From: Caballeronia calidae
GTDB lineage: Bacteria > Pseudomonadota > Gammaproteobacteria > Burkholderiales > Burkholderiaceae
Length of the DNA: 64,000 nucleotides
Assembly (NCBI RefSeq): GCF_900044055.2
Contig: NZ_FCOX02000005.1
Span: 1-64,000 of the forward strand
Reading direction: 5' to 3'
Below the pieces are notes generated by a model. That model did not search any database. It was not told the origin of the DNA and saw nothing but the letters and a program-made list of their open reading frames with translations. The translations under genes were made by a program, and so were the position numbers. This document shows positions 1 through 64,000 of the stretch, one piece after another (position 1 is the first letter of the stretch; every line of letters begins with the position of its first letter).

Positions 1-78
1 ACTTTCTTTGCAGCAGCAAAGAAAGTGACTGCCGCCCCGCATAGGGGCAACGCTAATAGACCGACGCGAAAACAGGAA
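1..78. repeat. Intergenic hairpin element, partial at the window edge
   Basis: Bases 1-26 form a perfect inverted repeat: arms ACTTTCTTTG and CAAAGAAAGT around the loop CAGCAG. It is followed by a GC-rich stretch containing CCCCGCATAGGGGC, then CAACGCTAATAGACC. From memory, very similar strings recur in intergenic DNA of Paraburkholderia and Caballeronia genomes, so this is probably a copy of a dispersed intergenic repeat. No second copy is visible in the window. It lies just downstream of the glgB stop, so it may also act as a transcript-end hairpin. The left boundary is cut by the window. Confidence 0.5.
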
Positions 79-102
79 GTCCATAGGAGCACAAGCAAAC
101 CC

Positions 103-5713
<5,611 letters not shown>

Positions 5714-5780
5714 GGTTTCGCTCCAATATGCATGGGCTGGCTGCGGCCCTTGTTATGGTGTGCTGTCCTTGGTCAGTCGT

Positions 5781-8700
5781 TCATTCATCGTCCGGCTGCG
5801 GCTTCGGCAGGCCCCACGTCGGCGATATGCGCCAGATCGCGAAGGGCAGCGAATGCGGATCGAGCCGCACGTGCTGACGCCGTCCGCGCCATTCGAAGCG
5901 TTCGCCCGTCACCTGATCTTCCACCGCGACGGCATCCCAGTCGCGCACGCCCCAGCGTTCGAGCGTCTGCCATGGAAGCTCGATATCCGCGCCCTGCTCG
6001 TTGAACGGATCGAGATTGATCGCGACGAGCACGACGTTGTCGCGCGATGCGTTCGCCTTCTCGAAGAACAGGATGTGATCGTTATGCGCGGGCAGGAAGT
6101 TGATGCCGAGATGCGTCTGCAGCGCGGGATTCGCGCGGCGGATGCGGTTCAGTGCCGTGATCTCGGTCACGATGTTGCCGGGCCGGTTCCAGTCCCACGC
6201 CTTCAGCTCGTACTTCTCGGAGTTCAGATACTCCTCGCTGTTCGGCAGCGCGGCGGATTCGCACAGCTCGAAGCCGCTATACACGCCCCACAGCCCCGAT
6301 AGCGTCGCCGCCAGCGCCGCGCGAATCACGAAGCCCGGACGCCCCGAGCTTTGCAGGAAGCGCGGATTGATGTCCGGCGTGTTCACGAAGAAGTTCGGCC
6401 GGAAGTAATCCTTCGCGTCGGTCTGCGTGAGATCGTGCATGTACTCGTGAAAATCGCGCTTGCTCTCGCGCCATGTGAAGTACGTGTACGACTGCGAGAA
6501 GCCGAGCTTCGCGAGCCGGTTCATCACGCGCGGCCGCGTGAAGGCTTCGGCGAGAAAGATCACATCGGGATGGCGCGCGCGCACGTCGCCGATCACCCAT
6601 TCCCAGAACGGAAACGGCTTCGTATGCGGATTGTCGACGCGGAAGATGCGCACGCCCGCCGCGATCCAGTGCAGGAAGACGTCGCGCAATCCGATCCACA
6701 GATCGGGCTTCGCGTCCTGCGCATAGAAGTCCGGGTTCACGATGTCCTGATACTTCTTCGGCGGATTCTCCGCATAGCGCAGCGTGCCGTCGGGACGCCA
6801 TGCGAACCATGTCGGATGCTCCTTCAGCCATGGATGATCCGGCGAGCATTGCACCGCGAAGTCGAGCGCGATCTCGAGACCATGTTCATGCGCGGCTTCG
6901 AGCATGCGCTTGAAGTCGTCGAGATTGCCGAGCTCGGGATGCAACGTATCGTGCCCGCCTTCCTTGCCGCCGATCGCATACGGGCTGCCGACATCGCCCG
7001 GCTCGGCGGTGAGCGTGTTGTTCTTGCCCTTGCGGTTCGCAATGCCGATCGGATGAATGGGCGGGAAGTAGAGCACGTCGAAGCCCATCTCGCGGATGCG
7101 CGGCAGCTTGCCGATCACGTCGATGAAGGTGCCGTGACGGTTCACGTCGTCGCTCATCGAACGCGGGAAGATCTCGTACCAGCTCGCGAAGCGCGCGGCG
7201 GCGCGTTCCGAATCGATGCGATACACCACCGGATCGCGCGACAGAAACGGCCGGTGCCTTGCCGCCGCGACGGCCTTCGCGGTGGCCGGCGCGAGCACGA
7301 GCTCGAGCTTGCGCGCGTCGTTGGCCTTCGTGAACTCCTTGACGATGGCGTCGAGCGGGGCGGCGTCGGCATCGGCGTCGTCGGCGGTCTTCACTTCCGC
7401 GAGAATCAGCGCGAAGAGATGCTTCGCTTCCTCGACTTCGAGATCGACGGGCTGGTTCGCCTTCAGCTTCTTCTGCATGTGATCGACGAGCGACGCGTAA
7501 TCGTCGCGCCATGCCATCACGACGAATTCATGCCGGCCCACGCGTTCGAGCGGAATGCGCGTGGTCCACAGATCGAGGCCCGCGGGCTGCACGGCGTGCA
7601 TCGGCGCTTCGTGCCAGTCGGTTTCGTCGGCGGCGCGCCATTGCACCGAGGCGGCGATCTTGTCGTGGCCTTCCGCGAAGATCGCGGCCTGAATCTCGAC
7701 CGCCTCGCCGACGATGCGCTTCGCCGGGAAGCGTCCATGATCGACGGACGGCGTCACGCTTTCGATCGACACGCGCGGCGCGGCGATCGCTTCGGTCACC
7801 GACTTCTTGTCGGCGGCCTTCGCGCCGCGCTTCACCTGCGGCTGCGCGAGCAGGATGAACGGCTCGGCTTCCGCGCGGAAGAGGCGCACTTCGCCCGGCT
7901 TCAGCGTGAACGGCGCGAGGCGCTCGGGCTTGCCCATGGCGTCGTCGATGAGCGCGAACCGCGTGTAGTTGCCCGGCACCGATTCGAGCAGATGCAGCGT
8001 ATCGACATGCACGGGCGCGACGAGATCGGGATTGACGATCGCGAGCACGGCGTCTTCGCTGTGACGCAGATCGCCGCCATCGGCGCGGATGAGCGCGGCG
8101 TAGGGCGTGCCCGCGCCCGTCAGCGAGCGCAGTTCGCCGACACTCGACAGCGTGCCGATATTGCGCTGCAGGTCGTTCGCGCGCCTGATGCGCGCCGTGA
8201 GATCGATGCGCTTCTCGTTCCTCGCGCGCTGATACTCCGCCGCGATGCCGTATTGCGGCGACATCGGCAGGCCGACGCCGTACTCGAAGCCCATCGGCAC
8301 CATGATGCCGGTGCCGAGCGCGGCGGCCGTGTCGAGGACGCGCGCGTACGCGCGTTCGACGAGCGCGGTGTCGCTCGTATCCGAAAGATCGCTGATGAGG
8401 CGCGCGCCGAACGGATCTTCGGGGAACGCGATCGGCGATGCGATGCGCGTGAGCGCCGCGTGTTCGTCGAAGAGCCACGCGCTTTTGAAGTCCCACCAGC
8501 GCGTCGACGCGAACACGGCATCGAACGCGGCATCGACGAGACCATGCAGATCATGGCGCGTGACGTCGATGGTCCACGCGAGCCAGCGTGTCTCGGGATG
8601 TTTCTCGCGCACCGCCGCGCCGAGCCTGCGCCACACGTGCGCGGGCACCGCATGCGGCGCATCGAAGCGAAAGCCGCCGACGCCCGCATCGGCGAGCAGG

Positions 8701-9182
8701 TTCAGCTCGCGCGCCCACCATTCGGTCAGATGATGCGCGGCCTCGCCATTGGCGAAGTTGGCCCAGGCGACATCGCGCTGACGCGGCGGCTTGCGCGGAT
8801 CGAGGCGCGCATCGGCGCTCTCGAAGGGCTGGAACCATTGCTTGTTGTCCTGATAGAGACCGCCCTCCGCGCTCACGCGGTCGATCACGATATCGACGAG
8901 CAGCGTGAGCCCGTGCTTCTTCGCGGCGTCGGCGAGCTGGCGCAGGCCGTCGGATGCGCTCGTATCGGATTCGAAGACGGGGTGCAGCCGATGATGATCC
9001 GCGACCGCCTCGCGATGCCCGTTGCTGCCGGGCACGAACGGCGAGCCGATCAGGACGTGATCGAAGCCGAGCGAGGCCGCGTGCTCGAACTGGGCGGGCC
9101 AGTTCGCGAGCGGGCCGACGAGCAGGGGATCGATGAAGTAGATACGCGGCGCGTACGCATGATGAGCTTGATGGTTTTCCAT
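5781..9182 (-). CDS. glgE: Alpha-1,4-glucan:maltose-1-phosphate maltosyltransferase, long form
   Basis: GlgE adds maltosyl units from maltose-1-phosphate to the non-reducing end of an alpha-1,4 glucan. The ATG at 9182 (MENHQ) gives 1133 residues and has GGAAAAG upstream; an in-frame start at 9281 has no support. The C-terminal two thirds is the recognisable GlgE: YFPPIHPIG, FRVDNPHTKPF (nucleophile Asp near 849) and FLAEAFTRP (acid Glu near 878). The N-terminal 400 or so residues form a second GH13-like barrel (IYFIDPLLVG, GFDHVLIGSPF, FRFDAPHAVP), so the protein is much longer than the roughly 670-residue actinobacterial enzyme. The role of that extra domain is unknown to me. First gene of glgE-treS-glgB. 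Confidence 0.93.
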   Translation of the reverse strand: MENHQAHHAYAPRIYFIDPLLVGPLANWPAQFEHAASLGFDHVLIGSPFVPGSNGHREAVADHHRLHPVFESDTSASDGLRQLADAAKKHGLTLLVDIVIDRVSAEGGLYQDNKQWFQPFESADARLDPRKPPRQRDVAWANFANGEAAHHLTEWWARELNLLADAGVGGFRFDAPHAVPAHVWRRLGAAVREKHPETRWLAWTIDVTRHDLHGLVDAAFDAVFASTRWWDFKSAWLFDEHAALTRIASPIAFPEDPFGARLISDLSDTSDTALVERAYARVLDTAAALGTGIMVPMGFEYGVGLPMSPQYGIAAEYQRARNEKRIDLTARIRRANDLQRNIGTLSSVGELRSLTGAGTPYAALIRADGGDLRHSEDAVLAIVNPDLVAPVHVDTLHLLESVPGNYTRFALIDDAMGKPERLAPFTLKPGEVRLFRAEAEPFILLAQPQVKRGAKAADKKSVTEAIAAPRVSIESVTPSVDHGRFPAKRIVGEAVEIQAAIFAEGHDKIAASVQWRAADETDWHEAPMHAVQPAGLDLWTTRIPLERVGRHEFVVMAWRDDYASLVDHMQKKLKANQPVDLEVEEAKHLFALILAEVKTADDADADAAPLDAIVKEFTKANDARKLELVLAPATAKAVAAARHRPFLSRDPVVYRIDSERAAARFASWYEIFPRSMSDDVNRHGTFIDVIGKLPRIREMGFDVLYFPPIHPIGIANRKGKNNTLTAEPGDVGSPYAIGGKEGGHDTLHPELGNLDDFKRMLEAAHEHGLEIALDFAVQCSPDHPWLKEHPTWFAWRPDGTLRYAENPPKKYQDIVNPDFYAQDAKPDLWIGLRDVFLHWIAAGVRIFRVDNPHTKPFPFWEWVIGDVRARHPDVIFLAEAFTRPRVMNRLAKLGFSQSYTYFTWRESKRDFHEYMHDLTQTDAKDYFRPNFFVNTPDINPRFLQSSGRPGFVIRAALAATLSGLWGVYSGFELCESAALPNSEEYLNSEKYELKAWDWNRPGNIVTEITALNRIRRANPALQTHLGINFLPAHNDHILFFEKANASRDNVVLVAINLDPFNEQGADIELPWQTLERWGVRDWDAVAVEDQVTGERFEWRGRRQHVRLDPHSLPFAIWRISPTWGLPKPQPDDE

Positions 9183-9547
9183 CGTTCGTCTTTTCCAGAG
9201 TCGTCCTGCGGTGGCGGGGATGCGGGCATCAATCGCGATCACGCTCACGGGCCAAACTGGCTGAAGAGCCGGTCCGCACATCGTGAATCGCGCGGACTCT
9301 CAGGCGGAACTCAGATTACACCCTGGCGCCCCTCGAATCGACGCCTGCCTGGCCGCGTCTCGCGATGCACCGTGCATCGAGCGCTGTTCACGCTCACGGT
9401 GGGCGCCACGGTCCCCAAGTGATTTCTTTCCGTCATCCCTGAAGGGATTCGCTTCCGTCAACGCACGGGCGGGGCAGCACATTGCGTGCCGCGCCCGGCT
9501 CAGCTCTACATCAAGGCACTACTATGGAGCAACTAAGGCGGATGCGC
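9183..9547. other. Intergenic gap between glgA and glgE
   Basis: These 365 bases separate the glgA stop from the glgE start and carry no convincing gene on either strand. Open frames here are shadows with no start signal. It is the natural place for a minus-strand promoter of glgE-treS-glgB, but I could not pick one with confidence. Confidence 0.4.
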
Positions 9548-11209
9548 TCAGGCAGTGCGCGCAAGCGAATGCGCGTCGTGCGCCTGCGCGGGCATCTGCG
9601 CGGGCGCCTGCATGACGTCGGGCACGCGGCGCGCGCGCAGGGCCGTGCGGCTCGGACGCGCGTCGGTGAGGCCGACGTACAGTGCGACCATCGTCGCGAC
9701 GGCTTCGTTCCATCCGAAATCGCAGGACATCGCGTTGCGCTGCAGCGCGCGCCATACTTGCGGGCGCATGTAGGCATCGAGCGCGCGGCTCGCGGCGCCG
9801 ACGATATCGTCGGCCCGTTCGCCGTCGAAGAGAAAGCCGGTGGGGGCGTGCGCGCCACGCTGCACGGGCATCGACGCGATGGGCGCATCGTGCGTGCCGT
9901 CGCGCAGAACCACGGCCGGGCGCAGCACGTTGCGACCGGCGTGAACGGCGTTTTGCGCCGCATCGACGATCGTGTCGGCGAGGCCGCCCACGCGCGACGC
10001 GACGGGCAGCGTGCCGTAGCGCATCGCGTACATCTGCGTGAGGCCGCAGGGCTCGAAGCGGCTGCCGTGCAGAAGGATGTCCGCGCCCGCGTGCAATGCG
10101 TGCGCGCGGCGCTCGTCATATCCGATATACACGCCCACGCGATCCGGCCATTCCTGCGCGAGCTTCCTGAAGCCCGCCTCGATATACGCCTCGCCCTTGC
10201 CGATCACCGCGAGTTGCAGGCGCGGATGTTTCGCGAGCAGGCGCGGCAACGCGTCGAGCGCGACATCGGCGAGCTTCTGACCGGTCATGCGGCTGCCGAT
10301 CGCCATCACCGGCGCGAACGGATCGACGGGCAAGCCGAACTTGCGTTGCAAAGCGCGCTTGCAGGCGTGCTTGCCGCGCATATCATCGAACGAATAATTG
10401 CGTTCGATGAGCGGATCGGCGGCGGGATTCCACGTTGCTGCATCGATGCCGTTCACCACGCCCGACAGCTTGTCCGCGCAGCTTTGCAACACGCCTTCCA
10501 TCAGATGACCGAAGCGCGGCGTCAGAATTTCGCGCGCATAGGTTTCGGAAACGGTCGTTACATGATCGGCATGGACGATGCCCGCTTTCATCAGACTCAA
10601 CGCGCCGTAGAACTCGATGCTCTTCGGATCGCTGAACGCATGCACGAGCCATTTCTCCGGCACGCCGAGCGACGCACCAAGCGAGAGCGCGTAGTTGCCC
10701 TGGAATGCGAGATTGTGGATCGTGAATACGCTCTTTGCGTGCACGCCCGCGTGCTTCATCAGGAGCGGCGTGAGGCCCGTATGCCAGTCGTGTGCATGAA
10801 CGATGTCGGGCTTCTTCACGCCGCGCACACCTTCGGCGATTTTCACCGCCGCCGCCGAGAGCGTCGCGAAGCGGATCGCGTTGTCCGTATAGTCGCGGCC
10901 CTGCGCGTCCTGGTACAGGCCCGTGCGCGCAAAGAGCGTGTCGCAGCGCAGCAGCAGCACCGGCACGCCGCTATCGGGCATGCGTCCGCGCAACAGCGAC
11001 GCATCGCCGCCGGGCAGGCCCGTCAGCGTGCATACCTTGCTCAGGCCTTGCGCCTGGGCGATCGCGTTCGGGTAGGCGGGAAGCAGGATCGTGGCATCGA
11101 CGCCGGCTTCGCGGAGCGCGGCAGCGTAGGCGCTGACCATATCGCCGAGTCCGCCGGTCTTGGCGAGCGGGACGGCTTCGGAGGCGACCAGCAGAACGTT
11201 CAAGGGCAA
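9548..11209 (-). CDS. glgA: Glycogen synthase, ADP-glucose type (GT5)
   Basis: Transfers glucose from ADP-glucose to a growing alpha-1,4 glucan. The family N-terminal signature is clear: NVLLVASEAVPLAKTGGLGD contains the KTGGL ADP-glucose-binding loop. Later hallmarks include HAHDWHTGL and, near the C-terminus, SRFEPCGLTQMYAMRYGT. The reading frame is open to 11362, but homology starts at PLNVLLVASE. A TTG at 11209 with GGAG 6 nt upstream is therefore the best start (553 residues); an ATG at 11257 would add 16 residues but has no ribosome-binding site. It lies 365 bases upstream of glgE on the same strand. Its presence beside GlgE means this strain has two possible routes to linear glucan. 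Confidence 0.92.
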   Translation of the reverse strand: MPLNVLLVASEAVPLAKTGGLGDMVSAYAAALREAGVDATILLPAYPNAIAQAQGLSKVCTLTGLPGGDASLLRGRMPDSGVPVLLLRCDTLFARTGLYQDAQGRDYTDNAIRFATLSAAAVKIAEGVRGVKKPDIVHAHDWHTGLTPLLMKHAGVHAKSVFTIHNLAFQGNYALSLGASLGVPEKWLVHAFSDPKSIEFYGALSLMKAGIVHADHVTTVSETYAREILTPRFGHLMEGVLQSCADKLSGVVNGIDAATWNPAADPLIERNYSFDDMRGKHACKRALQRKFGLPVDPFAPVMAIGSRMTGQKLADVALDALPRLLAKHPRLQLAVIGKGEAYIEAGFRKLAQEWPDRVGVYIGYDERRAHALHAGADILLHGSRFEPCGLTQMYAMRYGTLPVASRVGGLADTIVDAAQNAVHAGRNVLRPAVVLRDGTHDAPIASMPVQRGAHAPTGFLFDGERADDIVGAASRALDAYMRPQVWRALQRNAMSCDFGWNEAVATMVALYVGLTDARPSRTALRARRVPDVMQAPAQMPAQAHDAHSLARTA

Positions 11210-11517
11210 AATGGGCTCCGGTGCGAGAGGAAAACGCGCGGACGACGAGCCGCGCATGCGAGTGCTGATCGGGGTTTCGTGTGAATGGGCTGGCGCAATG
11301 CAGCAATCGGTGTGCCACAGAGCGAAACGTGTGTGCGTTACGACACGTTTGCATCCGCCCATGGCGTGAAGAGACCGTCGACGCGCCCGCCAGCCGGCGC
11401 ATGAAAAGGCACGGCCGTGCCGCGTGTAAAACTGACAGCGGCACGCGCCGCGTTTTTACACGGCGCGTTCGATGAGCTTATGGAACGCGCGTGACAGCGG
11501 CGTGATGCGAAGCCGCG
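11210..11517. other. Intergenic, glgA upstream region and DUF1345 3' flank
   Basis: About 308 bases without a gene. Near 11423-11462 the strings GTGTAAAAC and GTTTTTACAC form an imperfect inverted repeat around a GC-rich centre. On the minus strand this lies just downstream of the DUF1345 stop and could help end that transcript. Any glgA promoter should also lie here. Confidence 0.3.
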
Positions 11518-12174
11518 TCAGCCGCCGACCATGCTCGCGGCGATGTTGATCGAGAGCCCGAGCACCGCGAGATTGAAGAAGAACGACATCACCGATTGCG
11601 CGAGCACGGTGCGGCGCGCGGCCGTCGAGCCGAGCGCGACATCGGCGGTCTGCGACGCGACCGCGATAGTGAAGGAGAAGTAGAGGAAGTCCCAGTAATC
11701 GGGTTTCAGATGCTTGTCGGGAAACCTGAGCGCGGGATCGTTGTCGGGCGACTGATAGTAATGCCGCGCGTAGTGCAGCGTGAACATCGTCGGGATCAGG
11801 AACCAGGCGCCGAGCATCGTCGCGCCGGTGAGCAGATAGTGCGTGAACGCCGCCGGGCCGAGACTCTTCGCGGTCGCCAGCTCGACGACGATCGCCACGA
11901 TGCTCGCGATCGCCGCGACACTCACGATCATCAGCACGGTCGCGGCGTTTTCGTCCTCGCGTTCGGCGAGCGCCTGCACGTCGCTCTGATGCGCGGTCGC
12001 CATCCGCAGCCAGATCAGCGCGAGATAGAGCCATACGGCTGCGTCCCAGCCGATCAGCGCGCGCGCGGCCGGCCGCACGTGCGCCGGAACCAAAGCGGCC
12101 ACGACGCAACCAACCAGAAGGCCGATCAGCGCGCGCGGCCGGTTGCGCAGGACGGGCGGGAGGAAATGCTTCAT
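11518..12174 (-). CDS. DUF1345 inner-membrane protein
   Basis: The 218-residue protein has about five hydrophobic segments: near residues 14-50, two around 80-120, one near 130-150 and one at 195-215. The conserved block HYARHYY...[20 protein letters not shown] is typical of DUF1345. No biochemical function is established for the family. The ATG (MKHFLPP) lacks a strong ribosome-binding site but fits the hydrophobic N-terminus. It is divergent from the sugar dehydrogenase operon, with 84 bases between the starts, and follows glgA on the same strand. Confidence 0.85.
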
Positions 12175-12258
12175 TTCGTTGTTATCCGCATGAGAGGCAG
12201 GTTCGCTCGATGCCTGCGATTATTCCCCCTACGCCTTTCACTAACCTGAGGGAAGCGC

Positions 12259-12756
12259 ATGAGAGCGCCTGAGCGGGTGTCGTTCGTGATGCGGCGGAGC
12301 ATCGTGGCGGGCGCATGCGCGTCCGTCGCGGCGACGTTCATGCCCGCGGGCGTTCGAGGCGCGCGGACGTCCGGGATCGACGTCTTCCTCGCCGTGTCGA
12401 TGAAGCTCACGGGCCGCACGAGCTTCGATCCGCTTTTCGCCGAGCGCGTGCATGCGGCGCTCGCGCGACACGACACCGCCTTCACGGCGAAGATCGCCGC
12501 GCTCCACCAATGGATCGCGACGCACGGCGGCACGCCGACCGACATCATCACCGCCGCGCTCGAGGCCACGCGCCCCGATCTCGCGAAAACCGTCGGCAGC
12601 GTGATGCGCGCGTGGTATCTCGGCGTCGTCGGGGAGCCGCCGCATGCCGAGGTCGTTGCGTACGAACGCGCACTGATGTTCGATCCCGTCGGCGACATGC
12701 TCACGATTCCCTCATACTGCCGCGGCGAGCCGGCCGACTGGGCGAAGAAGCCCTGA
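12259..12756 (+). CDS. FAD-dependent sugar dehydrogenase, small (gamma) subunit
   Basis: The 165-residue protein has an RR-containing hydrophobic leader (MRRSIVAGACASVAATFMPAG region), a plausible Tat signal. The body resembles the FAD-SLDH small-subunit family. In the Burkholderia cepacia FAD-glucose dehydrogenase the equivalent gamma subunit acts as a chaperone carrying the signal that exports the catalytic subunit. That fits here, because the GMC subunit encoded next has no signal peptide of its own. First gene of a gamma-alpha-beta operon, 51 bases before alpha. The sugar substrate cannot be told from sequence. Confidence 0.85.
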   Translation: MRAPERVSFVMRRSIVAGACASVAATFMPAGVRGARTSGIDVFLAVSMKLTGRTSFDPLFAERVHAALARHDTAFTAKIAALHQWIATHGGTPTDIITAALEATRPDLAKTVGSVMRAWYLGVVGEPPHAEVVAYERALMFDPVGDMLTIPSYCRGEPADWAKKP

Positions 12757-12807
12757 GCATCGCACCGGAAACGCCGGACGGCAGAACCACAAGGACAAGG
12801 CACGCGG

Positions 12808-14403
12808 ATGGCGGGTTCCACTTCGGCGGACGTGGTGGTCGTCGGCTCGGGCGTGGCGGGCAGTCTCGTCGCGTATCGGCTGGCGCGGGCGGGCGCGTCG
12901 GTGATCCTGCTCGAAGCCGGGCCGCGTCTCGCGCGCTGGCAGATCGTCGACAACTTCCGGCGCGCCGCCGACAAGCGCGATCTGTGCGCGCCGTATCCGC
13001 TCCTGCCTCATGCGCCCCGTCCCGAGCCGATGAATCCCGGCGCGTATCTGATCGATCGCGGCGAGACGCCGTACCGGCCGCAATATCTGCGGCTCGTCGG
13101 CGGCACGACGTGGCATTGGGCCGGCGCGGCCTGGCGTCTGTTGCCGGCGGATTTTCGCGTGAGGGCGCTCTATGGCGTCGGGCGCGACTGGCCGTTCGCC
13201 TACGAGACGCTCGAGCCCTGGTACGGTCAGGCCGAAGCGGAGCTGGGCGTGGCCGGCCCGAACCTCGATCTCGGCTCGCCGCGCTCGACGCCTTATCCGA
13301 TGGACGCGCTGCCGCTTTCGTGGATGGACCGGCGCGTCGCCGACGTGCTCGGCGCGCAGTCGTTTCGCGTGGTGCCCGAGCCGATGGCGCGCAACAGCCG
13401 CCCGTACGACGCGCGCCCCGCGTGCTGCGGCAACAACAACTGCATGCCGGTCTGCCCGATCGGCGCGCTGTATCACGCCGCGACGCACGCCGACAAGGCC
13501 GAGCGCGCGGGCGCGACGCTGATCGCGCAGGCGGTCGCGTACCGCATCGAGGCGAACGATCGCGGGGAGATCGCCGCGATCCACTGCAAGGACCCGAACG
13601 GCCAGAGCACGCGCGTGACGGGCAGGCGCTTCGTGATCGCGGCGAACGGCATCGAGACGCCCAGGCTGCTGCTGATGTCGACATCGGCTCGGTTTCCGAA
13701 GGGCATCGCGAACGGCTCGGATCAGGTCGGGCGCAACTTGATGGATCATCCCGGCACGAGCGTGAGCTTCCTCGCCAACGAGGCGCTGTGGCCGGGGCGC
13801 GGGCCGGTCGAGATGAGTTCGATCGTCGATTTCCGCGACGGGCCGTTTCGCGCGCAGCAGGCGGCGAAGAAGCTGCATCTGTCGAACGCCGCGCCGACGC
13901 TCGCCGTCACCTGGAATCTGCTCGCCAAAGGGCTGACCGGCGGCGAACTCGACCGGCAGATCCGCGAACGATGCGCGCGCACGCTCACGTTCGGCAGCTT
14001 CCACGAGCAATTGCCGTCGGGTGCGAACCGCGTGACGTTGTCGGCGCAGAAGGACGCGCTCGGCTTGCCGCGCCCGGAAATCGCTTACGGCATCGACGAC
14101 TACACGCGCCGCGGCGCCGCCGACACGCGCGCTCAGTTCGCGCGCATCGCGGGCTTTTTCGGAGGCACCGAGCTCGAATACGACGACACGCTCGGCGCGA
14201 GCAGCCACATCATGGGCACGGCGATCATGGGCCGCGATCCGCGCGATTCCGTCGTCGATGCCGAGTGCCGCGCGCACGGGCATCCGAACCTGTTCATCGC
14301 GGGAAGCGCGGTAATGCCCGCGGGCGGCTCCGTCAACTGCACGCTGACGATCGCGGCGCTGTCGCTGCGGCTCGCCGGCACGATCGAAGCGTCGCTGAAA
14401 TGA
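12808..14403 (+). CDS. FAD-dependent sugar dehydrogenase catalytic (alpha) subunit, GMC family
   Basis: The 531-residue flavoprotein opens with VVVVGSGVAGSLVAYRLARAG (split FAD-binding Rossmann motif) and contains GGTTWHWAG. The motif CCGNNNCMPVC (about residues 206-216) matches the cysteine set that binds the 3Fe-4S cluster in Burkholderia FAD-glucose dehydrogenase alpha. SSHIMG (His near 466) and the C-terminal block with GGSVNCTLTI supply the active-site His and Asn expected of GMC enzymes. Electrons should pass from FAD through the cluster to the triheme beta subunit. Its TGA overlaps the beta ATG (ATGA at 14400-14403). Glucose is the likely substrate by homology; gluconate or sorbitol are alternatives. 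Confidence 0.9.
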   Translation: MAGSTSADVVVVGSGVAGSLVAYRLARAGASVILLEAGPRLARWQIVDNFRRAADKRDLCAPYPLLPHAPRPEPMNPGAYLIDRGETPYRPQYLRLVGGTTWHWAGAAWRLLPADFRVRALYGVGRDWPFAYETLEPWYGQAEAELGVAGPNLDLGSPRSTPYPMDALPLSWMDRRVADVLGAQSFRVVPEPMARNSRPYDARPACCGNNNCMPVCPIGALYHAATHADKAERAGATLIAQAVAYRIEANDRGEIAAIHCKDPNGQSTRVTGRRFVIAANGIETPRLLLMSTSARFPKGIANGSDQVGRNLMDHPGTSVSFLANEALWPGRGPVEMSSIVDFRDGPFRAQQAAKKLHLSNAAPTLAVTWNLLAKGLTGGELDRQIRERCARTLTFGSFHEQLPSGANRVTLSAQKDALGLPRPEIAYGIDDYTRRGAADTRAQFARIAGFFGGTELEYDDTLGASSHIMGTAIMGRDPRDSVVDAECRAHGHPNLFIAGSAVMPAGGSVNCTLTIAALSLRLAGTIEASLK

Positions 14404-15641
14404 GCGCGCGGCGGTCGCTCGTCACGGGCGTGCTCATCGTGCTCGCGTGCTGTTTCGGTCGCGCGATGGCGCAAACGCAGAGCGTGACGCAAGGCGAATA
14501 TCTCGTGCGCGCGGGCGGCTGCATGAGTTGCCATACCGTCGATCCCGCGCGGCCGTTCGCCGGCGGCAGACCGATTCCGACGCCGTTCGGCAACGTGTTC
14601 GCGCCGAACATCACGAGCGACCGCGAGACGGGCATCGGCGCATGGACCGACGCGCAGTTCATCCGCTCGATGCGCGAGGGCATCGGAAGACATGGCGAGC
14701 GGCTCTATCCCGCGTTTCCGTACACGGCCTACACGCTGCTTTCCGACGGCGATCTCCTCGCGATGCGCGCCTATCTCGCGACCGTGCCGCCCGTGCGCGC
14801 CGTCACGCCGCGCAATGCGCTCACGTTCCCGTTCGATCAGCGCTGGCTGATGGCGCTGTGGAATCTCGTCAACTTCTCGCCGGGGCGCTTCGTGCCCGAT
14901 GCATCAAAGAGCGCGGAGTGGAATCGCGGCGCGTATCTCGTCGAAGGGCTCGGGCATTGCGGCGAATGCCATACGCCGCGCAACCGGCTCGGCGGACTGA
15001 AAGACGTGGAGCAATTGTCCGGCGCGACGGTCGCGGGCTGGCACGCGGGCAATCTCACGCCGGAGCGCGGGGCGGGCATCGGCGCGTGGCGCGATGATGA
15101 ACTGCTGCGCTTTCTGTCGACGGGTGCCGCGCCCGGCCGCGCGTATGCGCTCGGACCGATGGCCGAAGTCGTCGCCGGGAACACGCAATATCTGACGCCC
15201 GCCGATCTGCGCGCGATGATCGCGTATCTGCGCGCCGTGCCGCCGGTCGCCGTGAAGGACGCGCGCGAGCGCACGCGCTTCGGTCAGGCGGCGCGCACGG
15301 ATATCACGGCGTCCGATACACCCGGCGCGCGGCTTTATGCGGCCGCGTGCGCGACTTGCCACGGCATCACGGGCGAGGGCGGCAAGCCGTTTCCGTCGCT
15401 CGTGCGCGACGGCGTGACGGGCGCGATGGGCATCGCGTCGACGAACAATCTCGTGCTCGTGATCCTGCACGGCGTGAACCGCAGGACGCGCGACGCCCAC
15501 GTGCTGATGCCCGCTTTCGGCACGCACATGTCGGACGAGCAGATCGCCGAACTCGCGAACTACGTGACGCGCCAGTTCGGCGATCCGCGCGCGACGACCG
15601 ATGCGAAAGCCGTCGCGAAGCTTCGCTCGCTGCCGCAATAA
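14400..15641 (+). CDS. Triheme cytochrome c (beta) subunit of the sugar dehydrogenase
   Basis: The 413-residue protein starts at the ATG of an ATGA overlap with alpha. It has a signal peptide ending near AMA-QT (LVTGVLIVLACCFGRAMA) and three heme c attachment sites: CMSCH (near residue 41), CGECH (near 187) and CATCH (near 317). These are spaced as in membrane-bound alcohol/gluconate/glucose dehydrogenase cytochromes. It carries electrons from the alpha subunit to ubiquinone at the periplasmic face of the inner membrane. Last gene of the operon. Confidence 0.92.
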   Translation: MSARRSLVTGVLIVLACCFGRAMAQTQSVTQGEYLVRAGGCMSCHTVDPARPFAGGRPIPTPFGNVFAPNITSDRETGIGAWTDAQFIRSMREGIGRHGERLYPAFPYTAYTLLSDGDLLAMRAYLATVPPVRAVTPRNALTFPFDQRWLMALWNLVNFSPGRFVPDASKSAEWNRGAYLVEGLGHCGECHTPRNRLGGLKDVEQLSGATVAGWHAGNLTPERGAGIGAWRDDELLRFLSTGAAPGRAYALGPMAEVVAGNTQYLTPADLRAMIAYLRAVPPVAVKDARERTRFGQAARTDITASDTPGARLYAAACATCHGITGEGGKPFPSLVRDGVTGAMGIASTNNLVLVILHGVNRRTRDAHVLMPAFGTHMSDEQIAELANYVTRQFGDPRATTDAKAVAKLRSLPQ

Positions 15642-15794
15642 ATGCGCGTTCGGGGTGGCGAAGGAAGCAACTCTTACTCGCAAATCGGTCACGCCGGTAA
15701 CGCCGGTGTAACGCGTGTAGAAGCAGCTTCCAAAACGCTTGCAAAAGCGACCCAACTCGCACACGGCGTCATTGAGCAGCGCTATCATCAGCGC

Positions 15795-16532
15795 ATGAAT
15801 GGTCCTACCTATCCTATCGTCTGCAGGCATCCAGCCAATGATATCGGCCGCGATTTCGTGGTCGGCGATCTGCATGGCTGCGTCGATGCGCTGCGCTATC
15901 TGCTGCACGAAATCGGCTTCGATGGTGCGCGGGACAGGCTGTTCTCCGTCGGCGATCTGGTCGATCGCGGCTCGGATTCGCTCGCGGCGATCGACCTCAT
16001 CGACAAGCCGTGGTTCTATCCCGTGCTCGGCAATCACGAGGATTCGCTGATCGCGGTCGCGGCCGGCACGATGCGGCGGCAGTCGTGGTACGCGATCGGC
16101 GGCGCATGGGCCGAAACGCTCAGCGACGACGAGCTCGCCGCGCTGGCGGTGCGGCTGGAGCGGCTGCCGCTCGTGCGCATCGTCGGCGAGGGCGAGCGGC
16201 GTTTCAATGTGCTGCACGCGGAGTTCTTCGGCTGCGACGCCGAGCTCGACACCGGCGATTTCCCCGACGACGTGCGCAGTCAAATCCTGTGGGGACGCGG
16301 CCTCGCGCTCGGTCAGGCGGACCCGGGCCTGCAGTTCGGCCTCTCGCCCACGTACTGCGGCCATACGCCGACGCGCACGGTGAAGCAGATCGGCTCGCAG
16401 ATTTTCATCGATACGGCGGCGTTCGCGTCGGAAGGACGGCTCACGATCGTCCAGCCCGGCACCGACGAGCGCTGGTCCGTGAAGGAGCGCTGGGCCGCGT
16501 CCGAAGGCGCCCGCGCGCTCGCGCTGCCCTGA
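15795..16532 (+). CDS. PrpA/ApaH-like metallophosphatase (PP2A-like)
   Basis: The 245-residue phosphatase has the classic metallophosphoesterase motifs in order: DFVVGDLHGC, VGDLVDRGSDS, VLGNHE and, near the C-terminus, YCGHTPT. It most resembles bacterial serine/threonine phosphatases of the PrpA/PrpB type; the physiological substrate is unknown. The frame is open upstream to 15642, but the ATG at 15795 (MNGPTYP) fits the start of homology, and the upstream part is low-complexity intergenic DNA. Separate from the dehydrogenase operon by 153 bases. Confidence 0.85.
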   Translation: MNGPTYPIVCRHPANDIGRDFVVGDLHGCVDALRYLLHEIGFDGARDRLFSVGDLVDRGSDSLAAIDLIDKPWFYPVLGNHEDSLIAVAAGTMRRQSWYAIGGAWAETLSDDELAALAVRLERLPLVRIVGEGERRFNVLHAEFFGCDAELDTGDFPDDVRSQILWGRGLALGQADPGLQFGLSPTYCGHTPTRTVKQIGSQIFIDTAAFASEGRLTIVQPGTDERWSVKERWAASEGARALALP

Positions 16533-16582
16533 CTTTGCGCACCTGAACACGCGGCCGGGCAATCCGGCACGCGCGTTGCTCG

Positions 16583-17953
16583 ATGCTTCGCCATGAAAGC
16601 GAATGCGTACCAGCGAGGCGCACGGTGGCCAGAATCGGACGAAACGGACAAGGCGGCGAAACGGGCGGCGGGGCCGGCGACAGCTTCGCGGGCGGCGTGC
16701 AGGGCTGCCCCGACGATCTGCCGCAGGGCCTGCGCTACGTGGACGACTCGCGGCGCGGCTACACGCGCGAATGGATCGACGGCGCGTTCGCGTACTTCAA
16801 CACGCAGGGCAAACGCATCGACGACGAAGCCGAGATTCGCCGCATCAACGCGCTCGCGATTCCGCCCGCCTACACCGATGTCTGGATCTGCCCCGACGCG
16901 CGCGGCCATCTTCAGGCCACCGGCCGCGATGCACGCGGACGCAAGCAATATCGCTATCACCCGCAATGGCGCGAGACGCGCGACGCCAACAAGTACGAGC
17001 GCATGCTCGCGTTCTCCGCGGTGCTGCCGAAGCTGCGCGGCCGCGTCGCGCGCGATCTGTCGCTCGAAGGCATGCCGCGCGACAAGGTGCTCGCCACCGT
17101 CGTGCGCCTGCTCGACACGACGCTGATCCGCGTCGGCAGCGAAGAGTACGCGCGCGAAAACCGCTCGTACGGGCTGACGACGCTGCGAAAGCGTCATCTG
17201 AAGGTGTCGGCGGGAACGCTGAGATTCAGGTTTCGTGGCAAGAGCGGCATCGAGCACGATGTCGCGGTGAGCGATGTGCGGGTCGCGCGCATCGTCAGAC
17301 GCTGCATGGATTTGCCGGGGCAGGATCTGTTTCAGTATCTCGACGCGGACGGCGCGCGTCATGCGGTGAGTTCATCGGATATCAACGACTATCTGCGCGA
17401 GATCACCGGCGCGGATTTCACCGCGAAGGACTATCGCACGTGGGCGGGCAGCGTGTTCGCGCTCGCGGCGCTCAGGCGGCTCAAATGGGAGACGGTGACG
17501 GAGGCGCGAAAGCATGTCGTCGGCACGGTGAAGGAAGTGGCGCAATTGCTGCGCAACACGCCCGCCGTGTGCCGCAAGTGTTATGTGCATCCGGCGGTGA
17601 TCGAGGCTTTCGAGGCCGGCGAGCTCGCCGAGACGATGCCCGCGTCGCGCCGCCACGGGCTCAGGACCGACGAGTCCGCGCTCGCGATTTTCCTCGAAAA
17701 GGATGCGAAACGACGCACGCGCGAGGCGGCGCGCAAGAATCGCAAGGGCGCCGATCCGAGCGATGCGCGCCTCACGAGACTGCTCGAGGATTCGAGCCGC
17801 AAGGCACGCGCGGGCGCGCTGAAGGCGAGCGGCAAGAGCGCGGCGTCGCAGGCGCTGGAGCATGTGGCCAAGAAGCCGGCGAGGAAGGCCGCGCGCCCGG
17901 CGTCGAAGAAGCTCGCGCGCATGCGGACCGAAACAGCGGTGGCGATCAGCTGA
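16583..17953 (+). CDS. DNA topoisomerase IB (poxvirus/bacterial type)
   Basis: Relaxes supercoiled DNA through a transient 3'-phosphotyrosyl bond. The protein is 456 residues from the ATG at 16583; a GTG at 16625 (MARIGRNG) is an alternative. Conserved segments include QYRYHPQW, RVGSEEYARENRSYGLTTL, KDYRTWAGS and CRKCYVHPAVIEAF, the last holding the likely nucleophile Tyr near residue 333. A Lys/Arg/Ala-rich tail of about 80 residues (KKPARKAARPASKK) follows the catalytic domain, probably a DNA-binding extension. Convergent with the RES toxin gene. Confidence 0.9.
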   Translation: MLRHESECVPARRTVARIGRNGQGGETGGGAGDSFAGGVQGCPDDLPQGLRYVDDSRRGYTREWIDGAFAYFNTQGKRIDDEAEIRRINALAIPPAYTDVWICPDARGHLQATGRDARGRKQYRYHPQWRETRDANKYERMLAFSAVLPKLRGRVARDLSLEGMPRDKVLATVVRLLDTTLIRVGSEEYARENRSYGLTTLRKRHLKVSAGTLRFRFRGKSGIEHDVAVSDVRVARIVRRCMDLPGQDLFQYLDADGARHAVSSSDINDYLREITGADFTAKDYRTWAGSVFALAALRRLKWETVTEARKHVVGTVKEVAQLLRNTPAVCRKCYVHPAVIEAFEAGELAETMPASRRHGLRTDESALAIFLEKDAKRRTREAARKNRKGADPSDARLTRLLEDSSRKARAGALKASGKSAASQALEHVAKKPARKAARPASKKLARMRTETAVAIS

Positions 17954-17954
17954 G

Positions 17955-17989
17955 ACCCGGGCTGAAACCCGACTGAAACCCGGGCTGAA
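17955..17989. repeat. Three tandem 11-12 bp units between convergent genes
   Basis: The units ACCCGGGCTGAA, ACCCGACTGAA and ACCCGGGCTGAA stand head to tail directly after the topoisomerase stop codon. Each unit contains or nearly contains the palindrome CCCGGG. No T-run follows, so it is not an obvious terminator. Confidence 0.6.
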
Positions 17990-18010
17990 GCGATTGAAAC
18001 GTTTGCCCGC

Positions 18011-18745
18011 TCAGCCGACCTGATTTAGCTCGAAGACGTAATCGATCGTCTCGCCGTTCCAGTTGTACTCGAGATAGGCCGCGTGACGGCAATCGCGCAG
18101 CATCGTCGTGCGCAATGCGGCGAGGCATTCGCCTTCCGGATCGCGCACCGACGGATACGCGATCCCCGACGCGCCCGCCGTGCGCACCGCGCGCCCGAGC
18201 GCCTTGCCTGGACCGTAATCGTCGGGCGCGAGGATGCGCGGATCGAGCCCGGCCTGCGTGATCGCGTCGCCGCGCAAATCGACGACTTCGCCATGCGCGA
18301 TCACCGTGTAGAGACGCATCTGCTGGCGCAGCGGCGCTTCGTTCGTCGCGGCGAGAAAGAGGCCCGAGTGATAGCGCGTCTCCGCAATCGCTGTGCGCCG
18401 CTCGCGGCCGCAATAGAACACGCCGTAGCTGCCGTCCGAAAAGCGGCTGCCGTTCGGATTCAGATGCGTGAACGCGGCCATGATCGGCCCGCAGCCCGGT
18501 CCGAAGCAGCGTTCCTCGGGCGGCACGAGATCCAGTTCGCCGAGCTCGGTGCGCAGGCGATCGTTGGTCATTGCCTCGAGCGCGTAGAGCGCTTCGAAAT
18601 CCTGCGGTGACGCCACCCGGTCGAACAGATTGACGGCGGGAAAGCGCGTGGGAATCACACGATAGGCGGGCGACCAGTCGATGAGGCCATGCGGCCATTG
18701 TTCGCGCCAGTGAGCGGTGTTCTTGCTGAATGTCATCCCCATCAC
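18011..18745 (-). CDS. RES-domain toxin
   Basis: The 244-residue protein shows RES family features: an Arg in AYRVIP near the start, GSYGVFYCGRERRTAIAETRYH in the middle (split here as one conserved block), and GIAYPSVRD towards the end, which contains the Ser-bearing motif. Characterised RES toxins (MbcT, ParT, Res) consume or modify NAD+, or ADP-ribosylate a target. Starts: GTG at 18745 followed immediately by ATG at 18742, with the antitoxin TGA (18742-18744) overlapping both, so translation is coupled to the antitoxin. Second gene of the module. Confidence 0.9.
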   Translation of the reverse strand: MMGMTFSKNTAHWREQWPHGLIDWSPAYRVIPTRFPAVNLFDRVASPQDFEALYALEAMTNDRLRTELGELDLVPPEERCFGPGCGPIMAAFTHLNPNGSRFSDGSYGVFYCGRERRTAIAETRYHSGLFLAATNEAPLRQQMRLYTVIAHGEVVDLRGDAITQAGLDPRILAPDDYGPGKALGRAVRTAGASGIAYPSVRDPEGECLAALRTTMLRDCRHAAYLEYNWNGETIDYVFELNQVG

Positions 18746-19179
18746 GCCCAGCCGCCTCGCATCGCATCGAGGTATTGGCGCACGGCGACGAGATCGCTGA
18801 TATTGCCCGCCAGCAGGCGATCGAGCGCCGGACGTCCGCCGAAGGGCGGCGCGGCGTTCGGGCGGCGAATCCAGGTATCGGCGGCTTTCGGATCGGGCAG
18901 GAGGATTTGCAGCGCCTTATAGATGCCGAGAATCAGCGAGAGGCGCTCCAATGTGTCGCGACCGAGCCGCGCGGACTCCGGATTGTTCTTCCACTTGAAG
19001 TAGGTGGAGCGTCCCGGCGAGCCGAGCAGCGTGATCTGCTCTTCGGCGGAGAGCGCCCAGTCGTGGGCAATATTGAAGAAGGCGCGCAGGCCGGCGGCAG
19101 AGAGATCGCTCGAATCCAGCGCCGGGCGAGGCACCGGGTGGCCGGCCGACGCCGAAGGGGCGCGTGCGGCGTGAGGCAT
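18742..19179 (-). CDS. Xre/MbcA/ParS-type antitoxin (DUF2384)
   Basis: The 145-residue protein has an N-terminal helix-turn-helix-like region (WALSAEEQITLLGSPGRSTYFKWK) and a C-terminal DUF2384 toxin-binding region (RLSLILGIYKALQILLPDPKAADTWIRRPN, split across two conserved helices). Antitoxins of this family neutralise RES toxins and repress their own promoter. GGAG lies 7 nt before the ATG, and a promoter with an overlapping inverted repeat sits 30-60 bases upstream. Antitoxin-first order and an overlapping toxin start are typical of this module. Confidence 0.9.
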   Translation of the reverse strand: MPHAARAPSASAGHPVPRPALDSSDLSAAGLRAFFNIAHDWALSAEEQITLLGSPGRSTYFKWKNNPESARLGRDTLERLSLILGIYKALQILLPDPKAADTWIRRPNAAPPFGGRPALDRLLAGNISDLVAVRQYLDAMRGGWA

Positions 19180-19210
19180 GTCGTTAAGTCTCCAAAGGAA
19201 CTTTCATGAA

Positions 19211-19238
19211 ATATTAGTCCACATATGGATTAATGCAA
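19211..19238 (-). promoter_or_regulatory. Promoter and operator of the RES/Xre module
   Basis: On the minus strand, TTGCAT (19238-19233) and TAATAT (19216-19211) are separated by 16 bases. An inverted repeat with arms ATTAGTCCA (19213-19221) and TGGATTAAT (19226-19234), one mismatch, around CATA fills the spacer and touches both boxes. That is the expected position for an autorepressor site bound by the Xre antitoxin. Confidence 0.65.
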
Positions 19239-19272
19239 GCATGTCATGCGTTTTTTTGCTCGGAGCGACGGA

Positions 19273-19545
19273 TCAGTCGTCGTCATCGCGCGGGCCGTAG
19301 CGGCGGCCCGGCACGTGCGACCGGAGCGCATCGGCGATCTGCGACGCCGTGCAATCGGCGGGAAACACGCGGCGCTGCACGCGCGGATCGGTCTTCAACA
19401 CCCATTCGAGCATTCGATACGCCGCACCCCACGGCGGCTCGACCGGCAAGGACAGACGGCATTCGCGCAGGGTGAGCGCATACTGCTTGCGCATCGTCGG
19501 CGCGAGATTGGCGAAGCTTCGCCGCGCGGCGGTATTGGCGGACAT
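19273..19545 (-). CDS. Small protein of unknown function, 90 residues
   Basis: I do not recognise this protein. The ATG at 19545 (MSANTAARR) has GAGGA 8 nt upstream, which supports translation; an in-frame ATG further out has no such site. The product is basic at the N-terminus, has a central segment LRECRLSLPVEPPWGAAYRMLEWVLK, split as a predicted strand-loop-helix, and ends in the acidic run GPRDDDD. It lies upstream of the RES/Xre genes on the same strand but has its own ribosome-binding site and is separated from them by the operator. Function not assignable. Confidence 0.55.
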   Translation of the reverse strand: MSANTAARRSFANLAPTMRKQYALTLRECRLSLPVEPPWGAAYRMLEWVLKTDPRVQRRVFPADCTASQIADALRSHVPGRRYGPRDDDD

Positions 19546-19764
19546 CGGACGTTCCTCACAGTGATGGCTCGGGCCGTCCGGTGCGGACGGCGGCACGGGA
19601 GCCGGATCGCGAGTCGAGTGTGTCGGGCGAGAATTAAGCGCGACTTAATCGCGCGAGCGTTCGCAGGAGGCGCGGCGAAATGCCGCCCGCGCGTGAGGAA
19701 AAGCATCGCGGGCGGGCAGGTCAAGAGGCGCTTCGGCATTTTCGCCACGCCGAGCGCGGCCTGT

Positions 19765-19799
19765 TTGCCACGGCGGCGGCTTACTGTATATTCGTACAG
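19765..19799 (+). promoter_or_regulatory. SOS-type promoter: LexA box over a sigma70 promoter
   Basis: CTGTATATTCGTACAG (19784-19799) matches the CTGT-N8-ACAG LexA consensus used by enterics and betaproteobacteria. TTGCCA (19765-19770) and TATATT (19787-19792) form a -35/-10 pair with 16-bp spacing, and the box covers the -10. Transcription would start near 19800, about 23 bases before the ATG of the next gene. Confidence 0.75.
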
Positions 19800-19822
19800 C
19801 TTGCCTGCACAGGAGCTTGCCG

Positions 19823-20047
19823 ATGAACCCACGCAACGATCCGCTCGAAGCCGCCGCGCTCGAACGTTTCATGCGCGCGACGCGCGCGGTCAACGCAGCG
19901 TTCGACGCCACGCGAGGCGAGCCCGATTTCGAGCGAGACGGGCAATCCGTCGCGCGCTCGCTCGAGCGTCTCGACGCCGCGTTGCGCGAGCTGGAGACAT
20001 CCGAGCAGTCGCTCGACGCCATCCTCTCGCGCAGAGCGGGCCACTAA
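19823..20047 (+). CDS. LexA-box-controlled small helical protein, 74 residues
   Basis: Unrecognised. AGGAG lies 7 nt before the ATG (MNPRNDP), 24 bases downstream of the LexA box. The product is rich in Ala, Arg, Glu and Asp and almost entirely helix-forming, with a heptad-like stretch SLERLDAALRELETSEQSLDAIL (split; leucines at regular spacing) that could form a coiled coil. No signal peptide, membrane segment or cysteine. It is followed after 17 bases by a secreted Lys-rich protein, probably cotranscribed. The promoter suggests induction by DNA damage; the function is unknown. Confidence 0.7.
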   Translation: MNPRNDPLEAAALERFMRATRAVNAAFDATRGEPDFERDGQSVARSLERLDAALRELETSEQSLDAILSRRAGH

Positions 20048-20064
20048 CCGTTGGAGCGAATCTC

Positions 20065-20373
20065 TTGAAGCGCGTATTTCTGATCGTCGTTCTTCTGATC
20101 GGCTCGCCGTCGCTTTTTGCGGCCGAGCGTTACACCGAAGTCTGGAATCCTCCCGAAGCAAAGGCCGTCAAGGGCAAGACCAAGCCGCACGCCGCCACGC
20201 AGACCACGGCCAAGAAGAAGCGCAAGAGCGCGACGGCGGTGAAGCAGGTCGCCGACAAGGCCGCCATCGAGCAGCCGGCCGCGACGCCGCGTCCGAAGGC
20301 ATCGTCGCCAAAGCAGACGGAGCCGTTCATTCCGCGAAAGATCGAGCCGAACGGGCAGGTCATGCGAGTCTGA
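20065..20373 (+). CDS. Secreted Lys/Ala-rich small protein, unknown function
   Basis: Translation probably starts at TTG 20065, with GGAG 8 nt upstream. The first 19 residues (KRVFLIVVLLIGSPSLFA) form a clear signal peptide with cleavage before AERY. The mature part of about 83 residues is low-complexity and very basic: KGKTKPHAAT, AKKKRKSAT, PRPKASSPK. It ends with PFIPRKIEPNGQVMRV. No known domain. It shares the LexA-type promoter with the preceding gene and is closed by a strong terminator, so the two form a compact operon. Confidence 0.65.
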   Translation: MKRVFLIVVLLIGSPSLFAAERYTEVWNPPEAKAVKGKTKPHAATQTTAKKKRKSATAVKQVADKAAIEQPAATPRPKASSPKQTEPFIPRKIEPNGQVMRV

Positions 20374-20401
20374 AGACAAGGTTCGGCACGAGCATCGAAA
20401 A

Positions 20402-20431
20402 GGGGCGCCCCGCCGGAGCGCCCCTTTTTTT
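20402..20431. terminator. Strong intrinsic terminator, possibly bidirectional
   Basis: GGGGCGC and GCGCCCC pair around CCCGCCGGA and are followed by seven or more T residues; the A-run on the 5' side could serve the minus strand. It lies 30 bases after the secreted protein gene and 30 bases before the DUF3309 stop, so it can serve both convergent genes. Confidence 0.88.
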
Positions 20432-20461
20432 CGTTTTACGGCTGAACGCGGCCGCGAGACG

Positions 20462-20620
20462 TCACAAGCGACCCATCAGCAACAGAACGATCACCACGAC
20501 CAGCACGACGCCGACGATCCCGCTCGGCCCGTAGCCCCAGCTGCGGCTGTGCGGCCAGGAAGGAATCGCGCCGATCAAGAGCAGGATCAGGATGATCAGC
20601 AGTATGGTTCCGATCGTCAT
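20462..20620 (-). CDS. DUF3309 family small membrane protein
   Basis: The 52-residue protein begins MTIGTILLIILILLLIGAIP, then has a short polar loop WPHSRSWGYGPSG and a second hydrophobic helix (IVGVVLVVVIVLLLMGRL). This two-helix hairpin with the WPHSRSWGYGPSG-type loop is characteristic of DUF3309, a proteobacterial family of unknown function. The ribosome-binding site AAGGAG is well placed before the ATG at 20620. Confidence 0.85.
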   Translation of the reverse strand: MTIGTILLIILILLLIGAIPSWPHSRSWGYGPSGIVGVVLVVVIVLLLMGRL

Positions 20621-20952
20621 TCGACTTCTCCTTGTTGAAATGATCGCGTGACGGATCGGCGCCCGGCGCGGCCTCCCGACTGTCATCGACAGTCATACGC
20701 CGGGGAAGACGGCGGCGCGTGGCCGCCGGCACGATCAGTTGATGCGATCGACGAGAGGAGTCGAGCAATGACCGTGCCAGTGAGCCTGAAAAGCCCGTGT
20801 GGCAAGGCGTTCCATGTCTGGCGGAACGGGCGCGCAAGGCCGCGATTGTCGAAAAGGAGCGGCGAAACGAGCCGGTGCGGGCAAAACTTGCATGGCGCGG
20901 AAAGCAGTTCGAAAAGTCTTTCGCGCGCCGTTTCTCCGCGTCGGAAAATCGC
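20621..20952. other. Intergenic between pit and DUF3309
   Basis: These 332 bases hold no convincing gene. GACTGT-CATCG-ACAGTC around 20680-20696 is a perfect 6-bp inverted repeat in the upstream region of DUF3309 and may be a regulatory site. Nothing else stands out. Confidence 0.35.
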
Positions 20953-22539
20953 TCAGAAGATGCTGCGGAACACCCAGAACAACAGGCCCGCGAGCGCGAT
21001 CGATACCGGCAGCGTCAGGATCCACGCGAGCGCGAGGCTGCGCACCGTGCGCCATTGCAGGCCGGAGCCGTTCGCGGCCATCGTGCCCGCGACGCCCGAT
21101 GACAGCACGTGCGTGGTGCTGACCGGCAGGCCGTAGACATCGGCGGCGCCGATGGTCAGCATCGCAACCAGCTCCGCCGACGCGCCTTGCCCATACGTCA
21201 GATGCGTCTTGCCGATGCGCTCGCCCACCGTCACGACGATGCGCTTCCAGCCGACCATCGTGCCGAGGCCGAGCGCGACGGCGACTGCCACCTTCACCCA
21301 CGTCGGGATGAATTTCGTCGCGTGATCGAGCTGCGTCTTGTAGTTGCCCAGCACGGCGTCGTCGTCTTTCGAGAACGCGGGCGCCTTCTGCTTTTCCATG
21401 ATGCGCAGCGCTTCCGACGCGATGTACATCTCGTTGCGCACGTTGCGGACATTGCCTTGCGGCACGGCGGCCATCGTCGGGCTCGGGCGGATCTGCGACT
21501 CGATCGAATCGACCACGCTCTTCAGCGACGCGATCGTGTCCGGCGCGAGCGTCTTCGTCTGCACGTACTTTTCGACCTGGCCGCGCGCGTCGGCGGCGGG
21601 CGCCGCGCCGTTGCCGTAGCGCTGCAGCACGTCGGCGGCGCTGTGGCTCACCGCGATGAAGGTCTGCATCTCGTTCGCCGTGACGGCCTTGTTGAGCGCG
21701 TAGGCGGTCGGCACCGTGCCGATCAGGATCAGCATGATGAGGCCCATGCCCTTCTGGCCGTCGTTGGAGCCGTGCGCGAACGATACGCCCGTGCACGTGA
21801 GAATCAGCAGGCAGCGGATCCAGAACGGCGGCGGCGCGTTCTTCTCCGGCTCCTTGTAGAGCGCGGGCACGCGCACGACGAGCTTGAGCACATAGAGCAA
21901 AAAACCGGCGAGGATGAAGCCGACGATCGGCGAAAACAGCAGCGACTTGCCGACCGACATCGCCTGACTCCAGTCGACGCCCGACGTGCCGTTCGTGCCG
22001 TGCAGCATCTGGTTCATCAGGCCGACGCCGATCACCGAACCGATCAGCGTATGCGAGCTCGAAGATGGAAGGCCGAGCGCCCAGGTGCCGAGATTCCAGA
22101 TGATCGCCGCGATCAGCAGTGCGAATACCATCGCGAAGCCTTGCGAGCTGCCCACGCCGATGATCAGCTCGACCGGCAGCAGTTGCAGAATGCCGAACGC
22201 GACGGCGCCGCTCGAAATCAGCACGCCGATGAAATTCCATGCGCCCGACCAGACAACCGCTAAGTTTGGCGTCAACGAGTGCGTGTAAATTACGGTTGCG
22301 ACGGCGTTCGCGGTGTCGTGAAAGCCGTTGACGAACTCGAAGCCGAGCGCGATCAGCAGCGCGATGCCGAGCAGGATGTACGGAAACGCCGACGATTCGC
22401 GCACCGGTGCGAGATCGTCGAGCAAGTGCATGATGCAATACACGGCGCCCGCGAAGATCGCGAGCAGGAAGAGCAGCAGCGCGAGCCGCTGCCCGGGCGT
22501 GCGGCCTTCTCGGGATCGGGGATAGGCAATCTGGTTCAT
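20953..22539 (-). CDS. pit: Pit-family inorganic phosphate transporter
   Basis: The 528-residue inner-membrane carrier probably imports metal-phosphate with protons. Both copies of the PiT signature are present: GFEFVNGFHDTANAVAT (near residue 70) and, in the second half, GVSFAHGSNDGQKGMG and GLPVSTTHVLSSGVAG. A long polar loop of about 130 residues (VSHSAADVLQ to NYKTQLDHATKF) separates the two halves, as in the PitA/PitB type. The ATG at 22539 (MNQIAYP) with AAGGA 6 nt upstream is chosen over an open extension to 22617. Adjacent to a divergently encoded CYTH/CHAD protein, a pairing suggestive of phosphate or polyphosphate biology. Confidence 0.92.
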   Translation of the reverse strand: MNQIAYPRSREGRTPGQRLALLLFLLAIFAGAVYCIMHLLDDLAPVRESSAFPYILLGIALLIALGFEFVNGFHDTANAVATVIYTHSLTPNLAVVWSGAWNFIGVLISSGAVAFGILQLLPVELIIGVGSSQGFAMVFALLIAAIIWNLGTWALGLPSSSSHTLIGSVIGVGLMNQMLHGTNGTSGVDWSQAMSVGKSLLFSPIVGFILAGFLLYVLKLVVRVPALYKEPEKNAPPPFWIRCLLILTCTGVSFAHGSNDGQKGMGLIMLILIGTVPTAYALNKAVTANEMQTFIAVSHSAADVLQRYGNGAAPAADARGQVEKYVQTKTLAPDTIASLKSVVDSIESQIRPSPTMAAVPQGNVRNVRNEMYIASEALRIMEKQKAPAFSKDDDAVLGNYKTQLDHATKFIPTWVKVAVAVALGLGTMVGWKRIVVTVGERIGKTHLTYGQGASAELVAMLTIGAADVYGLPVSTTHVLSSGVAGTMAANGSGLQWRTVRSLALAWILTLPVSIALAGLLFWVFRSIF

Positions 22540-22718
22540 GTCGCGTCCTTGGGGCGGATGCTGCGCGAGGTCGTATCGGAAGTCGAAAAGCCAGACGAGA
22601 AGCGTTTCGGAACGCAAATGGCCATGTTTCCCGGGCGGTGTGTCGGTTTCATGAAACGGGCAAATACGGGCTTTCGTATGAATTGACGGGCGGCGCGAGA
22701 CCGCTCCTGGGAGACTTC

Positions 22719-24245
22719 ATGACGGTCTGGGTCGAGGTGACGCTGCAATCGCATCGATCGGAAGACGGCTCGATCGGCGCGCTCGCGGGCCAGTTGCAGC
22801 GCATTGCCGCGTTCGCGGACATGCCGGGCGTCGGCATGCGCATCACGACACGGGACATTCCGCTGAAGGTGCCGCGATGGCGTCTGTCGGTCGATACGCT
22901 CGACGGCGGCAGAACGCTTTGCGCCGTGCAGGAGGAAGGCATTCCGATGCCCGGTTTCACGCGCTATCGGACTTTCGCGCGATCGGCGGGCGAGGATCTC
23001 GCGGCGTCGCTGATCGAATTTGCGCAGTCCGATGACGCGTTGCGCGGACCGCTGGCCAAGGCGTATCGCCATGTCGGACCGGAGACCGGCGTGACCCCCG
23101 AAGGCGGCGACGGCGAAACGGTCGACGTGGCCGCGCCTGAGCCTCCGCCCGGGCGCGAGATCGAGCGCATCGAATGGCGCATCGACACGGGCGGCGCGGA
23201 CATCCTCGCGACGCTCGAAACCTCCGAAGAGGAACTCCCGGCACTGCGGCTCGCTGCGCCATCGGTGAACGGCGCGCTCGACGCCGTGTTCCGCGTCGCG
23301 GGCGAAGTCATCGATGCGGCGCCGTTTTTCATCGCACCGGACGAAACGCATGAATCGGAGACGGAAGCCGTGCACGCGCAAAAGCTCGATCTGCCGAGCA
23401 AAGCGACACGCCGCGAGGCGTTCGCGGCGATCGCGGCATCCGTGGCGGAACAGTGGTTCGGCAATGCCGCGGCATCGCGGGCCGGCCTCGGCGATGAGCA
23501 CGTGCATCAGTTGCGCGTCGCTCAGCGGCGCCTGAAGACGCTGCTGAAGCTTTTTCGCGATTACATCGACGATGCGTGGCATACGCACATCGCGCCCGAT
23601 CTGAAGTGGTTCGGCGACCTGCTCGGCGACGCGCGCGACTGGGACGTCTTCACCGACAAGACGCTCACCGCTTACGCCGATGCCGACGACAGCGCCGAGC
23701 GCTGGCAGACGCTCATCGCCGCCGCCGACGTGAAGCGCCGCGTCGCGCGGGACAAGGTGCGCGACGCGCTCGCGTCGAAGCGCTACGCGCGTCTCACGCT
23801 CGCGTTCGTCGAATGGCTTGCCCGCTTCGCCTCGCACGACGATGAGTCGCCGGCGCGCTTCGTGAGCTACGCGGAGAAGCGCATCCGCAAGGATTACCGG
23901 CGCATCGCGCGCGTGCCCGATCTCGTCTCGCTCGAGCCGCATGAGCGGCATCGCGTGCGCATCCACGCGAAGCGCCTGCGCTATGCGCTCGAATTCTTCC
24001 GCTCGGTCACGTCGCGGCGCACGCGCGACGACACCGCGAAGCGCCTCGGCGAGCTTCAGACGGTGCTCGGCGAGGCGAACGATGCGGCCGTCGCCGCGGA
24101 CCGCCTCGCATCCATTCCCGAAGCCAGCGATTATCAGCGCGGCTTCGCGCGCGCGTGGGGCGCCGCAGCGGCGCAAAAAGATGCGCAGGAAGGCGAGCGG
24201 CTGCTTCGCTCGATGCGTCGTCCGCGCGTGAAGGTACCGATATAA
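22719..24245 (+). CDS. CHAD-domain protein with degenerate CYTH-like N-terminus
   Basis: The 508-residue protein starts at ATG 22719, with GGGAG 5 nt upstream. The C-terminal half is CHAD: HQLRVAQRRLKTLLKLFRDY (conserved His, Arg, Lys set), ARDWDVFTD and HRVRIHAKRLRYALEFFR (split). CHAD domains bind polyphosphate. The first 200 residues are arranged like a CYTH triphosphatase (RYRTF, LTLE LGG-type strands), but the ExExK signature is replaced by VEVTL, so catalysis is doubtful. Divergent from the pit transporter, consistent with a polyphosphate link. The assignment of the N-terminal part is an inference from layout. Confidence 0.85.
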   Translation: MTVWVEVTLQSHRSEDGSIGALAGQLQRIAAFADMPGVGMRITTRDIPLKVPRWRLSVDTLDGGRTLCAVQEEGIPMPGFTRYRTFARSAGEDLAASLIEFAQSDDALRGPLAKAYRHVGPETGVTPEGGDGETVDVAAPEPPPGREIERIEWRIDTGGADILATLETSEEELPALRLAAPSVNGALDAVFRVAGEVIDAAPFFIAPDETHESETEAVHAQKLDLPSKATRREAFAAIAASVAEQWFGNAAASRAGLGDEHVHQLRVAQRRLKTLLKLFRDYIDDAWHTHIAPDLKWFGDLLGDARDWDVFTDKTLTAYADADDSAERWQTLIAAADVKRRVARDKVRDALASKRYARLTLAFVEWLARFASHDDESPARFVSYAEKRIRKDYRRIARVPDLVSLEPHERHRVRIHAKRLRYALEFFRSVTSRRTRDDTAKRLGELQTVLGEANDAAVAADRLASIPEASDYQRGFARAWGAAAAQKDAQEGERLLRSMRRPRVKVPI

Positions 24246-24288
24246 TTGCAACAAACGTTTACGTTTCAGCACGATCACAGAGGCGATC

Positions 24289-25113
24289 ATGACCAAAACA
24301 GCACCGGCCAAGGTGCGCGATCCGCTGGAACTCGGCGGCTCCGTGTGGCTGAAAAGCGGCACGGAGACGCTCGGCGGCTCGGCGCGCATCGCGCTCCTGG
24401 CCGCGATTCGCGATTCAGGATCGATCACCGCGGCGGCGAAGGCCGTCGGCATGAGCTACAAGGCCGCGTGGGATGCGGTCGATACGATGAACAACCTCGC
24501 CGGCCAGCCGCTCGTGACGAGCGCGACCGGCGGCCGGGGCGGCGGCGGCACGACGCTCACGCCCGCGGCGTTGCGCCTCATCGACACGTATCGGGCGGTC
24601 GAGCGCGAGCATCGAAAATTTCTGGAACGGGCGGGCGCGGCCATCGAAGGCTTCGCCCATGACTGGCAACTGATCGGGAGACTGGGGATGAAAACAAGCG
24701 CGCGCAATCAACTGGCCGGCAAGGTGACGAAAGTCACGCGCGGCGCTGTGAACGATGAAATCGAACTCGGCTTGCCGGGTGGCCAGACGATCGTCGCAGT
24801 CGTCACGCACGAAAGCACGGAAGCGCTCGGGCTGAAGGAAGGCAGCGACGCATTCGCGCTCATCAAGGCGTCGTGGGTGATGCTGATGGTGGACACCAGC
24901 GCGAAGCTGTCAGCACGCAATCAGTTGCGCGGCACCGTTGCCAGCGTGACAAAGGGCGCGGTGAACGCCGAAGTGACGCTTTCACTCGACGATTCGACGA
25001 CCGTCACCGCGATCATCACCAACCAGAGCGCCGATACGTTAGGTCTGGCGCAAGGTCAGAAGGCCGTGGCGGTGATCAAGGCGTCGAGCGTGATCATCGG
25101 CGTGAACGACTGA
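24289..25113 (+). CDS. modE: Molybdate-responsive regulator ModE
   Basis: The 274-residue protein has an N-terminal winged helix (RIALLAAIRDSGSITAAAKAVGMSYKAAWDAVDTMN, read as two segments), including the SYKAAWDAV recognition helix and the GGRGGGGTTLT loop typical of ModE. Two tandem Mop/TOBE domains follow (SARNQLAGKV and SARNQLRGTV starts), which bind molybdate. It normally represses modABC and activates molybdoenzyme genes; no modABC lies in the window, so it acts in trans. TATAAT lies about 45 bases upstream, and CGATATAA just there resembles half of the known ModE site, hinting at autoregulation. Confidence 0.93.
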   Translation: MTKTAPAKVRDPLELGGSVWLKSGTETLGGSARIALLAAIRDSGSITAAAKAVGMSYKAAWDAVDTMNNLAGQPLVTSATGGRGGGGTTLTPAALRLIDTYRAVEREHRKFLERAGAAIEGFAHDWQLIGRLGMKTSARNQLAGKVTKVTRGAVNDEIELGLPGGQTIVAVVTHESTEALGLKEGSDAFALIKASWVMLMVDTSAKLSARNQLRGTVASVTKGAVNAEVTLSLDDSTTVTAIITNQSADTLGLAQGQKAVAVIKASSVIIGVND

Positions 25114-25144
25114 AGCTTCACCCCGGGCAAGAACGGCGGCTGCG

Positions 25145-25840
25145 TCAGGCGGCCAGCCGCTTCGGCGGCGGCGAGTCGGTGCGGCGGTCCGGCGCGCGAT
25201 AGCTCTTCGCCTTCCAGCTCGCCCGCACGTAAGGGCGCTCGTGGCCCGACAGCTCGAGCGCGATTTCGGTGATCCAGTGCTGCGTCGGCACGGGCACGCC
25301 ATGCAAGGCCACGACGACCGCCGCGAGACTGGCGGCGACGGGCGTCGGCGAGAGCTTGCCGGGCTCGGCCCGCCACGCGATGCACACGAACGCGAGCGCG
25401 ACCACCGCGCCGAGCGCACAGCCCGCCACCACTTCCGAGACCGAATGCGCGTCGAGCACGACGCGCGACACGCCGACCCACACGCCCAGCAGCAGGCCCA
25501 CCGCGACGCCGGCGGCGCGCATTGCACTACGCGCACCACGCGCGGGCAGAAGCGCGACGAAAATCGCGACCGGTAGCACCGCGGTGGACATCAGTGCGTG
25601 CCCGCTGATGCCGGTGAAATCCAGGTGGCGCACGCCGATTCCCCAGCCGATGAAGGCGATCTTGCTCAACGCGACGAGGCCGCTCGCCGCGCCGAGTAGC
25701 GCGAGCCACGCGCCCGCATACTTCCAGCGATAGCCAAGCGCGAGCCATGCGGCCACGATGAGCGCCACGGGTCCCATGACGCCCACGCTGCCGAGGGCGG
25801 TCACGGATATCCAGGTTGACACGGGTAAGTCCATGTTCAT
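25145..25840 (-). CDS. PAP2-superfamily membrane phosphatase
   Basis: The 231-residue protein has five or six hydrophobic segments. Motif C2 appears as GISGHALMS (SGH, with Ile replacing the usual Pro) and C3 as SRVVLDAHSVSEV, where the usual final Asp is Glu. The first KxxxxxxRP motif is not evident. It may therefore be a weak or divergent lipid-phosphate phosphatase. The last 40 residues are polar and cytosolic. Convergent with modE, with 31 bases between stops. Confidence 0.8.
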   Translation of the reverse strand: MNMDLPVSTWISVTALGSVGVMGPVALIVAAWLALGYRWKYAGAWLALLGAASGLVALSKIAFIGWGIGVRHLDFTGISGHALMSTAVLPVAIFVALLPARGARSAMRAAGVAVGLLLGVWVGVSRVVLDAHSVSEVVAGCALGAVVALAFVCIAWRAEPGKLSPTPVAASLAAVVVALHGVPVPTQHWITEIALELSGHERPYVRASWKAKSYRAPDRRTDSPPPKRLAA

Positions 25841-26170
25841 TGGTTATTTTTGGGAATGGAGGTTGCTGCAGTGCGGCAGCCGCAGCGGTAAGGGGCACCG
25901 TCGAAATTGTCGACGAAGCGCCGCCGCAAAATGTGAGCAGTATATCGCTTGGGAAGATACTGAATTATGCGACATTCCCTAAACCGGTCTGACGTTACAG
26001 CGCGTAACTTCTGTTTAAATTTTCCTTTTTCGTTGAATTGCCGCTAACTTATCCCGATATGTGAGTTATGGCACCGCGCTTGCGAGCCGATTTGATGCTA
26101 TTGTGCAATGCACAACCGGTGCGGATTTTTGTCGCGCCATCACACGCATATTTGTAAAGGACCCAGCCGA
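25841..26170. other. Divergent intergenic region, PAP2 and PHB-esterase
   Basis: These 330 bases hold no gene and are AT-richer than the flanks. TTGAAT and GATATG with 17-bp spacing near 26032-26060 is a weak plus-strand promoter candidate. A perfect palindrome at 26101-26115 is listed separately. Confidence 0.4.
26101..26115. promoter_or_regulatory. Perfect palindrome upstream of the PHB-esterase gene
   Basis: TTGTGCAATGCACAA has 7-bp arms (TTGTGCA/TGCACAA) around one A. It lies 56 bases before the ATG of the esterase gene. TGC...GCA palindromes are, as I recall, the type recognised by the polyhydroxybutyrate regulator PhaR, which would fit the downstream gene, but this is an inference. Confidence 0.5.
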
Positions 26171-27331
26171 ATGTCGAAAAGCCTTACCAAGCTCTGGTTG
26201 CGCGGCTTGAGACGCCTGGTCGCCAACCCAGTCGAAGCGATTCGTGCGCCGAAGCCGCGCGCGGCGGCCAAGCCCGCGCGCGCGAAAACCGTCAAACCGA
26301 CACTGAAATCGGGCGCGGCCGCCAAGGCGGCAAGCGCGCCGCACGCCGGGGCGCGCCCGGCGATGCGCGAATCGCGCGTGCGTCCACGTGCGTCGGCGTG
26401 GGCGCGCGGGAAATGGGCGCGGTCGTATCACTCCGCGCCGCCTACAGCCGGCCGCTTCGTGAATCACATGTCCTACGCGCTCTACATGCCGCCGAAGACA
26501 AGTCACGAGCCGATGCCGCTCGTCGTCATGCTGCACGGCTGCAAGCAGAACGCCGATGAGTTTGCGCAAGGCACGCGCATCAATCTGCTAGCCGACCGGT
26601 ACGGGTTCGCGGTGCTGTATCCCGAACAATCGAAGCACGATCACGCGCATCGCTGTTGGCGCTGGTATGACGATTCGGGCAGCGGCGGCGGTGGCGAGGC
26701 CGCGTCGGTCGTGTCGCTGGTGAGCGCGATGATCGAGCAGCACGATCTGGATCCGGAGCGGGTGTATCTCGCGGGCATGTCGGCGGGCGCCGGGCTCGCG
26801 GCGCTGCTCGCGGTGCGCTATCCGCATGTGTTCGCGGCCGTCGGCCTGCACTCGGGCGTGGTGTTCGGCGATGCGCGCTCGGCCATCAGCGCGATGGACG
26901 TGATGCGTCGCGGCACCCGCAGCGATCCCGTCGCGCTGATCGACGCGGCCGTCGACGTGCACGAGTATCCGGGCATGCCCGCCATCATCCTGCATGGCGA
27001 GCTGGATTCGGTGGTGACCGCCGCCAACGCCGAGCAACTGGCGAAGCAATTCCTGCGGCTGAATGGCTTCGTCGACGCGGCGGGCAATCGCCGCGCGGGC
27101 GAGGCGCGAGAGGAAAAGCACTCCGACGGCGTCGTGACCGATTACTTCAAGAACGGGCGGCGTGTGGTGAAGACGTCGATCGTGCGCGGCCTCGGTCATT
27201 CGTGGGCGGGCGGCGACGATACCGTGGCGTTTCACTCGTCGAAGGGGCCGGATTCATCGGCGGTGATGTGGGAATTCTTCAAGCACCAGCGGCGTCCTGG
27301 CGTCGCCGCGCGGGATGCGTACGTCGCCTGA
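26171..27331 (+). CDS. PHB-depolymerase-family esterase
   Basis: The 386-residue alpha/beta hydrolase belongs to the esterase_PHB family. LVVMLHGCKQNADEF provides the oxyanion region, GMSAGAGLAALLA the nucleophile Ser, ILHGELDSVV the Asp and GLGHSWAGG the His. The first 95 residues are an Ala/Lys/Arg/Pro-rich linker without a signal peptide (KPRAAAKPARAKT), so the protein is probably intracellular, perhaps associated with polymer granules. AAAGGA precedes the ATG at 26171. Substrate could be short-chain polyhydroxyalkanoate or another ester. Confidence 0.88.
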   Translation: MSKSLTKLWLRGLRRLVANPVEAIRAPKPRAAAKPARAKTVKPTLKSGAAAKAASAPHAGARPAMRESRVRPRASAWARGKWARSYHSAPPTAGRFVNHMSYALYMPPKTSHEPMPLVVMLHGCKQNADEFAQGTRINLLADRYGFAVLYPEQSKHDHAHRCWRWYDDSGSGGGGEAASVVSLVSAMIEQHDLDPERVYLAGMSAGAGLAALLAVRYPHVFAAVGLHSGVVFGDARSAISAMDVMRRGTRSDPVALIDAAVDVHEYPGMPAIILHGELDSVVTAANAEQLAKQFLRLNGFVDAAGNRRAGEAREEKHSDGVVTDYFKNGRRVVKTSIVRGLGHSWAGGDDTVAFHSSKGPDSSAVMWEFFKHQRRPGVAARDAYVA

Positions 27332-27419
27332 GTCCGCGTTCAATATTTCGAGTGTTGCAAATTAGTCTTTCGTATCAGCGTTGTAGCGTTTTGGGCTGGT
27401 GTTGACTCAGGGATTACCC

Positions 27420-27425
27420 TATAAT
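27420..27425 (+). promoter_or_regulatory. Consensus -10 box before DUF3563
   Basis: A perfect TATAAT lies 44 bases before the DUF3563 ATG. TTGACT occurs 12 bases upstream, too close for a standard -35, so the true -35 is probably weak. Confidence 0.5.
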
Positions 27426-27468
27426 CGCATTCATAGGTAGTAACCCCAGTATTCAAGCGAGGCCCACA

Positions 27469-27642
27469 ATGTTCCTGCTCAGCCGCATTTTCCTGTTCCT
27501 GACCAAGTCCGCCGACCAGCGCGATCGTGCGCGTGACGACGCCTATCTCGCCGAAGCCACGGACATCTACGATCTCGAATATCGTATGAAGAAGCTGGAC
27601 CGGCGCGCGGCGACTCGCCATCCGTCGTGGATGTCCAACTAA
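27469..27642 (+). CDS. DUF3563 family small protein
   Basis: The 57-residue protein runs from ATG 27469 (MFLLSRIFLFLTKSADQRD) to TAA 27642. The pattern of a short hydrophobic start, then DAYLAEATDIYDLEYRMKKLD and a final basic tail, is that of DUF3563, a Burkholderiales family I recall as conserved and without known function. It has its own TATAAT upstream and an intrinsic terminator about 60 bases downstream, so it is a monocistronic unit. Confidence 0.85.
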   Translation: MFLLSRIFLFLTKSADQRDRARDDAYLAEATDIYDLEYRMKKLDRRAATRHPSWMSN

Positions 27643-27702
27643 GTCTCTGCGCTTGAGGAAGCGCCGGTTTATTGTCCGGCGTCTTTCATCGATGCAAACG
27701 TG

Positions 27703-27735
27703 AAATGCCGGCCAGCGAGCCGGCATTTTTCGTTT
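27703..27735. terminator. Intrinsic terminator after DUF3563
   Basis: AAATGCCGGC and GCCGGCATTT form a perfect 10-bp stem around CAGCGA and are followed by TTCGTTTTTG. The A/T ends make it usable in both directions between two convergent genes. Confidence 0.85.
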
Positions 27736-27841
27736 TTGCTCGCTCGGCTCAGATGGACTTCACACGCATGTCGACGGCATCGAGGGACGCGCGCAGGTGC
27801 ACGGAGCATCGCCGCGCGCGTTCGAAGAGCGCGGAATCCGG

Positions 27842-28663
27842 TCAGACGTTGGGGGTATCCGACGCGTTTGGAATGTCGGGCGTGTCCGGAGACTGCACGC
27901 CGAAGCAGCCGCGATAGGTCGCGTAGAACGAGCAATACAGCGCAGTCGTGACGATGATCGATGCCGGCATCAACACCGCGAGCGCCATTTCCTGTCCCGC
28001 GCCGAGCGCCTGCATCAGCGCGGTGAGGCCGAACGACACCGCCAGCGCGATGACGATCCACAGCACGCCGTAGTAGATGAACGCGCCGCGATTGCGCCAG
28101 CACGACACGAGGCTGAAGAACAGCGCCTTCGCGGGCGGCACGTCGTGCCACGCGACGAGAATCGGCGCGAACCAGAAGAGCATCGCGATCGGGATGTAGC
28201 AGCCCATCGCGACGAGGACGGCCAACGGGCTGAAGCTCGCGGCGACGGTTTCCGGATCGCCGCTCGGGCCGTTGCCCATCATGATGCTGAGCAGCGTACC
28301 GCCGTCGACGAGTGCCGACGCCGTGAAAATCGCCATCATCGCGACGATATACAGCGCGCCCAGCGCGAGCAGCCGTCGCGCGACGACGCTGCCGTACGAA
28401 CGGAAGCCGTCGACGAGAACGGTCGGCCAGACGGGCTTGCCCGCGATCGTGTTGCGGCACGCTGCCATGAAGCCGACCGCGACGCCCGGAATGAACAGCA
28501 GCGGCAGCAGCGGGCCGATGAGCGGCACGCGCGAGATCAGCGTCATCACGAACAGATAGGCGAAGAACACCGTGAGAAACGCGAACGGGTTACGCCGGAA
28601 CAGCCAGATGCCCTGCCGGAACCACACGTAGCCGGTCTTGGCGGGAACTTCGATCAGTCGCAT
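27842..28663 (-). CDS. BPSS1780-family membrane protein
   Basis: The 273-residue protein has about six hydrophobic segments. The N-terminal signature ([20 protein letters not shown]) is that of the family named after Burkholderia pseudomallei BPSS1780; function unknown. The last 25 residues are polar ([16 protein letters not shown]). Its ATG overlaps the end of thrB by 10 bases, so the two are translationally coupled, as I recall for many Burkholderiaceae. Confidence 0.87.
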
Positions 28664-29640
28664 GTCGCAGGGTTATCGGTAGACGGGGAAGCGGCTTTGA
28701 CGCGTTCGCGCAGAATGCGTTCGAAATGGCCGGGATCGTGCGCTTTGAGCATCTGCGCTTCGCGCGGGCGATAGAAGTCGAAAAGGCGCGAGACCCAGAA
28801 GCGCATCGCGCCGGCGCGCAGCATGTCGTTCCAGTGGCGCTCTTCGGCGGGCGTAAACGGGCGCACGGTCTGATACGCGCGCAGCATCGCGTCGACGCGC
28901 GCGGGATCGAGCGCGCCTGTCGCGAGGTCGATGCACCAGTCGTTCACGGTCACGGCGACGTCGAACAGCCATTTGTCGACGCCCGCGAAGTAGAAATCGA
29001 AGAAGCCGCCCAGACGCGCATGCTCGCGGCCGTGCGCGAACAGCACGTTGTCGCGGAAGAGATCGCAATGGCACGGGCCGTCGGGCAACGACGCGTAATC
29101 CGCCGAGCCGAAGAACGCCGCCTGATGCGCGAGCTCGCTTTCGAAGAGCTCGCGTTGCTCGCCGCTCAGGAATTCGAGGATCGACGGCGCCTTTTCCTGC
29201 CACCACGACAGGCTGCGCAGATTCGGCTGATGCCGCGCGAAATCGCGTCCCGCGAGATGCAGGCGCGCGAGCATCTGGCCGACTTCGATGCAGTGCGCGG
29301 GCGTCGGCGCGAGCTCGGGTGCGCCTTCGAGCTTCGTCACGACGCTCGCGGGCTTGCCGTGCAGCATGCCGAAGAGCGAGCCGTCGCGGCGCGGCATCGG
29401 ATCGGGCACCGGCACGCGATGCGACGCCAGATGGCGCATCAGATCGAGATAGAACGGCAGTTGCGTCGCGGTGAGGTTCTCGAAGATCGTCAGCACGTAC
29501 TCGCCGTGCGTCGTCGTGAGAAAGAAGTTGCTGTTCTCGATGCCCGACTGAATGCCGCGAAATTCGACGACATCGCCGAGATCGTAGTCTTGCAGCCAGT
29601 CGCCGAGCTCGGCGTTGGTGACGGGGGTGAAAACGGCCAT
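28654..29640 (-). CDS. thrB: Homoserine kinase, ThrB type II (APH fold)
   Basis: Phosphorylates L-homoserine with ATP in threonine biosynthesis. The 328-residue protein starts [12 protein letters not shown] and has the aminoglycoside-phosphotransferase-like kinase layout: [13 protein letters not shown] (nucleotide-binding loop), [11 protein letters not shown] (catalytic loop with Asp) and [15 protein letters not shown] (metal-binding Asp). This is the protein-kinase-like form found in Pseudomonas and Burkholderia rather than the GHMP form of E. coli. It overlaps the BPSS1780 gene by 10 bases. Confidence 0.93.
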
Positions 29641-29724
29641 GCAGGAAACGTCGGTCAGGGTGGACGGCCCGCGGCGGGCCTGTGAACGGCGGCGCGAGGC
29701 AGGAAGCCGCCGCGCCGCGGGACA

Positions 29725-29747
29725 GACCCGCTCGCGAAGAGCGGGTC
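29725..29747. other. Hairpin between DUF2782 and thrB
   Basis: GACCCGCTC and GAGCGGGTC pair perfectly around GCGAA. It lies between the DUF2782 stop and the thrB start on their shared strand and is not followed by a T-run, so it may be a processing or partial-attenuation hairpin rather than a full terminator. Confidence 0.5.
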
Positions 29748-29765
29748 CGAAGCAATCTTACGTGA

Positions 29766-30167
29766 TCAGTAGTGCAGGTTGATCGACGGCAGGCGCGTGC
29801 TCGCCTTGCCGTTGTCGCGCACTTGCGGCGAGGTGTCGGCGGGCGCGCTCATCTGATAGCGCGTGCCGAAATTCGAACGCACGTCGATTTCGACGGGCTT
29901 GCCCTTGTCGCGATATTCGGTGATTTCGGTGCCGTTGGTGCTCAGTTCATGAAAGCTCGGCGTGCGCGGCGGCGAGATTTCGACTTTCGAGCTGACATTG
30001 GCGGGCGGCCGATTGATGGCTTTCAGGTCGGGAAGGCCAGCGGCTTCTTCCGGCGACATTTTCTGGGCCGCCGGTTGCGGCGCCGGCTGAGCGGCCGGCT
30101 GTGCATATGCGCCGATGCTTGCTGCGGCGAGGACTGCCGCGGCGGCGGCGCAAAGGTGCGGCTTCAT
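29766..30167 (-). CDS. DUF2782 periplasmic protein
   Basis: The 133-residue protein has a signal peptide (HLCAAAAAVLAAASIGAYA, cleavage before QPAAQ), a Pro/Ala/Gln linker, then a short domain with VEISPPRTPSFHELSTNGTEITEYRDKGKP, read as conserved strands, and YQMSAP. That is the DUF2782 pattern, of unknown function, and usually found beside polA and thrB in Burkholderiales, as here. Confidence 0.85.
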   Translation of the reverse strand: MKPHLCAAAAAVLAAASIGAYAQPAAQPAPQPAAQKMSPEEAAGLPDLKAINRPPANVSSKVEISPPRTPSFHELSTNGTEITEYRDKGKPVEIDVRSNFGTRYQMSAPADTSPQVRDNGKASTRLPSINLHY

Positions 30168-30397
30168 GATGGTTCTCCAGGCGATGGCCGGATTCTAACA
30201 AAACGGTTGCGGGCTCAGTGACGAGCGCAGGGCCAACGCCTTATTTTGCGCCGGTTTCGCGAATTTTGACGGCTTCGCCAAAAAGGTGTTGCGAGGTGTG
30301 ATCGCACGCACTCGCGCGAAGAGGGACTTCATGGTTCGCACATTCTTCCGTGTTAATGTCGATTCATTACGAGGGCATCGAAAAAAGACACAAGATC

Positions 30398-31924
30398 ATG
30401 ACAAACGACCGAACTCAAAGCACGCAGGGCACGCCCGCCAACGATTTCCCGACCGAATCCTTCGAGGACCCTGTCGCCGCCGTCACGCGTCTTTCTGCCA
30501 TCTATGAAGCGAATACCGCGTTTCTGCGCGATGCGTTCGCGCGCTATCGCCGCAACGAGCAGTTCACACATCGCGTGCGCGCGTGCTATCCGTTCGTGCG
30601 TGTGCGCACCGAGCTGAACACGCAGATCGACTCGCGGCGCTCGTACGGTTTCGTGGCGGGTCCCGGCATCTATGAAACGACGCTCACGCGTCCCGATCTT
30701 TTCGGCGATTACTATCGCGAGCAATTGCGGCTGCTCGCGAAGAATCATCACGTGGGCCTCGAAGTGGGCGTGTCGGCGCATCCCATTCCGATTCACTTCG
30801 CGTTTGCCGAGGGTATTCATCTCGAAGGCGATCTCGATCGCGACCGGCTGCTCGCGATGCGCAATATCTTCGATACGCCCGACCTCGCGCTGCTCGACGA
30901 CCGCATCGTCAACGGCACCTACGAGCCGGGCCCGGGCGAGCCGCATCCGCTCGCGCTTTTCACGGCGGCGCGCGTGGATTTCTCGCTGCATCGGCTGAGG
31001 CACTACACGGCGACTTCGCCCACGCACTTTCAGAACTACGTGCTGTACACGAACTACCAGTTTTATATCGATGAGTTCGTGAAGCTCGGCCGCACGATGA
31101 TGTCGCGCGCCGACAATGAGGAAGCGCGCGCGTATCGCAGCGAATACTCGTCGTTCGTCGAGCCGGGCGATGTCGTCACGTATAACGCCAATCTCGGCGA
31201 GCAGCCGGAAGAGGGCACGCCGCCCGCGCGCCTGCCGCAGATGCCCGCGTATCACCTGAAGCGCGCGGACGGCAGCGGCATCACGATGGTGAACATCGGC
31301 GTGGGGCCGTCGAACGCGAAGACGATCACGGATCACATCGCGGTGCTGCGTCCGCATGCGTGGATCATGCTCGGGCACTGCGCGGGCTTGCGCAACACAC
31401 AGCGTCTGGGCGATTACGTGCTCGCGCATGGTTATGTGCGGGAAGATCACGTGCTCGACGACGATCTGCCGCTTTGGGTGCCGGTGCCGGCGCTGGCGGA
31501 AGTGCAGGTGGCGCTGGAGCGCGCGGTTGCCCAGGTGACGCAGCTCGAAGGCGTCGATCTGAAGCGCGTGATGCGCACGGGAACGGTCGCGAGCGTCGAT
31601 AACCGCAACTGGGAGCTGCGCGATCATCGCGAGCCGGTGCGACGGCTGTCGCAAAGCCGGGCGGTCGCGCTCGATATGGAAAGCGCGACGATCGCGGCGA
31701 ACGGGTTTCGATTCCGCGTGCCGTATGGGACGTTGTTATGCGTGTCGGATAAGCCGCTGCATGGGGAATTGAAGCTGCCCGGCATGGCCGACCAGTTCTA
31801 TCGCGCGCAAGTGGATCAGCATTTGCAGATCGGTGTGAAAGCGATGGAGCTGCTGCGCATGAACGGGCTGTCGAAGTTGCATAGCCGGAAGTTGCGCAGC
31901 TTCGCGGAGGTGGCGTTTCAGTGA
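30398..31924 (+). CDS. amn: AMP nucleosidase
   Basis: Hydrolyses AMP to adenine and ribose-5-phosphate. The 508-residue length and layout match E. coli Amn: an N-terminal domain (about 1-200) and a C-terminal nucleoside-phosphorylase-like domain with GVGPSNAKTITDHIA, HAWIMLGHCAGLR and ALDMESATIAANG. The last contains the MES/ExAT nucleoside-binding motif. ATG 30398 (MTNDRTQ) fits the start of homology; the frame is open to 30350, but none of the candidate starts has a good ribosome-binding site. Confidence 0.94.
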   Translation: MTNDRTQSTQGTPANDFPTESFEDPVAAVTRLSAIYEANTAFLRDAFARYRRNEQFTHRVRACYPFVRVRTELNTQIDSRRSYGFVAGPGIYETTLTRPDLFGDYYREQLRLLAKNHHVGLEVGVSAHPIPIHFAFAEGIHLEGDLDRDRLLAMRNIFDTPDLALLDDRIVNGTYEPGPGEPHPLALFTAARVDFSLHRLRHYTATSPTHFQNYVLYTNYQFYIDEFVKLGRTMMSRADNEEARAYRSEYSSFVEPGDVVTYNANLGEQPEEGTPPARLPQMPAYHLKRADGSGITMVNIGVGPSNAKTITDHIAVLRPHAWIMLGHCAGLRNTQRLGDYVLAHGYVREDHVLDDDLPLWVPVPALAEVQVALERAVAQVTQLEGVDLKRVMRTGTVASVDNRNWELRDHREPVRRLSQSRAVALDMESATIAANGFRFRVPYGTLLCVSDKPLHGELKLPGMADQFYRAQVDQHLQIGVKAMELLRMNGLSKLHSRKLRSFAEVAFQ

Positions 31925-32176
31925 TGCCCGCGCCGTGGCGGGGAATTCGCGCGCGCTTATTCGTGAGTGCGCCGCGCCCGGAACGGCATCCGCGATTCGA
32001 CGCCAGCGTCAGGGCTCGGGCAGAAAATGTACCCGACGGGCGCTGGCAAACGTTTCGGATGACAGAATTTTGAGGATGGCTGTGATACCGCGGCATGGGA
32101 TGCCGGGTAGCGGCGCGATGCGGGAAGCGAGTGCCGTGCGCAAGGCACGACACTCTGCTCGCTCGAAACGAACGCC

Positions 32177-32926
32177 TTACAAATAGAACATCCGATCCTC
32201 ATCCGACTTGCTTTCCGCCGGCTGCTCGACCGATTCCTCACGATCTTCATAGAACCGCAGCACGGCATCCAGCACCTGATCCGGATCGTCGATGACCTGC
32301 ATCAGATCCAGATCCTTCGGGCTGATCACGGCGTTGGTCAAAAGCGTGTTCTTGAACCAGTCGAGCAGCCCCGCCCAGAACTCCGCGCCGACGAGCACGA
32401 TCGGCACATGGCGCGACTTCTTCGTCTGAATGAGCGTCAGCACTTCGGCAAGTTCATCCAGCGTGCCGAAGCCGCCCGGCATCACCACGACCGCGTCCGA
32501 GTTCTTCACGAACGTGACCTTGCGCGTGAAGAAGTGACGGAAACGCAGCGAGATGTCCTGCCACTGATTGCCCGATTGCTCGTGCGGCAGTTCGATATTC
32601 AAGCCCACCGAAGGCGACTTGCCCGCATGCGCGCCTTTATTGGCGGCTTCCATGATGCCCGGGCCACCGCCCGAAATGACGGCGAAGCCCGCGTCGGAGA
32701 ATTTCTGCGCGATTTCGATCGTGCGCTGATAGTACGGCGACTCCGGTTTCAGACGGGCCGAACCATAGATGCTGATGGCAGGGCGGATCTCCGAGAGGTA
32801 CTCGGTCGCCTCGATAAACTCTGCCATAATCGTGAACATCTGCCACGATGCGCGAGCCTTCTTGGCCGTCGCGCGCTCTTGATCTGCGAGCGATCGCAGA
32901 CTCGGAATCACTTTTCTCTTGTTCAT
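32177..32926 (-). CDS. LOG-family nucleotide phosphoribohydrolase (TIGR00730)
   Basis: The 249-residue protein carries GGGPGIMEAANKGA and PGGFGTLDE, the two nucleotide-binding motifs of the LOG (Lonely Guy)/YgdH family. These enzymes cleave nucleoside 5'-monophosphates, including cytokinin nucleotides, to base and ribose-5-phosphate. Its ATG (32924-32926) is one base away from the polA ATG on the opposite strand, so each gene must use promoter elements inside the other, unless translation starts at the internal ATG 32839. Adjacency to amn suggests a nucleotide-salvage neighbourhood. Confidence 0.9.
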   Translation of the reverse strand: MNKRKVIPSLRSLADQERATAKKARASWQMFTIMAEFIEATEYLSEIRPAISIYGSARLKPESPYYQRTIEIAQKFSDAGFAVISGGGPGIMEAANKGAHAGKSPSVGLNIELPHEQSGNQWQDISLRFRHFFTRKVTFVKNSDAVVVMPGGFGTLDELAEVLTLIQTKKSRHVPIVLVGAEFWAGLLDWFKNTLLTNAVISPKDLDLMQVIDDPDQVLDAVLRFYEDREESVEQPAESKSDEDRMFYL

Positions 32927-32927
32927 A

Positions 32928-35666
32928 ATGCCTGAAGAACTAAGTCTTGAAGGTAAGACCCTGCTATTGGTCGACGGTTCTAGTTACTTGTACCGGGCCT
33001 ACCATGCGATGCCGGACTTGCGAGGCCCCGACGGCGGGCCTACCGGCGCTCTGTATGGAATGGTCAACATGCTGCGGCGCTTGCGGCGCGAAATCAATGC
33101 TGAGTATAGCGCGTGCGTATTTGATGCCAAAGGCAAGACTTTCCGCGACGACTGGTACGCCGAATACAAGGCCAACCGGCCCTCGATGCCCGACGACCTC
33201 TCCAGGCAGATCGAGCCCATCCACGTCGCGGTGCGCGCGCTCGGCTGGCCGCTGGTCATGATCGAGCGCGTCGAGGCGGACGACGTCATCGGCACGCTTG
33301 CAGTCGAAGCCGAGAAGCGCGGCATGAAGGTGATCGTCTCGACGGGCGACAAGGATCTGGCTCAACTCGTGACGGATCATGTCACCCTCATCAATACGAT
33401 GACCAACGAAACGCTCGACCGCGCCGGCGTGCAGACGAAGTTCGGCGTGCCGCCGGAGCGCATCGTGGACTATCTGTCGCTCATCGGCGATACCGTCGAC
33501 AACGTGCCGGGCGTCGAGAAGTGCGGTCCCAAGACAGCGCTCAAATGGCTCACGCAATACGAAACCCTTGATGGCATCGTAGAACATGCGAATGAGATCA
33601 AAGGTGCGGTAGGAGACAATCTGCGCAAGGCTCTGGACTTCCTGCCAATGGCGAGAAAGCTCGTCACGGTGCACACGGAATGCGATCTCACTTCGCAGAT
33701 CGAGTCGATCGACAGCACGCTCGTGAGCCGTCCCGAATCCCGCGACGAACTGCGCGACGTGTTCCTGCGTCACGGCTTCAAGACCTGGCTGCGCGAAATC
33801 GAAATCGCCGATGCGGTCGAAGGCCCGACCGACACGCCGCCTGCCGAAGTCACCGAAATCGAGCACCACTACGAGACGGTGCAGACGTGGGACCACTTCA
33901 ATGAATGGCTCAGGCGCATCAACGAAGCGGAGATCACGTCGTTCGACAGCGAGACCACCTCGCTCGATCCGATGACCGCGCAGATCGTCGGCATGTCGGT
34001 GTCGACCGAGCCGGGACATGCGGCCTATATTCCGGTCGCGCATCGCGGGCCGGACGCGCCCGAGCAATTGCCGCGCGATGAAGTGCTCGCGAAGCTCAAG
34101 CCCTGGCTCGAGGATGCGTCGAAGAAAAAAGTCGGTCAACACCTGAAGTACGACGAGCAGGTGCTTGCCAGCTACGGCATCGAGATGCGCGGCGTCGAGC
34201 ATGACACGCTCCTGCAATCGTACGTGCTCGAATCGCATCGTCCGCACGACATGGATAACCTCGCGCTGCGTCATCTCGGTGTGAAGACGATCAAGTACGA
34301 GGACGTCGCGGGCAAGGGCGCATCGCAGATCGGCTTCGATGAAGTGCCGCTCGACAAGGCATCCGCATACGCCGCCGAAGATGCCGATATCACGCTGCGT
34401 CTGCATCACGCACTGTATCCGCAAGTGGCGCAGGAAGAAGGCCTGCTGCGTGTGTATCGCGACATCGAAATGCCCACGTCGCGCGTGCTGCGCAAGATGG
34501 AACGCAACGGTGTGCTGATCGATCGCCAGAGGCTCGATGCACAAAGCAACGAGATCGCGAAGCGTCTCATCGATCTTCAGGCGCAGGCGTATGAGCTCGC
34601 AGGCGGCGAATTCAATCTCGGCTCGCCGAAGCAGATCGGGCAGATCTTCTTCGAGAAGCTGGAATTGCCGGTCGTGAAGAAAACGCCGAGCGGCGCGCCT
34701 TCCACCGATGAAGAAGTGCTGCAAAAGCTCGCCGAAGACTATCCGCTGCCGAAAGTGCTGCTCGAACATCGCGGGCTGTCGAAGCTCAAGTCCACTTACA
34801 CGGACAAGCTGCCGCGCATGGTGAACGCGTCGACGGGGCGCGTGCATACGAACTATGCGCAGGCCGTCGCGGTGACGGGGCGCCTGTCGTCGAACGAGCC
34901 GAACCTGCAGAACATCCCGGTGCGCACGGGCGAAGGCCGGCGCATTCGCGAAGCGTTCATCGCGCCGCCGGGCAGCAAGATCGTATCGGCGGATTACTCG
35001 CAGATCGAGCTGCGCATCATGGCGCATATTTCCGGCGACGAATCGTTGATGCGCGCGTTCAAGGAAGGCGAGGACGTGCATCGCGCAACCGCGTCCGAAG
35101 TGTTCAGCGTCACGCCGCTCGAAGTCGACAACGATCAGCGGCGCATCGCGAAGGTCATCAACTTCGGCCTGATCTACGGCATGAGCTCGTTCGGGCTCGC
35201 GTCGAATCTCGGCATCACGCGCGATGCGGCGAAGCTTTATATCGACCGCTATTTCGCGCGTTATCCTGGCGTCGCGGCGTATATGGAGAACACGCGCCTG
35301 AGCGCGAAGGCGAACGGTTTCGTCGAGACCGTGTTCGGCCGGCGTTTGTGGCTGCCCGAGATCAACGGCGGCAGCGGGCCGCGTCGTCAGGCCGCCGAGC
35401 GCGCCGCGATCAACGCGCCGATGCAGGGCACCGCCGCCGATCTCATCAAGCTGTCGATGATCGCCGTGCAGGACTGGCTCGAAAGCTCGGGCATCGGCGC
35501 GAAGATGATCATGCAGGTGCACGATGAACTCGTGCTCGAAGTGCCCGAGGAAGCACTTCCCGAGGTCAGGAAGCGCTTACCTGAACTGATGTGCGGCGTC
35601 GCGAAGCTGAAGGTGCCGCTCATCGCGGAAGTGGGCGTCGGCAACAACTGGGAAGAAGCGCACTGA
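32928..35666 (+). CDS. polA: DNA polymerase I
   Basis: The 912-residue protein has all three domains. The N-terminal 5' nuclease carries LLLVDGSSYLYRAYHA and STGDKDLAQLV. The 3'-5' exonuclease keeps its acidic motif I (SFDSETTSLD, near 338), so proofreading is probably active. The polymerase has SADYSQIELR (near 687), KVINFGLIYGMS and QVHDELVLEV (near 864). ATG at 32928 (MPEELSL) is preferred over an upstream TTG. There is no clear ribosome-binding site, and the divergent LOG gene starts one base upstream. Functions in Okazaki-fragment processing and repair. Confidence 0.97.
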   Translation: MPEELSLEGKTLLLVDGSSYLYRAYHAMPDLRGPDGGPTGALYGMVNMLRRLRREINAEYSACVFDAKGKTFRDDWYAEYKANRPSMPDDLSRQIEPIHVAVRALGWPLVMIERVEADDVIGTLAVEAEKRGMKVIVSTGDKDLAQLVTDHVTLINTMTNETLDRAGVQTKFGVPPERIVDYLSLIGDTVDNVPGVEKCGPKTALKWLTQYETLDGIVEHANEIKGAVGDNLRKALDFLPMARKLVTVHTECDLTSQIESIDSTLVSRPESRDELRDVFLRHGFKTWLREIEIADAVEGPTDTPPAEVTEIEHHYETVQTWDHFNEWLRRINEAEITSFDSETTSLDPMTAQIVGMSVSTEPGHAAYIPVAHRGPDAPEQLPRDEVLAKLKPWLEDASKKKVGQHLKYDEQVLASYGIEMRGVEHDTLLQSYVLESHRPHDMDNLALRHLGVKTIKYEDVAGKGASQIGFDEVPLDKASAYAAEDADITLRLHHALYPQVAQEEGLLRVYRDIEMPTSRVLRKMERNGVLIDRQRLDAQSNEIAKRLIDLQAQAYELAGGEFNLGSPKQIGQIFFEKLELPVVKKTPSGAPSTDEEVLQKLAEDYPLPKVLLEHRGLSKLKSTYTDKLPRMVNASTGRVHTNYAQAVAVTGRLSSNEPNLQNIPVRTGEGRRIREAFIAPPGSKIVSADYSQIELRIMAHISGDESLMRAFKEGEDVHRATASEVFSVTPLEVDNDQRRIAKVINFGLIYGMSSFGLASNLGITRDAAKLYIDRYFARYPGVAAYMENTRLSAKANGFVETVFGRRLWLPEINGGSGPRRQAAERAAINAPMQGTAADLIKLSMIAVQDWLESSGIGAKMIMQVHDELVLEVPEEALPEVRKRLPELMCGVAKLKVPLIAEVGVGNNWEEAH

Positions 35667-35829
35667 GGCGCACTGAAATACTTTGCGCAAGGCATATGCG
35701 GCACATGTCGCATATGTCCGACATGTTGGTGACGCGCTTGTGACTGTCATCGAAGCTCACGCACAATCAAGTCAGACGAGGAAGTCAAGCACGAAGGTCG
35801 ATCGAATATAAAAGCATAGGGAGAGTGCC

Positions 35830-37203
35830 ATGCATCGCTTCATCATCGTCGGCGGAGGGGCTGGCGGCCTCGAACTCGCGACTCGCCTCGGCGACCGTTT
35901 CGGGTCGACGGACGAAAAGACACCGCCGAAAGCGCAAGTCACGCTCGTCGACCGCAACCCGACGCATATCTGGAAGCCGCTCCTGCATGAAGTCGCGGCG
36001 GGCAGCATGGACCCGTTCACGCAGGAGCTCGAATACGCCGCGCAGGCCTTGTGGCATGGCTTCGAATTCCAGCAGGGCGAGCTCGTCGGGCTCGATCGCG
36101 CGGCAAGGCGCATCACGATCGGCGCGCTGCGCGATGAAGAAGCAGGCGAGCTCTTGCCCGAGCGCGAACTCGAGTACGACACGCTCGTCATCGCGATCGG
36201 CAGCACGACGCATTTCTTCGGCGTCGAAGGCGCGCAGCAGAACTCGATCGCGCTCGATACCGTCGGTCAGGCCGAGCTCTTCCGCAAGCGCCTGATCGCG
36301 GCATGCATGCGTGCCGAGCATTTCGCGCCGGAGCCCGTCGCGGCGGTAGTCGCGAACGGCGAGATCGAATCCGCCGAACCGGTCGTCGAAGACGCGCCGC
36401 GCATCCAGGTCGCGATCGTCGGCGCGGGCGCAACGGGCGTCGAATTGTCGGCGGAACTGCGCAACACCGCGCAAGTGCTGTCGGCCTATGGGCTGCACAA
36501 ACTCCATCCGAAGCACGATATCGGCATCGTGCTGATCGAAGCGGGGCCGCGCATTCTTCCCGCGCTGCAGGAGCGCGTGTCCAGCGCGACCGCGGAATTG
36601 CTCACCAAGCTCGGCGTGAAGCTGATGACGGGCGAGACGGTCGCGGAAGTGTCGAAAGATTCGATCCGCACCGCGGGCGGCAAGACGATCCGCGCGGATC
36701 TCACGGTCTGGGCGGCGGGCATCAAGGCGCCGGCTATCCTCTCCAATCTCGACGGTCTGCCGACCAACCGCCTCGGCCAACTCCTCGTGCGCCGCACGCT
36801 GCAGACGGAAGTCGACGACAACGTCTTCGCGCTCGGCGATTGCGCCGCGTGCCCGTGGCCCGGCAACGAGCGCAACGTGCCGCCGCGCGCGCAGGCCGCG
36901 CATCAGCAGGCGAGCTTTCTGTTCAAGTCGCTCGAGCGGCTTTTGCAGGGCAAACCGCTGCCCGAGTACACCTATCGCGACTTCGGCTCGCTGGTGTCGC
37001 TCGGGCATTACAGCGCGGTCGGCAATCTGATGGGCGGGCTGATCGGCGGCAATATGCTGATCGAAGGGCTCTTCGCGCGCTTCATGTACATGTCGCTCTA
37101 CCGGCTGCACGTCGCCGCGCTGCACGGCTACGCGCGCATGGTGCTCGACACCGTCGCGCACTGGCTGCGCCGCTCCACCGCGCCTCGCGTGAAGTTGCAC
37201 TGA
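35830..37203 (+). CDS. ndh: Type II NADH:quinone oxidoreductase
   Basis: The 457-residue non-pumping NADH dehydrogenase has two Rossmann motifs: FIIVGGGAGGLELAT at the N-terminus for FAD and VAIVGAGATGVELSAEL (near 200) for NADH. FALGDCAACPWPGN marks the second FAD-contact. A C-terminal hydrophobic/amphipathic region (GLIGGNMLIEGLFARFMYMSLY, split) probably attaches it to the inner membrane. GGGAG precedes the ATG. The 160 bases upstream contain repeated ACATGT/CATATG palindromes at about 35692-35727. Confidence 0.93.
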   Translation: MHRFIIVGGGAGGLELATRLGDRFGSTDEKTPPKAQVTLVDRNPTHIWKPLLHEVAAGSMDPFTQELEYAAQALWHGFEFQQGELVGLDRAARRITIGALRDEEAGELLPERELEYDTLVIAIGSTTHFFGVEGAQQNSIALDTVGQAELFRKRLIAACMRAEHFAPEPVAAVVANGEIESAEPVVEDAPRIQVAIVGAGATGVELSAELRNTAQVLSAYGLHKLHPKHDIGIVLIEAGPRILPALQERVSSATAELLTKLGVKLMTGETVAEVSKDSIRTAGGKTIRADLTVWAAGIKAPAILSNLDGLPTNRLGQLLVRRTLQTEVDDNVFALGDCAACPWPGNERNVPPRAQAAHQQASFLFKSLERLLQGKPLPEYTYRDFGSLVSLGHYSAVGNLMGGLIGGNMLIEGLFARFMYMSLYRLHVAALHGYARMVLDTVAHWLRRSTAPRVKLH

Positions 37204-37409
37204 CGCGGAATAGAACGCCTGCGTCATTCGTTGAAAGCTGTTTAGAATGGGCGGCGCGTGAGAAGGCGAAGCATTTCGCTGGTTCGCCGGTTCACTGTCG
37301 TGCAGCGCCGCGCCTCGTGACGCCTTGAACACGTCGCGCGGTTTTCAACGATCCGTGCCGTTCGCGCAAGGGAGCACTCGCCGCGACGGCCTTGCCGCGG
37401 GAGCGACAC

Positions 37410-38285
37410 ATGCTAGACCCTGAAGTCGACAGCCTCATTCCGCACGTCCCGTTCGACCGACGCACCTTCATCAAGGCAACCATCGGCACGGGCTTCGCGG
37501 CCGCGGTGCTGCCGGTGTCGGCGCAAACCATCCATACCGATGACAACGGCCTCGAAGCCGGCGCCATCGGCATTCGCGGCGCGGACGGCACGCTCGTTCC
37601 CGCTTATCGCGCGCAACCGAAGGGCAAGACGCATCTGCCGGTCGTCATCGTGGTTCACGAGATCTTCGGGGTTCACGAGCATATCGCCGACGTGTGCCGG
37701 CGCTTCGCGAAGCAGGGTTATCTGGCCATTGCGCCGGAGTTCTTCACGCGTCAGGGCGATCCGAAGGCGTATCCGTCGATTCAGCAACTCAACGAGCAGG
37801 TCGTATCGAAAGTGCCGGATTCGCAGGTGATCTCCGACATCGATCAGGCCATCAAATGGGCCGGCGAGCATGGCGGCGATCCGAAGCGCGCGGGCATCGT
37901 CGGATTCTGCTGGGGCGGGCGCATTTCGTGGCTGTATGCGGAGCACAACCCGAATCTCAAGGCGGCGGTCGCGTTCTACGGGCGGCTCGTCGGCAACAAG
38001 ACCGCGATGACGCCGAATAATCCGCTCGATCTCGCCAGCCAGCTCAAGGTGCCTGTGCTCGGCCTGTACGGACGGCAGGATCAGAGCATCCCGCAGGACA
38101 CCCTCGAGCAGATGAAACAGGCGCTCGCGGACGATCCGCCGCCCGCGAAGAACTCGCAGTTCGTCGTGTACGACGACGCGGGGCATGCGTTCTTCGCGGA
38201 TTATCGTCCGAGCTATCGCAAGGCGGACGCCGAGGACGGCTGGAAGCGCACGCTCGCGTGGTTCCGCGAGCACGGCGTCAAATAG
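37410..38285 (+). CDS. Dienelactone-hydrolase-family protein with Tat signal
   Basis: The 291-residue exported hydrolase starts at ATG 37410 with GGGAG upstream. DRRTFIKATIGTGFAAAVLPVSA is a Tat signal (RRTFIK). Catalytic residues fit the dienelactone hydrolase family: Cys in GFCWGGR, Asp in GRQDQSIP and His in DAGHAFF; HEIFGVHEHI is also typical. Physiological substrate unknown; many such exported DLH proteins are orphans. Convergent with the sulfurtransferase gene, 15 bases apart. Confidence 0.9.
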   Translation: MLDPEVDSLIPHVPFDRRTFIKATIGTGFAAAVLPVSAQTIHTDDNGLEAGAIGIRGADGTLVPAYRAQPKGKTHLPVVIVVHEIFGVHEHIADVCRRFAKQGYLAIAPEFFTRQGDPKAYPSIQQLNEQVVSKVPDSQVISDIDQAIKWAGEHGGDPKRAGIVGFCWGGRISWLYAEHNPNLKAAVAFYGRLVGNKTAMTPNNPLDLASQLKVPVLGLYGRQDQSIPQDTLEQMKQALADDPPPAKNSQFVVYDDAGHAFFADYRPSYRKADAEDGWKRTLAWFREHGVK

Positions 38286-38300
38286 CGCGCATCGCGCCGG

Positions 38301-39170
38301 TCAGGGGTTCGGCCCGGTCGCGACCGGCCGGCCCGGATCGGCGCTCCACTCGCTCCATGATCCGGGATAGAGCGCCGCGCCGTGCAGGCCGGCGATTTCC
38401 ATCGCGAGCACGTTGTGGCACGCCGTCACGCCCGAGCCGCATTGCAGCACGATGCGGTCCGCCGGCGTCGCGCCGATCAGCGTGCCGAACGCCTCACGCA
38501 GTTCGTGCGCGGTCTTGAAGCGGCCTTCGGCCGTCAGGTTGTTCTTGAAGAAGTGATTGAGCGCGCCGGGAATATGCCCGCCGACGGGATCGATCGTCTC
38601 GTTCTCGCCGCGATAACGGTCGGCGGCGCGCGCATCGATTAGCAGATGATCGCGCGTGCCGATGCTGCGCTCGATCGCCTGCGCGTCGATGGTCACCTGC
38701 AGCGGCGCGGCGGCCTTGAACGTGCCCTGCGTCTTCGGCGGCGGGGCGGTCTCGAGCGGATTGCCCGCCGCTTCCCACGCCTGCAGGCCGCCGTCGAGCA
38801 GCGCGACGGAATCGTGCCCGAGCCAGCGCAACAGCCACCAGAGACGCGCGGCGTACATGCCGCCGTGCGCGTCGTAGGCGACCACCTGCTGGCCTTCATT
38901 CAGGCCGAAGCTCGCCAGCTTCGCAACGAGCGCGGCGCGTTCCGGCAACGGATGGCGTCCGTTCGTGCCCGTCTTCACGCCGGACAGATCGCGATCCAGA
39001 TGAAGATAGTGCGCGCCGGGAATATGCCCTTGCGCGTAAGCCGCTTCGCCCGAATCGGGCGCGGCGAGATCGAAGCGGCAGTCGAACACGAGGATGCTGC
39101 CGGGCGCGGCGGCGAGCCGTTCGGCGAGATTCGTCGCCGAGATGAGCGTGGTGTAGTGGGTGTGCGGCAT
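38301..39170 (-). CDS. sseA: Two-domain rhodanese, 3-mercaptopyruvate sulfurtransferase type
   Basis: The 289-residue protein has two tandem rhodanese domains: an inactive N-terminal one (VFDCRFDLAAPDSGEAAY, GHIPGAHYLHLD) and a C-terminal one with the active-site loop CGSGVTAC. The CGSGVTA loop marks mercaptopyruvate sulfurtransferase rather than thiosulfate sulfurtransferase, whose loop is CRKGVTA. It transfers sulfur from 3-mercaptopyruvate to an acceptor such as cyanide or thioredoxin. Same strand as, and downstream of, the Rieske oxygenase, but separated from it by a terminator. Confidence 0.9.
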   Translation of the reverse strand: MPHTHYTTLISATNLAERLAAAPGSILVFDCRFDLAAPDSGEAAYAQGHIPGAHYLHLDRDLSGVKTGTNGRHPLPERAALVAKLASFGLNEGQQVVAYDAHGGMYAARLWWLLRWLGHDSVALLDGGLQAWEAAGNPLETAPPPKTQGTFKAAAPLQVTIDAQAIERSIGTRDHLLIDARAADRYRGENETIDPVGGHIPGALNHFFKNNLTAEGRFKTAHELREAFGTLIGATPADRIVLQCGSGVTACHNVLAMEIAGLHGAALYPGSWSEWSADPGRPVATGPNP

Positions 39171-39220
39171 GACGGCTCCTGAAGCGGCGCTTGTGATGCG
39201 GGATGAATCAATAGTCTAAA

Positions 39221-39245
39221 AGAAAAAACGGGCCCGAAAGCCCGT
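39221..39245 (-). terminator. Intrinsic terminator of the Rieske oxygenase gene
   Basis: On the minus strand ACGGGC-TTTCGG-GCCCGT is followed by six T residues. It lies 25-49 bases past the Rieske stop. Confidence 0.8.
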
Positions 39246-39269
39246 CTTTTCCTGATGACCGCATCGCCG

Positions 39270-40376
39270 TCAAATGGCGCCGAGTTGATGCCGCAAGAAC
39301 TCGTGGAAGTGCTGCATGCCGGATTCCATCGGGCTCTGATACGGCCCGACCTGGTTCTCGCCACGCGACATCAGCGCGCGGCGGCCCGCATCCATGCGCT
39401 CGGCGATTTCATCGTCCTCGCGCGCGGTTTCCAGGTACGCGGCGCGTTCCGCCTCGATGAACTCACGCTCGAACAGCGCGATTTCCTCGGGGTAATAGAA
39501 CTCGACGATGTTCGTCGTCTTTTGCGTGCCGTGCGGAATGAGCCACGACACGACCAGCACGTGCGGATACCACTCGATCATCAGACCGGGGTAGTAGACC
39601 ATCCAGATCGCGCCGAATTCGGGCGGCGCGCCGTTGCGGAAGCGCAGGACCTGGTCGTGCCATTTGCGGTACGTCGGGCTGCCCGGCTTCTCCAGATTCT
39701 TGTGGACGCCGACGGTCTGCACGCTGTACCAGTCGCCGAACTCCCACTCGAGGTTGTCGCACGACACGAAGCTGCCGAGGCCCGGATGGAACGGCGCGAC
39801 GTGATAGTCCTCGAGATAGACCTCGATGAAGGTCTTCCAGTTGTAGTTGCACTCGTGCACTTCGACGTGATCGAACATGAAGCCCGAGAAGTCGAAATGC
39901 TTCGCCGTGCCGAGCCTCGCGAGATCCGCAGCGACGTTGCGGCCCTCCGATTCGAAGAGCAGGCCTTGCCAGTTCTGCAATGAAGTCTTGCCGAGGTTCA
40001 GGCAGGGCTTGTCCGCGAAGTGCGGCGCGCCGAGCAGTTGACCGTCGAGATCGTAGGTCCAGCGATGCAGCGGGCAGACGATGTTGTCCGCGCTGCCGCG
40101 GCCGTTGAGCATGATCGCCTGACGGTGGCGGCACACGTTCGACAGCAGCTCGATATTGTTCTGCTGGTTGCGGACGAGCACGCGCCCTTCGCCCTCGCCG
40201 GGAAGCGCGAAATAGTTTCCCGCTTCGGGAACCATGAGTTCGTGCCCGATGTAGCGTGGACCCTGCTTGAAAAGTGTGTCGAGTTCGCGCGTAAGAAGCG
40301 CTTCGTCAAAGTAAGCCGTGACTGGCAGCTGACTGTGAATGGCGTTCAGCTGCAATGCATTGCTCAGATTGGACAT
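39270..40376 (-). CDS. Rieske-type aromatic ring-hydroxylating oxygenase, alpha subunit-like
   Basis: The 368-residue protein has a Rieske 2Fe-2S site (CRHRQAI followed 15 residues later by CPLHRW) and a C-terminal mononuclear-iron domain with NWKTFIEVYLEDYHVAPFHPG, read as the motif Asp-x2-His-x4-His. The ATG at 40376 (MSNLSNAL) with GGGAG upstream is chosen over an open extension. No ferredoxin, reductase or beta subunit gene is adjacent, so the redox partner is elsewhere. Divergent from xseB-ispA-dxs, an arrangement I recall as conserved in Burkholderiaceae; the substrate is unknown. Confidence 0.88.
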   Translation of the reverse strand: MSNLSNALQLNAIHSQLPVTAYFDEALLTRELDTLFKQGPRYIGHELMVPEAGNYFALPGEGEGRVLVRNQQNNIELLSNVCRHRQAIMLNGRGSADNIVCPLHRWTYDLDGQLLGAPHFADKPCLNLGKTSLQNWQGLLFESEGRNVAADLARLGTAKHFDFSGFMFDHVEVHECNYNWKTFIEVYLEDYHVAPFHPGLGSFVSCDNLEWEFGDWYSVQTVGVHKNLEKPGSPTYRKWHDQVLRFRNGAPPEFGAIWMVYYPGLMIEWYPHVLVVSWLIPHGTQKTTNIVEFYYPEEIALFEREFIEAERAAYLETAREDDEIAERMDAGRRALMSRGENQVGPYQSPMESGMQHFHEFLRHQLGAI

Positions 40377-40687
40377 TCCCACTCCCGATGAAAACGTGAA
40401 AGCAGTGAACAACCCAACCATCGAAGATTCGATTTAGGGAGCCCGCGATTATACCGAAATTCGCCACGAAGGGGCGCATAAGGTCTTGATTTGGGTATAA
40501 ATTGTCGCGAGAGTTCCTCACAATCGCCCCGTGGACGAGTGCGGATGGCATGGCCCGCAAGGTTCGGGCGAAAATGCCGGAAGGCGGTGACCAGCCTTGG
40601 CTGCGGACGGGATGCGGGTCGAAAAATTGGCTTTTGCCGTAGAATGTGCGACTTGGTTCCAAAAATTCAATTGCACATCCACGATTC

Positions 40688-41023
40688 ATGGCGAAAACCG
40701 CTGTCCAGGAAACAGGCGATAAAACCGGCGCCGACGCGCAGAGCGCGGACGCCGCGCAGCTTCCGGAAAATTATGAGGCGGCGCTGGCAGAGCTCGAATC
40801 GCTCGTCGCGCGCATGGAAGAGGGCGCGCTGAGTCTCGAAGAATCGCTTGCGGCGTATCGCCGCGGCGCGGCGCTTGTGGGCTTTTGCCAACAACAGCTC
40901 GAAAAAGTCGAGCAGCAGGTGCGCGTTCTCGACGGCGAGACGCTCAAGCCGCTGCCCGCCGAGGTACAGCGTGCGACCCAGGGTGCGGGAGCCTTGAACG
41001 ACAACGGGGACGACGACCTATGA
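40688..41023 (+). CDS. xseB: Exodeoxyribonuclease VII small subunit
   Basis: The 111-residue subunit has the hallmark ENYEAALAELESLVARMEEG and LSLEESLAAYRRGAALV helices, with a final QQQLEKVEQQV. It pairs with XseA to degrade single-stranded DNA. ATG 40688 (MAKTAVQE) is the likely start. Its TGA overlaps the ispA ATG (ATGA at 41020-41023). The partner xseA is not in the window, which is usual, since xseB is normally next to ispA. Confidence 0.93.
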   Translation: MAKTAVQETGDKTGADAQSADAAQLPENYEAALAELESLVARMEEGALSLEESLAAYRRGAALVGFCQQQLEKVEQQVRVLDGETLKPLPAEVQRATQGAGALNDNGDDDL

Positions 41024-41907
41024 CCTTCGAACAATGGATGCGCGCGACGCTCGACCGCGTCGAGACCGCACTCGAACACTATCTTCCGGGCACGGACGTC
41101 GCGCCCGCGCGCCTGCACGAAGCGATGCGCTATGCCGTGCTGGGCGGCGGCAAGCGGGTGAGACCGCTGCTCGTTCATGCGGCGGGCGAGCTGACCGGCG
41201 CGAGCGCGCAAGCCGTGGAAGCGGCGAGCGCCGCGCTCGAGATGATTCACGTCTATTCGCTGGTGCATGACGACATGCCCGCCATGGACGACGACGCATT
41301 GCGCCGGGGTAAGCCCACGGTACACATCCAATATGACGAAGCGACGGCACTGCTCGTCGGCGACGCGCTGCAATCGCAGGCGTTCGTCGCGCTGACCGCC
41401 GAAGGCAACGGTCTGAACGATGGCCAGCAAGCCGCGCTCGTGCGCGAGCTCGCGGTCGCGAGCGGCTCGCTCGGCATGGCGGGCGGACAGGCCATCGACC
41501 TCGAAAGCGTCGGGCGCAAGCTGTCGCGGCCCGAGCTCGAGACGATGCATCGCAAGAAAACGGGTGCGCTGCTGCGCGCGTCGGTACGCATGGGCGCGCT
41601 CGCGGGCGCGCATCCTGGCGCGGACGCGCTCATGGCGCTGGACCAGTACGCCGCCGCGATTGGCCTTGCGTTCCAGGTGGTCGACGACATCCTCGACGTC
41701 ACCGCCGATTCCGCGACGCTCGGCAAGACCGCCGGCAAGGATGCGCAGCACGACAAACCCACTTATGTATCGATCATCGGGCTCGACGCGTCGCGCGAGC
41801 TCGCCGCACAGCTCGGCCGCGACGCGCACGCCGCGATCCAGCCGTTCGGTGCGCGCGGCCAGCGTCTCGCCGAACTTGCCGACCTGGTCGTGAACCGGGT
41901 GAATTGA
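41020..41907 (+). CDS. ispA: Farnesyl diphosphate synthase (short-chain polyprenyl synthase)
   Basis: Condenses IPP with DMAPP and geranyl-PP to give farnesyl-PP. The 295-residue protein carries GGGKRVRP, the first Asp-rich motif DDMPAMDDD and the second DDILD, plus KTGALLRAS. Start is the ATG overlapping the xseB stop. Followed after 88 bases by dxs, so precursor supply and chain elongation are encoded together. Confidence 0.95.
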   Translation: MTFEQWMRATLDRVETALEHYLPGTDVAPARLHEAMRYAVLGGGKRVRPLLVHAAGELTGASAQAVEAASAALEMIHVYSLVHDDMPAMDDDALRRGKPTVHIQYDEATALLVGDALQSQAFVALTAEGNGLNDGQQAALVRELAVASGSLGMAGGQAIDLESVGRKLSRPELETMHRKKTGALLRASVRMGALAGAHPGADALMALDQYAAAIGLAFQVVDDILDVTADSATLGKTAGKDAQHDKPTYVSIIGLDASRELAAQLGRDAHAAIQPFGARGQRLAELADLVVNRVN

Positions 41908-41995
41908 TTGTTGAACGCGTGACGAACCCCACGGCGCGAGGCATGAAACAATCGCGCCGAACGAATCACGCCAGTTTTCCTAAAATGGGACGACG

Positions 41996-43912
41996 ATGTA
42001 CGACTTGCTGAAAACCATCGACGATCCGGCCGATTTGCGCGCCCTCGATCGCCGCCAACTGCAACCGCTGGCCGACGAGCTGCGAGCCTACGTGCTCGAC
42101 AGCGTGTCGCAGACGGGCGGCCATCTGTCGTCCAATCTGGGCACGGTCGAGCTGACGATTGCGTTGCACTATGTGTTCGATACGCCTAATGACCGCATCG
42201 TCTGGGACGTCGGTCATCAGACGTATCCACACAAGATCCTGACCGGCCGCCGCGATCAGATGCCGGGCCTGCGCCAGCTGGGCGGCATTTCCGGCTTCCC
42301 GCGACGCGCCGAGTCCGAGTACGACACCTTCGGCACCGCGCATTCGAGCACGTCGATATCGGCGGCGCTCGGCATGGCGATCGCCAACAAGCTGCAGGGC
42401 GACAACCGCTATTCGATCGCCGTGATCGGCGACGGCGCGATGACCGCGGGCATGGCCTTCGAGGCGATGAACAACGCGGGCGTCGCCGACGATCTGCCGC
42501 TGCTCGTCATCCTGAACGACAACGACATGTCGATTTCGCCGCCGGTCGGCGCGCTGAATCGCCATCTCGCGCGACTGATGTCGGGCCGCTTCTACGCAGC
42601 CGCGCGCGCGGGCGTCGAGCGCGTGCTGCGCGCGGCGCCGCCCATGCTCGATCTCGCCCGCAAGCTCGAAGAGCACGCGAAGGGCATGATCGTGCCGGCC
42701 ACGCTGTTCGAAGAGTTCGGTTTCAACTACATCGGACCGATCGACGGCCACGATCTCGATTCGCTGATCCCGACGTTGCAGAACATCAAGGAACTGCGCG
42801 GCCCGCAATTCCTGCACGTCGTGACGAAGAAAGGCCAGGGCTACAAGCTCGCCGAAGCCGATCCGGTGCTCTATCACGGCCCGGGCAAGTTCAATCCGGC
42901 CGAAGGCATCAAGCCGTCGACGGCGCCATCGAAGAAGACCTACACGCAAGTGTTCGGCGAATGGCTGTGCGACGCCGCGGCGCAGGATTCGCGCGTGGTC
43001 GGCATCACGCCGGCCATGCGCGAAGGCTCCGGCATGGTCGAGTTCGAGAAGCGCTTTCCGGACCGTTATTTCGATGTCGGCATCGCGGAGCAGCACGCCG
43101 TGACGTTCGCGGGCGGTCTCGCGGCGGACGGCATGAAGCCCGTCGTCGCGATCTATTCGACCTTCCTGCAACGCGCGTACGACCAGCTGATCCACGACGT
43201 CGCGCTGCAAAACCTGCCTGTCGTGTTCGCGATCGACCGCGCGGGGCTCGTCGGCGCGGACGGTGCGACGCACGCGGGCAACTACGACCTCGCGTTCCTG
43301 CGCTGCATCCCGAACATGACGGTGATGGCCGCATCGGACGAAAACGAGTGCCGCCAGATGCTCTACACGGCGCTCCAGCAGCCGAACCCGACGGCCGTGC
43401 GCTATCCGCGCGGCGCGGGCACCGGTGTCGCGACCGTCAAGCAGATGAGCGCGATTCCCGTCGGCAAGGGCGAGATTCGCCGCGAGTCGTCGCAGAAGCT
43501 CGGCTCGGGCAAGCGCATCGCGATCTGCGCGTTCGGCACGATGGTCGCGCCGTCGATCGCCGCCGCCGAGCAACTCGATCTGACGGTGGCCAACATGCGC
43601 TTCGTGAAGCCGGTCGATGCCGATCTGCTGCGCGAGCTCGCCGCGACGCACGACGCGATCGTGACGATCGAGGAAGGCGCGATCATGGGCGGCGCGGGCT
43701 CGGCGTGCGTCGAGGCGCTGCTCGCAAGCTCCATCTTGAAGCCCGTGCTGCAACTCGGCCTGCCGGATGCCTTCATCGATCACGGCGATCCGGCCAAGCT
43801 GCTTTCGAGCGTCGGGCTGGATGCGGCCGGCATCGTCAAGTCGATTCGCGAACGCTTCATCGACGCCGTCGAAAGCGCGCACGCAGGCAAGCTGACCAAG
43901 CGCGTCGCCTGA
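41996..43912 (+). CDS. dxs: 1-deoxy-D-xylulose-5-phosphate synthase
   Basis: The first enzyme of the MEP isoprenoid pathway joins pyruvate and glyceraldehyde-3-phosphate with thiamine diphosphate. The 638-residue length is standard. Motifs: [32 protein letters not shown] (thiamine-PP binding GDG...NN), [27 protein letters not shown] (catalytic Glu) and [15 protein letters not shown]. Third gene of xseB-ispA-dxs. Confidence 0.97.
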
Positions 43913-43970
43913 CGCATCGCTGGAACGGCGCGCTCGGGGCGCGCCGCGCATCAACGCATCAACGCTTCGA

Positions 43971-44002
43971 CACACGGCGCGGGCACTGTCCCGCGCCGTG
44001 TG
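43971..44002. other. Perfect 13-bp hairpin between dxs and folE2
   Basis: CACACGGCGCGGG and CCCGCGCCGTGTG pair without mismatch around CACTGT. No T-run follows on either strand, so it is not a classic terminator. It may act in mRNA processing or stability, or as a protein-binding site 60 bases before folE2. Confidence 0.6.
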
Positions 44003-44062
44003 CGCTTCAACGTTTCGATCCGCTCGCGTCTTCATGACGCGCGGCGCATAAGGACAAAACAA

Positions 44063-44869
44063 ATGAATCAGATGAATCCCGCCTTCGTGATGCCCGATGT
44101 TCAAAGCACCCCCGACGTGCGCCAGATCGCGATTCAGCGCGTCGGCGTGAAGGGCGTGCGGCATCCGTTGTCGGTGCGCACGGCGAACGGCGTGCAGCCG
44201 AGCGTCGGCGTGTGGAATCTCGATGTGCATCTGCCCGCCGACCAGAAGGGCACGCACATGTCGCGCTTCGTCGCGCTGCTGGAAGAGAATGGCGAACCGC
44301 TCGATCAGGCCGCGCTGCGCACGCTGCTCGCCGCGATGCTGACCAAGCTCGAAGCGCATTCGGGGCGTATCGAAGTGAGCCTGCCGTACTTCGTGATGAA
44401 GACGGCGCCCGTCTCCGGCGTGCAAAGCCTGCTCGACTACGAAGCGACCTTCATCGCCGAGCGGCGCGATGACGAAACCCGCCTGTCGATGAAAGTGCTC
44501 GTGCCCGTGACGAGCCTGTGCCCGTGCTCGAAGAAAATCTCGCAATACGGCGCGCATAACCAGCGCTCGCACGTGACGATCACGGCGGAGCTCGCGGGCG
44601 ACGTCGCGGTCGAGGATCTGATCCGCATCGCGGAAGAAGAGGCGTCGTGCGAACTGTGGGGCTTGCTGAAGCGCCCCGACGAGAAGTTCGTGACCGAGCG
44701 CGCGTATGAGAACCCGAAGTTCGTCGAAGACCTCGTGCGCGATGTCGCGACGCGCCTGAACGCGGACGAGCGCATCGTCGCGTATGTGCTCGAAGCGGAG
44801 AACTTCGAGTCGATCCACAATCACAGCGCGTTTGCGGTGATCGAGCGGGACAAGCGCCGCGACGCCTGA
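44063..44869 (+). CDS. folE2: GTP cyclohydrolase IB (FolE2)
   Basis: Makes dihydroneopterin triphosphate from GTP, the first step of folate or queuosine synthesis. The 268-residue protein has the COG1469 signatures: [23 protein letters not shown]-like block (residues about 45-70), [10 protein letters not shown] with the active-site Cys and AHNQRSH. AAGGA precedes the ATG. Type IB enzymes do not depend strictly on zinc, unlike FolE1, and in some bacteria are made under zinc limitation; no Zur box was identified here. Confidence 0.93.
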
Positions 44870-44876
44870 GTCGGCG

Positions 44877-45794
44877 TCAGGCGAGCGCCGTTTCCGATGA
44901 AACGTGCGCTTCCCGCACCGAAGCCATCACCAGCGACGCCAGCCGCTCGACCGGCGGCGATGCGCTTCCCGGCGCGCGATGCAACGCCAGCGGAATCGAC
45001 GGCAACGCGGGCAGGCCGCAGTCGCCGGCATCGAGCGCGCGCACCGTCGACGGCAATCCGTAGCGCGTGCGCACCGTTACGCCGAGACCGGCCGCCGCCG
45101 CGGCCCACAAGCCCGACAGGCTCGGGCTCGTGAACGCCACCCGCCATTTGATGCCCGCGCGGTCGAGCGCCGCCGCCGCCGCGCTGTGAAACAGACACGG
45201 CCGATCGAACGCGATGAGCGGCAAGGGCTCGTCGGGATCGTATTGCCAGGGAACCGTCGATGACGCGATCCAGCGCATCGGCGGCGCGGCGATCGGCTCG
45301 GCGATCATCGCGGCGTTGCTGTCGCCGGTGACGCCGCCCGTGCCCCACACGAGCGCGAGATCGAGTTGCCCCGTATCGATGCGCTCCAGCAGCTCGGTAT
45401 TGCGCGCCACACGCGCTTCGATCCGCACCTTCGGATGCGCCCGCGCGAAGCGGCCGAGCACGTCGGGCAGCACGACTTCGCCGAAATCTTCCTGCAAGCC
45501 GAGCCGGATCCAGCCTTCCAGATCGACGCCTCGAATGGCGACGGCGGCTTCGTCGTTCAGTTCGACGAGCCGCCGGGCGTAGCCGAGCATCACTTCGCCC
45601 GCGTCCGTGAGCGCGAGCCCGCGCCCGGACTTGCGAAAGAGCGCCGCGCCCGCCTGTTCCTCCAGCTTGCGAAGCTGCGCACTCACCGCCGATGTCGAGC
45701 GTCCGACGCGGTCCGCCGCCTTCGCGAAGCTGCCCAGGTCCATGCCCGCGACGAAGCTGCGCAGCACCGCGAGATCGAATGTCGTCTGGCTCAT
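44877..45794 (-). CDS. LysR-family transcriptional regulator
   Basis: The 305-residue regulator has an N-terminal winged helix (LRSFVAGMDLGSFAKAADRVGRSTSAVSAQLRKLEE, read as the standard HTH) and a substrate-binding domain. ATG 45794 (MSQTTFDL) is chosen because homology begins there. Divergent from the MFS transporter with 93 bases between; LysR genes commonly control the divergent neighbour. The effector is unknown. Confidence 0.92.
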   Translation of the reverse strand: MSQTTFDLAVLRSFVAGMDLGSFAKAADRVGRSTSAVSAQLRKLEEQAGAALFRKSGRGLALTDAGEVMLGYARRLVELNDEAAVAIRGVDLEGWIRLGLQEDFGEVVLPDVLGRFARAHPKVRIEARVARNTELLERIDTGQLDLALVWGTGGVTGDSNAAMIAEPIAAPPMRWIASSTVPWQYDPDEPLPLIAFDRPCLFHSAAAAALDRAGIKWRVAFTSPSLSGLWAAAAAGLGVTVRTRYGLPSTVRALDAGDCGLPALPSIPLALHRAPGSASPPVERLASLVMASVREAHVSSETALA

Positions 45795-45798
45795 GGCA

Positions 45799-45852
45799 AT
45801 CGTCCTGATTTTTCGAATGATCGATGAAGAACTTTGTGATTTTAAGGACGAT
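45799..45852. promoter_or_regulatory. Possible regulator site between lysR and MFS genes
   Basis: ATCGTCCT (45799-45806) and AGGACGAT (45845-45852) form an 8-bp inverted repeat spaced by 38 bases; the right arm overlaps AGGACGATCCT, itself a small palindrome. The layout could suit a LysR tetramer on a divergent promoter. Confidence 0.35.
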
Positions 45853-45887
45853 CCTAAGCCCTCAAACTGGCCGCAGTCAAATTCGAC

Positions 45888-47129
45888 ATGGACTGCACGA
45901 TGGCCACTCCTCTCGTACTGAAATCGAAAAATGCGCCCGCGCTCGGCGGCGGGCATCGCTGGAAGGTGCTCGGTGTCGGCGTCGCGGCGAACGCGAGTTT
46001 CTCGGCGGCTGCGGCCGGCATTCCGACCACGGCCGTGTGGATGCGCAGCGGCTATCACCTGAGCAACGGCGAACTGGGACTCGTGCTCGGTGCGCTCGGA
46101 CTGGGCGTCGCGCTTTCTGAATTGCCTTGGGGCGTATTGACGGATCGCTGGGGCGACCGTCCGGTTCTGCTGACAGGCCTGCTGTCCACCGCCGCGGTGC
46201 TCGTCGCGATGAGCTTCTTCGCGCTGCCGTCGTCGGCCACGCTCGGCTGGCTCGTCTTCGCGATGTGCGCGCTCGGTCTGTTGGGCGGCAGCGTGAACGG
46301 ATCGAGCGGACGCGCGGTGATGGCGTGGTTCGCGGAAGGCGAGCGCGGCCTCGCGATGAGCATCCGGCAGACGGCGGTGCCGCTCGGCGGCGGCATCGGC
46401 GCGGCGCTGTTGCCGTGGCTCGCGTCGTCGCATGGCTTTGCGGCGGTGTTCGGCGCGCTGGCGGCGATGTGCGCGGTCTCGGGTGCCTTGGCCTGGCGCT
46501 GGCTGCACGAGCCGCCTGACGCGACGCATCGCGCGGCCGCGAACAAGAGCGCGGCACCGCTGACGAACGCGCTGGTCTGGCGCGTCGTGCTCGGCATCGG
46601 CATCCTGTGCGTGCCGCAGTTCGCGGTGCTGACGTTCGCGACCGTGTTTCTGCACGATGCCGGTCATTTCGGCGTGACCGCGATCAGCGCGACGATGGGC
46701 GCGATCCAGCTCGGCGCGATGGCGATGCGCGTCTGGAGCGGCCGTCACACGGACCGGCACGGCAACCGGCGTGCGTACATGCGCGTGTCGGTGATCGTGG
46801 CGTCGGCGTCGTTCGTCGTGCTGGCGGCGGCGACCGCGAGCGGCGCCGCGCATGCGCCCGTGCTGCTCGCGTCGATTCTTGTCTTCGCCGGCATCTGCGT
46901 CTCGGCGTGGCACGGCGTCGCGTACACGGAACTGGCGACGCTCGCCGGCACCGAACGTGCGGGCACCGCGCTCGGCATGGCGAATACGGCCGTCTACGCC
47001 GGCTTCTTCCTGACGCCGCTCGTCATTCCGCAGGTGCTCGCGGCGGGATCGTGGACGGTCGTATGGCTCGCGGCGGGCGTGTGCGCGTCGTTTGCGCTGC
47101 TGTTGTTTCCCCGGCCCGAGCGACCTTAA
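45888..47129 (+). CDS. MFS transporter
   Basis: The 413-residue protein has twelve hydrophobic segments. LPWGVLTDRWGDRPVLL is the MFS motif A after TM2; RHTDRHGNRRAY repeats it in the second half. Substrate cannot be told; CynX/NimT-like or drug efflux are possible. Two in-frame ATGs (45888, 45900) are 12 bases apart and neither has a clear ribosome-binding site. Divergent from the LysR regulator, which probably controls it. Confidence 0.85.
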   Translation: MDCTMATPLVLKSKNAPALGGGHRWKVLGVGVAANASFSAAAAGIPTTAVWMRSGYHLSNGELGLVLGALGLGVALSELPWGVLTDRWGDRPVLLTGLLSTAAVLVAMSFFALPSSATLGWLVFAMCALGLLGGSVNGSSGRAVMAWFAEGERGLAMSIRQTAVPLGGGIGAALLPWLASSHGFAAVFGALAAMCAVSGALAWRWLHEPPDATHRAAANKSAAPLTNALVWRVVLGIGILCVPQFAVLTFATVFLHDAGHFGVTAISATMGAIQLGAMAMRVWSGRHTDRHGNRRAYMRVSVIVASASFVVLAAATASGAAHAPVLLASILVFAGICVSAWHGVAYTELATLAGTERAGTALGMANTAVYAGFFLTPLVIPQVLAAGSWTVVWLAAGVCASFALLLFPRPERP

Positions 47130-47166
47130 ACTGTCCGTCCGAGAAATCGACCACGCGGAGCGCATC

Positions 47167-47793
47167 GTGATTCTCATCGGCCAATACGATTCCCCGTTCG
47201 TGCGGCGCGTTGCCATCGCGCTGAATCTTTACGGCATGGCGTACGAGCATCGCCCGTGGTCGACCTTCGGGGATGCCGACAAGATCGCGCCGTACAACCC
47301 GCTGTGCCGCGTGCCGACGCTCGTGCTCGATTCCGGCGATGCGCTCATCGAGAGCACGATGATCCTCGATTACCTCGATGAACAGGCGGGCGATGCGCGC
47401 GCGCTGGTCGCATCGCGCGGCGAGCAACGGCGTCAGGCGCTGAAGGTCTGCGCCTTGGCAACGGGCCTCGCCGACAAGGCCGTCGCGCTCGTCTACGAAC
47501 GCGTGCTGCACAAGGAGAAATCGCAGGCGTGGCTCGATCGCTGCGCGGGGCAGGTCGAGCGCGTGCTCAATGCGCTGGAAGCGGACCGCGCCGCGCGCGC
47601 GACGCCTTACTGGTTCGGCGATGCCATCGGCCACGCGGATATCGCCGTGGCCTGTGCACTGCGCTTCGCGCGCGAGGCGCATCCGGAGATTTTCAGTTCG
47701 ACGCGCTGGCCGACGCTCATCGGCCATAGCGACCGCTGCGAGATGCTGGCGGTCTTCAAGGCGATCGTGCAGCCGTTCAATCCGCCGCGCTAA
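47167..47793 (+). CDS. Glutathione S-transferase family protein
   Basis: The 208-residue protein starts at GTG 47167, with GGAG 6 nt upstream. The thioredoxin-like N-terminal domain opens ILIGQYDSPFVRRVAIAL (Ser in SPF near residue 10 as likely GSH-activating residue), then RVPTLVLDSGDALIESTMILDYLDE, the GSH gamma-glutamyl contact. An all-helical domain follows. It lies 37 bases after the MFS gene on the same strand. Substrate unknown. Confidence 0.88.
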   Translation: MILIGQYDSPFVRRVAIALNLYGMAYEHRPWSTFGDADKIAPYNPLCRVPTLVLDSGDALIESTMILDYLDEQAGDARALVASRGEQRRQALKVCALATGLADKAVALVYERVLHKEKSQAWLDRCAGQVERVLNALEADRAARATPYWFGDAIGHADIAVACALRFAREAHPEIFSSTRWPTLIGHSDRCEMLAVFKAIVQPFNPPR

Positions 47794-47809
47794 ACGCTCG
47801 GCTTCAGGC

Positions 47810-48838
47810 TCACGCGCGCGCGAGCGATGTCAGGTCCCAGCGCGGCTTCACGGTGAACGCGTAGTCGCGCACGGCCTGCTCGGGCCAGCGCGCAAGCCGC
47901 AGCGCGCCCGCGAGCGCGATCATCGCGCCGTTGTCGGTGCACAGCGAGAGGTCGGGATAATGCACGTCGAAGCGGCGCTTCTTCGCCGCCGCCGACAGCG
48001 CCTCGCGCAACTGCCGGTTCGCGCCGACACCGCCCGCCACGACGAGCCGCTTCAAGCCCGTCTTCTTCAGCGCGGCCAGCGATTTGGCGACGAGCACGTC
48101 CACCGCCGCATCGACGAAACCGCGCGCGAGATCGGCCTTCGCCTGCTCGCATACGTTGTTGCCGAGCTTGCGGCTTTGCGTGAGCACGGCGGTTTTCAGG
48201 CCGCTGAAGCTGAAGTCGAGATCGCCGGAATGGAGCATCGGACGCGGCAGCGTGACCGCGCCCGGCGTGCCGAACTCCGCGAGCCGCGACACTTCCGGCC
48301 CGCCCGGATAGCCGAGGCCGAGCAGCTTCGCGGTTTTGTCGAAGGCTTCGCCGGCGGCATCGTCGAGGGTTTCGCCGAGCGTCTCGTACACGCCGACATC
48401 GGTGACGCGCATCAGCTGCGTGTGCCCGCCCGACACCAGCAGCGCGACGAACGGAAAGGGCGGCGGTTCGGCAACGAGCAGCGGCGACAGCAGATGCCCT
48501 TCGAGATGATGGATGCCGACGGTCGGCTTGTCCCACGCCATCGCGAGCGAATTGGCGATGCTCGCGCCCACGAGCAGCGCGCCCGCGAGACCCGGCCCCT
48601 GCGTGAACGCGATGGCGTCGATATCGCCGCGCCTCGCGCCGGACTTCTCCAGTACTTCCTCGAGCAGCGGCAGCGCGCGCCGGATGTGATCGCGCGAAGC
48701 GAGTTCCGGCACGACGCCGCCGTAATCGCGATGCATCGCGATTTGCGAGTGGAGAGCGTGCGAAAGCAGGCCGCGCTCGGTGTCGTAGAGGGCGAGGCCG
48801 GTTTCGTCGCAGGAGCTTTCGATGCCTAGAACGAGCAT
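47810..48838 (-). CDS. tsaD: tRNA N6-threonylcarbamoyladenosine transferase TsaD
   Basis: Transfers the threonylcarbamoyl group to A37 of ANN-decoding tRNAs with TsaB and TsaE. The 342-residue protein begins [18 protein letters not shown], carries the metal-binding HHLEGH motif and the nucleotide loop VSGGHTQL, and contains [13 protein letters not shown] near the end. Convergent with the GST gene, 16 bases apart. Confidence 0.96.
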
Positions 48839-48914
48839 GGATTCAAAGCGTCAGAGGTAACAGAAAAGTATAGCAGCGGCGGGTAAATCGCGTCCCGCAG
48901 GTAAAATGCGCGCC

Positions 48915-50141
48915 ATGGAATCCTTCGATATCGCCGTCATCGGCGCGGGCGCGGCCGGCATGATGTGCGCGGCCGTGGCCGCTCAATCCGGGCGCCGCGT
49001 CGTGCTCATCGACCACGCCGAGCGTCTCGCCGAAAAAATCCGCATCTCCGGCGGCGGGCGTTGCAACTTCACCAACATCAATGCTCAGCCGGCCAATTTT
49101 TTATCGGCGAATCCGCATTTCTGCCGCTCCGCGCTTGCGCGTTACACGCCGCGCGATTTTCTCGCGCTGCTCAAGCAATACCGCGTGAAGTGGCACGAGA
49201 AGCACAAGGGCCAGCTTTTTTGCGACGACTCCAGCGATACGGTCATCGACGTGCTGAAAAGCGAGTGCGATGCGGGCGGCGTCGCGTGGCGGCGTCCGGT
49301 CAGCGTGCATGAGATCCGTCACGACGGCGCGCGCTTTGCGCTCGACACGACCGCGGGCGCGATCGGCGCGGCGGCGCTCATCATCGCGACGGGCGGCCTG
49401 TCGATTCCGAAGATCGGCGCGACGGACTTCGGTTATCGCGTCGCGAAGCAGTTCGGCCACAAGCTCGTCGATACGCGTCCCGCGCTGGTTCCGCTGACGT
49501 TCACGTCCGCCGACTGGGCGCCGTTCGCCGCGCTCTCGGGGCTTTCGCTGCCGGTGCGCATCGGCACAGGCAAGGGCAAAGCGCGCGGCGAGTTCGACGA
49601 GGATCTGCTGCTCACGCATCGCGGCGTGTCGGGGCCGGGCGTGCTGCAGATATCGAGCTACTGGAACACGTCGGAGCCGATCCACGTCGATCTGCTCCCC
49701 GACGCCGACGCCGCCGAAATGCTGATCGAAGCGAAAGCGGGCTCGAAGAAGCAGATCGGCAACTTCCTCGGCGAGCACGTCCCCGCGCGTCTCGCGCACG
49801 CCTGGCTCGAAGCGCAGCGCGTGTCCGTCGATGCGCGCCTCGCCGATCTGCCCGACCGCACTTTGCGCGCCATCGGCGCGTCGCTGTCGAACTGGACGCT
49901 GATGCCGAGCGGCACCGAAGGCTATCGCAAGGCGGAAGTGACGCGCGGCGGTGTCGATACCCGCGAGCTTTCGTCGGCGACGATGATGAGCGAGCGCGTC
50001 GCCGGGCTCTATTTCATCGGCGAGGCGGTGGATGTCACCGGCTGGCTCGGCGGCTACAACTTCCAGTGGGCGTGGGCGTCGGGCGTCGCGGCGGGCAAGG
50101 CCGCCGCCGAGTTCGCGCGCGGCGCGGCGACGGCCGGCTGA
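48915..50141 (+). CDS. HI0933/BaiN-family flavoprotein
   Basis: The 408-residue NAD(P)/FAD-dependent protein has FDIAVIGAGAAGMMCA (FAD Rossmann), KIRISGGGRCNFTN (the signature of the HI0933 family), and a final GEAVDVTGWLGGYNFQWAWASG block that contacts FAD. Members are poorly characterised; some reduce unsaturated bile acids, others are linked to RNA modification or are unknown. ATG 48915 (MESFDIA) is preferred over ATG 48906. Confidence 0.88.
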   Translation: MESFDIAVIGAGAAGMMCAAVAAQSGRRVVLIDHAERLAEKIRISGGGRCNFTNINAQPANFLSANPHFCRSALARYTPRDFLALLKQYRVKWHEKHKGQLFCDDSSDTVIDVLKSECDAGGVAWRRPVSVHEIRHDGARFALDTTAGAIGAAALIIATGGLSIPKIGATDFGYRVAKQFGHKLVDTRPALVPLTFTSADWAPFAALSGLSLPVRIGTGKGKARGEFDEDLLLTHRGVSGPGVLQISSYWNTSEPIHVDLLPDADAAEMLIEAKAGSKKQIGNFLGEHVPARLAHAWLEAQRVSVDARLADLPDRTLRAIGASLSNWTLMPSGTEGYRKAEVTRGGVDTRELSSATMMSERVAGLYFIGEAVDVTGWLGGYNFQWAWASGVAAGKAAAEFARGAATAG

Positions 50142-50191
50142 GCGCGCACTCGCGGGGGTTTTGGCGAGTCTCGAAATGCGTACCCGTTTGC

Positions 50192-50338
50192 TATACTCAG
50201 TCGGTCATCGGAGGATTCTCTCCGCTCTGGCTGGCGCTCGGACGGTTATCGCGGCAAGGCATGGATGCATGGTTCGCCGCGGCTCAAAACGGCTCGCAAA
50301 CAATCCCGCTTGAGGAGGCGTTTCCCAAGCGGGTTTTT
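50192..50338 (+). ncRNA. Candidate short transcript upstream of yqeY (sRNA or leader)
   Basis: A -10 box TATACT at 50192-50197 is followed about 110 bases later by a strong intrinsic terminator ending at 50338. Between them there is no open frame with plausible composition. The expected product is an RNA of about 135 nt. Rpsu (S21), usually encoded here ahead of yqeY, is not present. The segment could be a remnant leader of that gene, an attenuator of yqeY-dnaG-rpoD, or an independent small RNA. No -35 consensus was seen. Confidence 0.35.
50305..50338 (+). terminator. Intrinsic terminator or attenuator before yqeY
   Basis: CCCGCTTG and CAAGCGGG form a perfect 8-bp stem with TTTTT after it. 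The 13-base loop contains AGGAGG. It lies 62 bases before the yqeY ATG. Confidence 0.75.
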
Positions 50339-50400
50339 GCTTTCGCGGCACGGTCGGCGCCCGCCGGAATTCAAACTTTCGCAATTGCACCGGGTGAACG

Positions 50401-50847
50401 ATGAGCCTCAAAGACCAGATCAACGACGACATGAAGACTGCCATGCGCGCGAAGGAAACCGAGCGCCTCGGCACGATTCGCCTGCTGCTCGCGGCAATCA
50501 AGCAGCGTGAAGTCGACGATCGCGTCACGCTCGACGACGCGGGCATCACCGCCGTCATCGACAAGATGATCAAGCAGCGCAAGGATTCGATCAGCCAGTT
50601 CGAGGCCGCGGGCCGCACCGATCTCGCCGACAAGGAAAAGGCGGAGCTCGCGGTGCTGTCGGCGTACATGCCGGAACAGCTTTCCGCCGATGCGATCGCC
50701 GCCGAAGTGCAGGCCGCCATCGCCGCGACGGGTGCCGCCGGCCCGCAGGACATGGGCAAGGTGATGGGCGTGCTGAAGCCGAAGCTGGCCGGCAAAGCCG
50801 ACATGACCGCCGTCTCGGCGCAGGTGAAGGCAGCACTCGCCAAGTAA
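50401..50847 (+). CDS. yqeY: GatB/YqeY-domain protein
   Basis: The 148-residue all-helical protein starts MSLKDQINDDMKTAMRAK, has TIRLLLAAIKQREVD and YMPEQLS, and ends in the domain shared with the tail of the GatB amidotransferase subunit (GPQDMGKVMGVLKPKL). Its role is unclear, perhaps tRNA binding. It stands directly ahead of dnaG-rpoD, as is common in proteobacteria. Confidence 0.93.
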   Translation: MSLKDQINDDMKTAMRAKETERLGTIRLLLAAIKQREVDDRVTLDDAGITAVIDKMIKQRKDSISQFEAAGRTDLADKEKAELAVLSAYMPEQLSADAIAAEVQAAIAATGAAGPQDMGKVMGVLKPKLAGKADMTAVSAQVKAALAK

Positions 50848-50867
50848 CCTCCGCGGCTTATTGATCG

Positions 50868-52748
50868 GTGATTCCGCACGCATTCCTGCAGGATTTGCTC
50901 AACCGCGTCGATATCGTCGACGTGGTGGGCCGTTACGTCCAGTTGAAAAAGGGCGGCGCGAACTTCATGGGCCTTTGCCCGTTTCACAACGAGAAGAGCC
51001 CGTCGTTCACCGTCAGCCCGACGAAACAGTTCTATCACTGCTTCGGGTGTGGCGCGCATGGCACCGCGATCGGATTTTTGATGGAGCACACCGGTCTCAC
51101 GTTTCCCGAGGCCGTGAAGGAACTCGCGCAGGGCGCGGGTTTGACCGTGCCGCAGGAACCTTCGAATTCGTTCCGCGGCGGCGCCGGCGGCGAGAGCGCA
51201 CCGAGCAAGGCGGTCAGCGTCGCGCTCACCGACGTGATGCAGACCGCGTGCGATTTCTATCGCAAGCAATTGCGCGGTGCGGCGAACGCCGTCGCTTATC
51301 TCAAGAAACGCGGATTGACCGGCGAGGTCGCCGCGCGCTTCGGGCTCGGCTACGCACCGGACGGCTGGCAGAACCTCGAAGCTGCATTTCCCGATTATCG
51401 GGATGACAACCTGGTGGAATCGGGTCTCGTGATCGTCAGCGAGAAAACCGATTCGCAGGGCCAGGCGCGCCGCTACGATCGTTTCCGCGAGCGGGTGATG
51501 TTCCCGATCCGTAACGTGAAAGGGAACGTGATCGGCTTCGGCGGGCGCGTGCTCGACGGCGGCGAGCCCAAGTATCTGAACTCGCCGGAAACGCCGCTCT
51601 TCAGCAAGGGCAGCGAGTTATACGGGCTGTTCGAGGCGCGCCTCGCGATTCGCGAACTGGGCTACGTGCTCGTCGTCGAAGGGTATATGGATGTCGTCGC
51701 GCTCGCGCAACTCGGCTTTGCGAACGCCGTGGCGACGCTCGGCACGGCTTGCACGCCGGTCCACGTGCAAAAGCTCTTTCGCCAGACGGATACCGTCGTC
51801 TTCAGCTTCGACGGCGATTCGGCCGGCCGCCGCGCCGCGCGTCGCGCGCTGGAGGCGGCGTTGCCGCACGCGGCGGACAACCGGACGATCAAATTTCTCT
51901 TTCTGCCGAAAGAGCACGATCCGGACAGCTACGTGCGCGAATTCGGCACGGACGGTTTCGGCGAGCAGGTCGATCGCGCGATGCCCTTGTCGCAGTTTCT
52001 TCTGAACGAGGTGCTGAACGACAAGGAGCTGGAGCAGCCCGAAGGCCGCGCGAAAGCACTCTTCGACGCGAAGCCGCTGCTTCAGGCGCTGCCCGCGAAC
52101 GCGCTGCGGGTGCAGATCCTGCATATGCTCGCGGATCGGCTCGACACGCCGTTCACCGAGATCGCCGCGTTGTGCGACATCGATTCGCGCGCGGCGGCCG
52201 TTGCGCGCGCGAACGTGCCGAAGAGCGAGCGCCGTCGCGTGACGGGGCAGGAGCAGCGCGCGTTGCGCAATCTGGTGATGTATCCGGGCATCGCGGTATC
52301 GCTCGATCAGGACAGCGAGCGCACCCTCGTCACGATGACCGAGCACGGCGAACTGTTCAGCGAAGTGATCTCGCACGCTCGCGAACTGGGGAACGCAGCG
52401 GAATTTCAGTTGCTGTCGGAGATCTTGAGAAATGCAGCAAACGCGCCCACGTACGACGATATCTTCCAGGAAATTCTCGCCTATGATGAAAACGTTCGCG
52501 ATTTGCTGATGCGCGACCCGGCCGACGAGGACGCCGCGCAGCGAGTCGAGGAGCAGCGGCGCCTGCTCGCCGAGGAATTGCAGGCGACCGTCGTCAAGCT
52601 GCGGCACGACAGCTATCGGGCGCGGCTGGACCAATTGGCGCGGCAGTCGAGCCTGTCGGCGGAGGAGGTCGCGGAGTTTTCGGAGCTGTCGGCGAAAGTC
52701 GCGCAGATCAAGGCCGGGCGGGGCGCAAGCCCGGCTGGCGGAAGGTGA
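50868..52748 (+). CDS. dnaG: DNA primase
   Basis: Synthesises RNA primers at the replication fork. The 626-residue protein starts at GTG 50868 (MIPHAFLQDLLN), 20 bases after yqeY. An N-terminal zinc-binding domain (CPFH, CFGCGAHG), a TOPRIM core with VVEGYMDVVAL and FSFDGDSAGRRAA, and a C-terminal helicase-interaction region (about 470-610) are all present. Ends in a Gly-rich tail. Confidence 0.96.
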   Translation: MIPHAFLQDLLNRVDIVDVVGRYVQLKKGGANFMGLCPFHNEKSPSFTVSPTKQFYHCFGCGAHGTAIGFLMEHTGLTFPEAVKELAQGAGLTVPQEPSNSFRGGAGGESAPSKAVSVALTDVMQTACDFYRKQLRGAANAVAYLKKRGLTGEVAARFGLGYAPDGWQNLEAAFPDYRDDNLVESGLVIVSEKTDSQGQARRYDRFRERVMFPIRNVKGNVIGFGGRVLDGGEPKYLNSPETPLFSKGSELYGLFEARLAIRELGYVLVVEGYMDVVALAQLGFANAVATLGTACTPVHVQKLFRQTDTVVFSFDGDSAGRRAARRALEAALPHAADNRTIKFLFLPKEHDPDSYVREFGTDGFGEQVDRAMPLSQFLLNEVLNDKELEQPEGRAKALFDAKPLLQALPANALRVQILHMLADRLDTPFTEIAALCDIDSRAAAVARANVPKSERRRVTGQEQRALRNLVMYPGIAVSLDQDSERTLVTMTEHGELFSEVISHARELGNAAEFQLLSEILRNAANAPTYDDIFQEILAYDENVRDLLMRDPADEDAAQRVEEQRRLLAEELQATVVKLRHDSYRARLDQLARQSSLSAEEVAEFSELSAKVAQIKAGRGASPAGGR

Positions 52749-53205
52749 ACTGCTATAATAAAAAGTTCAAAATGAATTGCTTTTTGTCAACTGTTTGAAC
52801 GTTTTTCCTGCCTTTCGATTTAGAGGCGAACGAGGCGTCGAGCAGTTGGCAAAGATCATTTGGCAACGAGCATTCGAAGCAGTCATGCAGTAAAGCCGGC
52901 GCGTTGGCCGGTTGGGGGAGCAGAAAGGCCAGGCTGAATCGGCTGTCCGTGATGTGGCGCGATGCGGTTCTACGTGGCGCATGCCGCATATATCACACGA
53001 AACGGACGGTTAAGCACGCCGACGAACAGACGGGCGCAAGGGAAGCGGCTGCTATTGAGGGTAGGCGAGGAGAGGCGATTCACACTCGTCCGAACCGCAA
53101 TGGCGCCCCGGGCAGGGCACGCAGGACGAAGCAGCGTGCGCGTATTGGGTATTCACGGTTCCATCGGCTGTTGTCCAGCAGCCGCGAGTCGAGACTAGAG
53201 CCGGT
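52749..53205 (+). promoter_or_regulatory. rpoD upstream region with extended -10 promoter
   Basis: The 457-base gap between dnaG and rpoD holds no gene. Directly after the dnaG stop, TGCTATAAT (52751-52759) is a textbook extended -10, so no -35 is needed. Bases 52764-52799 contain GTTCAAA and TTTGAAC as an inverted repeat. The long leader of over 400 bases may carry further control of rpoD, but I could not assign it. Confidence 0.5.
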
Positions 53206-55263
53206 ATGGCGAACTCCATGACGAAAAAGCTGAACGATGTATCCGTCGAAGACGACGCAACGCAAAACGCAGAGTCTGGCGCCGCTCCCGCGGCGAAGGT
53301 CGAAAAGGCCAGGGCTCGCGATCGCCGCGCGAAGGAGAAGGCGCTTCTGAAGGACGCGTTTTCATCGAGCGCGCCCGGCACCGTCGAGGAACTCGAAGAG
53401 CGGCGCGGCAAGCTGCGCGCGCTCATCAAGCTCGGCAAGGAGCGCGGCTTTCTCACCTATGGCGAAATCAACGATCACCTTCCGGACAACTTCACGGAAA
53501 CCGAGGCGATCGAAGGCATCATCAGCACGTTCAATGACATGGGCGTGGCGGTGTACGAGCAGGCGCCCGATGCCGAAACGCTGCTGCTGAACGACAACGC
53601 GCCGAACGCCTCCTCCGACGACGAAGTCGAGGAGGAAGCCGAAGTCGCCCTTTCCACCGTCGATTCCGAATTCGGCCGCACGACCGACCCGGTGCGCATG
53701 TACATGCGCGAGATGGGCACGGTCGAGCTCTTGACGCGCGAGGGCGAGATCGAGATCGCGAAGCGCATCGAAGACGGCCTCAAGCACATGGTCATGGCGA
53801 TCTCCGCCTGCCCGACGACCATCGCGGATATCCTCGCGATGGCCGAGCGCGTGCAGAACGAGGAAGTGCGCGTCGATGAGCTCGTCGACGGCCTGATCGA
53901 TCCGAACGCCGAGGACACGGACGGCTTCTCGGAGCAGGAGGCCGAGGCGATCGAGTCGGAGAACGAGGAAGCCGAGGAAGAAGGCGACGAGGAAGAGGAA
54001 GAAGAGGACGACGGCAGCGCGCAAGCCAGCGCGAACGCCGCACAGCTCGAAGCCCTCAAGCTCCAGTCGCTCGAGAAGTTCTCGCTCATCAGCGAGTGGT
54101 TCGAGAAGATGCGCCGTGCCTATGAGAAGGAAGGCTACAAGTCGAAGGCGTATCTGAAGGCGCAGGAAGCCATCCAGACGGAGTTGATGAACATCCGCTT
54201 TACGGCGCGCACCGTCGAGCGTCTGTGCGACACGTTGCGTGCGCAGGTGGATGAGGTGCGCCAGGTCGAGCGCCAGATTCTGCATACGGTCGTCGACAAA
54301 TGCGGCATGCCGCGTGCCGAATTCATCACGCGCTTCCCGGGCAGCGAAACGGACCTCGAATGGGCCGACAAGGTTGTCGCGGAAGGGCACGAGTACAGCG
54401 CGGTGCTGGAGCGCAATATTCCGGCGATCCGCGAGCAGCAACAGCGTCTGCTGGATCTGCAGGCGCGCGTCGTGCTGCCGCTGAAGGATCTGAAGGAAAC
54501 CAACCGGCAGATGGCGGCGGGCGAGCTGAAGGCCCGTCAGGCGAAGCGCGAGATGACCGAGGCGAACCTGCGCCTCGTGATCTCGATCGCGAAGAAGTAC
54601 ACGAACCGCGGCCTGCAGTTCCTCGATTTGATCCAGGAAGGCAACATCGGTCTGATGAAGGCGGTGGACAAGTTCGAATATCGCCGCGGTTACAAGTTTT
54701 CGACATATGCGACGTGGTGGATCCGTCAGGCCATCACGCGTTCGATCGCGGACCAGGCGCGCACGATCCGCATTCCGGTTCACATGATCGAAACGATCAA
54801 CAAGATGAACCGCATCTCGCGGCAGATTTTGCAGGAAACCGGCCTCGAGCCGGATCCGGCGACGCTCGCCGAGAAGATGGAAATGCCGGAGGACAAGATC
54901 CGCAAGATCATGAAGATCGCGAAGGAGCCGATCTCCATGGAAACGCCGATCGGCGACGACGACGACTCGCATCTCGGCGATTTCATCGAGGATACGAACA
55001 CGGTGGCGCCGTCGGATGCGGCCTTGCATGCCAGCATGCGCGATGTCGTGAAGGACGTGCTCGACTCGCTGACGCCGCGCGAGGCGAAGGTGTTGCGGAT
55101 GCGCTTCGGCATCGAGATGAGTACGGATCACACGCTGGAGGAGGTCGGCAAGCAGTTCGACGTCACGCGTGAGCGGATTCGCCAGATCGAGGCGAAGGCG
55201 CTGCGCAAGCTACGTCATCCGAGCCGGTCGGACAAGCTCAAATCGTTCCTCGAAGGGAACTGA
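53206..55263 (+). CDS. rpoD: RNA polymerase primary sigma factor, sigma-70
   Basis: The 685-residue protein has region 1.1 (about 60-130), [22 protein letters not shown] (region 1.2, split), a long acidic non-conserved insert with a Glu/Asp run near 245-270, then regions 2 ([31 protein letters not shown]), 3 and 4 ([20 protein letters not shown], the HTH for the -35). Preceded by its own extended -10 and followed by a terminator and tRNA-Ile2. Confidence 0.97.
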
Positions 55264-55350
55264 CAAGGCGGTTCGGGCTTGTATTGAGAGGCGTTGTGAG
55301 GCAAACTCGCTATCCCTCGAGAGCCGCCCAGCGCAATGTTCGGAAGTGAC

Positions 55351-55383
55351 AGAAAGCGCCCGCTAACGGCGCTTTCTTTTTGC
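55351..55383 (+). terminator. rpoD intrinsic terminator
   Basis: AGAAAGCGCC and GGCGCTTTCT form a perfect 10-bp stem around CGCTAAC and are followed by TTTTTG. Confidence 0.88.
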
Positions 55384-55399
55384 CCTCGCTTGTCACGAA

Positions 55400-55476
55400 G
55401 GGCCGGAAGCTTAACTGGTATAAGCTGTCGACTCATAATCGACCGATAGTGGGTTCGAGTCCCACCCGGCCCACCA
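55400..55476 (+). tRNA. tRNA-Ile2 (anticodon CAU, lysidine type)
   Basis: A complete 77-nt cloverleaf: acceptor GGGCCGG/CCGGCCC, D-arm GCTT/AAGC, anticodon stem GTCGA/TCGAC with loop CTCATAA, T-arm GTGGG/CCCAC and encoded CCA. CAU could be Met, but C4-G69 and C5-G68 in the acceptor stem are the pairs that TilS uses to convert C34 to lysidine in tRNA-Ile2, and they differ from elongator tRNA-Met. Genomic-island sequence begins immediately 3', consistent with use as an attachment site. Confidence 0.85.
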
Positions 55477-55535
55477 AGTCTTTGATTTTAAAGTCAAATA
55501 CTTAGCGCGATGCCGCCCCTGACAATCGCCTTTCA

Positions 55536-55565
55536 GGGACAGTCCGGGGACAGTTGTGGGGACCA
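55536..55565. other. Helically phased GGGAC repeats next to the tRNA
   Basis: GGGACAGT at 55536-55543 and 55547-55554 and GGGGACCA at 55558-55565 repeat every 11-12 bp, one helical turn. They lie 60-90 bases 3' of the tRNA end, the usual location of arm-type binding sites for a tyrosine recombinase that uses the tRNA as attB. Confidence 0.4.
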
Positions 55566-55578
55566 TGTGGGTCACGTT

Positions 55579-55684
55579 ACCCACTAGGGCCGCTCAAGCC
55601 ACGTCCTTTACCCTCGCGGCTTTGCGGCGTATATGGGTCGTCAGCTACCCCCTTTTTTTTCTGTTCGTCGGCCCCCTAGTGGGT
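55579..55684. repeat. 11-bp inverted repeat in the island edge
   Basis: ACCCACTAGGG (55579-55589) and CCCTAGTGGGT (55674-55684) are exact reverse complements 84 bases apart. A third copy of GTGGGT lies at 55567-55572. The enclosed DNA has a run of eight T. Purpose unknown; perhaps protein-binding sites of the mobile element. Confidence 0.45.
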
Positions 55685-55739
55685 GAAGGCCACGACGGCG
55701 CTTTAATTTATGACGCTTGGGCGTCAGAACGCAGCCCGG

Positions 55740-55919
55740 CGCAAGGCCGAACTTGGTGGCCAACCGACGGAGAGCGGGGCACCGCCTTACCCCTTTTTCT
55801 GGCCATTTTGTTGGCGCTTGAAAAATCAATGGCTTAGCGGCGGGGCGGAAATTTGGGTGCTTGGGCGAAAAAGGCGTTATTCTCTCGATGAATCAAGAGG
55901 ATGGTGACTGATTCGCCTA
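55740..55919 (+). promoter_or_regulatory. CRISPR leader with IHF-type site
   Basis: The 180 bases before the first repeat are richer in A/T than their surroundings. AATCAATGGCTTA (55824-55836) matches the IHF consensus WATCAANNNNTTR exactly; AATCAAGAGGATG (55891-55903) is a one-mismatch second site nearer the array. ACCCCTTTTT (55789-55798) recalls the conserved motif of Pseudomonas type I-F leaders. Distal and proximal IHF sites are known in I-F leaders and guide spacer integration at the first repeat. The degenerate repeat at the other end of the array supports this as the leader side. Confidence 0.65.
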
Positions 55920-57329
55920 GTTCGCTGCCGCGTAGGCAGCTTAGAAAATCTGGGTGAACGTGGATGACCAGACGTTCTAGTTCGCTGCCGCGTAGGCAGC
56001 TTAGAAATTGTCTCCCTCGCGTATTTCGTCCATCGCCGCGTTCGCTGCCGCGTAGGCAGCTTAGAAAAGACCGAGAAGCGGTCGGCGTTGATCACGAACG
56101 TTCGCTGCCGCGTAGGCAGCTTAGAAAGCCGACAATACACCGCCGGGGCGCATTTCGAGCGTTCGCTGCCGCGTAGGCAGCTTAGAAAGCGGTGCGGTTG
56201 TGCGCCGCCTTGATCGAGTTGTTCGCTGCCGCGTAGGCAGCTTAGAAAGAGCACGGCATGACGCAGGTGAAAGCGGATACGGTTCGCTGCCGCGTAGGCA
56301 GCTTAGAAAGCGCGTCGGACAAGCAGGTCGGACTTTCAATCGTTCGCTGCCGCGTAGGCAGCTTAGAAATTCTTCAGATAGCTCGGCTCGGGAGACTGCG
56401 CGTTCGCTGCCGCGTAGGCAGCTTAGAAATTCATCTTGTGAACGCCAGGCACGATGCGCGAGTTCGCTGCCGCATAGGCAGCTTAGAAAGAGCACGCCAC
56501 GAACGGCGCGCTGCGCTTCGGGTTCGCTGCCGCATAGGCAGCTTAGAAAAGACGCGCCAGACGCGAGAGCCGGGTAGGCGAGTTCGCTGCCGCATAGGCA
56601 GCTTAGAAATTTGAAGCTCCCCGACGCGAACGAATCCAGCCGTTCGCTGCCGCGTAGGCAGCTTAGAAATATGGGCGGAACATGGTGGGGGAGCCGCAAG
56701 GGTTCGCTGCCGCGTAGGCAGCTTAGAAAGATGAGTGCGCTCGTCGGGCTTTCATTCGACGGTTCGCTGCCGCGTAGGCAGCTTAGAAACGCGAGATATC
56801 GCCGCGATGCTCGCCGCGCACGTTCGCTGCCGCGTAGGCAGCTTAGAAAACGCCGAGGTGCGCGCCTTCCTGATCAAGTACGTTCGCTGCCGCGTAGGCA
56901 GCTTAGAAAAAGAACCATCAGAACCACCAGAGAACCATCAAGTTCGCTGCCGCGTAGGCAGCTTAGAAAATCCGCGTCGATTGACCGGGCCGTTTTACGA
57001 TGTTCGCTGCCGCGTAGGCAGCTTAGAAAATCGGTTTCGCAAAGCATGACAACTTGATCGTGTTCGCTGCCGCGTAGGCAGCTTAGAAATGTTATGACGT
57101 GCGCCACTCGCTGACCCATCGGTTCGCTGCCGCGTAGGCAGCTTAGAAAGACACGCTGACATGTCGCCGATTGACCGTGAAGTTCGCTGCCGCATAGGCA
57201 GCTTAGAAGGAACGCGCCGCGAGCCGATCGTCTGTTGCGAGGTTCGCTGCCGCATAGGCAGCTTAGAAAATGATCGTTTCGGGCCGAAGAAGCTCGATAA
57301 AGTTCGCTGCCGCATAGGCAGCTAAAAAC
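55920..57329 (+). CRISPR. Type I-F CRISPR array, 24 repeats and 23 spacers
   Basis: Twenty-four 28-bp repeats start at 55920, 55980, 56040, 56100, 56161, 56221 and 56282, then every 60 bases from 56342 to 57302. Spacers are 32 bp except two of 33 (56128-56160 and 56249-56281). The repeat begins GTTCGCTGCC, has the stem CTGCC/GGCAG with loop GCGTA or GCATA, and ends CTTAGAAA, which closely matches the Pseudomonas/E. coli I-F repeat and its 8-nt 5' handle. Position 13 is A instead of G in repeats 10-12 and 22-24. Repeat 22 ends GAAG, and the last repeat is degenerate at its 3' end (CTAAAAAC), so the leader is at the 5' side. No cas gene lies within the window on either side. Confidence 0.98.
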
Positions 57330-57815
57330 CGGAAACTGGAGTTGCGCTATTCGACGCGGCCTCGTTACCCGTGAGCGCATTCTCGAGTCTTGCCATCTCC
57401 AGGTCGTTCTGACTGCCGTCGATCCACTTGGCGTAGGTACGCAGGAACATCTCGACGGTGTGGCCGAGCTGGCGTGCGCAGAAAGCCGGCGTCATGCCGG
57501 CCATGAGCATGCTGGTCGCATAGCTGTGGCGCATGTTGTAGGGGCGGCGGTAGCGCAGTCCGAGGCGCTTCAAGATGCGCTTCCAATAGACCCGTTGAAA
57601 CGCCTCCTCGCTGTGCCAGGGCTTACCGGTACGCGGGTCCTGAAACACGCGCCCGCCCGCCACCTGTGTGAAGGCGCGTTGCCGTTGCAGCGCCGCGAGC
57701 GAGCGGCTGTTCAGGCGCACGAGGCGCGCCTCGGCCGTCTTGGTGCGGTTCTTTTCCTCCCCCGCCACCAGCACGCGCTCGATCGCGATGGTGGACTCGG
57801 GCGGCGCGTCCGGGC
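57322..57815 (-). pseudogene. Truncated tyrosine recombinase (phage/island integrase), C-terminal part
   Basis: The C-terminal catalytic portion is readable: IERVLVAGEEKNRTKTAEARLV, RRPYNMRHSYATSMLMAGM (box II Arg), ARQLGHTVEMFLRTYAKW (His and nucleophile Tyr), read as separate motifs. Upstream of about 57815 the frame stays open, but the expected N-terminal domain and the first catalytic Arg region are absent; the DNA there reads as other material. The stop codon TAG (57322-57324) lies inside the last CRISPR repeat, so gene and array overlap by 8 bases. The Tyr-containing active-site half survives, but the protein should not be functional. Confidence 0.8.
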
Positions 57816-57902
57816 CACTCGGTGCGCCGTTAGCGGGAGCGCGGCCAAATACGGCTTCGAGCGAGTGACGGGCGTCATCCATGCGCTGCCGCCAGCGCGC
57901 AG

Positions 57903-58385
57903 TCAGTTGCGGCTTGGCCGCATCGCCTGCAAGGATTTTCCGCGTGGTTCGCGAGCCTCGGCCCTGTCGCTCGCGAGACGCCGTGGGGTGTCGGCTATGC
58001 GCTCGACGATCCGCGTCCCGGCGAGCCGACGTGGCCGTCCCGCAACGGGCTGTCGGAACTCGCAAAGCGTCTTGGCGATGGTCTGTGCGCTATATTCGAC
58101 GCCCAGCCGGAGCTCGGCGCGCGCGCTATCGCGTACCTGTTTCCAAGGCAGTTCGACGCCGTGTGCGCGGCGATCGGCGCGTTCTGCGAAAACCTCTTTC
58201 GCGACTCGCGATTCGAGGCGCGCCTTCAACTGCGCGGTATCTACTTCACCGCCGCAGGCCATGCGGCTAATGCAAGCAACGCGGGTAACGACCCGGCAAG
58301 CACGGATTTCATGCTGCCCGCGCGCGGCAATGCACTGGCGGCCGCGCCCGATGAACACGCCGGGCCGTTCGTCAAGCCAAACGTC
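57903..58385 (+). pseudogene. tssM: Fragment of type VI secretion tssM/icmF
   Basis: In the plus-strand frame the DNA encodes GFSAWFASLGPVARETPWGVGYALDD, LSELAKRLGDGLCAIFDAQ, YLFPRQFDAVCAAIGAFCENLFRDSRF and [13 protein letters not shown], read as separate blocks. These match the internal part of IcmF/TssM, including the FL..LF....RG.YFT signature. No start, no N-terminal membrane segments and no C-terminal half are present; the fragment is cut on the left near the integrase remnant and on the right by the IS. Recognition is from memory of the family. Confidence 0.65.
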
Positions 58386-58387
58386 CT

Positions 58388-58936
58388 TGTTTTCTCTGCC
58401 GTGCAACCCGAGCCATTGTCAGTCAGCCATTCTATTTCCGACGGCGCCTTCAGGACGTCACCGAACCGGTTCTCAACGGCGGCCAACATGACGTCGCGCA
58501 CTACGTCACCACTGTGGCCGCCGGTCGTCGCCGCCCAGCTCATCGCTGCGCGGTCGCAGCAACCAGAGCGAACGTGACACGCAGCGGCTCGCCGTTGTCG
58601 CAACGAAACTCGAAGCCATCAGAACACCAACGCTGATTGCTTTTCGCCACCGCGACCTTGCCATCGTATCGGCGCTGAGGGCGCCGCGCCATGATTCTCC
58701 CGCTGCCGACGCAAGAGGCCCCACACACGACGGTAGCCATAGCTCGGCAGATCAACAACGGCCAATCGAATCTCTTCCACCAGACCAGCGTCGTCAGTGC
58801 TTCGGGCCGTACGTCCATCCCGCCAGTCAGCCGGCCGCGCCAGCTTGTCCGCCACATTCGAGCGCGCTACACCGAGAATCTCACAGACCTGCTTCACTGG
58901 TCGTCCTCTGGCAATGAGTGTGAGCACGCAATCCAT
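58388..58936 (-). pseudogene. IS2-group transposase OrfB, broken
   Basis: Three pieces in three frames: [23 protein letters not shown] to [16 protein letters not shown] (58750-58936), [41 protein letters not shown] (about 58570-58690, read in parts) and [23 protein letters not shown] to WLTDNGSG (58388-58565). The last holds the second catalytic Asp of the DDE set. About 25 codons are missing after the first piece, and the Glu-containing end is lost. Confidence 0.8.
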
Positions 58937-59259
58937 TTTCGCGACTTCGCTACCTCCACCGCTTCACGAAGAATCTCGTTCTCCATCGTCTTCTTCCCGA
59001 GCAGTCGCTGAAGCGCCCTGATTTGTTTCAGTGCATCGTTTAGCCCCGATGCCGGCACAACTTCCTCGCCAGAACTGACAGCCGACAGGCTACCGTCCTG
59101 ATACAGCTTGCGCCAGTGAAACAGCTGATGCGGATCGACGCCGTGCTGGCGTGCAACCATTGAGACCGACTTGCCCGGCTCGAAACTCTCCCGCAGCATT
59201 GTCAGCTTCTCTTCCGCTGACCACCGCCGCCGGCGCTCCGGCCCCGTCAACACTTCCAT
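58894..59259 (-). CDS. IS2-group transposase OrfA
   Basis: About 121 residues from [12 protein letters not shown] (an in-frame ATG at 59289 would add ten residues). [44 protein letters not shown], read in parts, is the helix-turn-helix of the IS3 OrfA family, and [16 protein letters not shown] is the leucine zipper typical of the IS2 group. Probably still translatable, but without a working OrfB it can at most repress. Confidence 0.85.
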
Positions 59260-59289
59260 CACTTCTTGTTTGTTGTTAGTCAAAAACAC

Positions 59290-59508
59290 AGTCGTATGAG
59301 CTACATGATGCGCACGGACGTGGGCCGAGGGCCGCTCGAATTGCTGGACTTGCGCGGGTTCACGTTGCCTTTGCGCGTGTTCGTGAAACGCGAGACGGCG
59401 GCCAAGGGCGTGAGACTGGCCGATGGACCGCCGCCGCTACCCAAAGCCGCGATCGAAGCAGCGAAGCAGGCGGAGACGCCGTTGCCGAGCGGACGTGGCG
59501 GGCTATGA
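59290..59508 (+). pseudogene. tssM: Possible C-terminal end of tssM/icmF
   Basis: The plus-strand frame reads [25 protein letters not shown] followed by a Pro/Ala-rich tail and a stop at 59508. The pattern [14 protein letters not shown] resembles the last strand-and-loop of IcmF proteins. It directly abuts the IS remnant on the side opposite the internal tssM fragment and is on the same strand, so the two may be parts of one gene with a deletion and an IS between them. The assignment is tentative. Confidence 0.35.
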
Positions 59509-60079
59509 AGCGTGCTCGCTATTGAGTTGCTTCTGCACGCCGCGTTCAATGCATCGAACGAAACGCCGAACGATCCAAGAAGCCTGGCGAGTTGAGAGAC
59601 AGATACTTGCGGGCCGCCATCCGGATTCGACATGGAGTGCCGATGCGAATCTTGCAAAAACGTACTTCTACTACGGCCTTGTTGCCCGTCGTGCGGACCG
59701 AGCAAGTGGCGATGGCGAACGTGGCGTCCGTGCCGAGGACCGGACCCACGATGGCATTGACTCCGCCTACCGCCGCCGAGGCAGCGCGGACCTGCCAGCA
59801 ACTGCGCACGACCGCCGTGTCGATATTTCGAAAGCACTACTGGCCTTGACGGCGAACCTGCCGAAGGTGCCCGCGAGCGATGCCGCCGCGTTTGCGCGCG
59901 AGAACGCGATGGTCATCCCCGATGGCGTGCCGATGTTTCGGAAGCCGCTCTACCACGTCTTGCTGGCCGGACGCTATCTTGAGCCTGCCACCGGGCGGAT
60001 CGGCGTCGTTCCAAACACCGCGTCGACGACGCTGCGCTCGCTGATGCTGGCCGACAGCGCGAACACGACGCCTCGGGCG
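59509..60079. other. Mosaic of unidentified coding remnants
   Basis: No intact gene is assignable. On the minus strand about 59546-59809 reads as a plausible protein piece (GGVNAIVGPVLGTDATFAIATC, then VVEVRFCK), which seems to continue in another frame as VSVSQLARLLGSFGVSFDALN, suggesting a frameshift. On the plus strand about 59826-60106 reads ALLALTANLPKVPASDAAAFA and MFRKPLYHVLLAGRYL. I recognise neither. The stretch looks like scrambled accessory DNA. Confidence 0.3.
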
Positions 60080-61024
60080 TTAAGCGTCGGACGCGTTCGC
60101 AAATAGCGCGAGATAGTCGCTCGGGTTGACCGGCCGATTATCCACGCGTACCTCGAAGTGCAGGTGTGGACCGGTCGAGCGACCCGTCGATCCGACCTTG
60201 GCGATCGACTCGCCCGGCTGCACCGTCTGCCCGACGTGCACCTCGATCTTCGAGGCGTGGGCATAGCGTGTGATAAAGCCGTTGCCGTGATCGATTTCGA
60301 CGGTGTTGCCATAGCCGGGCATCGGCCCCGCGTAGATGACGCGGCCGGCGCCGGCCGCGAGGATAGGGGTGCCCGTTGGCGCAACCAGGTCCACGCCCGG
60401 GTGGAAGCTCAGGTGGTGCGTGAATGGGTCGGCGCGGTTGCCAAACGGTGAACCGATACGTCCCAGTCCGAGTGGACGACGACCCGGAAAGGCACTCCAC
60501 GCGGCCTCATGCTGTGCCGCACCCTCTTCGAGTGCGCTAAGCGTGGTGGCGAGGCAGTCGAGTTCGGCGCGGGTAGCTTGTGGATTGGCCAGCGCGCCGG
60601 CGGCTTGGCAAGGCTGGGGCGGCAGTTCGGGGCCGCCCTCGGCGTCGCTGTAGGACGCGCGCGCCGACGCCGCCGTGCGGGTGGTGATGCCGCGCGGCGA
60701 TGGTGCGCGTAGGCGCCGGTCGAATGCGCTGAGGGTATCGAGTTGTGCGGAGAGCCGCTGAACCCGCGCATCCAGCGAGGCGTTGGCGGCCTGCAGGCGC
60801 GAGATTTCGTCTGTCGTGTAAGGGGCGACGATGGCATTCCGTGCGGGCTCGTGGTGTACCCGCGGCGCGTGGACAATCGGGACACCGTAGTGCCCTAAAG
60901 CGACACCGACGGCTAATGCGAGCGCGACCGCCGAGCACGCAGTGCTGAGGATGGTGTTGCGAATTGCGCCACGCCGCATGACGATGTACCCATCGTTTCT
61001 CGAACGCGAAAACGCTGAAGCCAT
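60080..61024 (-). CDS. M23-family metallopeptidase, membrane-anchored
   Basis: The 314-residue protein starts at ATG 61024, with GGGAGG 5 nt upstream. One N-terminal transmembrane segment (STACSAVALALAVGVALG) is followed by a short helical/coiled region (EISRLQAANASLDARVQRLSAQLDTL, split) and a C-terminal LytM/M23 domain. That domain has SFHPGVDLVAPTGTPI (zinc-binding His and Asp), HGNGFITRYAHAS and HLHFEVRV (HxH), so it should be an active peptidoglycan endopeptidase or an activator of amidases. It is the first clearly chromosomal gene beyond the island. Confidence 0.9.
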   Translation of the reverse strand: MASAFSRSRNDGYIVMRRGAIRNTILSTACSAVALALAVGVALGHYGVPIVHAPRVHHEPARNAIVAPYTTDEISRLQAANASLDARVQRLSAQLDTLSAFDRRLRAPSPRGITTRTAASARASYSDAEGGPELPPQPCQAAGALANPQATRAELDCLATTLSALEEGAAQHEAAWSAFPGRRPLGLGRIGSPFGNRADPFTHHLSFHPGVDLVAPTGTPILAAGAGRVIYAGPMPGYGNTVEIDHGNGFITRYAHASKIEVHVGQTVQPGESIAKVGSTGRSTGPHLHFEVRVDNRPVNPSDYLALFANASDA

Positions 61025-61719
61025 CCTTGCCTCCCAACAACCAGTGAGAATTTCGAGATGGTAAGAGCGCGGGCTGATGCCGGCATATCGGATAAATCAG
61101 ATAAATTTGAGATGGGCGGGCGCAGAAGCCGAAATAGAGTAGTTACAACGTCACAGAAAAAGGTCGTTGGTGGAGGGGCGTCCTCGAATGCCTCGATTGG
61201 ATGAACGGTCGCCTTCCCACGCGGCGATGCGTCAAGGGGACTTCTTGATCGGATAACGCGGTCGCCAACCGCGCCATCATGGGAATAGCCCCTTCACCAA
61301 TCAAATACTTGGCAAACCTATTCTTCAAAAGGCGCGCGGAGCGCAAGCGTTGCGACGCATGAAGAAGCAACGCAAAGACACAGATCCATTGAGCATTCAG
61401 GTACAACGGAACCGGCTCGCGCACGATGACGCAAAGCCGAAGCCCGCGAAGCACGATGCGCCACAGCAGCTACCTCCGCCTCGATGACATCAGCGACATC
61501 GGGTGTCCCAAACGCATCGGCGACGGCCGAGGCCGCATCACAAGCGCTGCACGTCGCCGCCGACGCGCTGAAGAGCGCGAAGCCGAGTGCAAGCTCGGCC
61601 TCACAAAGCGCGCCGGACAGCTCGCGAACGGCGCACGTCAGGGTTGCCTGACCGCATCATTCCGCTCGCGGGGCGCTTTCCCGGTCGCAGCCCTTCATCA
61701 ACAACAAAGCAGGTAAAAC
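61025..61719. other. 695-base gap without a convincing gene
   Basis: Two open frames occur (minus 61143-61454, plus 61426-61716), but neither shows a ribosome-binding site or familiar composition. In a third plus frame, about 61456-61650 reads CATAATSASMTSATSGVPNAS then AASQALHVAADALKSAKPSASSA and a stop. It looks like the Ala/Ser-rich body of a lipoprotein lacking its start, so it may be a remnant. GATAAAT occurs twice near 61089-61104. Confidence 0.35.
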
Positions 61720-62232
61720 ATGAAGCAATTCCTTTCCCTCATCACGTGTGCGCTGTCGGTGTCCTTATTGACCGCCTGCGCCACCGGGCCCGATCGCGAG
61801 CAGGAGGTCGCACTCAACCAGCAAGTCGGTATCGAAGTGACGCAGACCAAAGAAGGCGTTCAGGTGCGGCTGCCCGATCGCGTGTTGTTCGATGTCGACC
61901 AATCGGCTTTGCGCGACGATTCCGCCGTAGCCATCCGACGGGCGGTCGTACTGCTCAAGCGAAGCACGAAGTCCGTGATCGTGGAAGGCCATACCGACAA
62001 CACCGGCACGCACGAACACAACCAGGCGCTGTCCGAGGCCCGCGCACGGACGGTCGCGAGTGCGCTGGAACAGCGCGGCATCGCCGCTTCGCGCGTCACT
62101 ACCGAGGGCTTTTCTTCCGATCGTCCAACGGCCAGCAACGATACGCCGGCGGGACAGGCGAAGAACCGCCGCACCGAGATCGTCGTGGTCGGCGAATCGC
62201 TCGATACCATCATGGGCAAGGCAAAGCGCTGA
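61720..62232 (+). CDS. OmpA-family lipoprotein
   Basis: The 170-residue protein has a lipoprotein signal (LITCALSVSLLTAC, lipobox LTAC, Cys about 20) and an OmpA-like peptidoglycan-binding domain: LFDVDQSALRDDS, VEGHTDNTGTHEHNQALSEARARTVASAL (split) and KNRRTEIVV. It should tether the outer membrane to peptidoglycan. AGG about 7 nt before the ATG. Confidence 0.92.
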   Translation: MKQFLSLITCALSVSLLTACATGPDREQEVALNQQVGIEVTQTKEGVQVRLPDRVLFDVDQSALRDDSAVAIRRAVVLLKRSTKSVIVEGHTDNTGTHEHNQALSEARARTVASALEQRGIAASRVTTEGFSSDRPTASNDTPAGQAKNRRTEIVVVGESLDTIMGKAKR

Positions 62233-62426
62233 CGCGCGTCGTTCCTCCGGGCACGTTCGTCGAAGCCCGCGGACGTGCCATGCCAGGCCGCGACATGATC
62301 GGCCGGGCGCACCCGCTATATCCGACCATACATCCCGCCCTATATATACGATAAGAATGTTTTGCTTTCGTGGATGCTTTTTCTGCCGCAACATGAAGTG
62401 GTTCTGAAAAGCACATGGAGCGAGAC

Positions 62427-63878
62427 ATGGACAGCACGACGGATCTGAAGCGCTACGAATTGCTGATCAACGGCGAGTTCGTTCCACCGAGCGGCGGCGA
62501 TTACTCCACGAACCTCGACCCGGCGACCGAGAACCCGATCGCTCGCGTGGCGCAGGGCACCTCTGCCGACGTGGACCGCGCCGTGCTGGCGGCGCGCGCC
62601 GCGCTCAAGCCGTGGAACGCGATCCGGGCCGCCGAGCGCGGCCGCATCCTGATGAAGCTCGGCGAGCTGCTGCGCGAAAATCAGGAAGAACTCGCGGCGC
62701 TCGAAAGCCTCGACGCGGGCAAGCCGATCGCCGGCGTGCAGCGCCAGGACGTGCCCGCTGCCATCGATACGCTCACGTACTACGCCGGCTGGTGCGACAA
62801 GATCAACGGCCAGGTCGTGCCCGCGCGCCCCGACGCGCTCACTTATACGGTGCGCGAGCCGGTCGGCGTCGTCGCGGCGATCGTGCCGTGGAACTTCCCG
62901 TTGATGATCGGCGTGTGGAAGATCGCGCCCGCGCTCGCGTGCGGCTGCACGCTGATCGTGAAACCCGCCGAAATCACGCCGCTCTCCGCACTGATGATCG
63001 GACGGCTCGCGCTCGAGGCGGGCGTGCCGCCCGGCGTGCTCAATATCGTGACGGGCAAGGGCTCGGTCGTCGGGGATTCGCTCGTCGCGCATCCGGGCGT
63101 CGACAAGGTGACGTTTACCGGTTCGCCGTCGGTCGGGCGCGGCATCCTGCAGGGCGCGGCGGGCAACTTCAAGCGCGTCACGCTGGAGCTCGGCGGCAAG
63201 TCGGCCAACGTGATTTTCGCGGACGCGAACGTCGATAGCGCAGTGCGTGCGGCCGCCTCCGGCATCTTCTTCAACGCGGGACAGGTCTGCTCGGCGGGCT
63301 CGCGCATTCTCGCCCAGCGCGCGGTCTACGACGAAGTGGTCGAACGTCTCGCCGAGCGCGCGCAGACGATCAAGCTCGGCGATCCGTCGAAGCGCGAGAC
63401 CAACATGGGCCCGCTCATCTCCGCCAAGCAGATGAAGAGCGTGCTGGATTACGTGGATATCGGCAAGGGCGAGGGCGCATCGCTCGTCACGGGCGGCAGG
63501 CGTTCGGGCGAGCGCGGTTATTTCGTCGAACCGACGGTATTCGCGAAGGTCGAGCACGAGATGCGCATCTCGCAGGAAGAGATTTTCGGGCCGGTCGCGA
63601 GCGTGATTCCCTTCGACGATGAAGCCGACGCCCTGCGCATCGCCAACGGCACCGCATACAGCCTTGCGGCGGGCGTGTGGAGCGCGGATATCGGCCGCGT
63701 GCATCGCATGGCCGCGGAACTGAAGGCGGGCACGGTCTGGGTGAATACCTACGGCTTCACGGATGTGCGTCTTCCGTGGGGCGGCGGAGGCGATTCAGGC
63801 TTCGGCCGCGAACATGGCGATGTCGCCATCGAAAACTTCACCGAGCCGAAGGCGGTGTGGGTCGCACTGACGCCCTGA
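62427..63878 (+). CDS. NAD(P)-dependent aldehyde dehydrogenase
   Basis: The 483-residue protein starts at ATG 62427, with GGAG 6 nt upstream; ATG 62415 is in frame but lacks a site. Catalytic motifs: VPWNFPLMIGVWK (oxyanion Asn), VTLELGGKSANVIF (general-base Glu) and GIFFNAGQVCSAGSR (nucleophile Cys), with QEEIFGPV downstream. It belongs to the classic ALDH (class 1/2, betaine- or indole-acetaldehyde-like) group; the natural substrate is unclear. Stands alone on its strand. Confidence 0.93.
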   Translation: MDSTTDLKRYELLINGEFVPPSGGDYSTNLDPATENPIARVAQGTSADVDRAVLAARAALKPWNAIRAAERGRILMKLGELLRENQEELAALESLDAGKPIAGVQRQDVPAAIDTLTYYAGWCDKINGQVVPARPDALTYTVREPVGVVAAIVPWNFPLMIGVWKIAPALACGCTLIVKPAEITPLSALMIGRLALEAGVPPGVLNIVTGKGSVVGDSLVAHPGVDKVTFTGSPSVGRGILQGAAGNFKRVTLELGGKSANVIFADANVDSAVRAAASGIFFNAGQVCSAGSRILAQRAVYDEVVERLAERAQTIKLGDPSKRETNMGPLISAKQMKSVLDYVDIGKGEGASLVTGGRRSGERGYFVEPTVFAKVEHEMRISQEEIFGPVASVIPFDDEADALRIANGTAYSLAAGVWSADIGRVHRMAAELKAGTVWVNTYGFTDVRLPWGGGGDSGFGREHGDVAIENFTEPKAVWVALTP

Positions 63879-63918
63879 CATCGAGGGGCCGCGGGCAGCC
63901 GCGGCGACTTTGATGAAC

Positions 63919-63950
63919 GCAAAAGGGCGGCCCGGATTTCCCGGACCGCC
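63919..63950 (-). terminator. Probable minus-strand terminator at the window end
   Basis: GGGCGGCCCGG and CCGGACCGCCC pair with one mismatch around ATTTC. On the minus strand the stem is followed by TTTTGCG. It would end a gene entering from the right edge. Confidence 0.5.
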
Positions 63951-63971
63951 CGCATCAATGATAGAGACGCT

Positions 63972-64000
63972 TCAGACGCGTGCCGTTTCCTGGTTGCGCG
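63972..64000 (-). CDS. Possible 3' end of a gene continuing past the window
   Basis: The minus strand reads RNQETARV then TGA (63972-63974), and a terminator lies 22 bases downstream. Only 29 bases are visible, so the product cannot be named. Confidence 0.3.

Follow-up and report, generated by a model that had tools for sequence, protein, structure and literature searches.

In type I-F CRISPR-Cas systems, Csy4 cuts the stem of the repeats, and interference is brought about by the Csy complex together with Cas2-3. An array of this type that stands apart from any cas gene raises the question of which machinery, if any, makes use of it. Such an array is present in the window, i.e., the 64-kb stretch of contig C5 of Caballeronia calidae analysed here (Table 1). 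An earlier note on this sequence had offered three readings of it: service in trans by a type I-F system elsewhere, a relic of a lost system, or a guide array for another effector. Very probably, the cell's own type I-F1 CRISPR-Cas system, encoded on contig C11 of the same genome, uses it in trans as a third array at a remote position.

Table 1. Features of the window around the CRISPR array
Feature	Position	Strand	Basis
tRNA-Met (CAT)	55400..55476	+	ARAGORN; Rfam tRNA 61.5 bits
Array leader, two AATCAA boxes, CTA directly before repeat 1	55770..55919	+	Alignment with two C11 leaders and relatives
Type I-F CRISPR array, 24 repeats and 23 spacers, degenerate last repeat	55920..57329	+	Repeat search; Rfam CRISPR-DR4
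Spacer 16, matching viral C5 cytosine methyltransferase genes	56850..56881	+	20-nt seed; Pfam DNA_methylase
Tyrosine recombinase piece (phage integrase family), interpreted as C-terminal part	57322..58065	-	Pfam PF00589, 29 bits, profile 55-166 of 172

The array, its leader and the neighbouring tRNA gene

The window array displays the 28-bp repeat, the Csy4 stem-loop and the period of about 60 bp by which type I-F arrays are recognized; the spacers are 32 nt long in 21 of 23 cases and 33 nt in the other two, and 23 of the 24 repeats score above the gathering score of CRISPR-DR4. Eighteen repeats are identical, four carry a GCATAG loop and one combines this loop with a GAAG end, while the last couples GCATAG with a degenerate end (CTAAAAAC). 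If either G or A is accepted at the loop base, 22 of the 24 repeats are free of mismatches, and folding of three repeat variants, including the degenerate last one, yielded the same 6-bp stem. Across the 9.6-Mb genome, the repeat pattern (up to three mismatches) gave 75 matches, all on C5 and C11, versus none for the reversed pattern used as a control; hence, the array is real and far above chance expectation, and the long, regular 24-repeat type I-F array described in the earlier note is confirmed.

The presence of a leader, likewise claimed before, is corroborated by comparison with the arrays on C11. Over 150 bp—which is the stretch aligned rather than a mapped boundary—identity between the C5 leader and those on C11 amounts to 61% and 58%, and all three have the AATCAA boxes and the CTA in common; as a rough floor for such values, the pre-array sequence of a related genome (G081), from which the boxes are absent, is 25–39% identical to the others. 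The first AATCAA box of the window leader reads AATCAATGGCTTAG and is IHF-like. In a BLAST search, window positions 55784-55903 aligned to C11:109054-109172 with E=4.8e-10, the register of the first repeat being kept; among the matches listed for the window there was none to the second C11 leader. Judged by alignment, the C5 leader can be taken as homologous to both C11 leaders, and the array is thus preceded by a leader that it shares with an array located beside cas genes in this genome.

Upstream of tRNA-Met lies a sigma-70 gene read as rpoD (53206-55263), and the gap from the tRNA gene to the first repeat amounts to 443 bp. Similarity to the window extends beyond the tRNA to 55588-55595 in ten compared loci, two of which are from one genome, and stops at or shortly past the tRNA 3' end in most of the others. 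The gap and these end-points indicate that the array is close to the tRNA gene, at which the earlier note had it "lodged", yet not joined to its 3' end. On the other side of the array, the stop codon of the integrase piece falls within the last CRISPR repeat, as seen from the reading frames, and within window positions 57322-59289 the integrase piece is followed by a transposase gene of the Pfam family HTH_Tnp_1.

A type I-F system on contig C11 and probable use of the array in trans

The genome containing the window is a 9.6-Mb draft of 379 contigs, 99.85% complete with an estimated contamination of 2.23%, so that the placement of both C5 and C11 in one cell depends on this draft assembly. 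Contig C11 carries the genes cas1f, cas3f, csy1, csy2, csy3 and csy4 consecutively in one operon, each scoring above its NCBIfam cut-off (Cas3f being scored as one protein), i.e., the type I-F1 set of cas1, fused cas2-3 and csy1-4. On either side, the operon is bordered by an array, one of 27 and the other of 25 repeats and both equally oriented, and the consensus repeat is identical in all three arrays of the genome. Genome-wide searches, carried out for csy1, csy3, csy4 and cas1, found one of each, all on C11, where cas3 and csy2 are also located. The cas search in the rest of the genome that the earlier note had proposed has, thus, led to six type I-F genes on one contig, cas6f (csy4) included, and its suggestion that the array is served in trans is supported by the complete operon and the two arrays with the same repeat. 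Given these, we regard the window array as an ordinary, physically separate component of a known immune system.

From what is observed, namely an identical consensus repeat, a homologous leader, a full cas set and a viral spacer match, we infer transcription, processing, loading and acquisition in the following manner. The window array would be transcribed from its own leader and the transcript cut by the sole Csy4 (Cas6f), encoded on C11; the crRNAs would be loaded into the C11 Csy complex, upon which Cas2-3 would be recruited to matching phage DNA. New spacers would probably be added at the leader end by the same Cas1/Cas2-3. The position of the array probably reflects the recurrence of type I-F loci at rpoD/tRNA-Met in this genus, with only the array being left at the window site.

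In its CRISPR-DR4 repeat of 28 bp, its mostly 32-nt spacers and its leader, the window array resembles those of type I-F1 systems with several arrays (Cas1f, Cas2-3, Csy1-4), as does the genome with its complete operon and two flanking arrays; it differs in that the third array is on another contig and that the window has yielded no type I-F cas gene. With known remote arrays it has in common the distance from any cas locus and the matching system in the genome, and we know of no difference of kind from these, the rpoD/tRNA-Met site being a local detail. The apparent orphan status dissolves once the whole genome is examined and has little significance by itself; the modest value of the case is in the comparison among related species. 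No literature joining Caballeronia, CRISPR and type I-F was found. In a published survey (PMC12814883), at least two arrays are described as typical for type I-F, identical-repeat arrays as gaining spacers comparably at any distance, and more distant arrays as shorter in most types, type I-F among them; the remote window array has 24 repeats and those on C11 have 27 and 25.

The rpoD/tRNA-Met site in related genomes

Among 58 genomes of the genus, the leader-end repeat pattern (up to three mismatches) is present in 11, including that of the window, and a Csy4 match in nine, that of G075 being weak (37.9 bits). Of the 11 repeat-bearing genomes, eight have Csy4, whereas G065, G077 and G081 lack it. 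In G075, two overlapping weak Csy4 matches (L064 and L065, G075:C56:14465-14815) are located near a contig end, and the repeat pattern is absent. The rpoD/tRNA-Met site could be located in all ten other repeat-bearing genomes, four of which have type I-F material within 25 kb of it (five of 11 with the window's own genome). In view of this recurrence, the window array is probably what is left of, or a satellite to, the type I-F loci at this site. Elsewhere, the distance from the site to csy4 on the same contig is about 44 kb (G071) or 140 kb (G012 and G078), or the site and the type I-F genes or arrays are on different contigs (G019, G030 and G077).

The four genomes differ in what they hold at the site. 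In C. concitans (G062) and Caballeronia sp. BR00000012568055 (G014), arrays and six cas genes—tblastn matches over nearly the whole length—are found on the rpoD contig, about 7–24 kb away. Beyond the cas genes of G014 come relatives of the M23 peptidase encoded in the window and of the window gene at 62415-63878, an aldehyde dehydrogenase according to Pfam; in G062, an array with the window repeat sits at the rpoD locus. C. concitans has two adjoining arrays there (L096, G062:C27:143218-149940), the repeats of which are one base apart (CTTAGAAA versus CTGAGAAA), and the rpoD-proximal one carries the window repeat. G081 has pieces of cas1 (99/330 aa), cas3 (369/1183) and csy1 (345/466) less than 7 kb from rpoD and, about 15 kb from rpoD, an array of nine repeats in which the repeat ends differently. 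In Candidatus Burkholderia humilis (G065), a leader and two repeats are retained (L100, G065:C135:25997-26081) next to an integrase piece, in the window's order, and there is no Csy4 match.

These findings bear on the possibility that the window array is a silent relic of a type I-F locus once at rpoD/tRNA-Met, the cas genes having been lost or relocated and the array having dropped out of immunity. The six cas genes at the site in G062 and G014, the pieces in G081 and the remnant without Csy4 in G065 would all suit such a history, as would the degenerate last repeat of the window array, although such a repeat is usual in working arrays. Against it stand the 22 of 24 repeats without mismatch, the retained leader boxes and the complete type I-F system elsewhere in the genome. 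Furthermore, no match to any of the six C11 Cas proteins was obtained in the whole 64-kb window (tblastn, E<=1e-3), by which a relic with cas pieces nearby is rejected and the earlier observation that cas1, cas3 and csy genes are missing from the vicinity is upheld; the same is true of tniQ, for which matches are confined to contigs C72, C29, C27 and C135. A silent array is, therefore, an unlikely explanation in our view. As applied to the locus, the word "relic" in the earlier note is partly right, because relatives hold complete or broken type I-F systems at rpoD/tRNA-Met; as applied to a dead array without any Cas protein in the cell, it is not.

How type I-F material may have come to the site is suggested by G081. 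At G081:C29:176352-176377, 16 kb from the tRNA gene and beyond the array, a stretch of 26 bp on the same strand repeats the tRNA-Met 3' end perfectly, so that the broken type I-F locus (L102 and L134, G081:C29:176352-192369) is located between two tRNA-Met 3' end copies. Such an arrangement would be expected if the two copies marked the ends of a tRNA-Met island enclosing the type I-F material. In the window's own genome, a search of C5 55000-85000 with 18-40 nt of the tRNA-Met 3' end, allowing few mismatches, gave no further copy, so that an att pair is not shown up to C5:85000, and it is for this reason that an island origin of the window array is inferred from G081. Taking the relatives together, we tentatively propose, at odds that we would put below even, that rpoD/tRNA-Met is a standing home for type I-F loci in the genus, delivered by tRNA-Met islands, and that arrays outlive the cas genes there and are kept since they are used by a system elsewhere. 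If true, close species would display the stages from a complete system via an array used in trans to a collapsed remnant. Complete, broken, array-only and collapsed type I-F states are found at this one chromosomal site across related species, and they could help to date the disappearance of cas genes relative to the upkeep of arrays.

Spacers, their matches and other conceivable uses of the array

Exact seeds of 20-22 nt from eight of the 23 window spacers were looked up in viral contigs, spacer 16 being picked owing to a weak phage match; seven of the eight seeds gave no match there. The first 20 nt of spacer 16 occur in 28 viral contigs, three of which match over the full 32/32 nt, and in all three the gene hit contains a Pfam DNA_methylase domain. 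The PAM of type I-F is CC. The dinucleotide preceding the match is CC in 14 of the 28 contigs, TC in ten, CG in three and CA in one, with many of the target genes looking related and the counts, therefore, not being independent; of the full-length matches, one is preceded by CC and two by TC. Spacer 16 has no second match in its own genome at up to three mismatches.

Compared as a whole with phages (37 records) and plasmids (34 records), the array gave mostly matches that span repeats; these are read as other type I-F arrays, and two of the phage rows (H1 and H3) are annotated accordingly as CRISPR-Cas loci. Within a spacer, a match of 27/32 was found in a Pseudomonas phage methyltransferase gene, with CA before it. 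Further weak phage and plasmid matches are exemplified by H36 and H67-H71.

No spacer is common to the window and C11 arrays, so that there is no direct record of joint recent activity. Searched against the window sequence and 12 loci (L134 of G081 being outside this set), with substitutions only and up to six mismatches allowed, the spacers of the window and of C11 matched only their own places in overlapping loci. Pairwise comparison of 216 spacers of the window, C11 and the relatives, in fixed register and at a threshold of at least 22/32, gave one alike pair, inside one C. concitans array.

The spacers also speak to the idea of an anti-cas array, whose spacers against type I-F cas genes would exclude such systems from the cell. 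PMC8616872 describes arrays of that sort for type I-F, namely the orphan CRISPR4 arrays of E. coli with spacers against type I-F cas genes (Almendros et al. 2016, therein), and the window array resembles these as a type I-F array without adjoining cas genes. It differs from them in that a complete type I-F system is present in its genome and that none of its 23 spacers matches the own, G062 or G014 cas loci at up to six mismatches, which makes this function exceedingly improbable.

Type I-F3 systems have their own csy genes and lack cas1 and cas3. That the window array guides a type I-F3 CRISPR-associated transposon or another effector, to which the seven TniQ matches in the genome (six of them above the cut-off) might be taken to point, has next to no chance of being correct, since TniQ is encoded on C72, C29, C27 and C135, whereas csy1, csy3, csy4 and cas1 occur singly and solely on C11, beside cas3, and Cmr2 has no match in the genome. 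A combination of TniQ with csy genes in the absence of cas1 and cas3 was, thus, not encountered; the tniQ search proposed earlier did return matches, none of them on C11, and the suggestion of another effector finds no support in the genome-wide searches, which covered type I-F genes, TniQ and the type III-B protein Cmr2. For lack of a Cmr2 match, type III-B use of the window array was likewise rejected. Of the seven TniQ matches, two each are on C72, C29 and C27, and they suggest Tn7-like or Tn5053-like elements.
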